Assembly (NCBI GenBank): GCA_963170185.1
Contig: CAUJGS010000092.1
Span: 1 to 36,108, forward strand
Length of the DNA: 36,108 nucleotides
Source: Bdellovibrionota bacterium
GTDB taxonomy: Bacteria; Bdellovibrionota; Bdellovibrionia; Bdellovibrionales; JAMPXM01
Direction of reading: 5' to 3'
The position numbers were made by a program, and so were the translations under genes. This document shows positions 1-36,108 of this stretch, one piece after another. Below the pieces are notes generated by a model. That model saw nothing but the letters and a program-made list of their open reading frames with translations. It did no database searches and was not told the DNA's origin. Positions within the stretch are counted from its first letter, which is position 1, and each line of letters opens with the position of its first letter.

Positions 1-491
1 AAGTACTTCGCATCAAACGTGACCTTTTTCTTTTGGTCACGAACCGTGAGATCGCCCTCTAGCTTAAAGCCGTCTGGCTTACCTTTGATCGCAGTCGAAA
101 CAAACGTCATCTTGGCAAACTTCTTTGCATCAAAGAAGTCCGGACTTTTTAAGTGATCATCGCGTTTCTCAGTGCCTGTATCGATAGAGCCGATATCAAC
201 CGTTGCCGAGAGCTTCGACTTTGCGAAGTCCGGTTGCACGTCGACCGTGCCTTCAAAGACTTTGAACTTCCCTTCGACCGTAGAAACAACCAAGTGCGGG
301 ATTTCAAAACCGACCGACGAGTGCATCGGATCAAGAGCATAGTTTCCAGCCGCTGGCCCAGTCGCCTTAGCCTTGGCTTCCGCTGCATGACCAACACCCA
401 ATACCGCCGCCGTCGCCAGCAGAGCTGCCGCTGTCGCCTTCATCGCCTGAGTCATCGTTTTGTTCGTTTTTGAGACCGTTTGCGTTTTCAT
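1..491 (-). CDS. yceI: YceI-family exported lipid-binding protein (3' end off window)
   Basis: The reverse strand is open from an ATG at 491 to the window edge, giving 163 residues without a stop, so the C-terminal part is missing. The product has an N-terminal alanine-rich export signal ending near HAAEA. It then has the YceI lipocalin-like barrel pattern: NYALDPMHSSVGFEIPHL, later DIGSIDTG with KRDDHLKSPDFFDAKKF, and the TVRDQKKKVTFD strand. The YceI family binds polyisoprenoid or amphiphilic lipids in the periplasm, and full-length members are about 190-200 residues, so roughly 30 residues are lost. A GGGAG ribosome-binding site lies 7-11 bases before the ATG. The gene is divergent from the LysR regulator at 613 and may be its target (inference). 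The family call is firm; the exact ligand is unknown. Confidence 0.9.
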   Translation of the reverse strand, partial: MKTQTVSKTNKTMTQAMKATAAALLATAAVLGVGHAAEAKAKATGPAAGNYALDPMHSSVGFEIPHLVVSTVEGKFKVFEGTVDVQPDFAKSKLSATVDIGSIDTGTEKRDDHLKSPDFFDAKKFAKMTFVSTAIKGKPDGFKLEGDLTVRDQKKKVTFDAKY

Positions 492-583
492 TCTATACTC
501 CCTTTGTTCAAATTCAGTTACATACCTATGGGAGCAGTATCGACGTCTTTTAATTGTTCCAGTAGATGCCTATTTTTAGTTTC

Positions 584-606
584 ATTGTCTTATTTTTTGA
601 TACAAT
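584..606. promoter_or_regulatory. Candidate LysR-type operator between yceI and lysR-family gene
   Basis: ATTGT at 584-588 and ACAAT at 602-606 form an AT-rich inverted repeat in the 121-bp divergent intergenic region, only 7 bases upstream of the regulator start. LysR-type regulators bind T-N11-A-like interrupted dyads in such divergent spacers and often repress their own gene. The match is short, and the spacing (13 bases between arms) is slightly wider than the classic box, so this is a candidate only. Confidence 0.35.
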
Positions 607-612
607 CAAAGC

Positions 613-1509
613 ATGCTAAAAACCGTCGATCTCAACAAACTCGTGGATTTCGTAAAAATCATCGATTTCGGTAACATCACCCGCGCCGCCGAGGGCCTTG
701 GCGAACCAAAGGCCAAACTCAGCCGCAACCTCGCCCTTCTCGAATCCGAGCTCAACGTGCAGCTCGTGTATCGCACGACGAGGCAGTTTCAACTCACCGA
801 CGCCGGGCGAGAGCTTTATCGCAACGCTAAGACTCAGCTTGCGGAACTCGAAACAGCCCTACATGGAATTTCCAATCAAAAAGAAAAGGTCGAAGGCCTA
901 CTTCGCATCACATCGGCCGACGACATCGGAAGCCACTTGGTGACACCGCTAGTAGCAGCGTTTCGAAGGCAGTACCCACGAGTCGACTTCGAAATCATCT
1001 ACACCAACGAGTATCTTGATCTCATCAAACTCGGAGTCGACCTCGCGTTTCGCGTTGGGAATTTGAAAGACAGCAGTATGATCCGAAAGGTCGTAGGAAG
1101 AACCGAGATGATCTTGGTTGCGTCGCCCGAATACTTGGCGAAAGCCCCCTCTATTGAGAGCCTTTCGGATCTTGCCAAGCACGAAACGATCGCGTTTACA
1201 GGGGGCGACCCCGGCAACTGGAAGTTCACGACGAAAAATGGAACGCAGTCCGTGAAAATCAAACCGCGACTTCGCGCCAATCACTTCCCGGCCGTCCGCG
1301 ATCTCGCTCTTCAGCACTTTGGCATCGCCTTTGTACCGCGCTTTCTCTGCGAAAAAGCGTTAGCCGAAGGCGACCTCGTGTCGGTTTTAAAGAGCATGCG
1401 CTCGGAGGGGTACCCTCTTCAGATCGTGATGCCAGGCGGACGAAACCCACCGCTTAGAATTAAACGGTTTTTCGAGTTCGCCGCCCGCGAATTTCCAAAA
1501 CACTTTTAG
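613..1509 (+). CDS. LysR-family transcriptional regulator
   Basis: A 298-residue protein, the usual length for LysR-type regulators. Residues 5-65 form the winged helix-turn-helix: LVDFVKIIDFGNITRAAEGL, then AKLSRNLALLESELNVQLVYRTTRQFQLTDAGRELY. This is followed by a linker helix and the periplasmic-binding-like effector domain from about residue 90 (LLRITSADDIGSHLVTPLVAAF). The recognition helix contains PKAKLSRNLALLE, close to the CrgA/DsdC-like LysR subgroup. It probably binds the spacer to yceI and senses a small molecule there. Its stop codon overlaps the stop of the convergent CBS gene at 1506-1509. The family is certain; the effector and regulon cannot be read from sequence. Confidence 0.93.
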   Translation: MLKTVDLNKLVDFVKIIDFGNITRAAEGLGEPKAKLSRNLALLESELNVQLVYRTTRQFQLTDAGRELYRNAKTQLAELETALHGISNQKEKVEGLLRITSADDIGSHLVTPLVAAFRRQYPRVDFEIIYTNEYLDLIKLGVDLAFRVGNLKDSSMIRKVVGRTEMILVASPEYLAKAPSIESLSDLAKHETIAFTGGDPGNWKFTTKNGTQSVKIKPRLRANHFPAVRDLALQHFGIAFVPRFLCEKALAEGDLVSVLKSMRSEGYPLQIVMPGGRNPPLRIKRFFEFAAREFPKHF

Positions 1510-1913
1510 TTCTTAAGCCTTGTTTCCATAAGATGGCCCATGGCTTTCAAGGCGTCCACCCATGTGAAGATGCCGACAAGCTTGTGATTGTCGACGACCA
1601 GCGCACAGCCCATTTTGTGCGACGCCATCTCAGCACAGACTTCGTTAAGCGGCGAGCCTGGTGACGTGACAAATGGATCTGGCGTGAACGCTTCGTCAAC
1701 CGTGACCTTTTCAGGATCGACATCCTTAAAGCTCTCGACCAAACGAACGTCGCGATCGGTGAGAATACCGACCAGACGCCCACCCGAGAGCACCGGCAAG
1801 TGCCGAATGCGATACTCGCTCATCATCTGCTCGGCCTTAGCAAGAGTCTGATCAGACCCGATCGTGTGTGGCATCACTGTCATATATTTTTGAATCGTTG
1901 GAATCGCCTTCAT
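1506..1913 (-). CDS. Tandem CBS-domain protein
   Basis: A 135-residue stand-alone protein made of two CBS motifs. The first (about residues 8-60) reads MTVMPHTIGSDQTLAKAEQMM, then IRHLPVLSGGRLVGILTDRDV. The second (about 75-130) reads FVTSPGSPLNEVCAEMA, then CALVVDNHKLVGIFTWVDAL. CBS pairs bind adenosine nucleotides (AMP, ATP, SAM) and act as energy sensors, usually for a partner protein not identifiable here. The start at 1913 is preferred over longer in-frame options because AGGGGGAGAC sits directly upstream and the CBS domain begins at once. The gene converges on, and overlaps by 4 bases, the LysR gene. Confidence 0.9.
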   Translation of the reverse strand: MKAIPTIQKYMTVMPHTIGSDQTLAKAEQMMSEYRIRHLPVLSGGRLVGILTDRDVRLVESFKDVDPEKVTVDEAFTPDPFVTSPGSPLNEVCAEMASHKMGCALVVDNHKLVGIFTWVDALKAMGHLMETRLKN

Positions 1914-2242
1914 GTCTCCCCCTAATTGGAACATCTCAGATGTTTCGACTTCTTCATTTGGAGATGTGCAGAGCCCATGCCTCGAAGTGATTCGGCTGGC
2001 TTGCGCGTAAATAGCTTCTGAAAGCACCTAGCGAAATTAGACCGAGCGTTTTGAGCCTTCTTGTCCCGCAAAGCCAGGGCACCGCCGAGCCAATCTGCCT
2101 CGCCGGCTGGTGGAAAAGGTTCGCTTTCGGCTCAATTTCGAGTCAAATCCACCACTTATATGCCAAAGAATTCGGCAACGCGGGAAATGGGTTGCGTTCA
2201 TGGGGAGTTTTCAGGTATCCCTATCGCTCGGTCCTGCCACGT
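1914..2242. other. Intergenic region upstream of tRNA-Asp
   Basis: 329 bases without a supportable gene. Short plus-strand frames run into and through the tRNA and have no homology-like pattern. The region must hold the leftward promoter for the CBS gene and the rightward promoter for the tRNA. TTGCGT at 2192 followed by TATCCC at 2216 (18-base spacer) is a weak candidate for the latter. Confidence 0.4.
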
Positions 2243-2319
2243 GGGGTGGTAGTTAAGTTGGTTATAACGCCGCCCTGTCACGGCGGAGGCCGCGGGTTCG
2301 AGTCCCGTCCACCCCGCCA
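2243..2319 (+). tRNA. tRNA-Asp (anticodon GTC)
   Basis: A complete 77-base cloverleaf with encoded CCA. The acceptor arm GGGGTGG (2243-2249) pairs with CCACCCC (2309-2315). The discriminator is G2316, followed by CCA at 2317-2319. The anticodon stem CCGCC (2270-2274) pairs with GGCGG (2282-2286) around the loop CTGTCAC, putting the anticodon GTC at 2277-2279. The T arm carries GGTTCGAGTCC. All signs indicate a functional tRNA for aspartate. A T-rich stretch follows immediately and may end transcription. Confidence 0.97.
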
Positions 2320-2664
2320 TTTTTCAAATCACTTTTAGCTTAGTTTTCAGCACCGCGGATTTCTTCCGCCGTTCTAAGTACTTGTAATCACACAATCAGA
2401 ACTCTCAGTCCTCACGCGAAACACGCCGACATTTCGCGAAGTTTCCCAAGTTTGCTACTCGGTTTTTTTAGCACTCGTGTGCGGTTTGCTCTGTGGCTTG
2501 ACCTGAATTCATTATTCAAGCACATTGAATCCAAGGGTGCGGGTTGCGCCTGTCGTTCGCGCAAAGGCTTATGGCCAAACCATCTTATTCGGAAGCAGTC
2601 AGACTCTAACTTCATGACTCGCTCCTTGCGAACTAGCTAGCGAGTTTTACGAAAGGAAGAGTGC
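2320..2664. other. Intergenic region between tRNA-Asp and small ORF
   Basis: 345 bases with no convincing coding frame; the open frames here on both strands are under 70 codons and lack ribosome-binding sites or recognisable patterns. It holds a short GC stem (GCGGA 2355-2359 with TCCGC 2365-2369) and, at its right end, a hairpin in the presumed leader of the next gene, listed separately. Confidence 0.4.
2617..2648 (+). promoter_or_regulatory. Hairpin in 5' leader of 2665 gene
   Basis: ACTCGCT (2617-2623) and AGCGAGT (2639-2645) form a perfect 7-bp stem with a 15-base loop followed by TTT. It ends about 16 bases before the ATG at 2665, with GAAAGGAAG as ribosome-binding site in between. It could be a weak terminator for transcripts from the tRNA side or a leader structure affecting the downstream gene. 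Function is inferred from position only. Confidence 0.4.
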
Positions 2665-3075
2665 ATGACTATCCCGTCTGCGCAGATCGCGTTTTTCAAA
2701 AAAGAAGCTAAGAGATTAATTCGGCAAGTCGAGGATCATGATCCTAAAGCCTTGATGCGTTTTAAGAGCGTACTTCGAGATCCTTTAGATATGAGCTTGA
2801 TGCGCGCTCAACATGTCGTAGCGGTCGAATATGGCTTTTCAAAGTGGGAGGACCTGATTTGTGCCTCACCGGAAAGATTGCAAACAGCAATCAACGCAAA
2901 AAGACTTCGGATACCGAAGCCTTCCGGAACGCCGCTTGGGAACTTCTTAAGGGGGCCGGGGGTTCTTCCGACACCACCTCATTTAGAGCAGCTTGCGGAT
3001 ATGTTTGACCGAATGACTATGGAAGAACAGCGCCGATATTTAGACGAAGATGCTCAGCGAATGGGTTTGCGTTAA
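2665..3075 (+). CDS. Small protein with ankyrin/glyoxalase-associated N-terminal helical domain
   Basis: A 136-residue cytosolic protein starting at an ATG preceded by GAAAGGAAG. Residues 8-75 (FFKKEAKRLIRQVEDHDPKAL ... MSLMRAQHVVAVEYGFSKWEDL) match the short helical module that often precedes ankyrin repeats or accompanies glyoxalase-like domains, with the hallmark AQHVxAxEYGFxxWxxL. Here no ankyrin or VOC domain follows. The C-terminal half is short, proline-containing and ends in an acidic helix (DMFDRMTMEEQRRYLDEDAQRMG). It is monocistronic, with a strong terminator directly downstream. The function of this module is not established. Confidence 0.75.
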   Translation: MTIPSAQIAFFKKEAKRLIRQVEDHDPKALMRFKSVLRDPLDMSLMRAQHVVAVEYGFSKWEDLICASPERLQTAINAKRLRIPKPSGTPLGNFLRGPGVLPTPPHLEQLADMFDRMTMEEQRRYLDEDAQRMGLR

Positions 3076-3090
3076 TAGCTCTGAAGGCCC

Positions 3091-3118
3091 CTGGGCGGAT
3101 TCGTCCGTCCAGTTTTTT
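3091..3118 (+). terminator. Rho-independent terminator after 2665 gene
   Basis: CTGGGCGGA (3091-3099), tetraloop TTCG (3100-3103) and TCCGTCCAG (3104-3112) make a 9-bp stem with one G-T wobble, followed by six T residues at 3113-3118. A UUCG-capped GC stem with a U tract is a classic intrinsic terminator. It lies 15 bases after the stop codon at 3075. Confidence 0.9.
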
Positions 3119-3136
3119 CAGCATTCGCTTAGTGGC

Positions 3137-3934
3137 TTAGAACTCCAGCTTACGAAGTTGTTCATCGATGAGTCGCTCACGTGGGGTCAATTCAGTTTCC
3201 TTAGGCCAGCTATCAAAAGATTCGCGTAAGTACCGACACAATTTTTTGCATTTCATGAATAAGTTCTGATCGGCTACGAATCGCTCATGGATTCCAGCAA
3301 AAAAAATTGTCAGTTCGGTATTGGATTGAAAAGCGTGCGCAAACCAGTCGATCTGAAGGCTATCGACGGGCATGGGGGTCGGTCTGCCAATGCGATGATG
3401 CTCTAACATCTCCACTAGCCTACCCTCATATCGACAGTTGTTAACACGTGAGACGAATTCCACAGGGCTCATTCCAACGGAGGCACATACTCTCGGATCA
3501 ATAACGATTCGGGGGTAGTCGGCAAACTTCTCAAGACTATAGGCATGCACGAAGGCACTTCCGGCCATTTCATTCGTATCTTGATTCATATGGAGCTTGC
3601 CGGAAGAGATCGCGCCTCTTGTCCAAATATCACAGATTGTCGCGAGATCGTACTGAAGCCGAGAAACGGAATGAATGAAGTGAGCAATTCGAACTATGTC
3701 CTCTTCGGTTTCGCCGGAAAGCCTGATAGATAAAATTATCGAGTCGCTAAATAAAATCTTTCTGAACTCTTGCTCGGCGGAAAGACCGTGAAACGTGGCG
3801 GACTTGTCCTCCATATTTCTGCGAACTTGCTGGAAATACTGATTTAGCTTTGTGGCGTTCGGATCTTTTAGGAGTTCCTGGAATCCCATCACGTCAAGAA
3901 ATGCGACGAGTCTGTTTTCATACGATATCTCCAA
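3137..3934 (-). CDS. Class III nucleotide-cyclase-fold protein of unknown role
   Basis: A 265-residue protein whose pattern resembles a divergent adenylate/guanylate cyclase catalytic domain. RLVAFLDVMGFQELL near residues 8-22 corresponds to the first metal-binding Asp motif. KILFSDSIILS near residues 59-69 corresponds to the second Asp motif. RGAISSGKLH and GSAFVHAYSLEKFADYPRIVID follow, as in stand-alone hypothetical cyclase-like proteins of bacteria. Both metal-binding aspartates appear present, but the purine-selecting residues are not recognisable, so activity is uncertain. There is no transmembrane segment or receiver domain, and the protein stands alone between a terminator and an unrelated divergent hydrolase. 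It may be a nucleotide-binding or degenerate cyclase; I cannot assign a substrate. Confidence 0.6.
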   Translation of the reverse strand: MEISYENRLVAFLDVMGFQELLKDPNATKLNQYFQQVRRNMEDKSATFHGLSAEQEFRKILFSDSIILSIRLSGETEEDIVRIAHFIHSVSRLQYDLATICDIWTRGAISSGKLHMNQDTNEMAGSAFVHAYSLEKFADYPRIVIDPRVCASVGMSPVEFVSRVNNCRYEGRLVEMLEHHRIGRPTPMPVDSLQIDWFAHAFQSNTELTIFFAGIHERFVADQNLFMKCKKLCRYLRESFDSWPKETELTPRERLIDEQLRKLEF

Positions 3935-4122
3935 AAGCGCGACTCCTTAGGTCTTTACAAAGAGCTTATTCGAATGAGCTGTGACATGCCACGACCGGGA
4001 GCAACGCGGCATGGCTAAGTCGCAAAAGGTTCGATACTCGCTCCATTTGGCCCGCCATTTTTTCCAAGTGATTTCACCTAGCATCTCAGGTAACCCGTAC
4101 GAGTCTCAAACTCGGAGGGGTC

Positions 4123-5007
4123 ATGAAGTACATTTTCGCTACTCTTGTTGCGTTCTTGTTCGCTCAAAACGCGATGGCGTCTTACCCAGTGAAGCGAGAA
4201 TCAAATCCCTTCTCTGGTTCGCGCTTTTACGTCACCAACGACGCCGGGAAACACACTTCGATCATTATGCTCCACGGAAGCGAAGGCGGCTCGGAGTACT
4301 ACATTGATTCAGAAGCCAATATCCTTGCGGCTCAGGGCTATCAAGTCTTGGTGCTTTGCTACTTCGACTGCAATCGCGGCTTAAGCGACCCAAGACAAAC
4401 GCTGGCCGACATCAAAGCGGAGAGCACTTTAGATGCAGTAGCGTGGTTAAGATCACTTCCGACCAGCAATGGACTTGTTGTGATCTACGGTTTCTCTCGT
4501 GGAGCTGAATTGGCGCTGCTTGCAGGCAGTCTCGCATCGACATCTTCGAATCGGCCAGACGCCTTGATCGCGCATGCACCAAGCGATGTGGTGAATGGCG
4601 CGTGGAACTGGAGTTGGCAGTCACCCATGTGCTGGCTCTGCAAAGCAGGAATTGGGAAATGCCCGCACGGCACGCCGAAGTCCGACTACCAGTGGAACCC
4701 AACCTGTGCCGGAGGCGACCCAAACAAAATGGATAGGTCACTTGGCGCGTGGACCATCGGAGGCTTAAAGACTTCGCAAGATGACCGTATTCAGATCGAA
4801 AAATTTGATGGTCCCATCTTGATCACCGTCGGCGAAAAAGACGAAGTCTGGCCAGCGGAACAAACCAAGCGAATCGAGTCCACACTTAAAAAATCCGGTC
4901 GAACGCCAGAGATTCACTACTTCCCTAACGGAGGCCATGGCCTCCGAGGAAACGACGAGATCGCTCGCAGGAATCTAGTTTTGGATTTCCTCAAGCGCGT
5001 TCGCTAG
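4123..5007 (+). CDS. Secreted alpha/beta hydrolase (dienelactone-hydrolase-like)
   Basis: A 294-residue protein with a cleavable signal peptide (MKYIFATLVAFLFAQNAMAS). It then has a canonical alpha/beta hydrolase core: HGSEGG at 51-56 (oxyanion loop), the nucleophile elbow GFSRG with Ser125, Asp240 in VGEKDEVW and His272 in GGHGLRG. All three catalytic residues are in the right order and spacing. An insert with paired cysteines (PMCWLCKAGIGKCPHG ... CAGG) between strands 6 and 7 suggests disulfides, consistent with an exported enzyme. Such enzymes cleave esters or thioesters; the substrate is unknown. The gene is preceded by a GGAGGGGTC ribosome-binding site and converges on the VOC gene. Confidence 0.88.
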   Translation: MKYIFATLVAFLFAQNAMASYPVKRESNPFSGSRFYVTNDAGKHTSIIMLHGSEGGSEYYIDSEANILAAQGYQVLVLCYFDCNRGLSDPRQTLADIKAESTLDAVAWLRSLPTSNGLVVIYGFSRGAELALLAGSLASTSSNRPDALIAHAPSDVVNGAWNWSWQSPMCWLCKAGIGKCPHGTPKSDYQWNPTCAGGDPNKMDRSLGAWTIGGLKTSQDDRIQIEKFDGPILITVGEKDEVWPAEQTKRIESTLKKSGRTPEIHYFPNGGHGLRGNDEIARRNLVLDFLKRVR

Positions 5008-5030
5008 GTTCTCCGAAAAAAGAGAAAGTC

Positions 5031-5402
5031 TTATTTTCGCGAATGGATGCCGACGAGGTTTCCTTCGGTGTCGTAGATCAGGGACATGAAACCGTATTGG
5101 CCGATTGAGTACTTGCTGCGATGGATTTTTCCACCGACCTCAACAGCACGTTTTTCTTCGACGGCGCAGTCATCGCTTGCGAAATAAACAACTGTGTTTA
5201 AACCACTTGGCGTGATCTCGCGCTTCCAAGTTAAGCAACCAAAGCTCCTGCCTGTTTCCGATGTCGAAATGCTCCACATCTCGATATCCCAGGACTTCGT
5301 ATCCATCTTGCTAAAGTGAAAGCCAAACACGCGCTCGTAAAAGACCTTCGCCCGATGCATATCTGCTACGTAAATTTCAAACCACCGCAATGGACTTTCC
5401 AT
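5031..5402 (-). CDS. VOC-family (glyoxalase/bleomycin-resistance-like) protein
   Basis: A 123-residue single-module VOC protein: LRWFEIYVADMHRAKVFYERVFGF at the N-terminus, then an EMWSI strand, LNTVVYFASDDCAVEEKRAVEVGGKI, and SIGQYGFMSLIYDTEGNLVGIHS at the end, the usual beta-alpha-beta-beta-beta pattern. Members bind a metal and act on small electrophiles or aromatic substrates as dimers. I prefer the ATG at 5402 because the domain starts there; an ATG at 5432 in frame would add MARRRDRFLG and cannot be excluded. No strong ribosome-binding site is visible for either. The gene converges on the secreted hydrolase. Confidence 0.85.
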   Translation of the reverse strand: MESPLRWFEIYVADMHRAKVFYERVFGFHFSKMDTKSWDIEMWSISTSETGRSFGCLTWKREITPSGLNTVVYFASDDCAVEEKRAVEVGGKIHRSKYSIGQYGFMSLIYDTEGNLVGIHSRK

Positions 5403-5566
5403 TCCAAGGAACCTATCCCGTCTCCGGGCCATGCTCAAGCTGCTCAGTGCGGATATGTGCTCCAGAGAACCATTTATCCGCTAAGCGGCGCGCCCCGGGC
5501 CAGATGCTGCTAGGACAATAGCCGTCCGTCGGCGCAGCGAGCGGTCGAATCGCTCACATACTCTAG

Positions 5567-6934
5567 TCAACGACTCCTCTCGGGACGACAAGCCCAAGCG
5601 TGCTCGAGTCCACAAAGATGATTTCTGACATCAGAGCGTTCTTTCAATTCGATGTAGGGAGAAAACGAATCCCAGTATGAGCGACAAACAAATACGTCGG
5701 CCTTACACATATTGAACAGTTTCACGGCCGCGATTTCCGTGTCATCGAAACCGACATCCCTATTGTCTATCAAATCAAAACAGGAAATCGAATCGTTTTC
5801 CAGACAAGCATACCTCAGTAGATTTACTCCATCCGGCGGGTACTCCAGAAACATGAAATACCCATATAGTCGGCAATATGGTACCTGGCCGTCGTCACAT
5901 TTTCTATTCCACGATGCCGCCATAGATTTAAGAGTGTCCCGATCAAGCCCATCGGCTGCGGCTTTCACATGATGCATCCGAACCCATTTCGGATTTTCAA
6001 AGCTCTGAAGATAGAATGCACTTAATCGCGAAAGCCCGTCGCCTCCCGATGGCGTATAGAGAATACCGAGATGCCCCCTTAACAAGGCGATCTCATATTG
6101 CTCGCCAGGTCGCGCCTCTTTCGCATGACATTCTGGAATCGGCACCCTGACCTTTCGATCTTCAAAAGAAATTTCTATGCTTCGAAGACAATCAGAATAT
6201 TCCGGAATAGTCGTCTTCAAGAGATGTGCAGTACCAGATTGATTGAAGGCATTCACGATGGTTACAAGAGTTCCCGAAACAGGGATCGCAAGGATACAAA
6301 AGAATGCGACCACTAAACCACGAGCAACAGCCTTTTCGCGATTCGAATAAAGATAGTAAGGCCCTCCACCCGTGAACTTCTCTACCGCGTTTGGAAACTT
6401 GAAATGTAGGTAGGCGCCGAACAAGAAAATCGGAGCCACTAAGTACCGTAGCGACCACAGGTAAGGCTCCAGCCAATCATGCTGTGATTCCGTAGATGTA
6501 ATGAGCGAAAAGAATATTGAGGCAAGTATCGCTAGAATCACCAGGGCCTGGAACACAACCCCTTGTTTCTCAAGAAACCGAGAATCCGGATCCTGCGTTG
6601 GCTCAGCCGGAAGAGGTGCTTCTGCGAATTCCCCTTCTTGATAAATAGTCTGACTCTCGACAACCACTCGAAAGCGCTTGATATCCGAGAACAAGTAACT
6701 CATCTCCACCTGAACATATGCAGGCAACGCCTTTCCCGCCACATGTAGGGTGAATGGGACTTTCTCAGCATAATTTAGCGTACCAACAGCACCTCGGACA
6801 ACGTCGTTCACAAATACAGCTTGAAATCCGGGCTGGTTGCCTAGGTAAAAAATCTCGATCGACTCAGAGCCTTCGAATTGAATCCAGCGGCAACGCGCTA
6901 TTTTCTCGACACTCTGAACCTTCAAATCGAGCAT
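5567..6934 (-). CDS. Membrane protein with cysteine-rich Sel1-like C-terminus
   Basis: A 455-residue protein not assignable to a named family. The N-terminal ~120 residues look like a cytosolic beta-rich domain. Around residues 125-235 there are three hydrophobic segments (VVFQALVILAILASIFFSLIT, YLVAPIFLFGAYLHF, GLVVAFFCILAIPVSGTLVTI). The C-terminal ~200 residues carry regularly spaced cysteines in helical context (RKCDDGQVPYCRLYGYF, LLRYACLENDSISCFDLID, FNMCKADVFVCRSYW). This resembles degenerate Sel1-like or Helicobacter cysteine-rich repeats, where cysteines about 8 apart clamp paired helices. That would place the C-terminus outside the cytosol. It is divergent from the hypothetical gene at 7074. 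Role unknown. Confidence 0.75.
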   Translation of the reverse strand: MLDLKVQSVEKIARCRWIQFEGSESIEIFYLGNQPGFQAVFVNDVVRGAVGTLNYAEKVPFTLHVAGKALPAYVQVEMSYLFSDIKRFRVVVESQTIYQEGEFAEAPLPAEPTQDPDSRFLEKQGVVFQALVILAILASIFFSLITSTESQHDWLEPYLWSLRYLVAPIFLFGAYLHFKFPNAVEKFTGGGPYYLYSNREKAVARGLVVAFFCILAIPVSGTLVTIVNAFNQSGTAHLLKTTIPEYSDCLRSIEISFEDRKVRVPIPECHAKEARPGEQYEIALLRGHLGILYTPSGGDGLSRLSAFYLQSFENPKWVRMHHVKAAADGLDRDTLKSMAASWNRKCDDGQVPYCRLYGYFMFLEYPPDGVNLLRYACLENDSISCFDLIDNRDVGFDDTEIAAVKLFNMCKADVFVCRSYWDSFSPYIELKERSDVRNHLCGLEHAWACRPERSR

Positions 6935-7073
6935 ATGCTTGATTGTCTACGCTGCAGACCAACAGTCTATGATAGCCCTGCGACCAATACCAACTCTCGC
7001 CGTAGGTCGGTAAAGAAGTCGTTAACTCAAAACCACTTAGACAGCGGAAAAGGCGGCGTGGCGAAATCAACCT

Positions 7074-7499
7074 ATGAGCTTAGAGGTCACCATCACTCCA
7101 GTCGATCCGACTATCTTGATTTCACATTTCAATGTGAACGACCCCCTCCTCCTCGCTGGACGACTTCGCCTCTCTCCGAGACAGAAAGGATTCCTTAGGA
7201 GACGCACCATCGGCTTTCAGATAGATGGCATCCACGACGGACTTTCTGAATCCGCCGATTGGGATTCGCCCTTTTGGATTCTTGAACAATGGGCCTCTCA
7301 AGACCTCTCGCAGCTTCTAGATCAGGTTGTTCAACTTGGCGTCGTGAAGTTTACTCTTTCCGCCTGCTGGTCAGGAGAGAAGGCTAATAGCGAAGAGATC
7401 ATCCGTATTGATGATTTTCGTACCCTATTAAAGAGCGGTCGAATCGGAAACAAAATCCGATACAACGTCACTGCATCAGACCATCCCGATCACGCTTAG
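7074..7499 (+). CDS. Hypothetical protein, 141 aa
   Basis: Starts at an ATG in the 139-bp space opposite the membrane-protein gene. The product has no signal peptide or membrane segment. It shows alternating strands and helices with DSPFWILEQWASQDLSQLLDQVVQLGVVKFTLSA, a layout loosely like small immunity-type or DUF4279-like proteins, but I do not see a firm family match. Codon use and length fit a real gene, although the ribosome-binding site is weak. It may be cotranscribed with nothing; 136 bases separate it from the next gene. Confidence 0.6.
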   Translation: MSLEVTITPVDPTILISHFNVNDPLLLAGRLRLSPRQKGFLRRRTIGFQIDGIHDGLSESADWDSPFWILEQWASQDLSQLLDQVVQLGVVKFTLSACWSGEKANSEEIIRIDDFRTLLKSGRIGNKIRYNVTASDHPDHA

Positions 7500-7635
7500 T
7501 CCTTTGGCTACTTCTGCTCCGCAGCTTTTAAAAGAGCTAGGTACAGCCGATTGATCATGACCAGGCGAATGAGAGCGACTTGGAACTCGTGCAAACTGTG
7601 CCTATAGTGGGTAGAACTTCTCTCCGAGGTAGCAG

Positions 7636-8418
7636 ATGGCACGGGAAACAAAGGTTCTGATCGTCGCGGCTCTGGTTTCGCCGTTTCTCTTTTACGGCTG
7701 GGTACAGCTTTGGCCGTCGAGCGAACCCATTTCGTTCATCATGCTAAAACTCGCAGCTCTTTATATGGCGATCGGCTTTGTACTAGTGGCGGCTTCTGAT
7801 CTCGCGCCCGATCGCACAGGGTTTCCATTTGTCGCATCGCTTGTCGTCGGCATCACGGCTATCCCCGCCGGACTTGTCGCCTTCAACATCCTCTACTCGG
7901 CCGTCGTAGCGATTCATCTAAGCATCGCGGTCTTCGGCACTCTCGCTGGTGGCATGCTCGCGCATAGGATATCGAAGAAACAAGCTCGGCGTGAGATCGA
8001 GTTTATTCCGTTCGACGAAGAATACCGTGCTGCACTTTCTGAAATCTATTTGAACTCGAGGCGAGAGACGTTCTACTGGGTGAGCCCTGAGGAGTTTCAG
8101 CCAGAGGATTTCGCCAAAGACACGGAGGGCGAAACCCTGCTTATCGCTCTTTATCGAAAGAGACCCATCGGATTTATCTCGATCTGGAGACAAGATAACT
8201 TCATTCACCATCTTTACGTCGATTCAAGGTTCAAGAAATTGGGCGCCGGCAAACGGCTTCTTACCGAAGGGCTTAAACTCATCTCACGACCGGCGCGGCT
8301 GAAATGCATTATACAAAACGAAGATGCCTGCCGTTTCTACGAGAAGCTCGGATGGCGCAAAGAAAACTCTGGAACAGACCCACAAGCTGGAGCCTATAAT
8401 ACATACCTGCTGGAGTAA
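7636..8418 (+). CDS. GNAT acetyltransferase with N-terminal membrane domain
   Basis: A 260-residue fusion. Residues 5-115 hold three or four hydrophobic helices (VLIVAALVSPFLFYGWV, LKLAALYMAIGFVLVA, FVASLVVGITAIPAGLVAFNILYSAVVAIHLSIAVFGTLAGG). Residues ~120-260 are a GNAT acetyltransferase: IALYRKRPIGFISIW, then HHLYVDSRFKKLGAGKRLL with the acetyl-CoA pyrophosphate loop R/K-x-x-G-x-G, and NEDACRFYEKLGWRKE. It would tether an N-acetyltransferase to the inner face of the cytoplasmic membrane. The substrate is unknown. The downstream DUF1801 gene starts 5 bases after its stop, with its ribosome-binding site GGAG inside the end of this gene, so the two form an operon. Confidence 0.85.
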   Translation: MARETKVLIVAALVSPFLFYGWVQLWPSSEPISFIMLKLAALYMAIGFVLVAASDLAPDRTGFPFVASLVVGITAIPAGLVAFNILYSAVVAIHLSIAVFGTLAGGMLAHRISKKQARREIEFIPFDEEYRAALSEIYLNSRRETFYWVSPEEFQPEDFAKDTEGETLLIALYRKRPIGFISIWRQDNFIHHLYVDSRFKKLGAGKRLLTEGLKLISRPARLKCIIQNEDACRFYEKLGWRKENSGTDPQAGAYNTYLLE

Positions 8419-8422
8419 AAAC

Positions 8423-8884
8423 ATGGCCAAAAAAACCGCGAAGAAGAAACAAATTCGTAAAGCGAAACCAAGATCGAAGTCGACGCCGAAGCTTCTGTCT
8501 GGCGGGAACCCTCAAATCGCCAAGGGCGATGGCGATGCCCCTATACAGGAGTACATCAAAGCGATTCCGGACTGGAAACAACGGGCCGCTCGAGATCTTG
8601 ATGCCCTTATCACAAAAACAATTCCTAAAACGAAGAAGGCCGTAAAGTGGAACTCACCGTTTTACGGCGTCGAGGGCAAGGGCTGGTTCCTCGCGTTTCA
8701 TTGCTTCACGAAATACATCAAGGTCACCTTCTTTCGCGGTTCGCAGCTTAAGCCGATTCCGCCTGTCGACTCGAAAGACCCCAATGCCCGATACTTTCAT
8801 ATTCACGAAGGCGAAAAGCTAGATGAGAAGATGCTAGCGAAATGGCTGAAACAAGCCGCGAAGATACCTGGCTGGATGGCCTAG
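8423..8884 (+). CDS. DUF1801 (YdhG-like) domain protein
   Basis: A 153-residue protein. The lysine-rich first ~30 residues (MAKKTAKKKQIRKAKPRSKS) are a basic tail, as seen on many small DNA- or RNA-associated proteins. Residues ~40-150 match the DUF1801 fold: IQEYIKAIPDWKQRAARDLDALITKTIPKTKKAVKWNSPFYGVEGKGWFLAF, then KYIKVTFFRGSQL and the C-terminal helix MLAKWLKQAAKI. The E-x-x-KW-x-x-P-F/W-x pattern (here VKWNSPFYG) is typical. The fold is related to the frataxin-like YdhG group; its function is not settled. The ATG at 8423 is chosen for its upstream GGAG and operon spacing. The gene end overlaps the convergent beta-lactamase-like gene by 4 bases. Confidence 0.88.
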   Translation: MAKKTAKKKQIRKAKPRSKSTPKLLSGGNPQIAKGDGDAPIQEYIKAIPDWKQRAARDLDALITKTIPKTKKAVKWNSPFYGVEGKGWFLAFHCFTKYIKVTFFRGSQLKPIPPVDSKDPNARYFHIHEGEKLDEKMLAKWLKQAAKIPGWMA

Positions 8885-10110
8885 AGCCTTGATAGGACTT
8901 TCAACGACAAGCAGGTGATCGCGTTAAATCCGGCCCGATTCGAAAGAACCACGACGCCTGTTTTTCTGACCTTACTCCAAGCTATGTAAGCCGTGTGTGA
9001 AGTCGTTGCACCTGGCTTAGCGTAAACTTGAAGATCACCAAAATCTTCGCCACATGTTTGCGAGTAGTCCTTAAGATTGAAGACATCAATAGCGAACGCA
9101 ATATCTCGACCGTCGACTCCGCCGCGTATAACGTCACCATCACCCAAAACTGTGGTTGCTCGATCAAACACCGGCTGTAAACGAGATGTGCGCTTTCCGA
9201 CGGCCACTTCTAGCAACTTCACCATATCCTCGCCATTGGTTACAACACCACCGGCTGGCTCCAGGAGTCCCATCTTTGCAAACGGTAAAGCCTGGTTGGT
9301 ATCCGTGTACCCGAAGGCGTAGCGCACACCCTCGAACGCCGGGGTCGCAGGCAGCGCCGTGTTGCTACTGACTATGGTTTCCGACATTTCGGCTTCGGCG
9401 GCAATTTGACTACGAAGCATGGTTTCGAAATCCATATGAGCAAAACGGTTTTGCAGGGCATATCCCAGAAGACCAATTCCATAATTGCTATAGACATAAT
9501 TTGTGCCAGGTACAGATTGAGGCGCGCAACCGCCGTTGTTCACGCATTGCACGAGGTTTCCCAGAGAATAGTTCTCGATTCCAACAGCCGCCGCATTGTC
9601 CGGCATCATGCGAAGGCCAGAATAGTGAGAAATCAGGTGAGAAAATGTCACTCTTGTATCGAACCGACCAAGAGCCGGCGGAAGCGAACTCGTCACAAGT
9701 TCATCAAGTCGAATTTGCCCACCAAGTTCGTACTTCGCCAAAATCAAACCTGTAAAAAGCTTCGAAACCGATCCGACTCCGAACAGTGTCTTTTCCGTCG
9801 GCGCCAGAGTCCGACCGATTTCAATAGCTCCGACTCCCCACGCGGCGCTCTCTGCAGGCGTGACAATCCCAATCACAAGACCGGGAGACTTGGTCACATC
9901 AGCACCGGCGGCGTCGACAAATGGCTCGACGAGTTTTAAGACCTCGGCTTTTCTGCTGAGAATCACATCCGAGTTTTGCGAATTTTCTTGTGGTGTCTCT
10001 TGGCTTGCTAATGGCGCAAACCCCGGATCAAAGCCGCAGTTTTGACCTGTTACGACTAAAAACAGCGATAGCAGAAAAAAACTCGCAACTCGCCCTTTAG
10101 GAGACCCCAC
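8881..10110 (-). CDS. Exported serine beta-lactamase/DD-peptidase-family hydrolase
   Basis: A 409-residue protein starting at a GTG with a GGGGG ribosome-binding site. It has an N-terminal hydrophobic export segment (VASFFLLSLFLVVTG) followed by a cysteine that is not in a canonical lipobox. The class C beta-lactamase/D-alanyl-D-alanine carboxypeptidase motifs are present in order: S114-V-S-K117 (SxxK), Y207-S-N209 (YxN) and H372-T-A near the C-terminus in place of HTG/KTG. This family covers DD-peptidases, esterases and beta-lactamases; the altered third motif leaves the substrate open. It acts in the periplasm or on the cell surface, and sits alone between a convergent operon and a 116-bp spacer. 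Confidence 0.88.
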   Translation of the reverse strand: MGSPKGRVASFFLLSLFLVVTGQNCGFDPGFAPLASQETPQENSQNSDVILSRKAEVLKLVEPFVDAAGADVTKSPGLVIGIVTPAESAAWGVGAIEIGRTLAPTEKTLFGVGSVSKLFTGLILAKYELGGQIRLDELVTSSLPPALGRFDTRVTFSHLISHYSGLRMMPDNAAAVGIENYSLGNLVQCVNNGGCAPQSVPGTNYVYSNYGIGLLGYALQNRFAHMDFETMLRSQIAAEAEMSETIVSSNTALPATPAFEGVRYAFGYTDTNQALPFAKMGLLEPAGGVVTNGEDMVKLLEVAVGKRTSRLQPVFDRATTVLGDGDVIRGGVDGRDIAFAIDVFNLKDYSQTCGEDFGDLQVYAKPGATTSHTAYIAWSKVRKTGVVVLSNRAGFNAITCLSLKVLSRL

Positions 10111-10226
10111 CCGATACCCCCGGAATTGACCCGAGACTCAATCGTATCTGGTTTGGATCAGCAACAGAAGATGCGTCTCAAAGTGAGACGCACTTAAGGA
10201 CGAGAAACTGTGTCTAAAGGTGAATA

Positions 10227-10748
10227 TCACTCGATGACTGTGAGGCCGATGGGATCGTTACCGAATTCGCGTGCGACCTCTAAGCGATCGGCGATTCGCG
10301 GGTCCTTTGTCGCACGAAGGATTTCCTCCAAAGCGACAAGATCTGGCTTGAGCCAAAACTTCACCTCACAAGACATCTTGTTCCAAGCACCTCGGCAAAC
10401 AGCAGTTGCCTCACGACTAGAGAACTCACGCACCGTCTCCGAGACGCCATTGACCATTTCAGATCGCTTGTCTCGCATGTAGAGCGTCAGACTTTTTTCA
10501 TAGCCTAGAAGTTTCGCAGGAAGCGTGTAGGCGATGTCGGCTTGACCATAGGGTTCTCGCGAAACGTTGATCGAGTAGTCGACAAGTTCAAACTCGGAAA
10601 CATCGGCAAGATGAGCTTGCTTAACCGGCATCTTGTACTTAGCAGGAAACGAAAGACGCGGAAGCCCCTCTTGCGCCGACGAGCTTGAGCTCCAAAAAAA
10701 CACCGCTAGAATTAAAACCATCGAAACCTTAGAGAAATCGAATTTCAT
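10227..10748 (-). CDS. Exported protein of unknown function
   Basis: A 173-residue product with a clear signal peptide (MKFDFSKVSMVLILAVFFWSSSSSAQEG, probable cleavage after SSA). The mature part is beta-rich and has two cysteines (AVCRGAWNKMSCEVKFW) that could form a disulfide, then a helical end (LVALEEILRATKDPRIADRLEVAREFG). I do not recognise the family. The start at 10748 is preferred because GGGAG lies 10 bases upstream and the signal peptide begins there. It lies 43 bases downstream of the large TPR regulator on the same strand, so the two are probably cotranscribed. Confidence 0.8.
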   Translation of the reverse strand: MKFDFSKVSMVLILAVFFWSSSSSAQEGLPRLSFPAKYKMPVKQAHLADVSEFELVDYSINVSREPYGQADIAYTLPAKLLGYEKSLTLYMRDKRSEMVNGVSETVREFSSREATAVCRGAWNKMSCEVKFWLKPDLVALEEILRATKDPRIADRLEVAREFGNDPIGLTVIE

Positions 10749-10791
10749 ATCCAACAAACTCCCGGCTTTAGAACAGACCAAAACTAAAGTT

Positions 10792-12621
10792 CTAGCGTCT
10801 TAGCATGTAGCCTGTCCCTCGGCCAGAGCCGATTCGAACCAAAAGTCCTTTTCTGGAAAGCTCAGCCAAATCGCGGCCTGCCGTGATTCGGGACACTTTG
10901 TAGGTCTGAATCAGCTCTTTGGGTTTTATAATTTGTTCCGTTAGCGGGCGCTTTTCGAGCTTCGCAGCCTTTAGCTTTGCGAGAAGCTCTAGCTGTCTTG
11001 GATTCCAGACCTGAAGGCCATCCGCCGAATCGTCGCTTAAAACACGAGAGTTCGCATCTGGCTCGTTTACCGAGTCCTGCTTGGCCGCCTGAAAGCCCAC
11101 CGAACTTTCGTACTCTAAAACTTTAACCACCACCGGTCTGGCAAAACCATACGTCCCGTCGGCCGCGGAAAAGTTTAGAGCCGCGCCCAAAGGTCCAAGC
11201 GCCAAACGCAGCCTTCGAATGAAGGTGTAAATCAGGGTATCGTGTCTGGAAGCATCGTACTGATACCCCCAGACTAGCTGCAAAAGCTCTTCCTTTGTTC
11301 GCCTTTCCCTAGCCAAAATCAAAAGACCCCGCCGCAAACTGCTGGAAAACCGATCCTCACCGGCTTCAAGCTCAGAGCGAACACGAAACAAAACTGTTCC
11401 CGACACCAATGCCAAAAGAACCGCATCGTTTGCGGCTTCACCAAATAGCTTTGAGAAAAAATCGAGATACCCGCGTTCAAGAAGCTCACGTCGAATATGA
11501 TAGTCTGTTACACCGTGGATCCAGCGATCGATCGGCGCTTGCGAAATGCCTGCTTTTTGCGATGTATCCCACCTTCTGACAAAGGAAAGCGAGCGATGAT
11601 TTCGCACCTCGTGCGCAAGCCGTTTCACCTCAGAGAAAGTTTTGGAAGTTTCTTTTTCGGACTTCGTCGACATGGCCTTTAAGACCTGAAACTTGAGCCC
11701 TTTTACTTCAATCAAAACCGCTCGATCCCGAGCCTCCAACTTGTTTTCCGCCATCAAAAGAATGTCTAGGGCGCGCTTTAAGTCCCCTAAGCGAAAGTGG
11801 CTGTACGCTTCCCTTACCGCTAGCGATGCCATCTGACGCTTGTGCCGGACTCGCTTAATAAGTGGCCGTGTTTGACTGACAATTTTTAAAGCTTGTCGAT
11901 AGCGACCCATGAGGTTTTCTTGGCGAACAAGCTCGATCAAGACATTGGCGCTTGTGTAGCTATCGCTAGAGAGTGACTCCGTTAGAAGCTGACGCAGCTC
12001 TTCTTTGGTTCGGTATCCATGTTGGACCTCCGCGATCGCCAACGCCGCACGCAGGGCTCGCACATGTGACTTGTTTCCAAATCGCTTGGCGACATCCAAA
12101 GCGACCTCAAGGCTCTCCAAACCCGCCTCGAAATCCCCCATTTGAATCAAACAATGTCCGCGAAGATCGGCACTGAGCACACGTTCATGAAGCCCGCCGA
12201 CTTTGAGAGCCAAGGCCCATGCTTTCTGCGACCAGTAGAGCGACTTTTTGTAATGACCTTCGAAAAAGGCACGAAACCCAAGCGCTTGAAAGACATAGAA
12301 TCTCGCATTCATTTCGCCCGAAGTAACACCCAACCTTGTTTCGCGAAGGAAGCTCGTCAACTCGCTTTGGGCGAGTTCGTACTCGGATGAGCGAATGAGT
12401 GCGACGATGATATAGAATCTCGCAATCGGTTCTTTTACAGAGGCGCGCGTGACCGTCTCGATCTCCAGCGCCTCGTCGATACGTCCCATCAATGCCAGGC
12501 TTGCAGCAATCCACGGCGTCTCTCGCTTCTTGCCAGTCTTGCTAGCGACTAAGCGGCCTCGATCGTATCGCTGAACGATTTCGCCATACTCACCTCGTAA
12601 AAACTCTTCGCGCAGACTCAT
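10792..12621 (-). CDS. TPR-containing transcriptional regulator with two winged-helix domains
   Basis: A 609-residue soluble protein (ATG at 12621; GGGAG 11 bases upstream). Residues ~1-320 are a run of TPR-like helical pairs, for example FQALGFRAFFEGHYKKSLYWSQKAWALA and LIQMGDFEAGLESLEVALDVAKRFG. Residues ~430-495 are an OmpR/PhoB-type winged helix: RTKEELLQLVWGYQYDASRHDTLIYTFIRRLRLALGPL, then DGTYGF. Residues ~540-609 form a second helix-turn-helix of the DeoR/Fic-associated type: LTEQIIKPKELIQTYKVSRITAGRDLAELSRKGLLVRIG. TPR arrays bind peptides or proteins and the two DNA-binding units could clamp separate sites. It is divergent from the secreted His/Cys protein at 12763, a likely target (inference). 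An in-frame upstream start (12648) is less likely. Confidence 0.8.
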   Translation of the reverse strand: MSLREEFLRGEYGEIVQRYDRGRLVASKTGKKRETPWIAASLALMGRIDEALEIETVTRASVKEPIARFYIIVALIRSSEYELAQSELTSFLRETRLGVTSGEMNARFYVFQALGFRAFFEGHYKKSLYWSQKAWALALKVGGLHERVLSADLRGHCLIQMGDFEAGLESLEVALDVAKRFGNKSHVRALRAALAIAEVQHGYRTKEELRQLLTESLSSDSYTSANVLIELVRQENLMGRYRQALKIVSQTRPLIKRVRHKRQMASLAVREAYSHFRLGDLKRALDILLMAENKLEARDRAVLIEVKGLKFQVLKAMSTKSEKETSKTFSEVKRLAHEVRNHRSLSFVRRWDTSQKAGISQAPIDRWIHGVTDYHIRRELLERGYLDFFSKLFGEAANDAVLLALVSGTVLFRVRSELEAGEDRFSSSLRRGLLILARERRTKEELLQLVWGYQYDASRHDTLIYTFIRRLRLALGPLGAALNFSAADGTYGFARPVVVKVLEYESSVGFQAAKQDSVNEPDANSRVLSDDSADGLQVWNPRQLELLAKLKAAKLEKRPLTEQIIKPKELIQTYKVSRITAGRDLAELSRKGLLVRIGSGRGTGYMLRR

Positions 12622-12762
12622 ATCAAGCAGATCTCCCACATATAGCATCAAAACGCATCATTTTTTGTAAGCCTTAGTTCGTTCGTTTTTCCCGAAAACG
12701 CGGCGAAAACGAATTCATCAGGACGACGCCAATTCCGGCGAAATCCAAAAAAGGAGAAAACG

Positions 12763-13524
12763 ATGAAAAAGATGATGATTGGACTACTGGCATGTTTCGC
12801 CGCCCTGTACTCGGTCGAAGAGGCCCAAGCGGCGGTCCCAAAAGCACGACGCGTACTTGTGGTGGTAAGCGAACTGGATTCGCGCTCAGCGCCTGAAATG
12901 CGTGGTCTTTACCAAGCACTGGAAGGGCTCACGCAGGCGACAAGCCAAGGCATTCTCGGCTCCGAATACGCAGCGGTTCACTACTTAAAAAACAATCGCG
13001 CAACACCGGTCGCAATGGGGAACCTGCTTCGCGCACTCGCACGCAATGCCAATGTGACGGCCATCGATACGATTCTCTCCGTTCACGGCAGCCCCGGCGT
13101 TTTGCACTTCGCAGATGGAGCCCACAACATGGCAGCTGTAGAACGCGCCATTGTGCCGGCGGGAATGAGCTCAAGTGAACGAGCGACGCTAAAACGCAAG
13201 CTTCGCATGATGTACAACCTCTCGTGCTATGGGCGCAGCCACAGTCGAACATTTTTCGACCTCGGATACGACATCGTCGCAGGAAGCAATCGGATCAACG
13301 CCAACAGCGAGGTTGAGTTCGTGCCGGTTCTCACAAACTGGCGTATTGGTGGAAAGTTTGTCGACGGCTTTGCGGCCACGAACAACGCCGCGGCACTCGC
13401 CATCGCCGACGGACCGATTCGCCTAGCCGGTCAAATTGGACGTAACTCTTTGGCGGACACGGATTCTAAGAAGTTCTTCACTGGATTCTCCTTGGTGAAG
13501 ATCGACAGCGACCCACGCCCGTAA
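12763..13524 (+). CDS. Secreted protein with clan CD-like His/Cys pair
   Basis: A 253-residue exported protein: signal peptide MKKMMIGLLACFAALYSVEEAQA, excellent AAAGGAG ribosome-binding site. In the mature part, IDTILSVHGSPGVLHF has His108-Gly109 after a hydrophobic strand, and MMYNLSCYGRSHSRTFFDLGYDIVAGS has Cys155 after a second hydrophobic strand. This order (hydrophobic strand-HG, then hydrophobic strand-C) is the signature of clan CD cysteine peptidases (caspase, legumain, gingipain, clostripain). The order fits; the classical Gly-rich context is partial, so activity is a proposal. It may be an exported protease or a degenerate relative. It stands divergent from the TPR regulator and is followed by a strong hairpin. 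Confidence 0.8.
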   Translation: MKKMMIGLLACFAALYSVEEAQAAVPKARRVLVVVSELDSRSAPEMRGLYQALEGLTQATSQGILGSEYAAVHYLKNNRATPVAMGNLLRALARNANVTAIDTILSVHGSPGVLHFADGAHNMAAVERAIVPAGMSSSERATLKRKLRMMYNLSCYGRSHSRTFFDLGYDIVAGSNRINANSEVEFVPVLTNWRIGGKFVDGFAATNNAAALAIADGPIRLAGQIGRNSLADTDSKKFFTGFSLVKIDSDPRP

Positions 13525-13537
13525 GGACTTTCGTTCA

Positions 13538-13567
13538 GGGATGTTGAGAAGCCATTCTCAACATCCC
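13538..13567. terminator. Hairpin terminator between convergent genes
   Basis: A perfect 13-bp inverted repeat: GGGATGTTGAGAA (13538-13550), loop GCCA (13551-13554), TTCTCAACATCCC (13555-13567). It sits 14 bases after the stop of the secreted His/Cys protein and 27 bases before the end of rnk, so it can serve both strands. The following T content (TCTTA) is modest, so it may act as a strong RNA-end stabiliser as well as a terminator. Confidence 0.75.
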
Positions 13568-13593
13568 TCTTAGCCTGATTCGTTAAAAGACTT

Positions 13594-13992
13594 CTAAGAA
13601 ACTTCCAAAACCTTAAGACGCTTTTCTTTGCCGCCTGGAAACGCCCAACGAATTTCTTGCCCCTTACGAAGGCCGATCAGCGCGGCGCCAACCGGTGCCA
13701 AAACCGAGACTTTGTTTTCTTCGAGGTTGGCGTCATGCGGGTAGACCAATGTCACCGTTGCTTGTTTTCCAGCGCCAATTTCTTCGTACTTCACGGTCGA
13801 GTTCATTGCGACGACATCACGAGGCAGTTCGGCCTCCGGCACGACAGACGCCCGGCCAAGCTCTTCTTCTAAACGCCGAGCGATTTCGAGCGAAGTTCCC
13901 GCCACCAAAGCCGAGAGCTTTACGTAGTCCGTTTCCGCCATGATGAGGTTTTCTTGTTCAACATTAGTTTCATCTATTTTTCTATTTTCCAT
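13594..13992 (-). CDS. rnk: Rnk-like GreA/GreB C-terminal-domain protein
   Basis: A 132-residue protein with the Rnk layout. A short helical N-terminus (YVKLSALVAGTSLEIARRLEEELGRASVVPEAELPRDVVAMNS) replaces the long coiled coil of GreA/GreB. Then comes the FKBP-like C-terminal domain: VKYEEIGAGKQATVTLVYPHDA, then VSVLAPVGAALIGLRKGQEIRWAFPGGKEKRLKVLEV. Rnk binds RNA polymerase in the secondary channel region and affects nucleoside diphosphate kinase expression in enterobacteria. The DVVAMNSTVKY and SVLAPVGAALIGL strings are family hallmarks. The start at 13992 is chosen because GGAG lies 6-9 bases upstream; longer frames have no such site. Its exact role in this organism is inferred from family. 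Confidence 0.88.
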   Translation of the reverse strand: MENRKIDETNVEQENLIMAETDYVKLSALVAGTSLEIARRLEEELGRASVVPEAELPRDVVAMNSTVKYEEIGAGKQATVTLVYPHDANLEENKVSVLAPVGAALIGLRKGQEIRWAFPGGKEKRLKVLEVS

Positions 13993-14385
13993 ATATTCTC
14001 CAAAAGATTTGTCCAAGGGCACAAATCGCCAAGCCACTAGTTTCGCCGTTAAGACTTCTGTTAAGGATTTCTATTAGATATTTTTGTTATGCATTTCTTC
14101 TGTGGCGACTGAAGCAAAAAGCCACAAAAAGGGCTTCAATCGCCTATCGAAATAAACTTGAGACCCGACCCGTTCATCAGGGCGCGCGCCGAAAAACCAG
14201 CCATACAAGTGGCCGGTGATTTTCGTTTAAAATGACGCAAACTCTGTCTCATGTGAATAAGGGTACCACATTTGGCAACGAGTCTCAAGTTTTCGAGGTC
14301 GAGTCCAAAATCAGCGGACCAGCTGACAACCGCCAGACAGCCCACACCATTGATTCGCCCGGCATCTTGCCACTAAAGTCGAGAA
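13993..14385. other. 393-bp intergenic region
   Basis: No supportable gene. The left part must hold the leftward rnk promoter; its AT-rich stretch (TTAGATATTTTTGTTATG, around 14074-14092) is the likeliest place. The right part carries the promoter of the exported protein at 14386. Two short inverted repeats (around 14130 and 14200) are too weak to name. Confidence 0.4.
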
Positions 14386-14925
14386 ATGGAACTTGCCGTC
14401 AAGAAGCTTACAATGGGGTCCTTGGTCGCTTTACTGATGATCTTGTCGTTTACAATGAACGTAGACGCCGCCGGCAAAAAGGGAGACAAAATGCCTGAGG
14501 CCGAAAATAAATGGGATCTTACTTACGACGACTTCAGCGAATTTCATGAAGAAGGCGAACGCATCTATATAAATCGAAACGGCGCGTTTTACGCCGAGCG
14601 TGCAACTCACTCAGCCGAAGGCGCTAAGCGCGATACCTACCAAGGTCGGCTGCCAGAGTCTGATACAAAGACCCTGTTCGCGACGCTGGATGCCGCTTCA
14701 AGTTCTCAGGTAAAACATAAGCTTCGCACCGGAGTTCCCGACGAAGTTCTAGCTAAAGTCAGTTGGACTCCTTCCAAAACAGCGCAGCCTTCGGCAAGAC
14801 GGATCGAATTCCAATACTGGAGCACAGAGCCGCATCTTCTTGTCGGCCCCGCCAAATCCATTGTCTCTCAGATACACGGCCTGCGCCCGCAGATTTGGGC
14901 CACAAAGCCCCAAAACAAAAACTGA
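14386..14925 (+). CDS. Exported protein of unknown function
   Basis: A 179-residue product with a signal peptide (KKLTMGSLVALLMILSFTMNVDAAGKKG). The mature region begins hydrophilic (DKMPEAENKWDLTYDDFSEFHEEG), then contains alternating strands such as RIYINRNGAFYAERATHS and RRIEFQYWSTEPHLLVGPAKSIVSQIHGL, with no cysteines. I do not recognise it. The ATG at 14386 is not well supported by a ribosome-binding site; the ATG at 14413, with AAGAAG upstream, gives the same signal core. It stands alone, divergent from rnk and convergent with qorB. Confidence 0.7.
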   Translation: MELAVKKLTMGSLVALLMILSFTMNVDAAGKKGDKMPEAENKWDLTYDDFSEFHEEGERIYINRNGAFYAERATHSAEGAKRDTYQGRLPESDTKTLFATLDAASSSQVKHKLRTGVPDEVLAKVSWTPSKTAQPSARRIEFQYWSTEPHLLVGPAKSIVSQIHGLRPQIWATKPQNKN

Positions 14926-15063
14926 TCAGAGCCATAGCCACCCACACCTTTTCAACACCTTCTCAAATACGAAAGTCAGTTGAGACGCCATTGAGTTTTC
15001 AATTCCATCTCACTCATTTGCTTAAAGTCATTCGGTAAGGTCTTCGGGATGCAATGCGGAGTC

Positions 15064-15933
15064 TTAGCGACGCACGGCTGCTGTCACGGCCGACTCTAAA
15101 CTCTGGCCGGCGCGCCCGCTAAGCCTAGCGAGGTCATTTGACTGGATCTCGAGATCACCTTTTGCAGCATAGAGATCCGAATCCGCCAGAATGTGAGCAA
15201 ATGGTCCCGGTAAACCAAAACTGACCAGTGTTTTTTCAAGTTCCTCACCGCTGAGATTTTTGTAAACCACGGGCTTTCCCGCCACCCGACCCACAACAGC
15301 CGCAAGCTCGCTTAGCGTGAATGCATTTTCTCCGGCCAGCTCATAGACTTTTCCATCATGAGTGGTCGACGATAAAGGCGTGGCTACCACCGCAGCCGCC
15401 GCGGCCGCATAGTCCGACCGCGAAGCCGAAGAGAACCTCCCCTCACCAGCAGCTCCTAGAATCACTCCATGCTCAAGTGCTGCTCCGAGGTTTTCGGTGT
15501 GATTCTCGAGATACCAACCATTTCGCAAAATAGTGAAGCCAAGGCCTGAGTCTCGCAAAAAACGCTCTGTTGCCAAATGCTCTGCAGCTAAAGCCAATCG
15601 AGAACTATCCGCTTTGAGGATGCTGGTATAAACGACTCGCTTTACACCGGCCGATTTTGCCGCCGAGATCACGCTCCGATGCTGACTCTCGCGCTTTCCG
15701 ATTTCACTAGAAGAAATCAAAAGAAGACGATCCACAGCCTGAAGAGCCGACAAAATGGTTTCTGGTTTGTCATAATCTAGCTTTCGAACCTGAACACCGA
15801 GTGCTGCGATCTCTTGTGCTTTTTCCGGCGACCGCACGCCCGCTACGATGTCTTTTGCTGAGACACCTTTTTTAATGAGCTCTTGAATAGCAAGGCGTCC
15901 TAGTTTTCCGTTGGCACCTGTCACAGCAATCAT
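15064..15933 (-). CDS. qorB: NAD(P)H:quinone oxidoreductase QorB
   Basis: A 289-residue atypical short-chain dehydrogenase of the NmrA/QorB type. It starts MIAVTGANGKLGRLAIQELI (dinucleotide-binding GxxGxxG), then LLLISSSEIGKRESQHRSVISAAKSAGVKRVVYTSIL, LRNGWYLENH, HGVILGAAGEGRFSSASRSDYAAAAA, and VYELAGENAFTLSELA. These are the signature stretches of E. coli YtfG/QorB, which reduces quinones with NADPH. It lacks the classical YxxxK pair, as expected for the family. It has a strong GGAGG site before the ATG and is divergent from qorR with an 89-bp shared operator region. Identity is firm; the physiological quinone is not known. Confidence 0.93.
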   Translation of the reverse strand: MIAVTGANGKLGRLAIQELIKKGVSAKDIVAGVRSPEKAQEIAALGVQVRKLDYDKPETILSALQAVDRLLLISSSEIGKRESQHRSVISAAKSAGVKRVVYTSILKADSSRLALAAEHLATERFLRDSGLGFTILRNGWYLENHTENLGAALEHGVILGAAGEGRFSSASRSDYAAAAAAVVATPLSSTTHDGKVYELAGENAFTLSELAAVVGRVAGKPVVYKNLSGEELEKTLVSFGLPGPFAHILADSDLYAAKGDLEIQSNDLARLSGRAGQSLESAVTAAVRR

Positions 15934-15982
15934 ACGTCCTCCAAAATTTGAGTGAAACTTTTTAGAACTTACTCCCTTTAAT

Positions 15983-15997
15983 TACTTTTCGAAAGTA
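15983..15997. promoter_or_regulatory. Palindromic operator between qorB and qorR
   Basis: TACTTTTCGAAAGTA is a perfect 6-bp inverted repeat (TACTTT / AAAGTA) around a TCG centre, followed at 16000 by another TACTTT half-site and at 16015 by TACTTA. It lies 25 bases upstream of the qorR ATG and 50 bases from qorB. This is the expected place for QorR binding, which would let one dimer site control both genes (inference). Confidence 0.65.
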
Positions 15998-16022
15998 CCT
16001 ACTTTTTGGTAAGCTACTTACT

Positions 16023-16385
16023 ATGAGCGAAAAGAGTCCAAAAAAACTGGTTGGAAACGTGATGTCATCAAAATGCCCCTCCCGAGAGATCCTGGATCAC
16101 GTCACCTCGACGTGGGGCTCCCTGGTCCTGGTCCTTTTGATCGAAAAAACGTATCGCTTTGGTGAGATGCGGGATCAAATCGGTGGAATCAGTGAAAAGA
16201 TGCTCACTCAGACTTTAAAAGCTCTGGAACGAGACGGATTCGTCCTACGGAAGGCCTATCCCGAGATTCCGCCTCGCGTAGAATACAGCCTAACACCGCT
16301 TGGACGCGAAGTCGCAGCCAAGGTCCAGAGTCTAACGACCTGGGTTGAGACTCATCTACCCAAAATATTAAGCCAGCGTATTTAG
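16023..16385 (+). CDS. qorR: HxlR-family redox-sensing repressor QorR
   Basis: A 120-residue HxlR winged-helix regulator, the usual length. It has CPSREILDHVTSTWGSLVLVLLIEKTYRFGEMRDQIGGISEKMLTQTLKALERDGFVLRKAYPEIPPRVEYSLTPLG. The N-terminal Cys18 in SKCPSRE is the conserved redox-sensing cysteine of the QorR/YodB group (disulfide or quinone adduct releases DNA). It closely matches E. coli YtfH over HVTSxWGxLxLVxL and GGxSEKMLxQxLxALExDGF. It is divergent from qorB, the same arrangement as in E. coli, so it almost certainly controls it in response to quinones or diamide. No stop-codon-proximal operon partner follows. Confidence 0.92.
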   Translation: MSEKSPKKLVGNVMSSKCPSREILDHVTSTWGSLVLVLLIEKTYRFGEMRDQIGGISEKMLTQTLKALERDGFVLRKAYPEIPPRVEYSLTPLGREVAAKVQSLTTWVETHLPKILSQRI

Positions 16386-16445
16386 CGCCCCGAATTTCTC
16401 TCGACAGCGATTCTCTGAAAGGCGAAAATCGATCATTGTGACATC

Positions 16446-16479
16446 CGGGCTTAACGGCCCGCCATGCTCGAAAATCGAG
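16446..16479 (+). promoter_or_regulatory. Two small hairpins in HMA gene leader
   Basis: CGGGC (16446-16450) with GCCCG (16457-16461), and CTCGA (16467-16471) with TCGAG (16475-16479), sit 24 bases and more upstream of the HMA start at 16503. They could mark the end of the qorR transcript or a leader structure. Function is uncertain. Confidence 0.25.
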
Positions 16480-16502
16480 TATTAAACGAAAGAAGGACTT
16501 TT

Positions 16503-16829
16503 ATGAAAGCATTCTTGAAAACTGCAGTTCTCGCACTTGTTCTCGCCCCTATGGCTGCGTTTGCCAACGAAGAGGTGGACGTAAAAATCACTGGTATGAC
16601 TTGCGGCGCATGCAGCGCGAAAGTTGAGAAAGAGCTCAAGGCTTTGAAGATGATCGAAAAAGACGGCGTAAAGGTTGAACTCGCTGGCAACCACGCGATC
16701 ATCAAGGTGAAAAAGAACGACAAAGCCACTCAAGACGCGATCAAAGCCGCTGTTAAAAAGGCTGGCTACGAAGTTGCGGCTATCGAAGTTATGAAGCCAG
16801 CAACAGAGCCCGCGACCAAGACAAACTGA
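16503..16829 (+). CDS. Exported heavy-metal-associated (HMA) domain protein
   Basis: A 108-residue protein: cleavable signal peptide (MKAFLKTAVLALVLAPMAAFA, cleavage before NEEVDV), then a complete HMA domain with GMTCGACSAKVEKELKALK. The metal-binding CxxC is Cys34 and Cys37. The C-terminal ~20 residues are a low-complexity tail (PATEPATKTN). Unlike cytosolic CopZ, this one is exported, so it would bind Cu(I) or Hg(II) in the periplasm, in the style of MerP. No P-type ATPase lies next to it. The start at 16503 is chosen for its GAAGGA ribosome-binding site and signal peptide. Confidence 0.92.
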   Translation: MKAFLKTAVLALVLAPMAAFANEEVDVKITGMTCGACSAKVEKELKALKMIEKDGVKVELAGNHAIIKVKKNDKATQDAIKAAVKKAGYEVAAIEVMKPATEPATKTN

Positions 16830-16853
16830 ATCACCGACAAACCGCATCTCAAA

Positions 16854-17207
16854 ATGCGTGCGATGGTTGTTCTACCTTTTGAGCCGGCACTTGCCTTCAG
16901 CGCGGAAACGATTTTCCGCGCTGATACCCACATCGCCGACCCTGTTGTCGTTTCAGCTACCGAAATACAACTCGTAATACGGCCTCGATCCCCCGACAGC
17001 GATAGCCTTGTTATCCGTATCGATTTCCAAAAAACCGCTTCAAGCCAACCAATTGGTGTCACGTTTCTTAGCAACAACCAGGCAGAAGTTCACCTAGCTG
17101 ACCAGTCGGATGCGATTCTTGTCACCGTTCGTTTTTTGCCAGGGGATGCTCCGGCGAACCGTGCGATCTTAAAACAGGTTGTGGATACACTTAAAACAAA
17201 GCGCTAG
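16854..17207 (+). CDS. Hypothetical protein, 117 aa
   Basis: Begins 24 bases after the HMA gene and could be its operon partner. The protein has no clear signal peptide or membrane span and is rich in beta-strand patterns (VVVSATEIQLVIRPRS, DSLVIRIDF, IGVTFLSNNQAEVHLADQSDAILVTVRFLPG). No family is recognised and no good ribosome-binding site is visible, so this is a moderate call. Its last 4 bases overlap the convergent gene at 17204. Confidence 0.5.
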   Translation: MRAMVVLPFEPALAFSAETIFRADTHIADPVVVSATEIQLVIRPRSPDSDSLVIRIDFQKTASSQPIGVTFLSNNQAEVHLADQSDAILVTVRFLPGDAPANRAILKQVVDTLKTKR

Positions 17208-17677
17208 TCCCAGTGACGCGACCTTGAGTGTTTGATCGCAAACCAGATGAGGCCACCAAACGAAATCGAAACCGAAATCGCCAAGCCCCAACCATAAAAC
17301 TTGGTGTCGGCCCCACCGTAGAAAGCCTCACGTTCCATGGCGTAATTGAGGCCAAAGTACATGATGATGCCCTTCATGATCACGAGACTCTGAAGAGCCG
17401 TCCAAAAAAAACGTCGAACTGTCGTGGTGCGGACCTCTTCTTCTGTTGGCTGTACTTTGGTTTCAAGATTTTGCTTGGAAAGAATCCGATAGCCCCAATG
17501 AGAGCCACGATGAAAATCCACGACGACCTCTCGCCATGCGACCTCGGGGTCGGCACCCGTTTCTACAAGCTTCTTCCAGCGAGATTCGGCTTCGGCACGA
17601 ATCTGCCCTTGATCCGACACCGAAAATGCACCGGAGGAAAGAGTAAACAAGTCAGCCTCGGGATCCGGTGTGAACAT
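17204..17677 (-). CDS. Two-span membrane protein of unknown function
   Basis: A 157-residue protein. The first ~85 residues are soluble and acidic (AEAESRWKKLVETGADPEVAWREVVVDFHRGSHWGYRIL). Two hydrophobic segments follow (VRRFFWTALQSLVIMKGIIMYFGLNY and YGWGLAISVSISFGGLIWFAIKH). I do not recognise the family. It lies 20 bases after the end of the dioxygenase/RidA fusion gene on the same strand and may be the last gene of that transcript, though it shows no enzyme features and need not belong to the pathway. Confidence 0.65.
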   Translation of the reverse strand: MFTPDPEADLFTLSSGAFSVSDQGQIRAEAESRWKKLVETGADPEVAWREVVVDFHRGSHWGYRILSKQNLETKVQPTEEEVRTTTVRRFFWTALQSLVIMKGIIMYFGLNYAMEREAFYGGADTKFYGWGLAISVSISFGGLIWFAIKHSRSRHWD

Positions 17678-17697
17678 TTAAGATCCGTGGCCAGCTG

Positions 17698-19167
17698 TTA
17701 CGACTTCTTACCGAGGTAAGCCGTCACTTTAAGTTCCACACATATCGGAGTTGGAAGCGATGTCACTTCGACAGTCGTACGCGTGGGACTTGGTCCCCCC
17801 TCATAGCCAAAGTGCTCACCATAAACTTGATTGAACTTTGCAAAGTCGCGCTTCATATCGGTTAAAAACACCTGCACATCGACCACGTCATGAAGACTGC
17901 TTCCCGCCTCTTCCAAAACTGCCTGGATGTTTTCGAGGACGGACCTCGTCTGAACGACGACATCGTGTCCCACCACATCTCCGCCGGCGTCCACCATCAC
18001 GCCCGGAATATCTTTGGTTCCAGGCTTGCGTGGACCGACGCCGCTTAAGAAAAGAAAGTCTCCAACCCGCTTCGCGTGAGGATACGGACCCACCGGCGGC
18101 GGCGCTTTTTTGGAACTGACATTGCCAGCAGCGGTCTTGGGGGCCTCATAAGTTACAATCGAAGAAACTCCGCCTCGCGAAGAAGTCTCCATCTTCGTTT
18201 CGACATCTGGCTTTGTTTCAACCGTTTTCTTTTTGTCGCCACTAAAACGTTCGACCAAGTCCGCTTCGTCGTTTACCCAATCAGGAAGCGAGTGGATGCC
18301 TCGTTTGGGATAGAGACCGACAACACCAGCCCCCGTTCCAAAAACAGGCTCGTAACCAAACACCTGGCCCTCAAAGTCATTGGTCTTCCCGACCAAGCCA
18401 TTGAGCCACCAGATTCCACGAAACCCCATATCCGCATTGGCCTGCCGCGAGTACTCGCGCGCCACTTCCGAGACATCCTCTAAACGCCCCTCACTTAAGA
18501 TCTCCAGAATCTTCTGATTCCACTCATCGTCTTTTTGAGACGAGAAGCGATCTTCGCCATAAGGGATCTCCTCGGTGTGATAGCGACTTGAAAGTCCACT
18601 GACGCAAACCACGACTGTTTTCAAACCACGCTTTTCGATCGCACGCATCGCCGCCTGACCGATCGAGAGCGTCTCTTGCTTTTCGGCATACATATTACAA
18701 GACGCCATCGCCGCCGGAATCCGATTCTGAGGATTCAAAAGTTTTTGCGCGACGACCGTTCCAGTGTCGATCGGGAAGCCCTTGTAGTTCACTTCACGGG
18801 TGTAGTGCCCCATCTCTTTTACTTCGCTCGCATAAAGCGAGGCGAACTTCGTGTCGACCTTGAACTCATAAGGCATCGAACCGAACTCGTGCCAGTTGGA
18901 GTCAACCAGTGTCCACTTAGGGTTTGGATCCGCCTGAAAGAGATAGCCAAGCACCGTCAGCCACTGCGTCGAGAAGTAGAGAATCATCTCTGCGTCGGAC
19001 TGTTCGATCTCTTTTCTAACCTGGTCCATGGATTCACGGAGGCGCTTCCAACCCGCATTTTTTTCGGACGCAAGCAGCGGGTGCGGTAGCCCCGGCACCA
19101 CGTAGCATGCCGTGACCAAAGAGCCGCCTGGAGTTTTCAATTTTCGGATTTCCGAGCGAGTCTTCAT
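17698..19167 (-). CDS. Non-catalytic LigB-type dioxygenase subunit fused to RidA/2-aminomuconate deaminase domain
   Basis: A 489-residue fusion. Residues ~1-300 match the class III extradiol LigB fold of 2-aminophenol 1,6-dioxygenase alpha subunits: LVTACYVVPGLPHPLL, then AEMILYFSTQWL, GLKTVVVCVSGLSSRYH and FGYEPVFGTGAGVVG. The iron ligands are lost; the site equivalent to His62 of the catalytic subunit is Phe65 (YFSTQW). Residues ~300-354 are a charged linker. Residues 355-489 are a RidA/YjgF domain of the AmnD type: GPYPHAKRVGDFLFLSGVGP, then LPTPICVELKV, with the conserved Arg in SPTRTTVEV. It starts by an ATGA overlap with the catalytic subunit (19164-19167), so the two are translationally coupled. 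Fusing the deaminase to the structural subunit would hand 2-aminomuconate-type product directly on (inference). Confidence 0.88.
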   Translation of the reverse strand: MKTRSEIRKLKTPGGSLVTACYVVPGLPHPLLASEKNAGWKRLRESMDQVRKEIEQSDAEMILYFSTQWLTVLGYLFQADPNPKWTLVDSNWHEFGSMPYEFKVDTKFASLYASEVKEMGHYTREVNYKGFPIDTGTVVAQKLLNPQNRIPAAMASCNMYAEKQETLSIGQAAMRAIEKRGLKTVVVCVSGLSSRYHTEEIPYGEDRFSSQKDDEWNQKILEILSEGRLEDVSEVAREYSRQANADMGFRGIWWLNGLVGKTNDFEGQVFGYEPVFGTGAGVVGLYPKRGIHSLPDWVNDEADLVERFSGDKKKTVETKPDVETKMETSSRGGVSSIVTYEAPKTAAGNVSSKKAPPPVGPYPHAKRVGDFLFLSGVGPRKPGTKDIPGVMVDAGGDVVGHDVVVQTRSVLENIQAVLEEAGSSLHDVVDVQVFLTDMKRDFAKFNQVYGEHFGYEGGPSPTRTTVEVTSLPTPICVELKVTAYLGKKS

Positions 19168-20078
19168 ATTTTCACCTCGCCACCAGCGTGTTTGAAGTGA
19201 TCCCATTCGACGACAGCGTTTCCAGTTCCAATTACCGATCCATAGGCGTGAACTTCCGCCGGATAAGACGGAAACCCGAGCGCAGAAAGCATCCATGTCA
19301 GGGCTCCTGCCTTCACTTCCGCCAGCGCCATGTCCATAAACTCTGGAAGCGAGTCCACCAACTGACGAGAACGTCCCGCCTTCATGAGTTTCAACATCTC
19401 CATATCCCATAGGTACTGACCATGGTGGTAGATGTGCTCAAACGACATATCTTCTGGAATCTCGGGCTCGGTCGTGAAATGCCGATGCGACATCGAATTG
19501 CTGGCAAGCAATACGGCACGCTTTCCGCTGCGGGCGATCGCTCTTGCTGTCGCTCGACCAAGTTTTTCCATCTGGGCTTGGCCGACTTCATTCGAAAAAT
19601 AATACGGCGAATTGTTCGATGAGATTGCGACGATCGGAATATCAAACTCCGGCCGCGTGAGATAACAGCTCGTGATTGCGCCGTAGTCGATACGAAAATC
19701 AGGATTCTTCATGACCTTCGTGATGAGGCCCTCTTTTTTTCCTTCCTCCGCAATGAGAAGCGAGAGATCGACGTCGACCTTGAGATCGTACTGAAACCGG
19801 AAGAGATGGGGGAAAATCGGATCGACACTCAGTCCCTTGAAGTGCGGAAGCCCCAGAACATGGTGGCCAACAACTGTCATCCAGTGCGGTGAATGCACCA
19901 AAATCACATCGGGCTTTTTGTCGGGATGAGAGAAGAGACTTTGATTAAGACGCTCATATCCCCAACGAAGACCTTCCCACCCGCCTTCCGAGCGCGGTTC
20001 GTTTTGCGGAGGATTGCTTGCGTAAACCAGATGCGGTGGATGTGGCGACAAGACGCCAGCTATGATTTTCCCTGCCAT
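19164..20078 (-). CDS. amnB: Extradiol dioxygenase catalytic subunit, 2-aminophenol 1,6-dioxygenase-like
   Basis: A 304-residue LigB-type class III extradiol dioxygenase. SPHPPH gives His13 and VHSPHW gives His62, the two iron-binding histidines at the positions remembered for the 2-aminophenol dioxygenase beta subunit. Glu254 in AEVKAGALTW is the matching third ligand. Tyr132 in RIDYGAI and His198 in NSMSHRHF match the acid-base residues, all with a consistent +3 offset. It would open an aminophenol ring next to the amino group using Fe(II) and O2, giving 2-aminomuconic 6-semialdehyde. A gap of 139 bases precedes it, with a weak TTGTCT/TATCTA promoter-like pair. Substrate is inferred from family; a catechol or a substituted aminophenol is possible. 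Confidence 0.88.
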   Translation of the reverse strand: MAGKIIAGVLSPHPPHLVYASNPPQNEPRSEGGWEGLRWGYERLNQSLFSHPDKKPDVILVHSPHWMTVVGHHVLGLPHFKGLSVDPIFPHLFRFQYDLKVDVDLSLLIAEEGKKEGLITKVMKNPDFRIDYGAITSCYLTRPEFDIPIVAISSNNSPYYFSNEVGQAQMEKLGRATARAIARSGKRAVLLASNSMSHRHFTTEPEIPEDMSFEHIYHHGQYLWDMEMLKLMKAGRSRQLVDSLPEFMDMALAEVKAGALTWMLSALGFPSYPAEVHAYGSVIGTGNAVVEWDHFKHAGGEVKI

Positions 20079-20217
20079 ATTGAGAATTTCTACTAGATAG
20101 TCCGGCTCTGACGCTAGACAAAAGTTGGTTCCGTAGAGAGATCTATCCCGGTTGTCGCGAAAAAAAATAAACCCATTTTAGGCGCACAAAGGCCTGGGCC
20201 GGCCGAAGCTGGACAGA

Positions 20218-21186
20218 CTAGTCTTCAATCGGCTGAACGATCGAAGAGTCACCGGCCGCAGACGGTGTGTGCGCAGTCGGCGAAGCCGGCTCACGGGTTT
20301 GAACAGGCTCGGAACTCAAAACGTCGTCGGCCTTCACGGCATCTAAAAGCAAATGACCGTTTGCCGACGCTAGTCGCTTCACGATCGGGCCACTCTCTAC
20401 AGCTATGGCTTGATCTTGAACCGTGATCTTTAAACCCTGAGCAGCAAGAGAGTCCGCTTCTGGCAAAGGGAATTCCAATCGCTTGGACCAATCGATCTTT
20501 AAAGTCTCTTCGCTTTTTGCTCGACTGAGATGAATGATCCAGACGGAGTCTTTGCGTCGAAGCGCCAACAGCGAACCCGCATCGACAATTTCTCCGACAG
20601 AGACTTCGAAGTCATCGCCCTCTTTGGCGTCTCGAAAACCGAACACGCGCTTGTCGCCGGATTCCGAGACAAGCATCGCGCCCGTCTCAAGAGGAATTAA
20701 ACGATACCCTTTTAACGAAGGGTTCGTGTAACCCGCTTCCGGAATCACGGAGAATTGAAGTTCCAAGGAGACCGACGCGCGTGGCTCCGATGGTTTTTCG
20801 GTCGCTTCTTCCGCAGGCAAGCTCGCCACTTCCGGTTTCGACACAGGCTCAGCGACCATCGCCAAACGTAAGAAAGCCTCGTCGTATTTCTTTCGAAGCT
20901 CCGAGAGCGATGGAACTTCGATATTTTTATCGGCTTTCATTTCCTGCTCGATCACATGCAAAAGCGCCTGATACTCGTTCGTGCCTGGCTTAAGCCGTCC
21001 CTCAAGATCGGAAAAAGCATGCTCCGCCATCTTTCCCCCGGACTTCATGTCCACGACAATTTCTCGACTGACTTCATCTAAAAAAAGAAGGCCAGCATCC
21101 TTTGAGGTTTTTGCTTCCGCGAAAACAGCCGTAAGAAGCAACAGTACGCAGGCCATGATTCGAGCTGAACGATAGAGGGAACGCAT
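20218..21186 (-). CDS. Exported protein of unknown function inside the dioxygenase cluster
   Basis: A 322-residue product with a signal peptide (RIMACVLLLLTAVFAEAK). The mature part starts with a helical region (residues ~40-120). A Pro/Glu-rich linker (AEPVSKPEVASLPAEEATEKPSEPRASVS) follows, then a beta-rich region (FSVIPEAGYTNPSLKGYRLIPL, VFGFRDAKEGDDFEVSVGEIV, SVWIIHLSRAKSEETLKIDW) and a disordered Pro/Thr/Ser tail. It has no recognised family and no metabolic motif, so it looks like an unrelated insertion between the aldehyde dehydrogenase and the dioxygenase genes. A short GGCAG-AAA-CTGCC hairpin (21201-21213) lies just upstream. Confidence 0.78.
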   Translation of the reverse strand: MRSLYRSARIMACVLLLLTAVFAEAKTSKDAGLLFLDEVSREIVVDMKSGGKMAEHAFSDLEGRLKPGTNEYQALLHVIEQEMKADKNIEVPSLSELRKKYDEAFLRLAMVAEPVSKPEVASLPAEEATEKPSEPRASVSLELQFSVIPEAGYTNPSLKGYRLIPLETGAMLVSESGDKRVFGFRDAKEGDDFEVSVGEIVDAGSLLALRRKDSVWIIHLSRAKSEETLKIDWSKRLEFPLPEADSLAAQGLKITVQDQAIAVESGPIVKRLASANGHLLLDAVKADDVLSSEPVQTREPASPTAHTPSAAGDSSIVQPIED

Positions 21187-21274
21187 ATATTCAGGCTAAC
21201 GGCAGAAACTGCCAAACTCCAGTCTAAAAATGCGAGATTTTCCGGACATTTCTCTGTGATCTCTCACCTGTTTC

Positions 21275-22765
21275 TTACCAGGCGATATTGACGGTTTTCG
21301 CCTCCGTGAAGACATTCACAGAGTCCAACTGCCCCTCGCGTCCCATACCAGATTCTTTGAATCCACCAAACGGCATACGAAGATCGCGCGCCATCCAGCC
21401 ATTGACCCAAACTGTTCCAGCATCAAGCTTCGCCGCCACTCCATGTGCAAGAGCCAGCGACTCCGTCCAAATCGTGGCCGCCAAACCATAGCGCGTGCCG
21501 TTGGCTAGACGAACGACATCGTCTTCCGTAACAAATGGTGTGATCGTGACCACCGGACCAAAAACTTCTTCTTGCTGAAGGCGAGAGCCTTGGAACTTCT
21601 CAAGACCCTTCAGTTTCTCATCCAAATTTTTACCAGCGGGAGTGATCACGGTCGGCGCCACATAAAAACCACGTTCAAGACCCTTCGGCGCCCCGCCGCC
21701 GCAGTGCAATTCCATACCTTGCGCGCGAGCCTCTTCGATAAACCCGAGCACTTTCTCGCGATGCTCACGAGAAACCAGCGGCCCCATAAAGGTGTCTCTC
21801 GCCGCCGGATCTCCGACCTTCAAGGCCGAGGCTTCCGCGACAAAACGTTTCACAAACTCTTCGAAACGATCCTTTTGAACGTAGATACGTGAGCCGCAGA
21901 GACAGATTTCACCTTGGTTCAAAAACGACGAACGCACGATCATCTTCATGTGGCGATCAAGATCCGCGTCTTTCATCACGATCGTCGGATTTTTTCCACC
22001 AAGCTCGAGTGAGATTTTTTTTAGCTGCGGAGCAGCCGTCTCCGCTATTTTTCTTCCAGTCGATGTTCCGCCGGTGAACGAAATCACCTTCACATCGCGA
22101 TGTTCCACCAGGGCCTGACCAGCTTCCGAACCGAGGCCAAACACGAGATTCACGACACCTTTTGGAAGACCGGCCTGCACAAAAATTTCGGCCAAGATCG
22201 CAGCCGTGTGAGACGTCATCTCGCTTGGCTTTGCCACACAAGTGTTTCCGTAAGCGATCGCCGGCGCGATTTTCCAAGTGAGCAGATATATCGGAAGATT
22301 CCATGGGCTAATGAGCCCCGCCACGCCAATCGGCTCCCGACGAACATAGGAAAAACTCTTTGGATTCATCGGAGCCGCCACCGAGAGTTCGTGACGAATG
22401 ATGCCGGCGAAAAATCGAAAATTGTAAGCGGCGCGCGGAATATCAAGTGTCGAAGCAAGGCCTACAGGCTTTCCTTGGTCCGCACTCTCAGCATGAACCA
22501 ACTCGTCACGTCGCTCATCGATAAGATCCGCAATCCGATCGAGATACTTGGCGCGCTCTTCAACCGTGAGTGCGCTCCAAATAGGAAACGCTCGCTTCGC
22601 GGCAGCCACCGCGTTTGCAACGTCTTCACTTCCGCTAAGCGGCACTTCGACGTGGGTCTCTTCGGTCGCTGGATTGGGGGATGCGAGATACTTTCCGTTC
22701 ACCGGGGCAAGAAACTCTCCGTCGATAAAGTTCTTAAGTCGCAAAGCACTGGTGGACTGACTCAT
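21275..22765 (-). CDS. amnC: Aldehyde dehydrogenase, 2-aminomuconic/2-hydroxymuconic semialdehyde dehydrogenase-like
   Basis: A 496-residue NAD-dependent aldehyde dehydrogenase of full family length. It has SPWNLP (Asn156), SLELGGKNP (Glu254) and NQGEICLCGSR with catalytic Cys288, plus the NAD loop SFTGGTSTG. It carries the hallmark IPRAAYNFRFFAG and a C-terminal RDLRMPFGGFKESGMGREG with the substrate-carboxylate arginine (about 460) seen in DmpC/AmnC-type muconic semialdehyde dehydrogenases. It would oxidise the ring-cleavage product to 2-aminomuconate or an analogue. Its ATG overlaps the asparaginase stop as ATGA (22762-22765), so it is coupled to it. The AmnC sub-type is inferred from motifs plus the LigB and RidA neighbours. 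Confidence 0.87.
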   Translation of the reverse strand: MSQSTSALRLKNFIDGEFLAPVNGKYLASPNPATEETHVEVPLSGSEDVANAVAAAKRAFPIWSALTVEERAKYLDRIADLIDERRDELVHAESADQGKPVGLASTLDIPRAAYNFRFFAGIIRHELSVAAPMNPKSFSYVRREPIGVAGLISPWNLPIYLLTWKIAPAIAYGNTCVAKPSEMTSHTAAILAEIFVQAGLPKGVVNLVFGLGSEAGQALVEHRDVKVISFTGGTSTGRKIAETAAPQLKKISLELGGKNPTIVMKDADLDRHMKMIVRSSFLNQGEICLCGSRIYVQKDRFEEFVKRFVAEASALKVGDPAARDTFMGPLVSREHREKVLGFIEEARAQGMELHCGGGAPKGLERGFYVAPTVITPAGKNLDEKLKGLEKFQGSRLQQEEVFGPVVTITPFVTEDDVVRLANGTRYGLAATIWTESLALAHGVAAKLDAGTVWVNGWMARDLRMPFGGFKESGMGREGQLDSVNVFTEAKTVNIAW

Positions 22766-23793
22766 ACGCGCACTCCCACATACTTATTGAAATCAAACTC
22801 CCAACGATCTTCATCGGGATCCCACGCATCGAATGGCTCGATTTCACTCATACGATGACGAAGGCTTGGCGGAATCAAATCGGGCACGATATAAGCCTTT
22901 TGGCGATCCAAGCGATATGGATTCCTCAGCTTATAGCCAAGTACGCCAAGAACATAGCGAGCCACAAACCACGCCGCAGTCGTATCCCAACCGTGCGCGA
23001 TCTTGATCACGATACCAAGTCCCTCGGGGAATTCCGGATGTTTGATCGCAAGCCCCAAGAGCCCGTCGGCACCCTCTTTGGCAATCACTTCACCACCACA
23101 GCTTTTTAGAATCGTCGAATCCAGACGATTGAAGCCGCCAACAAGATCCGGTTTTTCGACCATCGCCGACCAGATCCAATCGTCGTCACGTGTCACCGCC
23201 AAATCCGCATACACCCTTGCAAGCTCTGTCACCGTCATCGAAACCGTCGGAAGCCCGCAACCGTCTTTGGCCGTCACTTGCGGATCCCAATTGTTGCCAA
23301 GGGCGCGACGAACGACATCGAGATACGACTGGTGATACGGGTGATGAGGCCAGGTGTATCCGACACGTGACCAGCCGCGAATCTGACAGCCGCGCAAGAT
23401 CGCCGCGTGTTTTCCGGAACAAGGATGGTACCAGCGACGCGCGCGACGCATTTGCCGCCCGAACTGCATCAGCGGAAGCGAGAAAGGCGTCTGCATCAAT
23501 CCCATCTCGCTAGGTTTCAAAATCGCTTGCACCGCTTGAATATGGTCCGGCTCCGCATTGTGACTTGCTACCGACACCGCTTTTGATTCGACCGACAAAA
23601 TTTCGTCCAGCTCTTTTGCAAAAACCTTAAGCTGAAGCGGCTTCATCATCGAGCGCCCATAACAAAGAACATTTCCGCCCCACGCGTGAATCAGCTTTCG
23701 ACCGCTGACCCAAGACACAGCACCGTGAATGGTGATTTCACTCACGCCATTGCGACGATAATCGACTAGCGGAACCCAGACGTCATCACTCAT
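22762..23793 (-). CDS. Asparaginase II-type (Rhizobium etli AspII-like) amidohydrolase
   Basis: A 343-residue cytosolic protein of the asparaginase_II family (PF06089 type). It keeps the known catalytic set: Ser48 and Lys51 in GRSMMKP (SxxK), then CSGKH with the zinc-binding Cys and Lys, KDGCGLP with a second Cys, and KSCGGEV with a third. The family hydrolyses L-asparagine, but distant members act on other amides. It sits between the flavin monooxygenase and the aldehyde dehydrogenase with ATGA overlaps on both sides (23790-23793 and 22762-22765), which argues that it works in the same pathway rather than in asparagine metabolism (inference). The start at 23793 is set by the overlap. Confidence 0.85.
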   Translation of the reverse strand: MSDDVWVPLVDYRRNGVSEITIHGAVSWVSGRKLIHAWGGNVLCYGRSMMKPLQLKVFAKELDEILSVESKAVSVASHNAEPDHIQAVQAILKPSEMGLMQTPFSLPLMQFGRQMRRARRWYHPCSGKHAAILRGCQIRGWSRVGYTWPHHPYHQSYLDVVRRALGNNWDPQVTAKDGCGLPTVSMTVTELARVYADLAVTRDDDWIWSAMVEKPDLVGGFNRLDSTILKSCGGEVIAKEGADGLLGLAIKHPEFPEGLGIVIKIAHGWDTTAAWFVARYVLGVLGYKLRNPYRLDRQKAYIVPDLIPPSLRHRMSEIEPFDAWDPDEDRWEFDFNKYVGVRV

Positions 23794-25037
23794 GACACCC
23801 GCCCTTTCACATGTGGCGCACACTTTTCCATGAAAAGCCGCATGGCGTGTTTCACGGCTTGATTGTCGTGGTTGTTGAAGTCAAACCAAAGCATCAGGCG
23901 GTCATCGGCATGAAACCGCTCGTTCATTTGCGAAACGATGTCCTCTGGACTTCCAACCAATGCATTGTCCACGGCTTGAGAAACCTTCAGCGGATCAAGT
24001 GTCCCTTCGACCGCTTTCCAATAGTTCGCGACAGCCTTTTCAGCTTCACTGCGGGCTTTGGCTCGATCTTCGTTCACGAAGACCAAAACTGTTCGCGGCA
24101 TGAGATCACGCGACCATATCCCAGGAGCCGCTCCCCACTCGCTTCCCGCCGCTCGTGCTTGGTAGGTTTTCGACATGCGAGCATGCGTCGCCTCGATCTG
24201 CGCGCCGGGCGTGATGGAGAGATTAAAAACACCGCAAGGAAGTATGGTATTGGCAAAATCTTGAGTCTCGGCATCGTGAGCGCCGATCGTCAGACGAAGA
24301 TTTCGCATCGGAGCTTCAAATGGAATCACGCCGACTTTTTCGAAGTCCCAAAACGGCGGAATCTCGATCACATCGTCAGCCTTCGCCAACTGCGCGACCT
24401 TGCTCCAGTCTTCGTCGCTGCGAAAGTTTCTTCGCGTAAGCTTCAACTGCGTTTCGAGGTCTTCTCTTGCGATGATATCGCCGCGAAGAAGGCGTAAGAA
24501 AATCTCTGTCGCCTGTCGGAAGATCACGCCACGAAGTGCCGGCCAGGCCAATGTTTCAACCGGTGTTCTTGGGCGAATTCCATAGGGAAGATTCGAAAAT
24601 GGGAACCGTCCCGAGGCAAATCCGATTTCCAGTCGGCGACTTTCGGCTCCCAGTTTTGGGTCTCTCCCCAAACCCAGCTCATGAATGGAAAGAAACATCT
24701 TGATGGCTTCCGCGTGAGCGATCGGCCCGCCGTTACATTGAATATTGCGAATCGCCGAACCGATATGAATATTCTTGGTTCGCGCAAACAACGCATGCGC
24801 GACTTGCAAGATGTCCGTATTGAGGCCGATCTCTCCCTCGAAATGCGGAATGACCGCGAAGCTATTCTGCTTTTGCACCTGACAACTGAGATGAGTCTCG
24901 GCGACCCATGCACAGCCAAAGCCCAGCTGATCTGCCCATATTGCCTGATCAAAGAAGTTCTGAAACATCACTCGCTCTGACGGTGTGTAACCATCGACCG
25001 GTGTTTGGCAGATCGAGAAAAAGACATCAAACTTCAC
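23790..25037 (-). CDS. Luciferase-like (LLM) flavin-dependent monooxygenase
   Basis: A 415-residue member of the bacterial luciferase-like superfamily. The N-terminus MKFDVFFSICQTPVDGYTPSE and DQAIWADQLGFGCAWVAETHL carry the strand-1 and (W/A)E-x-H motifs. NIHIGSAIRNIQCNGGPIAHAEA and a C-terminal SPEDIVSQMNERFHADDRLMLWFDFNNHDNQ complete the TIM-barrel pattern. It starts at GTG with AGAGGGG upstream, 12 bases after the SDR stop. Such enzymes use reduced FMN from a partner reductase to insert oxygen, for example into pyridine, pyrimidine or sulfonate substrates. The substrate here is unknown; the cluster suggests an aromatic amine or N-heterocycle. A flavin-reductase-like gene is at 26641 on the other strand. 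Confidence 0.87.
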   Translation of the reverse strand: MKFDVFFSICQTPVDGYTPSERVMFQNFFDQAIWADQLGFGCAWVAETHLSCQVQKQNSFAVIPHFEGEIGLNTDILQVAHALFARTKNIHIGSAIRNIQCNGGPIAHAEAIKMFLSIHELGLGRDPKLGAESRRLEIGFASGRFPFSNLPYGIRPRTPVETLAWPALRGVIFRQATEIFLRLLRGDIIAREDLETQLKLTRRNFRSDEDWSKVAQLAKADDVIEIPPFWDFEKVGVIPFEAPMRNLRLTIGAHDAETQDFANTILPCGVFNLSITPGAQIEATHARMSKTYQARAAGSEWGAAPGIWSRDLMPRTVLVFVNEDRAKARSEAEKAVANYWKAVEGTLDPLKVSQAVDNALVGSPEDIVSQMNERFHADDRLMLWFDFNNHDNQAVKHAMRLFMEKCAPHVKGRVS

Positions 25038-25049
25038 GAAGTCCCCTCT

Positions 25050-25940
25050 CTACACCGAACCCAAGCGCCCACCGTCAACGGCAAGCGCTTGGCCTGTGAT
25101 AAATGAAGCCGCAGGCGATGCAAAAAAGGCCACGGCCGAGGCAATCTCTTCTGGCTCACCAAGACGACCCATCGGGGTTGACTTGATCCACTCTTCGACG
25201 ACCTCTTCTTTTTTAATACCCCGCTTTGTCGCCTGTGCCTCCGACAGTTCGTCGAGTCTCGTGGTTCGCGTGAATCCAGGTAGAACCATATTCACCGTGA
25301 TCCCAAACGGCGCCAACTCTCCGGCCATGGTCTTGCACCATGCGGCCATTGCCCACCTAGTGGAGTTGGAAACGCCAAGACCCGCGATCGGCTGTCGCAC
25401 GGAGGTTGAAAGGATGCTAACGATACGTCCCTGCCCGCGATGCTTCATGCCCGGAACATACATTTTGGCAAGTATTTGACTGCTGACAAGATGCCCCTCG
25501 ATGGCCTTACGAAACTCATCGACATCGGCGTCAAGAACCGAGCCGCCCTTTGGACCACCAGAATTCAGTACCAAGATGTCGACCGCGCCGGTGTCGAGAA
25601 CGAGTTTTTTGAGCTCTGACTCTAGAGTTTCGGTTTTTGAAAGATCACAGACGAAGGCTTTGTGGGCTTTCAAAATCGTTTCTTTCGGCGAGGGACCTGG
25701 AACTTCGATCAGCGGCAATTCATCGACAAGCGACTTCAGTTCACCAGCGCTGCGACCGCAGGCGATGACACGCACGCCACGCGAAGCCAAGTGGCGGGCG
25801 ACGGCTCGGCCGATGCCTTTTGAAGCGCCTCCCACAAACGCTGTTCGCAGGATTCCGCCAGGCGCCGGGATCACGGGAACTGACATTTCGCCCGTATCTG
25901 CGACAGCTCCGAGTCCACCTTTGTCTGCTCCCTTAGCCAT
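25050..25940 (-). CDS. Divergent short-chain dehydrogenase/reductase lacking canonical Tyr and Lys
   Basis: A 296-residue SDR. The Rossmann start FVGGASKGIGRAVARHLASRG and the LNSGGPKGGSV segment are clear, as are GITVNMVLPGFTRTTRL and the end ITGQALAVDGGR. The usual YxxxK catalytic pair is replaced by VSNST in GLGVSNSTRWAMAAWCKTMA. The Ser in SILSTS is retained. This matches the known SDR subgroup with LSNxxR in that place, whose chemistry is poorly defined. The N-terminal ~45 residues are an extra low-complexity extension (MAKGADKGGLGAVADTGEMS). The ATG at 25940 follows GGAGGCGAGG. It is first in the dioxygenase cluster. Confidence 0.83.
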   Translation of the reverse strand: MAKGADKGGLGAVADTGEMSVPVIPAPGGILRTAFVGGASKGIGRAVARHLASRGVRVIACGRSAGELKSLVDELPLIEVPGPSPKETILKAHKAFVCDLSKTETLESELKKLVLDTGAVDILVLNSGGPKGGSVLDADVDEFRKAIEGHLVSSQILAKMYVPGMKHRGQGRIVSILSTSVRQPIAGLGVSNSTRWAMAAWCKTMAGELAPFGITVNMVLPGFTRTTRLDELSEAQATKRGIKKEEVVEEWIKSTPMGRLGEPEEIASAVAFFASPAASFITGQALAVDGGRLGSV

Positions 25941-26068
25941 AGTCCTCGCCTCCGATTTTTTGAAATCAAAACCTATCCCGACTCGGCTTGTTTTCCGATG
26001 GATGACGCATTTTGACAACCACCTTCCCTAGAGACAGCTCCCCCATTTCGGCGCTAAGATGGCGGGCT

Positions 26069-26629
26069 ATGCATGCATGGCACGACGTTGAAGTAGATAC
26101 CGCTCACCCTGAGGAAGTTCTCGTTATCATCGAGGTTCCAAAGGGCTCCAAGAACAAGTACGAACTGCACAAACCGACTGGCCTGATGAAGGTCGATCGT
26201 GTTTTGTTTTCAAGCGTTCACTACCCCGCCAACTACGGGTTCATCCCGCAGAGCTATTGCGAGGACAACGACCCGCTCGACGTCCTCGTCCTCGGCCAAG
26301 AGTCGGTGGCGCCTTTGACGATCATGACGGCTAAGCCGATCGGCGTGATGAAGATGAAGGACCAGGGCGAAGCCGATGACAAGATCATCGCTGTGCACGC
26401 CAACGACCCAGAGTTTTCTCAGTATAACTCGATCAACGAGCTACCTCCGCACCGCCTCAAAGAAGTGCAGCGGTTTTTTGAAGACTATAAAACGCTCGAG
26501 CAAAAGGCGGTCGTCGTCGACGGCTTTCTGGATCGCGACGAAGCCATCCAGATCATTCGAGACTCGTTTGAGCTCTACCAGAAAAACCGCGCTCGCCTGC
26601 TAAAAGAAATCGAGCCACCACGCCGCTAG
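26069..26629 (+). CDS. ppa: Inorganic pyrophosphatase (family I)
   Basis: A 186-residue family I PPase: [54 protein letters not shown] contains the signature [23 protein letters not shown] is the second metal site. It hydrolyses cytosolic pyrophosphate to drive biosynthesis. An ATG at 26069 with AAGATGGCGGG upstream is preferred to a longer in-frame start. The promoter space is shared with the divergent SDR (128 bp). It is ordinary house-keeping next to a specialised cluster, and is 11 bases from the reductase gene. Confidence 0.94.
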
Positions 26630-26640
26630 GCTTAAGCTTT

Positions 26641-27426
26641 ATGGAAAACACGATGACTGAAACTCCAAAACCGGTGAACCCAACACGTATCATTCGCAAA
26701 ATGACGGTGGCTAAGATTGCCGACTACACACCGCAAATTCGCGAACTCTTTATCCAGTGCACCGAACCAAAGGATTTCGAGTTTCGCGCCGGGCAGTTCG
26801 TGATGCTCCATGTGCCACCGGACCTTTCAAACGGACCGAACGATGCCAACGGCAAACCTCTTAAACCAGCGCTGCGCGCTTATTCCATCGCCTCGACCGA
26901 CGAAAAGAAAGATGGCTTCCGTCTTGTCTTTAAATACGTCGATGGTGGACTTGCATCGAAATATGTCTGGGACCTAAAAGAAGGCGCCGTGCTTGATTTC
27001 ACGGGCCCCTTTGGTCGCGTGTTCTTCCAAGAGCCACCGACCGAACAAGTCGTGTTCTTAAACACAGGGTCCGGCGTTTCTCAGCACTTCTCGTTCATCG
27101 AATCCAATATGAAAAAACACCCCGGGCTTCGCTACCGAATGCTCTTCGGTGTTCGCCACGAAACCGATGTCTACTACCAAGAAGACCTCGGCCGCTTAAA
27201 GGCGGGACTCAAGGATTTCGACTTCCAGTATTGCTTGTCGCGTGCGACGGACTCCTGGAAGGGCCTAAAAGGTTACGTGCAAAATCACATCGACCAGTAC
27301 GACTATCTCAAAGTCCCGACGACGTTTTATCTTTGCGGAAACGGCGCCATGATCAAAGACGTGAAAACAAAGCTCGAAGCCGAGGGCTTCGATATGAAGC
27401 GCGTTTGGGCAGAGGCTTTCGACTAG
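26641..27426 (+). CDS. Ferredoxin-NADP reductase-like FAD oxidoreductase
   Basis: A 261-residue single-module reductase. An FAD-binding barrel with RAYSIAST (RxYSxxS motif), GGLASKYVWDLKEGAVLDFTGPFG and the NAD(P) domain start VFLNTGSGVSQHFSFIESNM, then FYLCGNGAMIKDVKTKL. It lacks an attached ferredoxin or heme domain, so it should pass electrons from NAD(P)H to a free acceptor (ferredoxin, flavin or a monooxygenase). It follows ppa after 11 bases and its stop TAG overlaps the GTG start of the outer-membrane protein gene. Supplying reduced flavin to the monooxygenase at 23790 is possible but inferred. An alternative start at 26653 exists. Confidence 0.87.
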   Translation: MENTMTETPKPVNPTRIIRKMTVAKIADYTPQIRELFIQCTEPKDFEFRAGQFVMLHVPPDLSNGPNDANGKPLKPALRAYSIASTDEKKDGFRLVFKYVDGGLASKYVWDLKEGAVLDFTGPFGRVFFQEPPTEQVVFLNTGSGVSQHFSFIESNMKKHPGLRYRMLFGVRHETDVYYQEDLGRLKAGLKDFDFQYCLSRATDSWKGLKGYVQNHIDQYDYLKVPTTFYLCGNGAMIKDVKTKLEAEGFDMKRVWAEAFD

Positions 27427-28793
27427 TGTCGGTTCATTCGGCGCGAGTCACACCTGTTGTCACGGCTCTCGCTCGAATCCGACTCGTATCCTGTTTGATC
27501 TTTTCCCGGTTCATCTTTTTCTGGCTGATCTTTTTCTGGCCGATCGTTTTCGGCCATTCCGCGCAGGCGGCGTACTCCAACTACAACTCGGTGCTGATCG
27601 GCTCACAAGCGGCAGGCCTCGGTGGCGCCTACACGGCTCTTTACCGCGATAGCTCGGCGGTCGCTTTCTACAATCCAGCAGGCCTTGCCTTCGCCACCGA
27701 TTCAAGCGCGTCGGCATCAGCCACAGTCTATAAGAAGTTTGACACCAAGTACGGCGATCTCGATCAGTTCACGACGGCAAGTCTTCGCGTCAACCAGGGG
27801 TTCTTCCGTGGCGTACCAACTGCCAGCGGAAGCGTTCTTACCTACGACAAGCTCAATGCCGCGTTTAGCATCGTGGTACCTGACTACGAAACCTTTGGCG
27901 GTGAAATTCGCTCGACAGCTTCAAGCGTTTCTCTTCTCAACATCCTAGACGAGAGCCTTTGGGTCGGCGTCGGCGCAGGAATTCGCCTTTCTGATATTCG
28001 CCCCGAGCTCCCACACGAAATCGCCGTGGGCGTAAGCCTCTACTACACGGCGCGAAACCTTTCGCGCACTGTGCGCGAGCGCATCATCACCAACGGCGCG
28101 GAAGCGCTCGTGATGTCGGAAGAAAAGAATATTCTCGGAAATGCCATCGTCGCGATTCTCGGTGTGCAATCCGCGACCTCCGAAGAGAAGGTAGGAACCT
28201 GGAACTGGGGAGTATCGTTTCGCCTTCCCTCACTTCAAATCAACGGCACGGGCTCTTATTTTAAAAGCGTCGTGAACACGAATCCCTTTTCTTCGGTTTC
28301 GGAAAATCACCCTAGCGTGACGACGCTCACCAAGATCCCGGCTAAACTTACTCTGGGACTCGCCTGGTTTCCGAAAGAAGAATGGACGATTTCAGTCGAT
28401 CTCTCCGGATACGAACAAGTCTCCTACCGCGACATGACCGATCCGGGAACAGAGGCCGATGAGATTCACCATCGCACGGTAGCCAATATCAATGTCGGCC
28501 TCGAGCGCCCGCTCACGAAATGGCTGACGCTGCGACTTGGGGCGTTTACCAACCTCTCCTCGCACGATGAACCAAGCGAATCACCTCTCTTGCGATCTGG
28601 CGATCGCATCGATCAGCTTGGCTGGAGCGCGAACCTCGGAATCGAAACTCGCGAACATTTTATTTTTACTTTCGGCGGCTACTACACTGGGGGCCGAGGT
28701 CAAAGCGTTCAACTTCTCGACCAAACACTGGCACGAGTTCCGAAGTCACAACAGGTGTTCACCATGCTAGTCGGGACATCGTTCTTCTTCTGA
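27426..28793 (+). CDS. FadL/OmpP1-type outer-membrane protein
   Basis: A 455-residue exported protein. The signal peptide (~40 residues, very hydrophobic and encoded by tandem repeats) ends near HSAQA, and the mature chain begins AYSNYNSVLIGSQAAGLGGAYTALYRDSSAVAFYNPAGLAFA. The GLGGAYTA and FYNPAGLA patterns are the N-terminal hatch of FadL/TodX/OmpP1 hydrophobic-compound transporters. The rest is amphipathic strands ending in FTMLVGTSFFF, a typical barrel C-terminus. The GTG at 27426 shares a base with the preceding TAG and has AGAGG upstream. FadL homologues take up fatty acids or aromatic hydrocarbons, compatible with the nearby aromatic cluster (inference). Confidence 0.85.
   Translation: MSVHSARVTPVVTALARIRLVSCLIFSRFIFFWLIFFWPIVFGHSAQAAYSNYNSVLIGSQAAGLGGAYTALYRDSSAVAFYNPAGLAFATDSSASASATVYKKFDTKYGDLDQFTTASLRVNQGFFRGVPTASGSVLTYDKLNAAFSIVVPDYETFGGEIRSTASSVSLLNILDESLWVGVGAGIRLSDIRPELPHEIAVGVSLYYTARNLSRTVRERIITNGAEALVMSEEKNILGNAIVAILGVQSATSEEKVGTWNWGVSFRLPSLQINGTGSYFKSVVNTNPFSSVSENHPSVTTLTKIPAKLTLGLAWFPKEEWTISVDLSGYEQVSYRDMTDPGTEADEIHHRTVANINVGLERPLTKWLTLRLGAFTNLSSHDEPSESPLLRSGDRIDQLGWSANLGIETREHFIFTFGGYYTGGRGQSVQLLDQTLARVPKSQQVFTMLVGTSFFF
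27495..27554 (+). repeat. 15-bp tandem repeat x4 in FadL-like signal peptide
   Basis: Four imperfect 15-base units (TTGATCTTTTCCCGG, TTCATCTTTTTCTGG, CTGATCTTTTTCTGG, CCGATCGTTTTCGGC) lie in frame and encode the hydrophobic core LIFSR/FIFFW/LIFFW/PIVFG of the signal peptide. Unit loss or gain would change only signal length. Confidence 0.8.
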
Positions 28794-28976
28794 TTTCGTT
28801 TTAGAATGAGACGGATCAATTCAAAACGTTTCCGACCGTCCTCTCGAGGCATTTTGAGAAACTCCCTAGCTTTGCTCGAGATCACAACCTCGACCTCCGA
28901 TAAGAAAGACAGGTCAAAAAACGCCTGTTAAACTAACGAAACCCTTGGGGTCTAACCTGAAAGCAGGAGCACCGAA

Positions 28977-29510
28977 ATGACGAACAGCATGGGATCCGCA
29001 ACCTTGATCGCAGCAGCACTCGTTTTCGCGGGATCAGGTTTCGCACAAACCGCGCAGGCTCAAAACGTACAAACCCCGACCGTGGTCCGCGGATCCCAAC
29101 CACTTACAGGCTCAGCCAATGGCGGAGTACCCGCACCGCAACCTATGACGGATGCGCAGGTCAATTCCGAAGCACTTAATAAGACACAAAACTTACTTCG
29201 CAATCCAGGCGAACGACAAAAAGCCATGGCCAATGATCCGAAAGCTCAAGCCGCGGACAGCAAGGTCAAAGCACTTCTGGGGCCCAATACGGAAAAAGCT
29301 TACGAGATCTCAGCTCAGCTGATGGAACGCATTGTCGCGGAAACCGGCGGCGATCCAGTGAAAATGCAAAACCTCATGCTCGAACTTCAAGGCAACCCAC
29401 GCGCCTTGGAGAAATATCTCTCACCCGCTCAGCGAGACATGATCCGCCAGATGGCAAGCGACGTGGAAAAAAGCAAAGGCATGGCTCCGGCAAACGGCGC
29501 GGGCCACTAA
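28977..29510 (+). CDS. Exported protein of unknown function
   Basis: A 177-residue product with a signal peptide (MTNSMGSATLIAAALVFAGSGFAQTAQA) and AGGAGC ribosome-binding site. The mature part is polar, low in hydrophobics and mostly helical, rich in Ala/Gln/Asn (NVQTPTVVRGSQPLTGSANG, NLLRNPGERQKAMANDPKAQ, MEELQ-like LQGNPRALEKYLSPAQRDMIRQMASDVEKSKG). No cysteines and no membrane segment. I do not recognise it; it is probably a small periplasmic helical protein. A short inverted repeat (ACAGG 28909, CCTGT 28924) lies in the upstream region. Confidence 0.78.
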   Translation: MTNSMGSATLIAAALVFAGSGFAQTAQAQNVQTPTVVRGSQPLTGSANGGVPAPQPMTDAQVNSEALNKTQNLLRNPGERQKAMANDPKAQAADSKVKALLGPNTEKAYEISAQLMERIVAETGGDPVKMQNLMLELQGNPRALEKYLSPAQRDMIRQMASDVEKSKGMAPANGAGH

Positions 29511-29531
29511 GCCATCGGCCTTGATTTCAAA

Positions 29532-30776
29532 TTAATTCGTATTGTTGTTCAAGACCGGCACAACGAGACGGAGTGCCGCTAAGTACTGCGCTTTTCTTAG
29601 AAGCGCCTTATCGTCTTCCGTGAGTTCACCGAGACGTTTCTTTTCATACAAACTCATCAGATGCGCATGCACCGACGGAATTCGACTGAGTTCGTCTTCA
29701 AGAGACTGCCTTGCCGAGGAAGCCTGATCTCGACGAGCCAAGAGCGTTTGGTAACCAGGCGCCATCAATTTAAGGTCCATCAAAAAGCGCTGGGCCTCTT
29801 CTTGATTGGCCATCATGCCCTCGTAGCTCTGGCGCACACCACCCGAATTCGGCAGGCGTTGATTGATCCAGATCGCAAGCTGAACGACGTCACGCTCAAG
29901 CTCAAGCGCGTGTCTTCGTAGCACAGACTCCTTCAACCGAAGATCCTCTGTCTCCTTAAGAGCTTCCGGGAGATTTTCTAGAAACTCCCTTGAGGTCTCA
30001 CGTTCTTTTTCAAGCGACGCAACAAGATAGCCCGCCGGCAAAACCACGACGGCCGCCGTCAAGCCACCCAAAACCCAACCCGAACGGGCCGCCGCAGGAA
30101 TCATCGGCACCACTCGTCTAGCAAACCAGCCGGAGAAATACTTGGTGAACACGCGTTTTCCCAAGCCGATCACCAAGCCACCGCCGACAAATAGGCTCAC
30201 GTTGCTACCAACCAGCTGCGAAACGCGAAGATCGCTATCCAGGCGCTCAGCGCAAGACTTCGCGGTCATCTCAGAACGGCCGCGAGCTTTTGCAAGGTTC
30301 GCAACCTCTTCGCATTGCGCCTTCACTTCGCGCCAAAAAGCACGCGACTTGGTGAGGCCGGCCACGAGGCGAGATGTCGATCCCAAAAGCGATTGTTCGG
30401 CATGACGGAAATCAAAAGTCGCAAGCAGGCCATGGCCGGTCACCAGCATCCAAGCGAACTCGGAATTCATGCGCTGGCTGACTTCTTCAGCCGAAGGCTT
30501 TTGATCGCCGCGAATTGCCCCGACGACGGGATGATAAGGAACCGGATATTTCGCTGACCACTTATAAAAGTAGACGAGCTCTTTTGCCCACTTGGGCGCT
30601 TCCAGCTCGAGACGCTTTCGGTAGTCGTATTCGCCGTTCACTTCGGAAACAAACTCCGACTCGGTCATCGGCGGGAGCTCCGCACGCGATGAAAGCGGAA
30701 CAAGCGTCGTCAAAAGGAATACAAAAAACAACAGGAGGCTCCCTTTGTGCCGAATCGAAAAATCGACTGTGTTCAA
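29532..30776 (-). CDS. Exported/membrane protein of unknown function, 414 aa
   Basis: Signal or anchor segment near the N-terminus (GSLLLFFVFLLTTLVPLSSRA), then a long mostly helical chain. Two hydrophobic stretches lie in the middle (LFVGGGLVIGLGKRVF and GWVLGGLTAAVVVLPAGYLVASL, about 195-260), flanked by coiled-coil-like regions such as EDLRLKESVLRRHALELERDV and RRDQASSARQSLEDELSRI. The family is not recognised. It lies 43 bases after the end of the gene at 30820 on the same strand, so the two are likely cotranscribed and may form a membrane complex (inference). Confidence 0.75.
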   Translation of the reverse strand: MNTVDFSIRHKGSLLLFFVFLLTTLVPLSSRAELPPMTESEFVSEVNGEYDYRKRLELEAPKWAKELVYFYKWSAKYPVPYHPVVGAIRGDQKPSAEEVSQRMNSEFAWMLVTGHGLLATFDFRHAEQSLLGSTSRLVAGLTKSRAFWREVKAQCEEVANLAKARGRSEMTAKSCAERLDSDLRVSQLVGSNVSLFVGGGLVIGLGKRVFTKYFSGWFARRVVPMIPAAARSGWVLGGLTAAVVVLPAGYLVASLEKERETSREFLENLPEALKETEDLRLKESVLRRHALELERDVVQLAIWINQRLPNSGGVRQSYEGMMANQEEAQRFLMDLKLMAPGYQTLLARRDQASSARQSLEDELSRIPSVHAHLMSLYEKKRLGELTEDDKALLRKAQYLAALRLVVPVLNNNTN

Positions 30777-30819
30777 GGGACACCTCCTGAAGATGGACTT
30801 AAGACTTAGAATCTCAAGA

Positions 30820-31464
30820 TTACTTTACGAACAACGAATCAAACTGATTCGCAACTTCCTGCTTTTGCAGGGAGATTGTTTGAATCTTCGTGTCGAGAGC
30901 CTGAAGGCTTGCTTGGTATTGCTCTTCGCTCATGTTGATAACCCAGTATGTTTCGTACTGGATGTAAGCGAATGTTCCCAATGCCGCAGTTGTCGCGACG
31001 TTCTTAACAAGTGGAGTTTTCGCCCACAAAGCTTGAACCGACGACCAAACGCGCTGTGCACTTGCGCGAAGAACGCCTGTGTTGCCACGGCTTGCTGCCC
31101 AAACTTCGCGAACAAGCATCGCCGAAGGAGCTGCACCACGGAACCAAAGCTGAGCAAGTTTCGCGTCCATAACAACTGTCACGCCGGTACCGAAGAGATC
31201 AACACCCGACTGAACGCTGTTGTTAGAGAATGCGTTCGTGATTTCGCGACCACCTTCGAACGACATTCTGACGATTTCGAAGAACTTTTGTTGTGTATCG
31301 AGGAGAGTCATCTCCGCCATTTGAACAGCGCGAAGGTCCGATACGATATCAACCATTGAATCCAATACGCCAGCTTCCTTAGGAAGTTCCGCTTGGTTGG
31401 CTTGAGCCGAAGAAACACCGAATACCACGAGAGCACCGCAAAGTGCCGTCATCATCTTTTTCAT
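30820..31464 (-). CDS. Exported protein of unknown function, 214 aa
   Basis: Signal peptide MKKMMTALCGALVVFGVSSAQA, then a helical mature chain (AGVLDSMVDIVSDLRAVQMAEMTLLDTQQKFFEIVRMSF). A central moderately hydrophobic region reads GTGVTVVMDAKLAQLWFRGAAPSAMLVREVW, and VKNVATTAALGTFAYIQYETYWVINMSEEQYQ is a second. The C-terminus is coiled-coil-like (ALDTKIQTISLQKQEVANQF). I do not recognise the family. The ATG at 31464 has GGGGAT upstream. It is the first gene of a two-gene unit with 29532-30776; both share an exported, helix-rich character with central hydrophobic segments. Confidence 0.78.
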   Translation of the reverse strand: MKKMMTALCGALVVFGVSSAQANQAELPKEAGVLDSMVDIVSDLRAVQMAEMTLLDTQQKFFEIVRMSFEGGREITNAFSNNSVQSGVDLFGTGVTVVMDAKLAQLWFRGAAPSAMLVREVWAASRGNTGVLRASAQRVWSSVQALWAKTPLVKNVATTAALGTFAYIQYETYWVINMSEEQYQASLQALDTKIQTISLQKQEVANQFDSLFVK

Positions 31465-31570
31465 AATCAACTATCCCCTAAAGTGGTTGTTTTTGAGCTT
31501 AGGCGCGGAGTTTAGCCCAGAATCCCGCTCAACCGACATAGGGAGAGTTCACAATGGAACCAATGACAAT

Positions 31571-32545
31571 TTACCGTGAAATTCGGTGAGGCGAGATCGA
31601 AATGACCCAATCAGGGCCGGATTCGATCCCATAGCGCTTGGCAAAGTCCCCTTGGTTGAGCGCCAAGGACACGTTCAAAAGACTATTGAAATAAAGCAGA
31701 GGACGTCCCTTTGGAACCGCCGCAAAGGTCTCCCCGATGGGAATGACTTGGTTGTAAACCGACTTGAGGCGACCTTTGCCGTCGCGCTTGGAGATCCGCA
31801 CGCGATACTGCACGGCCGGGCCCACCAAAAGCTTGGTTTGAAACAGGTTTTTGGGAATATTGGTCCAAACATTCCCAAACTGCGGGTCGAGCACCGGGAT
31901 ATTGCCGACGATCTCGGCCGTGGACTCGTCAAACGCGGCCTTTTGGTACTCAAGTTTGGTTATACCCAAAAGATTTGGCCCCAAATCCGGGAGCGCCACA
32001 AGGCCTCCAGCCAACCTGGCGCCGACATACACGTAGAGATCACGGCCGTGAAAGGTGTAGCTCTCCTCACTCCCCTTAAGACGCTGCTTGGATTCGTCGA
32101 TCTGATAAACTGACTCGATTTCCGCCGCATCGGCGACCAAAGTGAAAAGTCCGTTATCAGGCCCGACAAAGTAGTGGCCCGACTTGGTCTTCATCACAAT
32201 CGATTTACGCTCGGAACCGACTCCCGGGTCGATGACCGACACAAACACAGTCCCTTTGGGCCAATACGAATAGGTTTGATGCAGACGATAAGACGCTTCC
32301 CAGATCGAGTAATTGGGGATCTCGTGAGTGAGGTCGCTGACCAGAACTTTTGGAGCCGTCGCAAACGCGACCCCTTTCATGGCGCTGACAGCTCCGTCGC
32401 GTAGACCAAAATCCGTCATCAAAACCAAGGCCCCGCTAGTTTCGTCTTTGGGCTTTGCGCCAGAAGACGCACAAGCCGAGAGTGCCATAATCAAAGCCAC
32501 AGCCAAATAAGTTCGTGGAAGAAATGATAGCAACAAAATGCGCAT
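31571..32545 (-). CDS. Exported lipoprotein of the SAM hydroxide adenosyltransferase (DUF62/fluorinase-like) family
   Basis: A 324-residue protein with an AGGAGG ribosome-binding site. The signal peptide ends in a lipobox LSAC with Cys25. The mature part shows the SAM-hydrolysing family: LVLMTDFGLRDGAVSAMKG, then VIDPGVGSERKSIV, GHYFVGPDNGLF and TFHGRDLYVYVGARLA. The Asp-Arg-His triad remembered for the hydroxide adenosyltransferases is here as Asp106, Arg113 and His166 with the right spacing (D+7=R; about 53 to H). Normal members are cytosolic and split SAM into adenosine and methionine. Finding one anchored outside the cytoplasm is odd, because SAM is not expected there; either SAM is released by prey/neighbours or the protein acts on another nucleoside. 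Confidence 0.88.
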   Translation of the reverse strand: MRILLLSFLPRTYLAVALIMALSACASSGAKPKDETSGALVLMTDFGLRDGAVSAMKGVAFATAPKVLVSDLTHEIPNYSIWEASYRLHQTYSYWPKGTVFVSVIDPGVGSERKSIVMKTKSGHYFVGPDNGLFTLVADAAEIESVYQIDESKQRLKGSEESYTFHGRDLYVYVGARLAGGLVALPDLGPNLLGITKLEYQKAAFDESTAEIVGNIPVLDPQFGNVWTNIPKNLFQTKLLVGPAVQYRVRISKRDGKGRLKSVYNQVIPIGETFAAVPKGRPLLYFNSLLNVSLALNQGDFAKRYGIESGPDWVISISPHRISR

Positions 32546-32583
32546 TGGCAGGCCTCCTGGAACCGGTCATAAACATAGAATCT

Positions 32584-33018
32584 ATGAAAACATCGAATCT
32601 TTTGAAGCTCACGGTATGTTTCGCAGCATCATTCGTCTTCGCGTCAGGGGCTAACATGCCAACGGCCTCGGCTCACGCGCACCACACGGACGCTGTCTGC
32701 TCAGAGTCTCAACCCGCTGTGTGTGCCCACCTGGGGTACGACACCGAGCCAAACTCCGCAGACGAATGGAAGTTTATGCTGCATTTCCAATCGCAGGATT
32801 TGGATAGCACTCTTCTCTCGGCAGTCGAGGTCAAGCTCTGGATGGATATGGGACACCACTCGCACGGCTCAAGCCCTGTGACCGTGACGGCAAAAGACCC
32901 TGTTCACTTTCTTGTCGAAGAAGCCTACTTCCCAATGCGTGGACCTTGGCAGCTCAAAGTCGCCTACCTCTATGACGGGCAAAAAGGCGAACTCATCGTT
33001 CCGGTCTTGGTAAAATGA
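32584..33018 (+). CDS. Exported YtkA-like Met/His-motif protein
   Basis: A 144-residue product. Signal peptide (LLKLTVCFAASFVFASGANMPTASA), then a His-rich stretch (HAHHTDAVC) and a YtkA/FixH-type Ig-like domain with VKLWMDMGHHSHGSSPVTVTAKDPVHFLVEEAYFPMRGPWQLKVAYL. The MxxM-GHxxHG motif could bind Cu(I) or Cu(II). The paralogue at 33606 carries the same core. The start at 32584 follows only weak ribosome-binding signals. It is divergent from the DUF62 lipoprotein gene with 38 bases between starts, and its stop overlaps the start of the redoxin gene (ATGA at 33015-33018). Confidence 0.82.
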   Translation: MKTSNLLKLTVCFAASFVFASGANMPTASAHAHHTDAVCSESQPAVCAHLGYDTEPNSADEWKFMLHFQSQDLDSTLLSAVEVKLWMDMGHHSHGSSPVTVTAKDPVHFLVEEAYFPMRGPWQLKVAYLYDGQKGELIVPVLVK

Positions 33019-33590
33019 AGTCCGGTTGGGGCACTCAAGCCTTAGGCGGTATTCTGGGCCTTGCTCTCGGAATCGGTTTCGGGAGTTTCGGTTTTGCCGA
33101 AACCAAGTCTCCGCTTACGTTAGAAGGCACTGATACGCGCACCCTCGCTCCATTGAAGGTCGAATTTCCCTACAAACAGCCAACGCTCTTGGTTTTTCTA
33201 TCAAGCAAGTGCCCGTGTTCGATCAGCCATGTATCCGAACTTCAAGCGTTGGCTAAAGAGTACACGAATGTGCAATTTGTCGGAGTGAACTCAAACTCCG
33301 ACGAAACCCTGGAAAGCGCTCACCAGTATTTCAAAACATCCGATCTCGGATTTCCTGTTCTTAAAGATGTAGGGATGAAACTTGCCGATCACTTTAAGGC
33401 CTCCAAAACGCCGCACGCCTTTTTGCTCTCCTCCGACGGAAAGATTCTCTTTCAAGGTGGCGTTTCGAACTCATCCAAGTTTCCGCAAGCCGACCGCAAG
33501 TTTTTACGTGAAGCACTTGAGGATCTAACGAGCGGAAAAAAAATCCGCACACCCGAGGCACGCGCACTGGGCTGTGCGATCACTCGTTAG
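33015..33590 (+). CDS. Exported redoxin (AhpC/TSA or Sco-like) with CPC motif
   Basis: A 191-residue protein with an N-terminal hydrophobic anchor or signal (ALGGILGLALGIGFGSFGFAE). A thioredoxin-like fold follows: TLLVFLSSKCPCSISHVSELQALAKEY, then NVQFVGVNSN, GFPVLKDVGMKLADHFKASKTPHAFLLSSDGKILFQGGVSN. The active site is Cys66-Pro-Cys68 (C-P-C) rather than the CxxC of thioredoxin, typical of the redoxins found with copper or cytochrome oxidase assembly genes. The cis-Pro is in KTPHAF. It is translationally coupled to the YtkA-like gene by ATGA. It may reduce or hand on a metal/thiol in the periplasm; this is inferred from context. Confidence 0.86.
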   Translation: MKSGWGTQALGGILGLALGIGFGSFGFAETKSPLTLEGTDTRTLAPLKVEFPYKQPTLLVFLSSKCPCSISHVSELQALAKEYTNVQFVGVNSNSDETLESAHQYFKTSDLGFPVLKDVGMKLADHFKASKTPHAFLLSSDGKILFQGGVSNSSKFPQADRKFLREALEDLTSGKKIRTPEARALGCAITR

Positions 33591-33605
33591 AGAAGAGGAG
33601 TCCTT

Positions 33606-34043
33606 ATGAAATTTCCTTTTCACACGTTGGTCTTTCTCTTATTGGCGATAAGTCTTGTTAGTTGCGCAAAACCCCTTGCCGATTCGACGGACTCAGAAAC
33701 TCGCACGGAAGGAAAGTCTCAGAACGCTTGCAAGGCCTCGCTTAAAACAGACGGCGTTTGTCTAGATGCGATCTGGGAAACTTATCCCACCGAGACGACG
33801 GTCGGCTCGCTACTTGTCTTTGCACGCAGTTTGAACTCCGACCACCTGGTGAAGGATTTCTCGACGGATCTTCGTGTCACGCTCTGGATGCCCAGCATGG
33901 GGCACGGGTCGTCGCCTGTGAAAGTCGTCCCCCTGCAGCCCGGCATGTTTCGCATTGAGAAAGTCTTTTTCATTATGCGAGGCGACTGGGAAGTTCGTTT
34001 TCAAACCCCAACGGATCGTGCGACATGGGCCTTGGATTTCTAA
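33606..34043 (+). CDS. YtkA-like Met/His-motif lipoprotein
   Basis: A 145-residue lipoprotein: signal peptide ending LVSC (Cys20), a disordered acidic linker, then a YtkA-like domain paralogous to the one at 32584 with VTLWMPSMGHGSSPVKVV and FRIEKVFFIMRGDWEVRF. The shared MxxMGHGSSPV core is the probable metal site. Two more cysteines (NACKASLKTDGVCLD) could form a disulfide. It has a GAGGAG ribosome-binding site. The last 19 bases overlap the outer-membrane protein gene starting at 34025. Third gene of the operon. Confidence 0.85.
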   Translation: MKFPFHTLVFLLLAISLVSCAKPLADSTDSETRTEGKSQNACKASLKTDGVCLDAIWETYPTETTVGSLLVFARSLNSDHLVKDFSTDLRVTLWMPSMGHGSSPVKVVPLQPGMFRIEKVFFIMRGDWEVRFQTPTDRATWALDF

Positions 34044-35008
34044 CCGCAGCCGCAGCCGTAACCGCAGCCGTAACCGCAACCGCACGCCACGCCGCGGTCG
34101 TAAGTGCCGCGACTTTTCTTTTCGGGGTCGAGTTTGCTTTTGCTGGCGCATGCTGCGGCGGTGGGTCTTCCGTCGCAGGAGTTATTCTCGGTGACGAAAA
34201 ATACCTTCTGGGCCTGGATCTTGATTCTAAGACGATCACCACGGATGTCTCGGCCAAAGGCGTTTGGCGAGATCGCCTGGAGCTTGAAGAGCAACAAACA
34301 CTGAAACTCCATCTCACTTCGTTGATTTCCGATCGCTTTCAGCTGGGTGTGTCGCCAAGCCTCGTAAAAAAGCATCGATATGGAGACACGGACACGAGTC
34401 TCGGCGATACGAGTCTTCTTCTTGCCTATGAGGCTCTGCCTGACTGGGACTACCATCCCATACGTCCCCGGGGAACCGTCTACGTGAGCGCCTCGATTCC
34501 GACAGGAAAGTCCGTCTACGACTCTCAGTCGACGGGTTTTCTCGATGCCGCGGGCAAGGGATACGCCTCGCTGGGACTTGGGGCGATTTTCAACAAAACA
34601 ATATCAAAATGGACGGCTATCTTTTCGACCGAGGCCCATCACGGTTTTGATAAGTCGCCGATACGTCCTAGCTGGGGATATACCACTTCGCTGAGCTTCA
34701 GCTACGACCTTGCTAGCTGGATAAAGGGGCTCTCCGTACAAACGGGTCTTAGTCACACCTACCAAAACGGCTTTCATCTCGAGCAATCACAGTTTGAAGG
34801 AAACCAGAGCCTAGAAACTGTCGACGCCTTGCAAGTGACAGCGCCGTCGATAGGGCTTTCGTATTCCGGCATTCCGTTTTTGCCTGAGTCCGAAGACCCT
34901 CTGGTGTTTCACCTTACGTACTCGGATCAGAGTCTCTTAGGCATGCCGCTGAATACACCTCTGGGAAAAACTCTCACCTTAGGCATTCGTAAGCAGATTT
35001 TGCGATAA
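34025..35008 (+). CDS. Outer-membrane beta-barrel-like protein with CCGGG N-terminus
   Basis: A 327-residue product. The N-terminal ~40 residues are an unusual repeat-encoded Ala/Thr/Val signal (LTAAAAVTAAVTATARHAAVV ... FAFA). The mature start GACCGGGSSVAGVILGDEKYLLG has a CC pair, and the remaining chain is amphipathic strands with alternating aromatic and charged residues (RGTVYVSASIPTGKSVYDSQ, AIFSTEAHHGFDKS, YTTSLSFSYDLASWIKGLSVQTGLSHTY) ending in TLTLGIRKQILR. This fits an outer-membrane barrel or porin. It overlaps the preceding lipoprotein gene by 19 bases. Together with the YtkA-like and redoxin genes it suggests a metal (probably copper) or redox-related export/import system, but no direct evidence fixes the substrate. 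Confidence 0.78.
   Translation: MGLGFLTAAAAVTAAVTATARHAAVVSAATFLFGVEFAFAGACCGGGSSVAGVILGDEKYLLGLDLDSKTITTDVSAKGVWRDRLELEEQQTLKLHLTSLISDRFQLGVSPSLVKKHRYGDTDTSLGDTSLLLAYEALPDWDYHPIRPRGTVYVSASIPTGKSVYDSQSTGFLDAAGKGYASLGLGAIFNKTISKWTAIFSTEAHHGFDKSPIRPSWGYTTSLSFSYDLASWIKGLSVQTGLSHTYQNGFHLEQSQFEGNQSLETVDALQVTAPSIGLSYSGIPFLPESEDPLVFHLTYSDQSLLGMPLNTPLGKTLTLGIRKQILR
34043..34084 (+). repeat. Hexanucleotide tandem repeat in signal peptide
   Basis: Seven tandem hexamers of the form RCCGYA (34043-34084) begin at the upstream stop codon and encode alternating Thr/Ala and Ala/Val in the signal peptide. Unit changes stay in frame and would alter signal length; slipped-strand variation is possible. Confidence 0.85.
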
Positions 35009-35013
35009 ACAAA

Positions 35014-35044
35014 AAAGGCTTCCGTGTTTCCACGAAAAGCCTTT
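35014..35044. terminator. Bidirectional terminator between convergent genes
   Basis: AAAGGCTT (35014-35021) pairs with AAGCCTTT (35037-35044), with an inner CGTG/CACG stem (35023-35026, 35031-35034) and a small internal loop. It lies 6 bases after the barrel gene stop and 39 bases before the end of the lipoprotein gene on the other strand. T-rich and A-rich flanks would support both directions. Confidence 0.7.
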
Positions 35045-35082
35045 CATCTTATGGTCTATCGAGATCTCGTTTTAAGCGAATC

Positions 35083-35994
35083 TTAGATAGCTTGTCCGTT
35101 GAACGTGCGAGTTTCCACACAGTTCACGTAAGAATAGACAACTTTGTTACCCGAGCCGTCTGTCAGCGTGAAAGATCCCTCTTTCAAACCGCATCCACCG
35201 TACTCCAGACCTTCCGAAGACAGCTCGAACGCGACGCTGATTCCAGCGCTGTTCGTGTTGTCAGAAAGAGTTCCAGATACGCGGTAGAAGCCAGAAAGCT
35301 TCATGGCACCTGCTGCAAATGGCATAGCCATATTCGTAGGTGTGTAAACCGTCGTGAACTTGCTACGGAATGCGATCGACGTCGCTTTGGCAGCATCTTC
35401 GAGATCCTCACCGACTTTTACATTGAAATCGTGATCCAATGTAATTGTCGATGCTGTCGAAGTCGCTTCCCAAAGTCCTGACCAACCCGCTTCGTACTGA
35501 CGGCCGACGAAGTACTCACCTTTTTGTAAGATATCGTACTCGAACTTATATCCGCCCATGATACCGTAAACAGTGTCATCTTTGTCAGTCGCCGAGTACG
35601 TTCCCGTCATCGTACGCAATGCCGCAGCATCAGCTACGCCTTCGCAGTTGAAGCGAACAACATAGTTTGCCGGAATGCCGTCGTTGTCAGGTCCGTCTGT
35701 GTCCGAGCCCTCTGTCGTCGTGCAAGGTGTATACAGCGGATCGCCCGCCATGATACCCGCACCACCAGCAAACGGAACTACTCCACCCAAACCAGGAGGA
35801 GTAATCGCACCCGCCGATTGTGGCACAAGACCCGACTTAAACGAAGTGAACCCTTGGCTTGCGATAAGAAGCGGAATCGCCGCAGCCGAAACTTCGCCGC
35901 CCGCCGCATCCAGTGCATCTTCTCCGCCACCGCAAGACACTGTCGAGAGCGCCAATGCGGAAGCGATCATTACTAGTCGCTTTTGAAATTTCAT
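35083..35994 (-). CDS. Lipoprotein of unknown function, 303 aa
   Basis: Signal peptide KRLVMIASALALSTVSC with lipobox STVSC (Cys21) followed by GGGEDALDAAGG, the Gly/Asp-rich tether common in surface lipoproteins. The mature chain has two cysteine pairs (PCTTTEGSD ... RFNCEGVADAA, and EYGGCGLKEG ... SYVNCVE) and beta-rich segments (YSATDKDDTVYGIMGGYKFEYDIL, FYRVSGTLSDNTNSAGISVAFELSS). The Asp-rich GSDTDGPDNDGIPANY resembles calcium-binding loops but is not a complete EF-hand. Family not recognised. AAAGGA ribosome-binding site precedes the ATG. Confidence 0.8.
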   Translation of the reverse strand: MKFQKRLVMIASALALSTVSCGGGEDALDAAGGEVSAAAIPLLIASQGFTSFKSGLVPQSAGAITPPGLGGVVPFAGGAGIMAGDPLYTPCTTTEGSDTDGPDNDGIPANYVVRFNCEGVADAAALRTMTGTYSATDKDDTVYGIMGGYKFEYDILQKGEYFVGRQYEAGWSGLWEATSTASTITLDHDFNVKVGEDLEDAAKATSIAFRSKFTTVYTPTNMAMPFAAGAMKLSGFYRVSGTLSDNTNSAGISVAFELSSEGLEYGGCGLKEGSFTLTDGSGNKVVYSYVNCVETRTFNGQAI

Positions 35995-36046
35995 CCGATG
36001 TCCTTTCGCTGATCAATTCTTCGATCAATCACCACATCGAGAAAGC

Positions 36047-36071
36047 GACTCACATGTGTTTTAAGTGAGTC
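36047..36071. promoter_or_regulatory. Inverted repeat upstream of lipoprotein gene
   Basis: GACTCAC (36047-36053) and GTGAGTC (36065-36071) make a 7-bp stem with an 11-base loop, in the region upstream of the lipoprotein gene. Two GATCAAT copies (36011 and 36023) lie nearby. Operator or terminator of an off-window gene; undecided. Confidence 0.35.
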
Positions 36072-36108
36072 ACCCCTCTCGAATGTGTGTGGTTGCTTAG
36101 AACACGTA

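Follow-up and report, generated by a model that had tools for sequence, protein, structure and literature searches.

The main result of this analysis is that a gene cluster in a Bdellovibrionota bacterium probably degrades tryptophan by a variant of the kynurenine pathway, with a luciferase-like flavin monooxygenase (LLM) and a class 3 amidohydrolase (AsnII) catalyzing the steps proposed below. With marginally less confidence, we also consider it likely that in several phyla these two enzymes split kynurenine into 2-aminophenol and L-aspartate, with no need for kynureninase, kynurenine 3-monooxygenase (KMO), 3-hydroxyanthranilate dioxygenase (HAO) or ACMSD. Sequence comparisons support one pathway that would start from kynurenine, with LLM and AsnII taking the place of KMO and kynureninase.

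Organization and conservation of the gene cluster

The window that we analyzed spans 36,108 nucleotides and makes up the complete contig C92 of a draft genome of 3.5 Mb. Pfam matches and coordinates confirmed the gene order, the minus strand and the family identities proposed in an initial annotation. The cluster opens with an SDR (adh_short_C2; 25050–25940, refined start 25940) that is non-canonical, as had been noticed, with Ser and Arg in place of the Tyr and Lys of YxxxK (SxxxR). It continues with LLM (23790–25037), the proposed kynurenine Baeyer–Villiger monooxygenase, which has a weak Bac_luciferase match (34.8 bits); AsnII (22762–23793, refined start 23793), an L-asparaginase II–type protein (Asparaginase_II, 165 bits) and proposed aspartyl-aminophenol hydrolase; and ALDH (21275–22765; Aldedh, 549 bits), an AmnC-like protein of the 2-aminomuconate 6-semialdehyde type. 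A gene for a predicted exported protein (20218–21186) is followed by LigBB (19164–20078; LigB), the putative catalytic β subunit of a 2-aminophenol 1,6-dioxygenase, and by LigBA (17698–19167, refined start 19167, 489 aa; LigB plus RidA), in which the α subunit is joined to a RidA-family domain resembling 2-aminomuconate deaminase. Four-base ATGA overlaps at the LLM/AsnII, AsnII/ALDH and LigBB/LigBA junctions resemble those of a translationally coupled operon. The exported protein has no match in a Pfam search, and among the relatives scanned a similar gene occurs only in G004, of the same genus; it is not part of the pathway, in line with its earlier description as unrelated. On the opposite strand, an FAD/NAD(P)H oxidoreductase (26641–27426) may be a source of reductant for LLM.

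The gene set is conserved far beyond what chance would produce. LLM occurs in 38 of 99 relatives, and a profile search retrieved 210 loci of named genomes; we examined the neighborhoods of 34 loci in relatives and of 80 in named genomes. The same partners recur there in a shuffled order, with AsnII after either LLM or LigBA. Within the stretch fetched for the 80 named loci, many of them on contigs that end early, we found ALDH in 58, AsnII and SDR in 55 each, LigBB in 40 and RidA in 37. This recurrence rules out an accidental gene order and, because it spans Bdellovibrionota, Acidobacteriota, Planctomycetota and Myxococcota, strongly supports the prediction that the genes form a single pathway. 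Presence in the last three phyla further implies that these genes move together or are retained together. Holophagae loci with no AsnII or LigB genes nearby do not represent a break in the pathway, as LigBB, LigBA and AsnII form a second locus there. Mirror-tree correlations among LLM, AsnII, LigBB, ALDH and SDR (0.44–0.73) have no baseline and are not counted as evidence. Among relatives of its family, the FAD/NAD(P)H oxidoreductase stays near LLM.

Predicted ring cleavage and the exchange of enzyme modules

The LigB pair, ALDH and RidA had been equated with AmnBA, AmnC and AmnD of 2-aminophenol degradation, and our comparisons bear this out. LigBB and LigBA match the β and α subunits of structurally solved 2-aminophenol 1,6-dioxygenases with 404 and 191 bits, respectively, and LigBB conserves His13, His62, His198 and Glu254, which correspond to the metal ligands of 3VSG. 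The pair thus has what a 2-aminophenol 1,6-dioxygenase is expected to have in its sequence: homologous α and β subunits, with the metal-ligand residues in β. The best solved relative of ALDH is 2-aminomuconate 6-semialdehyde dehydrogenase (AMSDH), which places ALDH, like the LigB proteins, with the aminophenol pathway rather than with unrelated ones; the aligned catalytic Cys, Glu and Asn (C288, E254 and N156) are present, as are R111 and R460, aligned with Arg120 and Arg464, the substrate clamps of AMSDH. Substrate-binding Arg residues are kept in the matches of both LigBB and ALDH to 2-aminophenol dioxygenase and AMSDH. Of the 51 loci that hold both RidA and LigBA, 24 have them fused and 27 have them as separate genes; some genomes are represented twice in this count, through two collections. 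To judge by sequence, it is right to read these proteins as a 2-aminophenol-type ring-cleavage module. They share a LigB-type dioxygenase pair, a semialdehyde dehydrogenase and a RidA-type deaminase with the amn/cnb meta-cleavage pathway, which, unlike the route proposed here, is fed by nitrobenzene or aminophenol rather than kynurenine; fusion of the α subunit to RidA is another difference.

A further difference from the amn/cnb pathway lies downstream. The later steps are indeed absent from the window, as had been pointed out, but the idea that they are encoded elsewhere in this genome is unsupported: no amnE/F/G-type genes (4-oxalocrotonate decarboxylase, hydratase, aldolase) were found anywhere in it, and lower-pathway genes are mostly absent overall. 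An amnE/F-type pair lies beside two clusters that have no SDR (L075 and L096), most SDR-bearing genomes have no such pair, and one locus (L131) has both. The SDR, which the initial annotation had counted among the extra enzymes of the variant, turned out to be common to LLM-type and canonical kynurenine clusters; since it occurs in both and has lost the catalytic Tyr and Lys, it probably acts late, after ring cleavage. Conceivably, the pathway ends with a reduction that leads out to 2-oxoadipate.

The canonical clusters of relatives reveal which enzymes are exchanged. In G061 (L149), genes for MFS, SDR, ACMSD, HAO, RidA, ALDH and kynurenine formamidase (KynB) are followed by those for a decarboxylase-type FAA protein, kynureninase and KMO, and two other canonical clusters (L150 and L157) are similar. 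SDR, ALDH and RidA are common to both cluster types, with KynB present in L149 and L157, whereas KMO, kynureninase, HAO and ACMSD of the canonical clusters are replaced here by LLM, AsnII, LigBB and LigBA. 2-Aminomuconate semialdehyde is the product of ACMSD in the canonical route and also of 2-aminophenol 1,6-dioxygenase. Because both sets converge on this compound, LLM and AsnII are left to turn kynurenine into 2-aminophenol. The proposed route would therefore have tryptophan 2,3-dioxygenase (TDO), KynB, ALDH, RidA, SDR and the semialdehyde intermediate in common with the canonical kynurenine/3-hydroxyanthranilate pathway, but it is predicted to yield L-aspartate as a side product where the canonical pathway yields L-alanine.

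Probable link to tryptophan and kynurenine

Gene linkage and genome-wide distribution both connect LLM to kynurenine. TDO and/or KynB lie within ~10 kb of LLM in 28 of the 80 named loci, and four loci (L103, L135, L137 and L140) bring together TDO, KynB, LLM, AsnII and LigBB. In the genome studied here, TDO (C51:69641–70636) and KynB (C51:68203–68679) are less than 1 kb apart on another contig, with Pfam matches above cut-offs and TIGR matches below curated cut-offs. This genome yielded no KMO, HAO or ACMSD match, and its best kynureninase match scores 25.7 bits against a cut-off of 246.4. Presence and absence were compared in 51 relatives with a completeness of 90% or more, 29 with LLM and 22 without; many genomes are draft MAGs. 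Kynureninase and KMO are each found in none of the 29 and in 5 of the 22 (Fisher p 0.011 for each, phylogeny ignored), and HAO in none and 6 (p 0.004, phylogeny ignored). Counted by genus, the split for kynureninase is 0/21 versus 5/13. The partners of LLM show the reverse pattern: proteins of the AsnII clade occur in 27/29 versus 0/22 (p 2e-12) and LigBB in 26/29 versus 0/22 (p 1e-11), again with phylogeny ignored; in G062, one of the two genomes that lack AsnII in this count, a contig end cuts through the gene. ACMSD is found among relatives only with the canonical set. TDO is present in all 50 relatives that passed a completeness and contamination filter, with or without LLM, and KynB in all 29 LLM-bearing and all 6 canonical genomes while it is missing from each of 10 relatives that carry neither module. 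There are exceptions. G013 and G027 have KynB and LLM and no AsnII-clade protein, with TDO beside LLM in G013; Tolypothrix (G108) has LLM and no TDO; Alteromonas sp. a30 (G105) has TDO, LLM and AsnII and neither a PF04199 match nor the LigB pair; G110 has an incomplete kynureninase where a contig ends; and G111 has distant kynureninase-like and ACMSD-like proteins. Overall, kynurenine is well supported as the predicted start of the pathway.

Proposed chemistry, alternatives and implications

In the proposed pathway, TDO and KynB, encoded elsewhere in the genome, would make L-kynurenine. LLM would then place an oxygen atom between the carbonyl of the side chain and the aryl ring in a Baeyer–Villiger reaction, in which the electron-rich aryl group is expected to migrate, yielding a 2-aminophenyl β-aspartyl ester that may rearrange to N-(2-hydroxyphenyl)-asparagine. 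Hydrolysis of the ester by AsnII would release L-aspartate and 2-aminophenol, whose ring LigBB/LigBA would open to 2-aminomuconate semialdehyde; ALDH would oxidize this to 2-aminomuconate, which the RidA domain would deaminate. A monooxygenase paired with a hydrolase is most simply explained by Baeyer–Villiger chemistry on an aryl ketone, and an asparaginase-family enzyme fits the resulting aspartyl product, from which we infer this mechanism as the best account of LLM and AsnII. In the degradation of 4-hydroxyacetophenone, a BVMO turns the aryl ketone into an aryl ester, which an esterase then splits into a phenol and an acid. The proposed route would follow the same logic by analogy, with unrelated enzymes.

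The LLM model (pLDDT 89) has the bacterial-luciferase fold, which is also that of type II Baeyer–Villiger enzymes. Its nearest folds are luciferases, with RslO1 also among them; 3,6-diketocamphane BVMO ranks lower (TM 0.55–0.57 against 4uwm), and because luciferases score higher, the fold alone is no proof of Baeyer–Villiger chemistry. LLM thus shares with 3,6-diketocamphane monooxygenase a luciferase-like fold and the proposed ketone-to-ester chemistry, but its sequence is very remote, its predicted substrate is another and closer folds exist. RslO1 was dropped as a luciferase-like BVMO precedent, since published work assigns the Baeyer–Villiger step to RslO9. The AsnII model has the asparaginase fold and matches the class 3 L-asparaginases ReAV and ReAIV of Rhizobium etli. 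Five residues invariant in 19 sequences of its clade (R47, S48, K51, S77 and K239) align with Arg47, Ser48, Lys51, Ser80 and Lys263 of ReAV, so that Arg47 and both Ser-Lys tandems characteristic of class 3 are present; in ReAV, each of the five is essential and Arg47 holds the substrate (PMC12292245). However, AsnII forms a distinct clade and is predicted to release aminophenol, not ammonia. The Cys-Lys-Cys zinc site, present in the window protein, is replaced in many members (by Ser/His/Asp in L059, for example), and such variation within the clade is consistent with a different leaving group.

Three other readings deserve consideration. LLM might hydroxylate kynurenine at position 3 and AsnII might act as an unusual kynureninase, with 3-hydroxyanthranilate then cleaved as in the canonical pathway. 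Replacement of KMO and kynureninase by LLM and AsnII in their distribution would fit such a scheme, which we nevertheless regard as unlikely: the LigB pair belongs to the 2-aminophenol type, C–C hydrolysis of an aryl ketone would be improbable for a Ser-Lys amidohydrolase, and, except for one distant match (35%) in G111, the LLM-bearing genomes searched have no ACMSD, which means that the C7 acid would not be converted to the substrate of ALDH. Slightly less probable still is the same chemistry in another order, in which LLM takes N-formylkynurenine as its substrate and the formyl group is removed by the formamidase at a later step, from an aminophenol intermediate. KynB and TDO adjoining LLM leave the order unfixed, and Alteromonas, which has TDO, LLM and AsnII and lacks a PF04199 match, would suit this order; yet KynB likewise accompanies the canonical module, where it acts before hydroxylation, and we take kynurenine rather than N-formylkynurenine to be the probable substrate of LLM.

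That the extra enzymes feed a nitrogen-containing aromatic into ring cleavage, as first suggested, holds up; the anilide, aminophenol amide or N-heterocycle named as examples probably does not. An amidohydrolase and a monooxygenase beside an aminophenol dioxygenase could free 2-aminophenol from such a compound in a xenobiotic pathway unrelated to tryptophan, but linkage to TDO and KynB across phyla, mutual exclusivity with the canonical kynurenine enzymes and the sharing of SDR, ALDH and RidA with canonical clusters make this very improbable. L-Kynurenine derived from tryptophan is therefore the most likely substrate, and LLM and AsnII are best read as its predicted route to 2-aminophenol.

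Searches of open-access literature for kynurenine together with Baeyer–Villiger chemistry, 2-aminophenol or a luciferase-like monooxygenase returned no such pathway, which makes novelty likely, not certain. Kynurenine catabolism is taught as requiring kynureninase and KMO. If correct, the pathway proposed here would be a second solution, one that is common among environmental bacteria, and it would give the luciferase-like family a new enzyme activity and class 3 asparaginases a new role. The pathway may also account for a biological source of 2-aminophenol, from which phenoxazinones, for example questiomycin A in Alteromonas, are derived. Questiomycin A is made by Alteromonas sp. D, and o-aminophenol feeding raises its yield, the origin of 2-aminophenol not being traced there (PMC6943571). 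This producer is a different strain from Alteromonas sp. a30, which, having TDO, LLM and AsnII but no LigB pair, is predicted to accumulate 2-aminophenol. Finally, the pathway, if confirmed, would fill a gap in the annotation of tryptophan degradation for four phyla.

The SDR clade and other genes of the window

The SDR encoded at 25050-25940 and that of a canonical kynurenine cluster (L149) belong to one clade, in which the Tyr and Lys of the YxxxK motif are replaced by Ser and Arg, and which is kept in canonical and variant (LLM/AsnII/LigB-type) clusters alike. A variable exported-protein gene (20218-21186) forms an insertion with the ALDH gene on one side and LigBB on the other, a site holding different genes in two genomes of the same genus (G003 and G004). 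A SAM hydroxide adenosyltransferase with both Pfam domains (31571-32545) has no relation to the kynurenine cluster.

Partial and altered gene sets in other genomes

FAA proteins of the decarboxylase/hydratase type adjoin the LLM cluster in three loci (L075, L096, and L131), with a DmpG-type aldolase signal lying between them in L131. The SDR is missing from L075 and L096, where FAA proteins without it hint at other exits from 2-aminomuconate. In L067 (G013) and L039 (G027), KynB, the kynurenine formamidase, adjoins LLM, accompanied in L067 by TDO, the tryptophan 2,3-dioxygenase. No AsnII-clade protein was found for either locus, only a distant asparaginase-like protein, and a different hydrolase may take the place of AsnII.

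The cyanobacterium Tolypothrix campylonemoides (L107/G108) encodes a full-length LLM of the same family as that of the window; its genome lacks TDO and has only distant relatives of AsnII and KMO. Ten relatives (G015, G019, G020, G022, G025, G026, G030, G031, G034, and G045) possess TDO, with KynB, KMO, kynureninase, HAO, and the LLM cluster all missing.

Predicted 2-aminophenol build-up in Alteromonas sp. a30

In Alteromonas sp. a30 (L101/G105), LLM adjoins AsnII, and TDO is encoded elsewhere in the same genome. Since no LigB pair was found in this genome, 2-aminophenol is predicted to accumulate, possibly supplying phenoxazinones.
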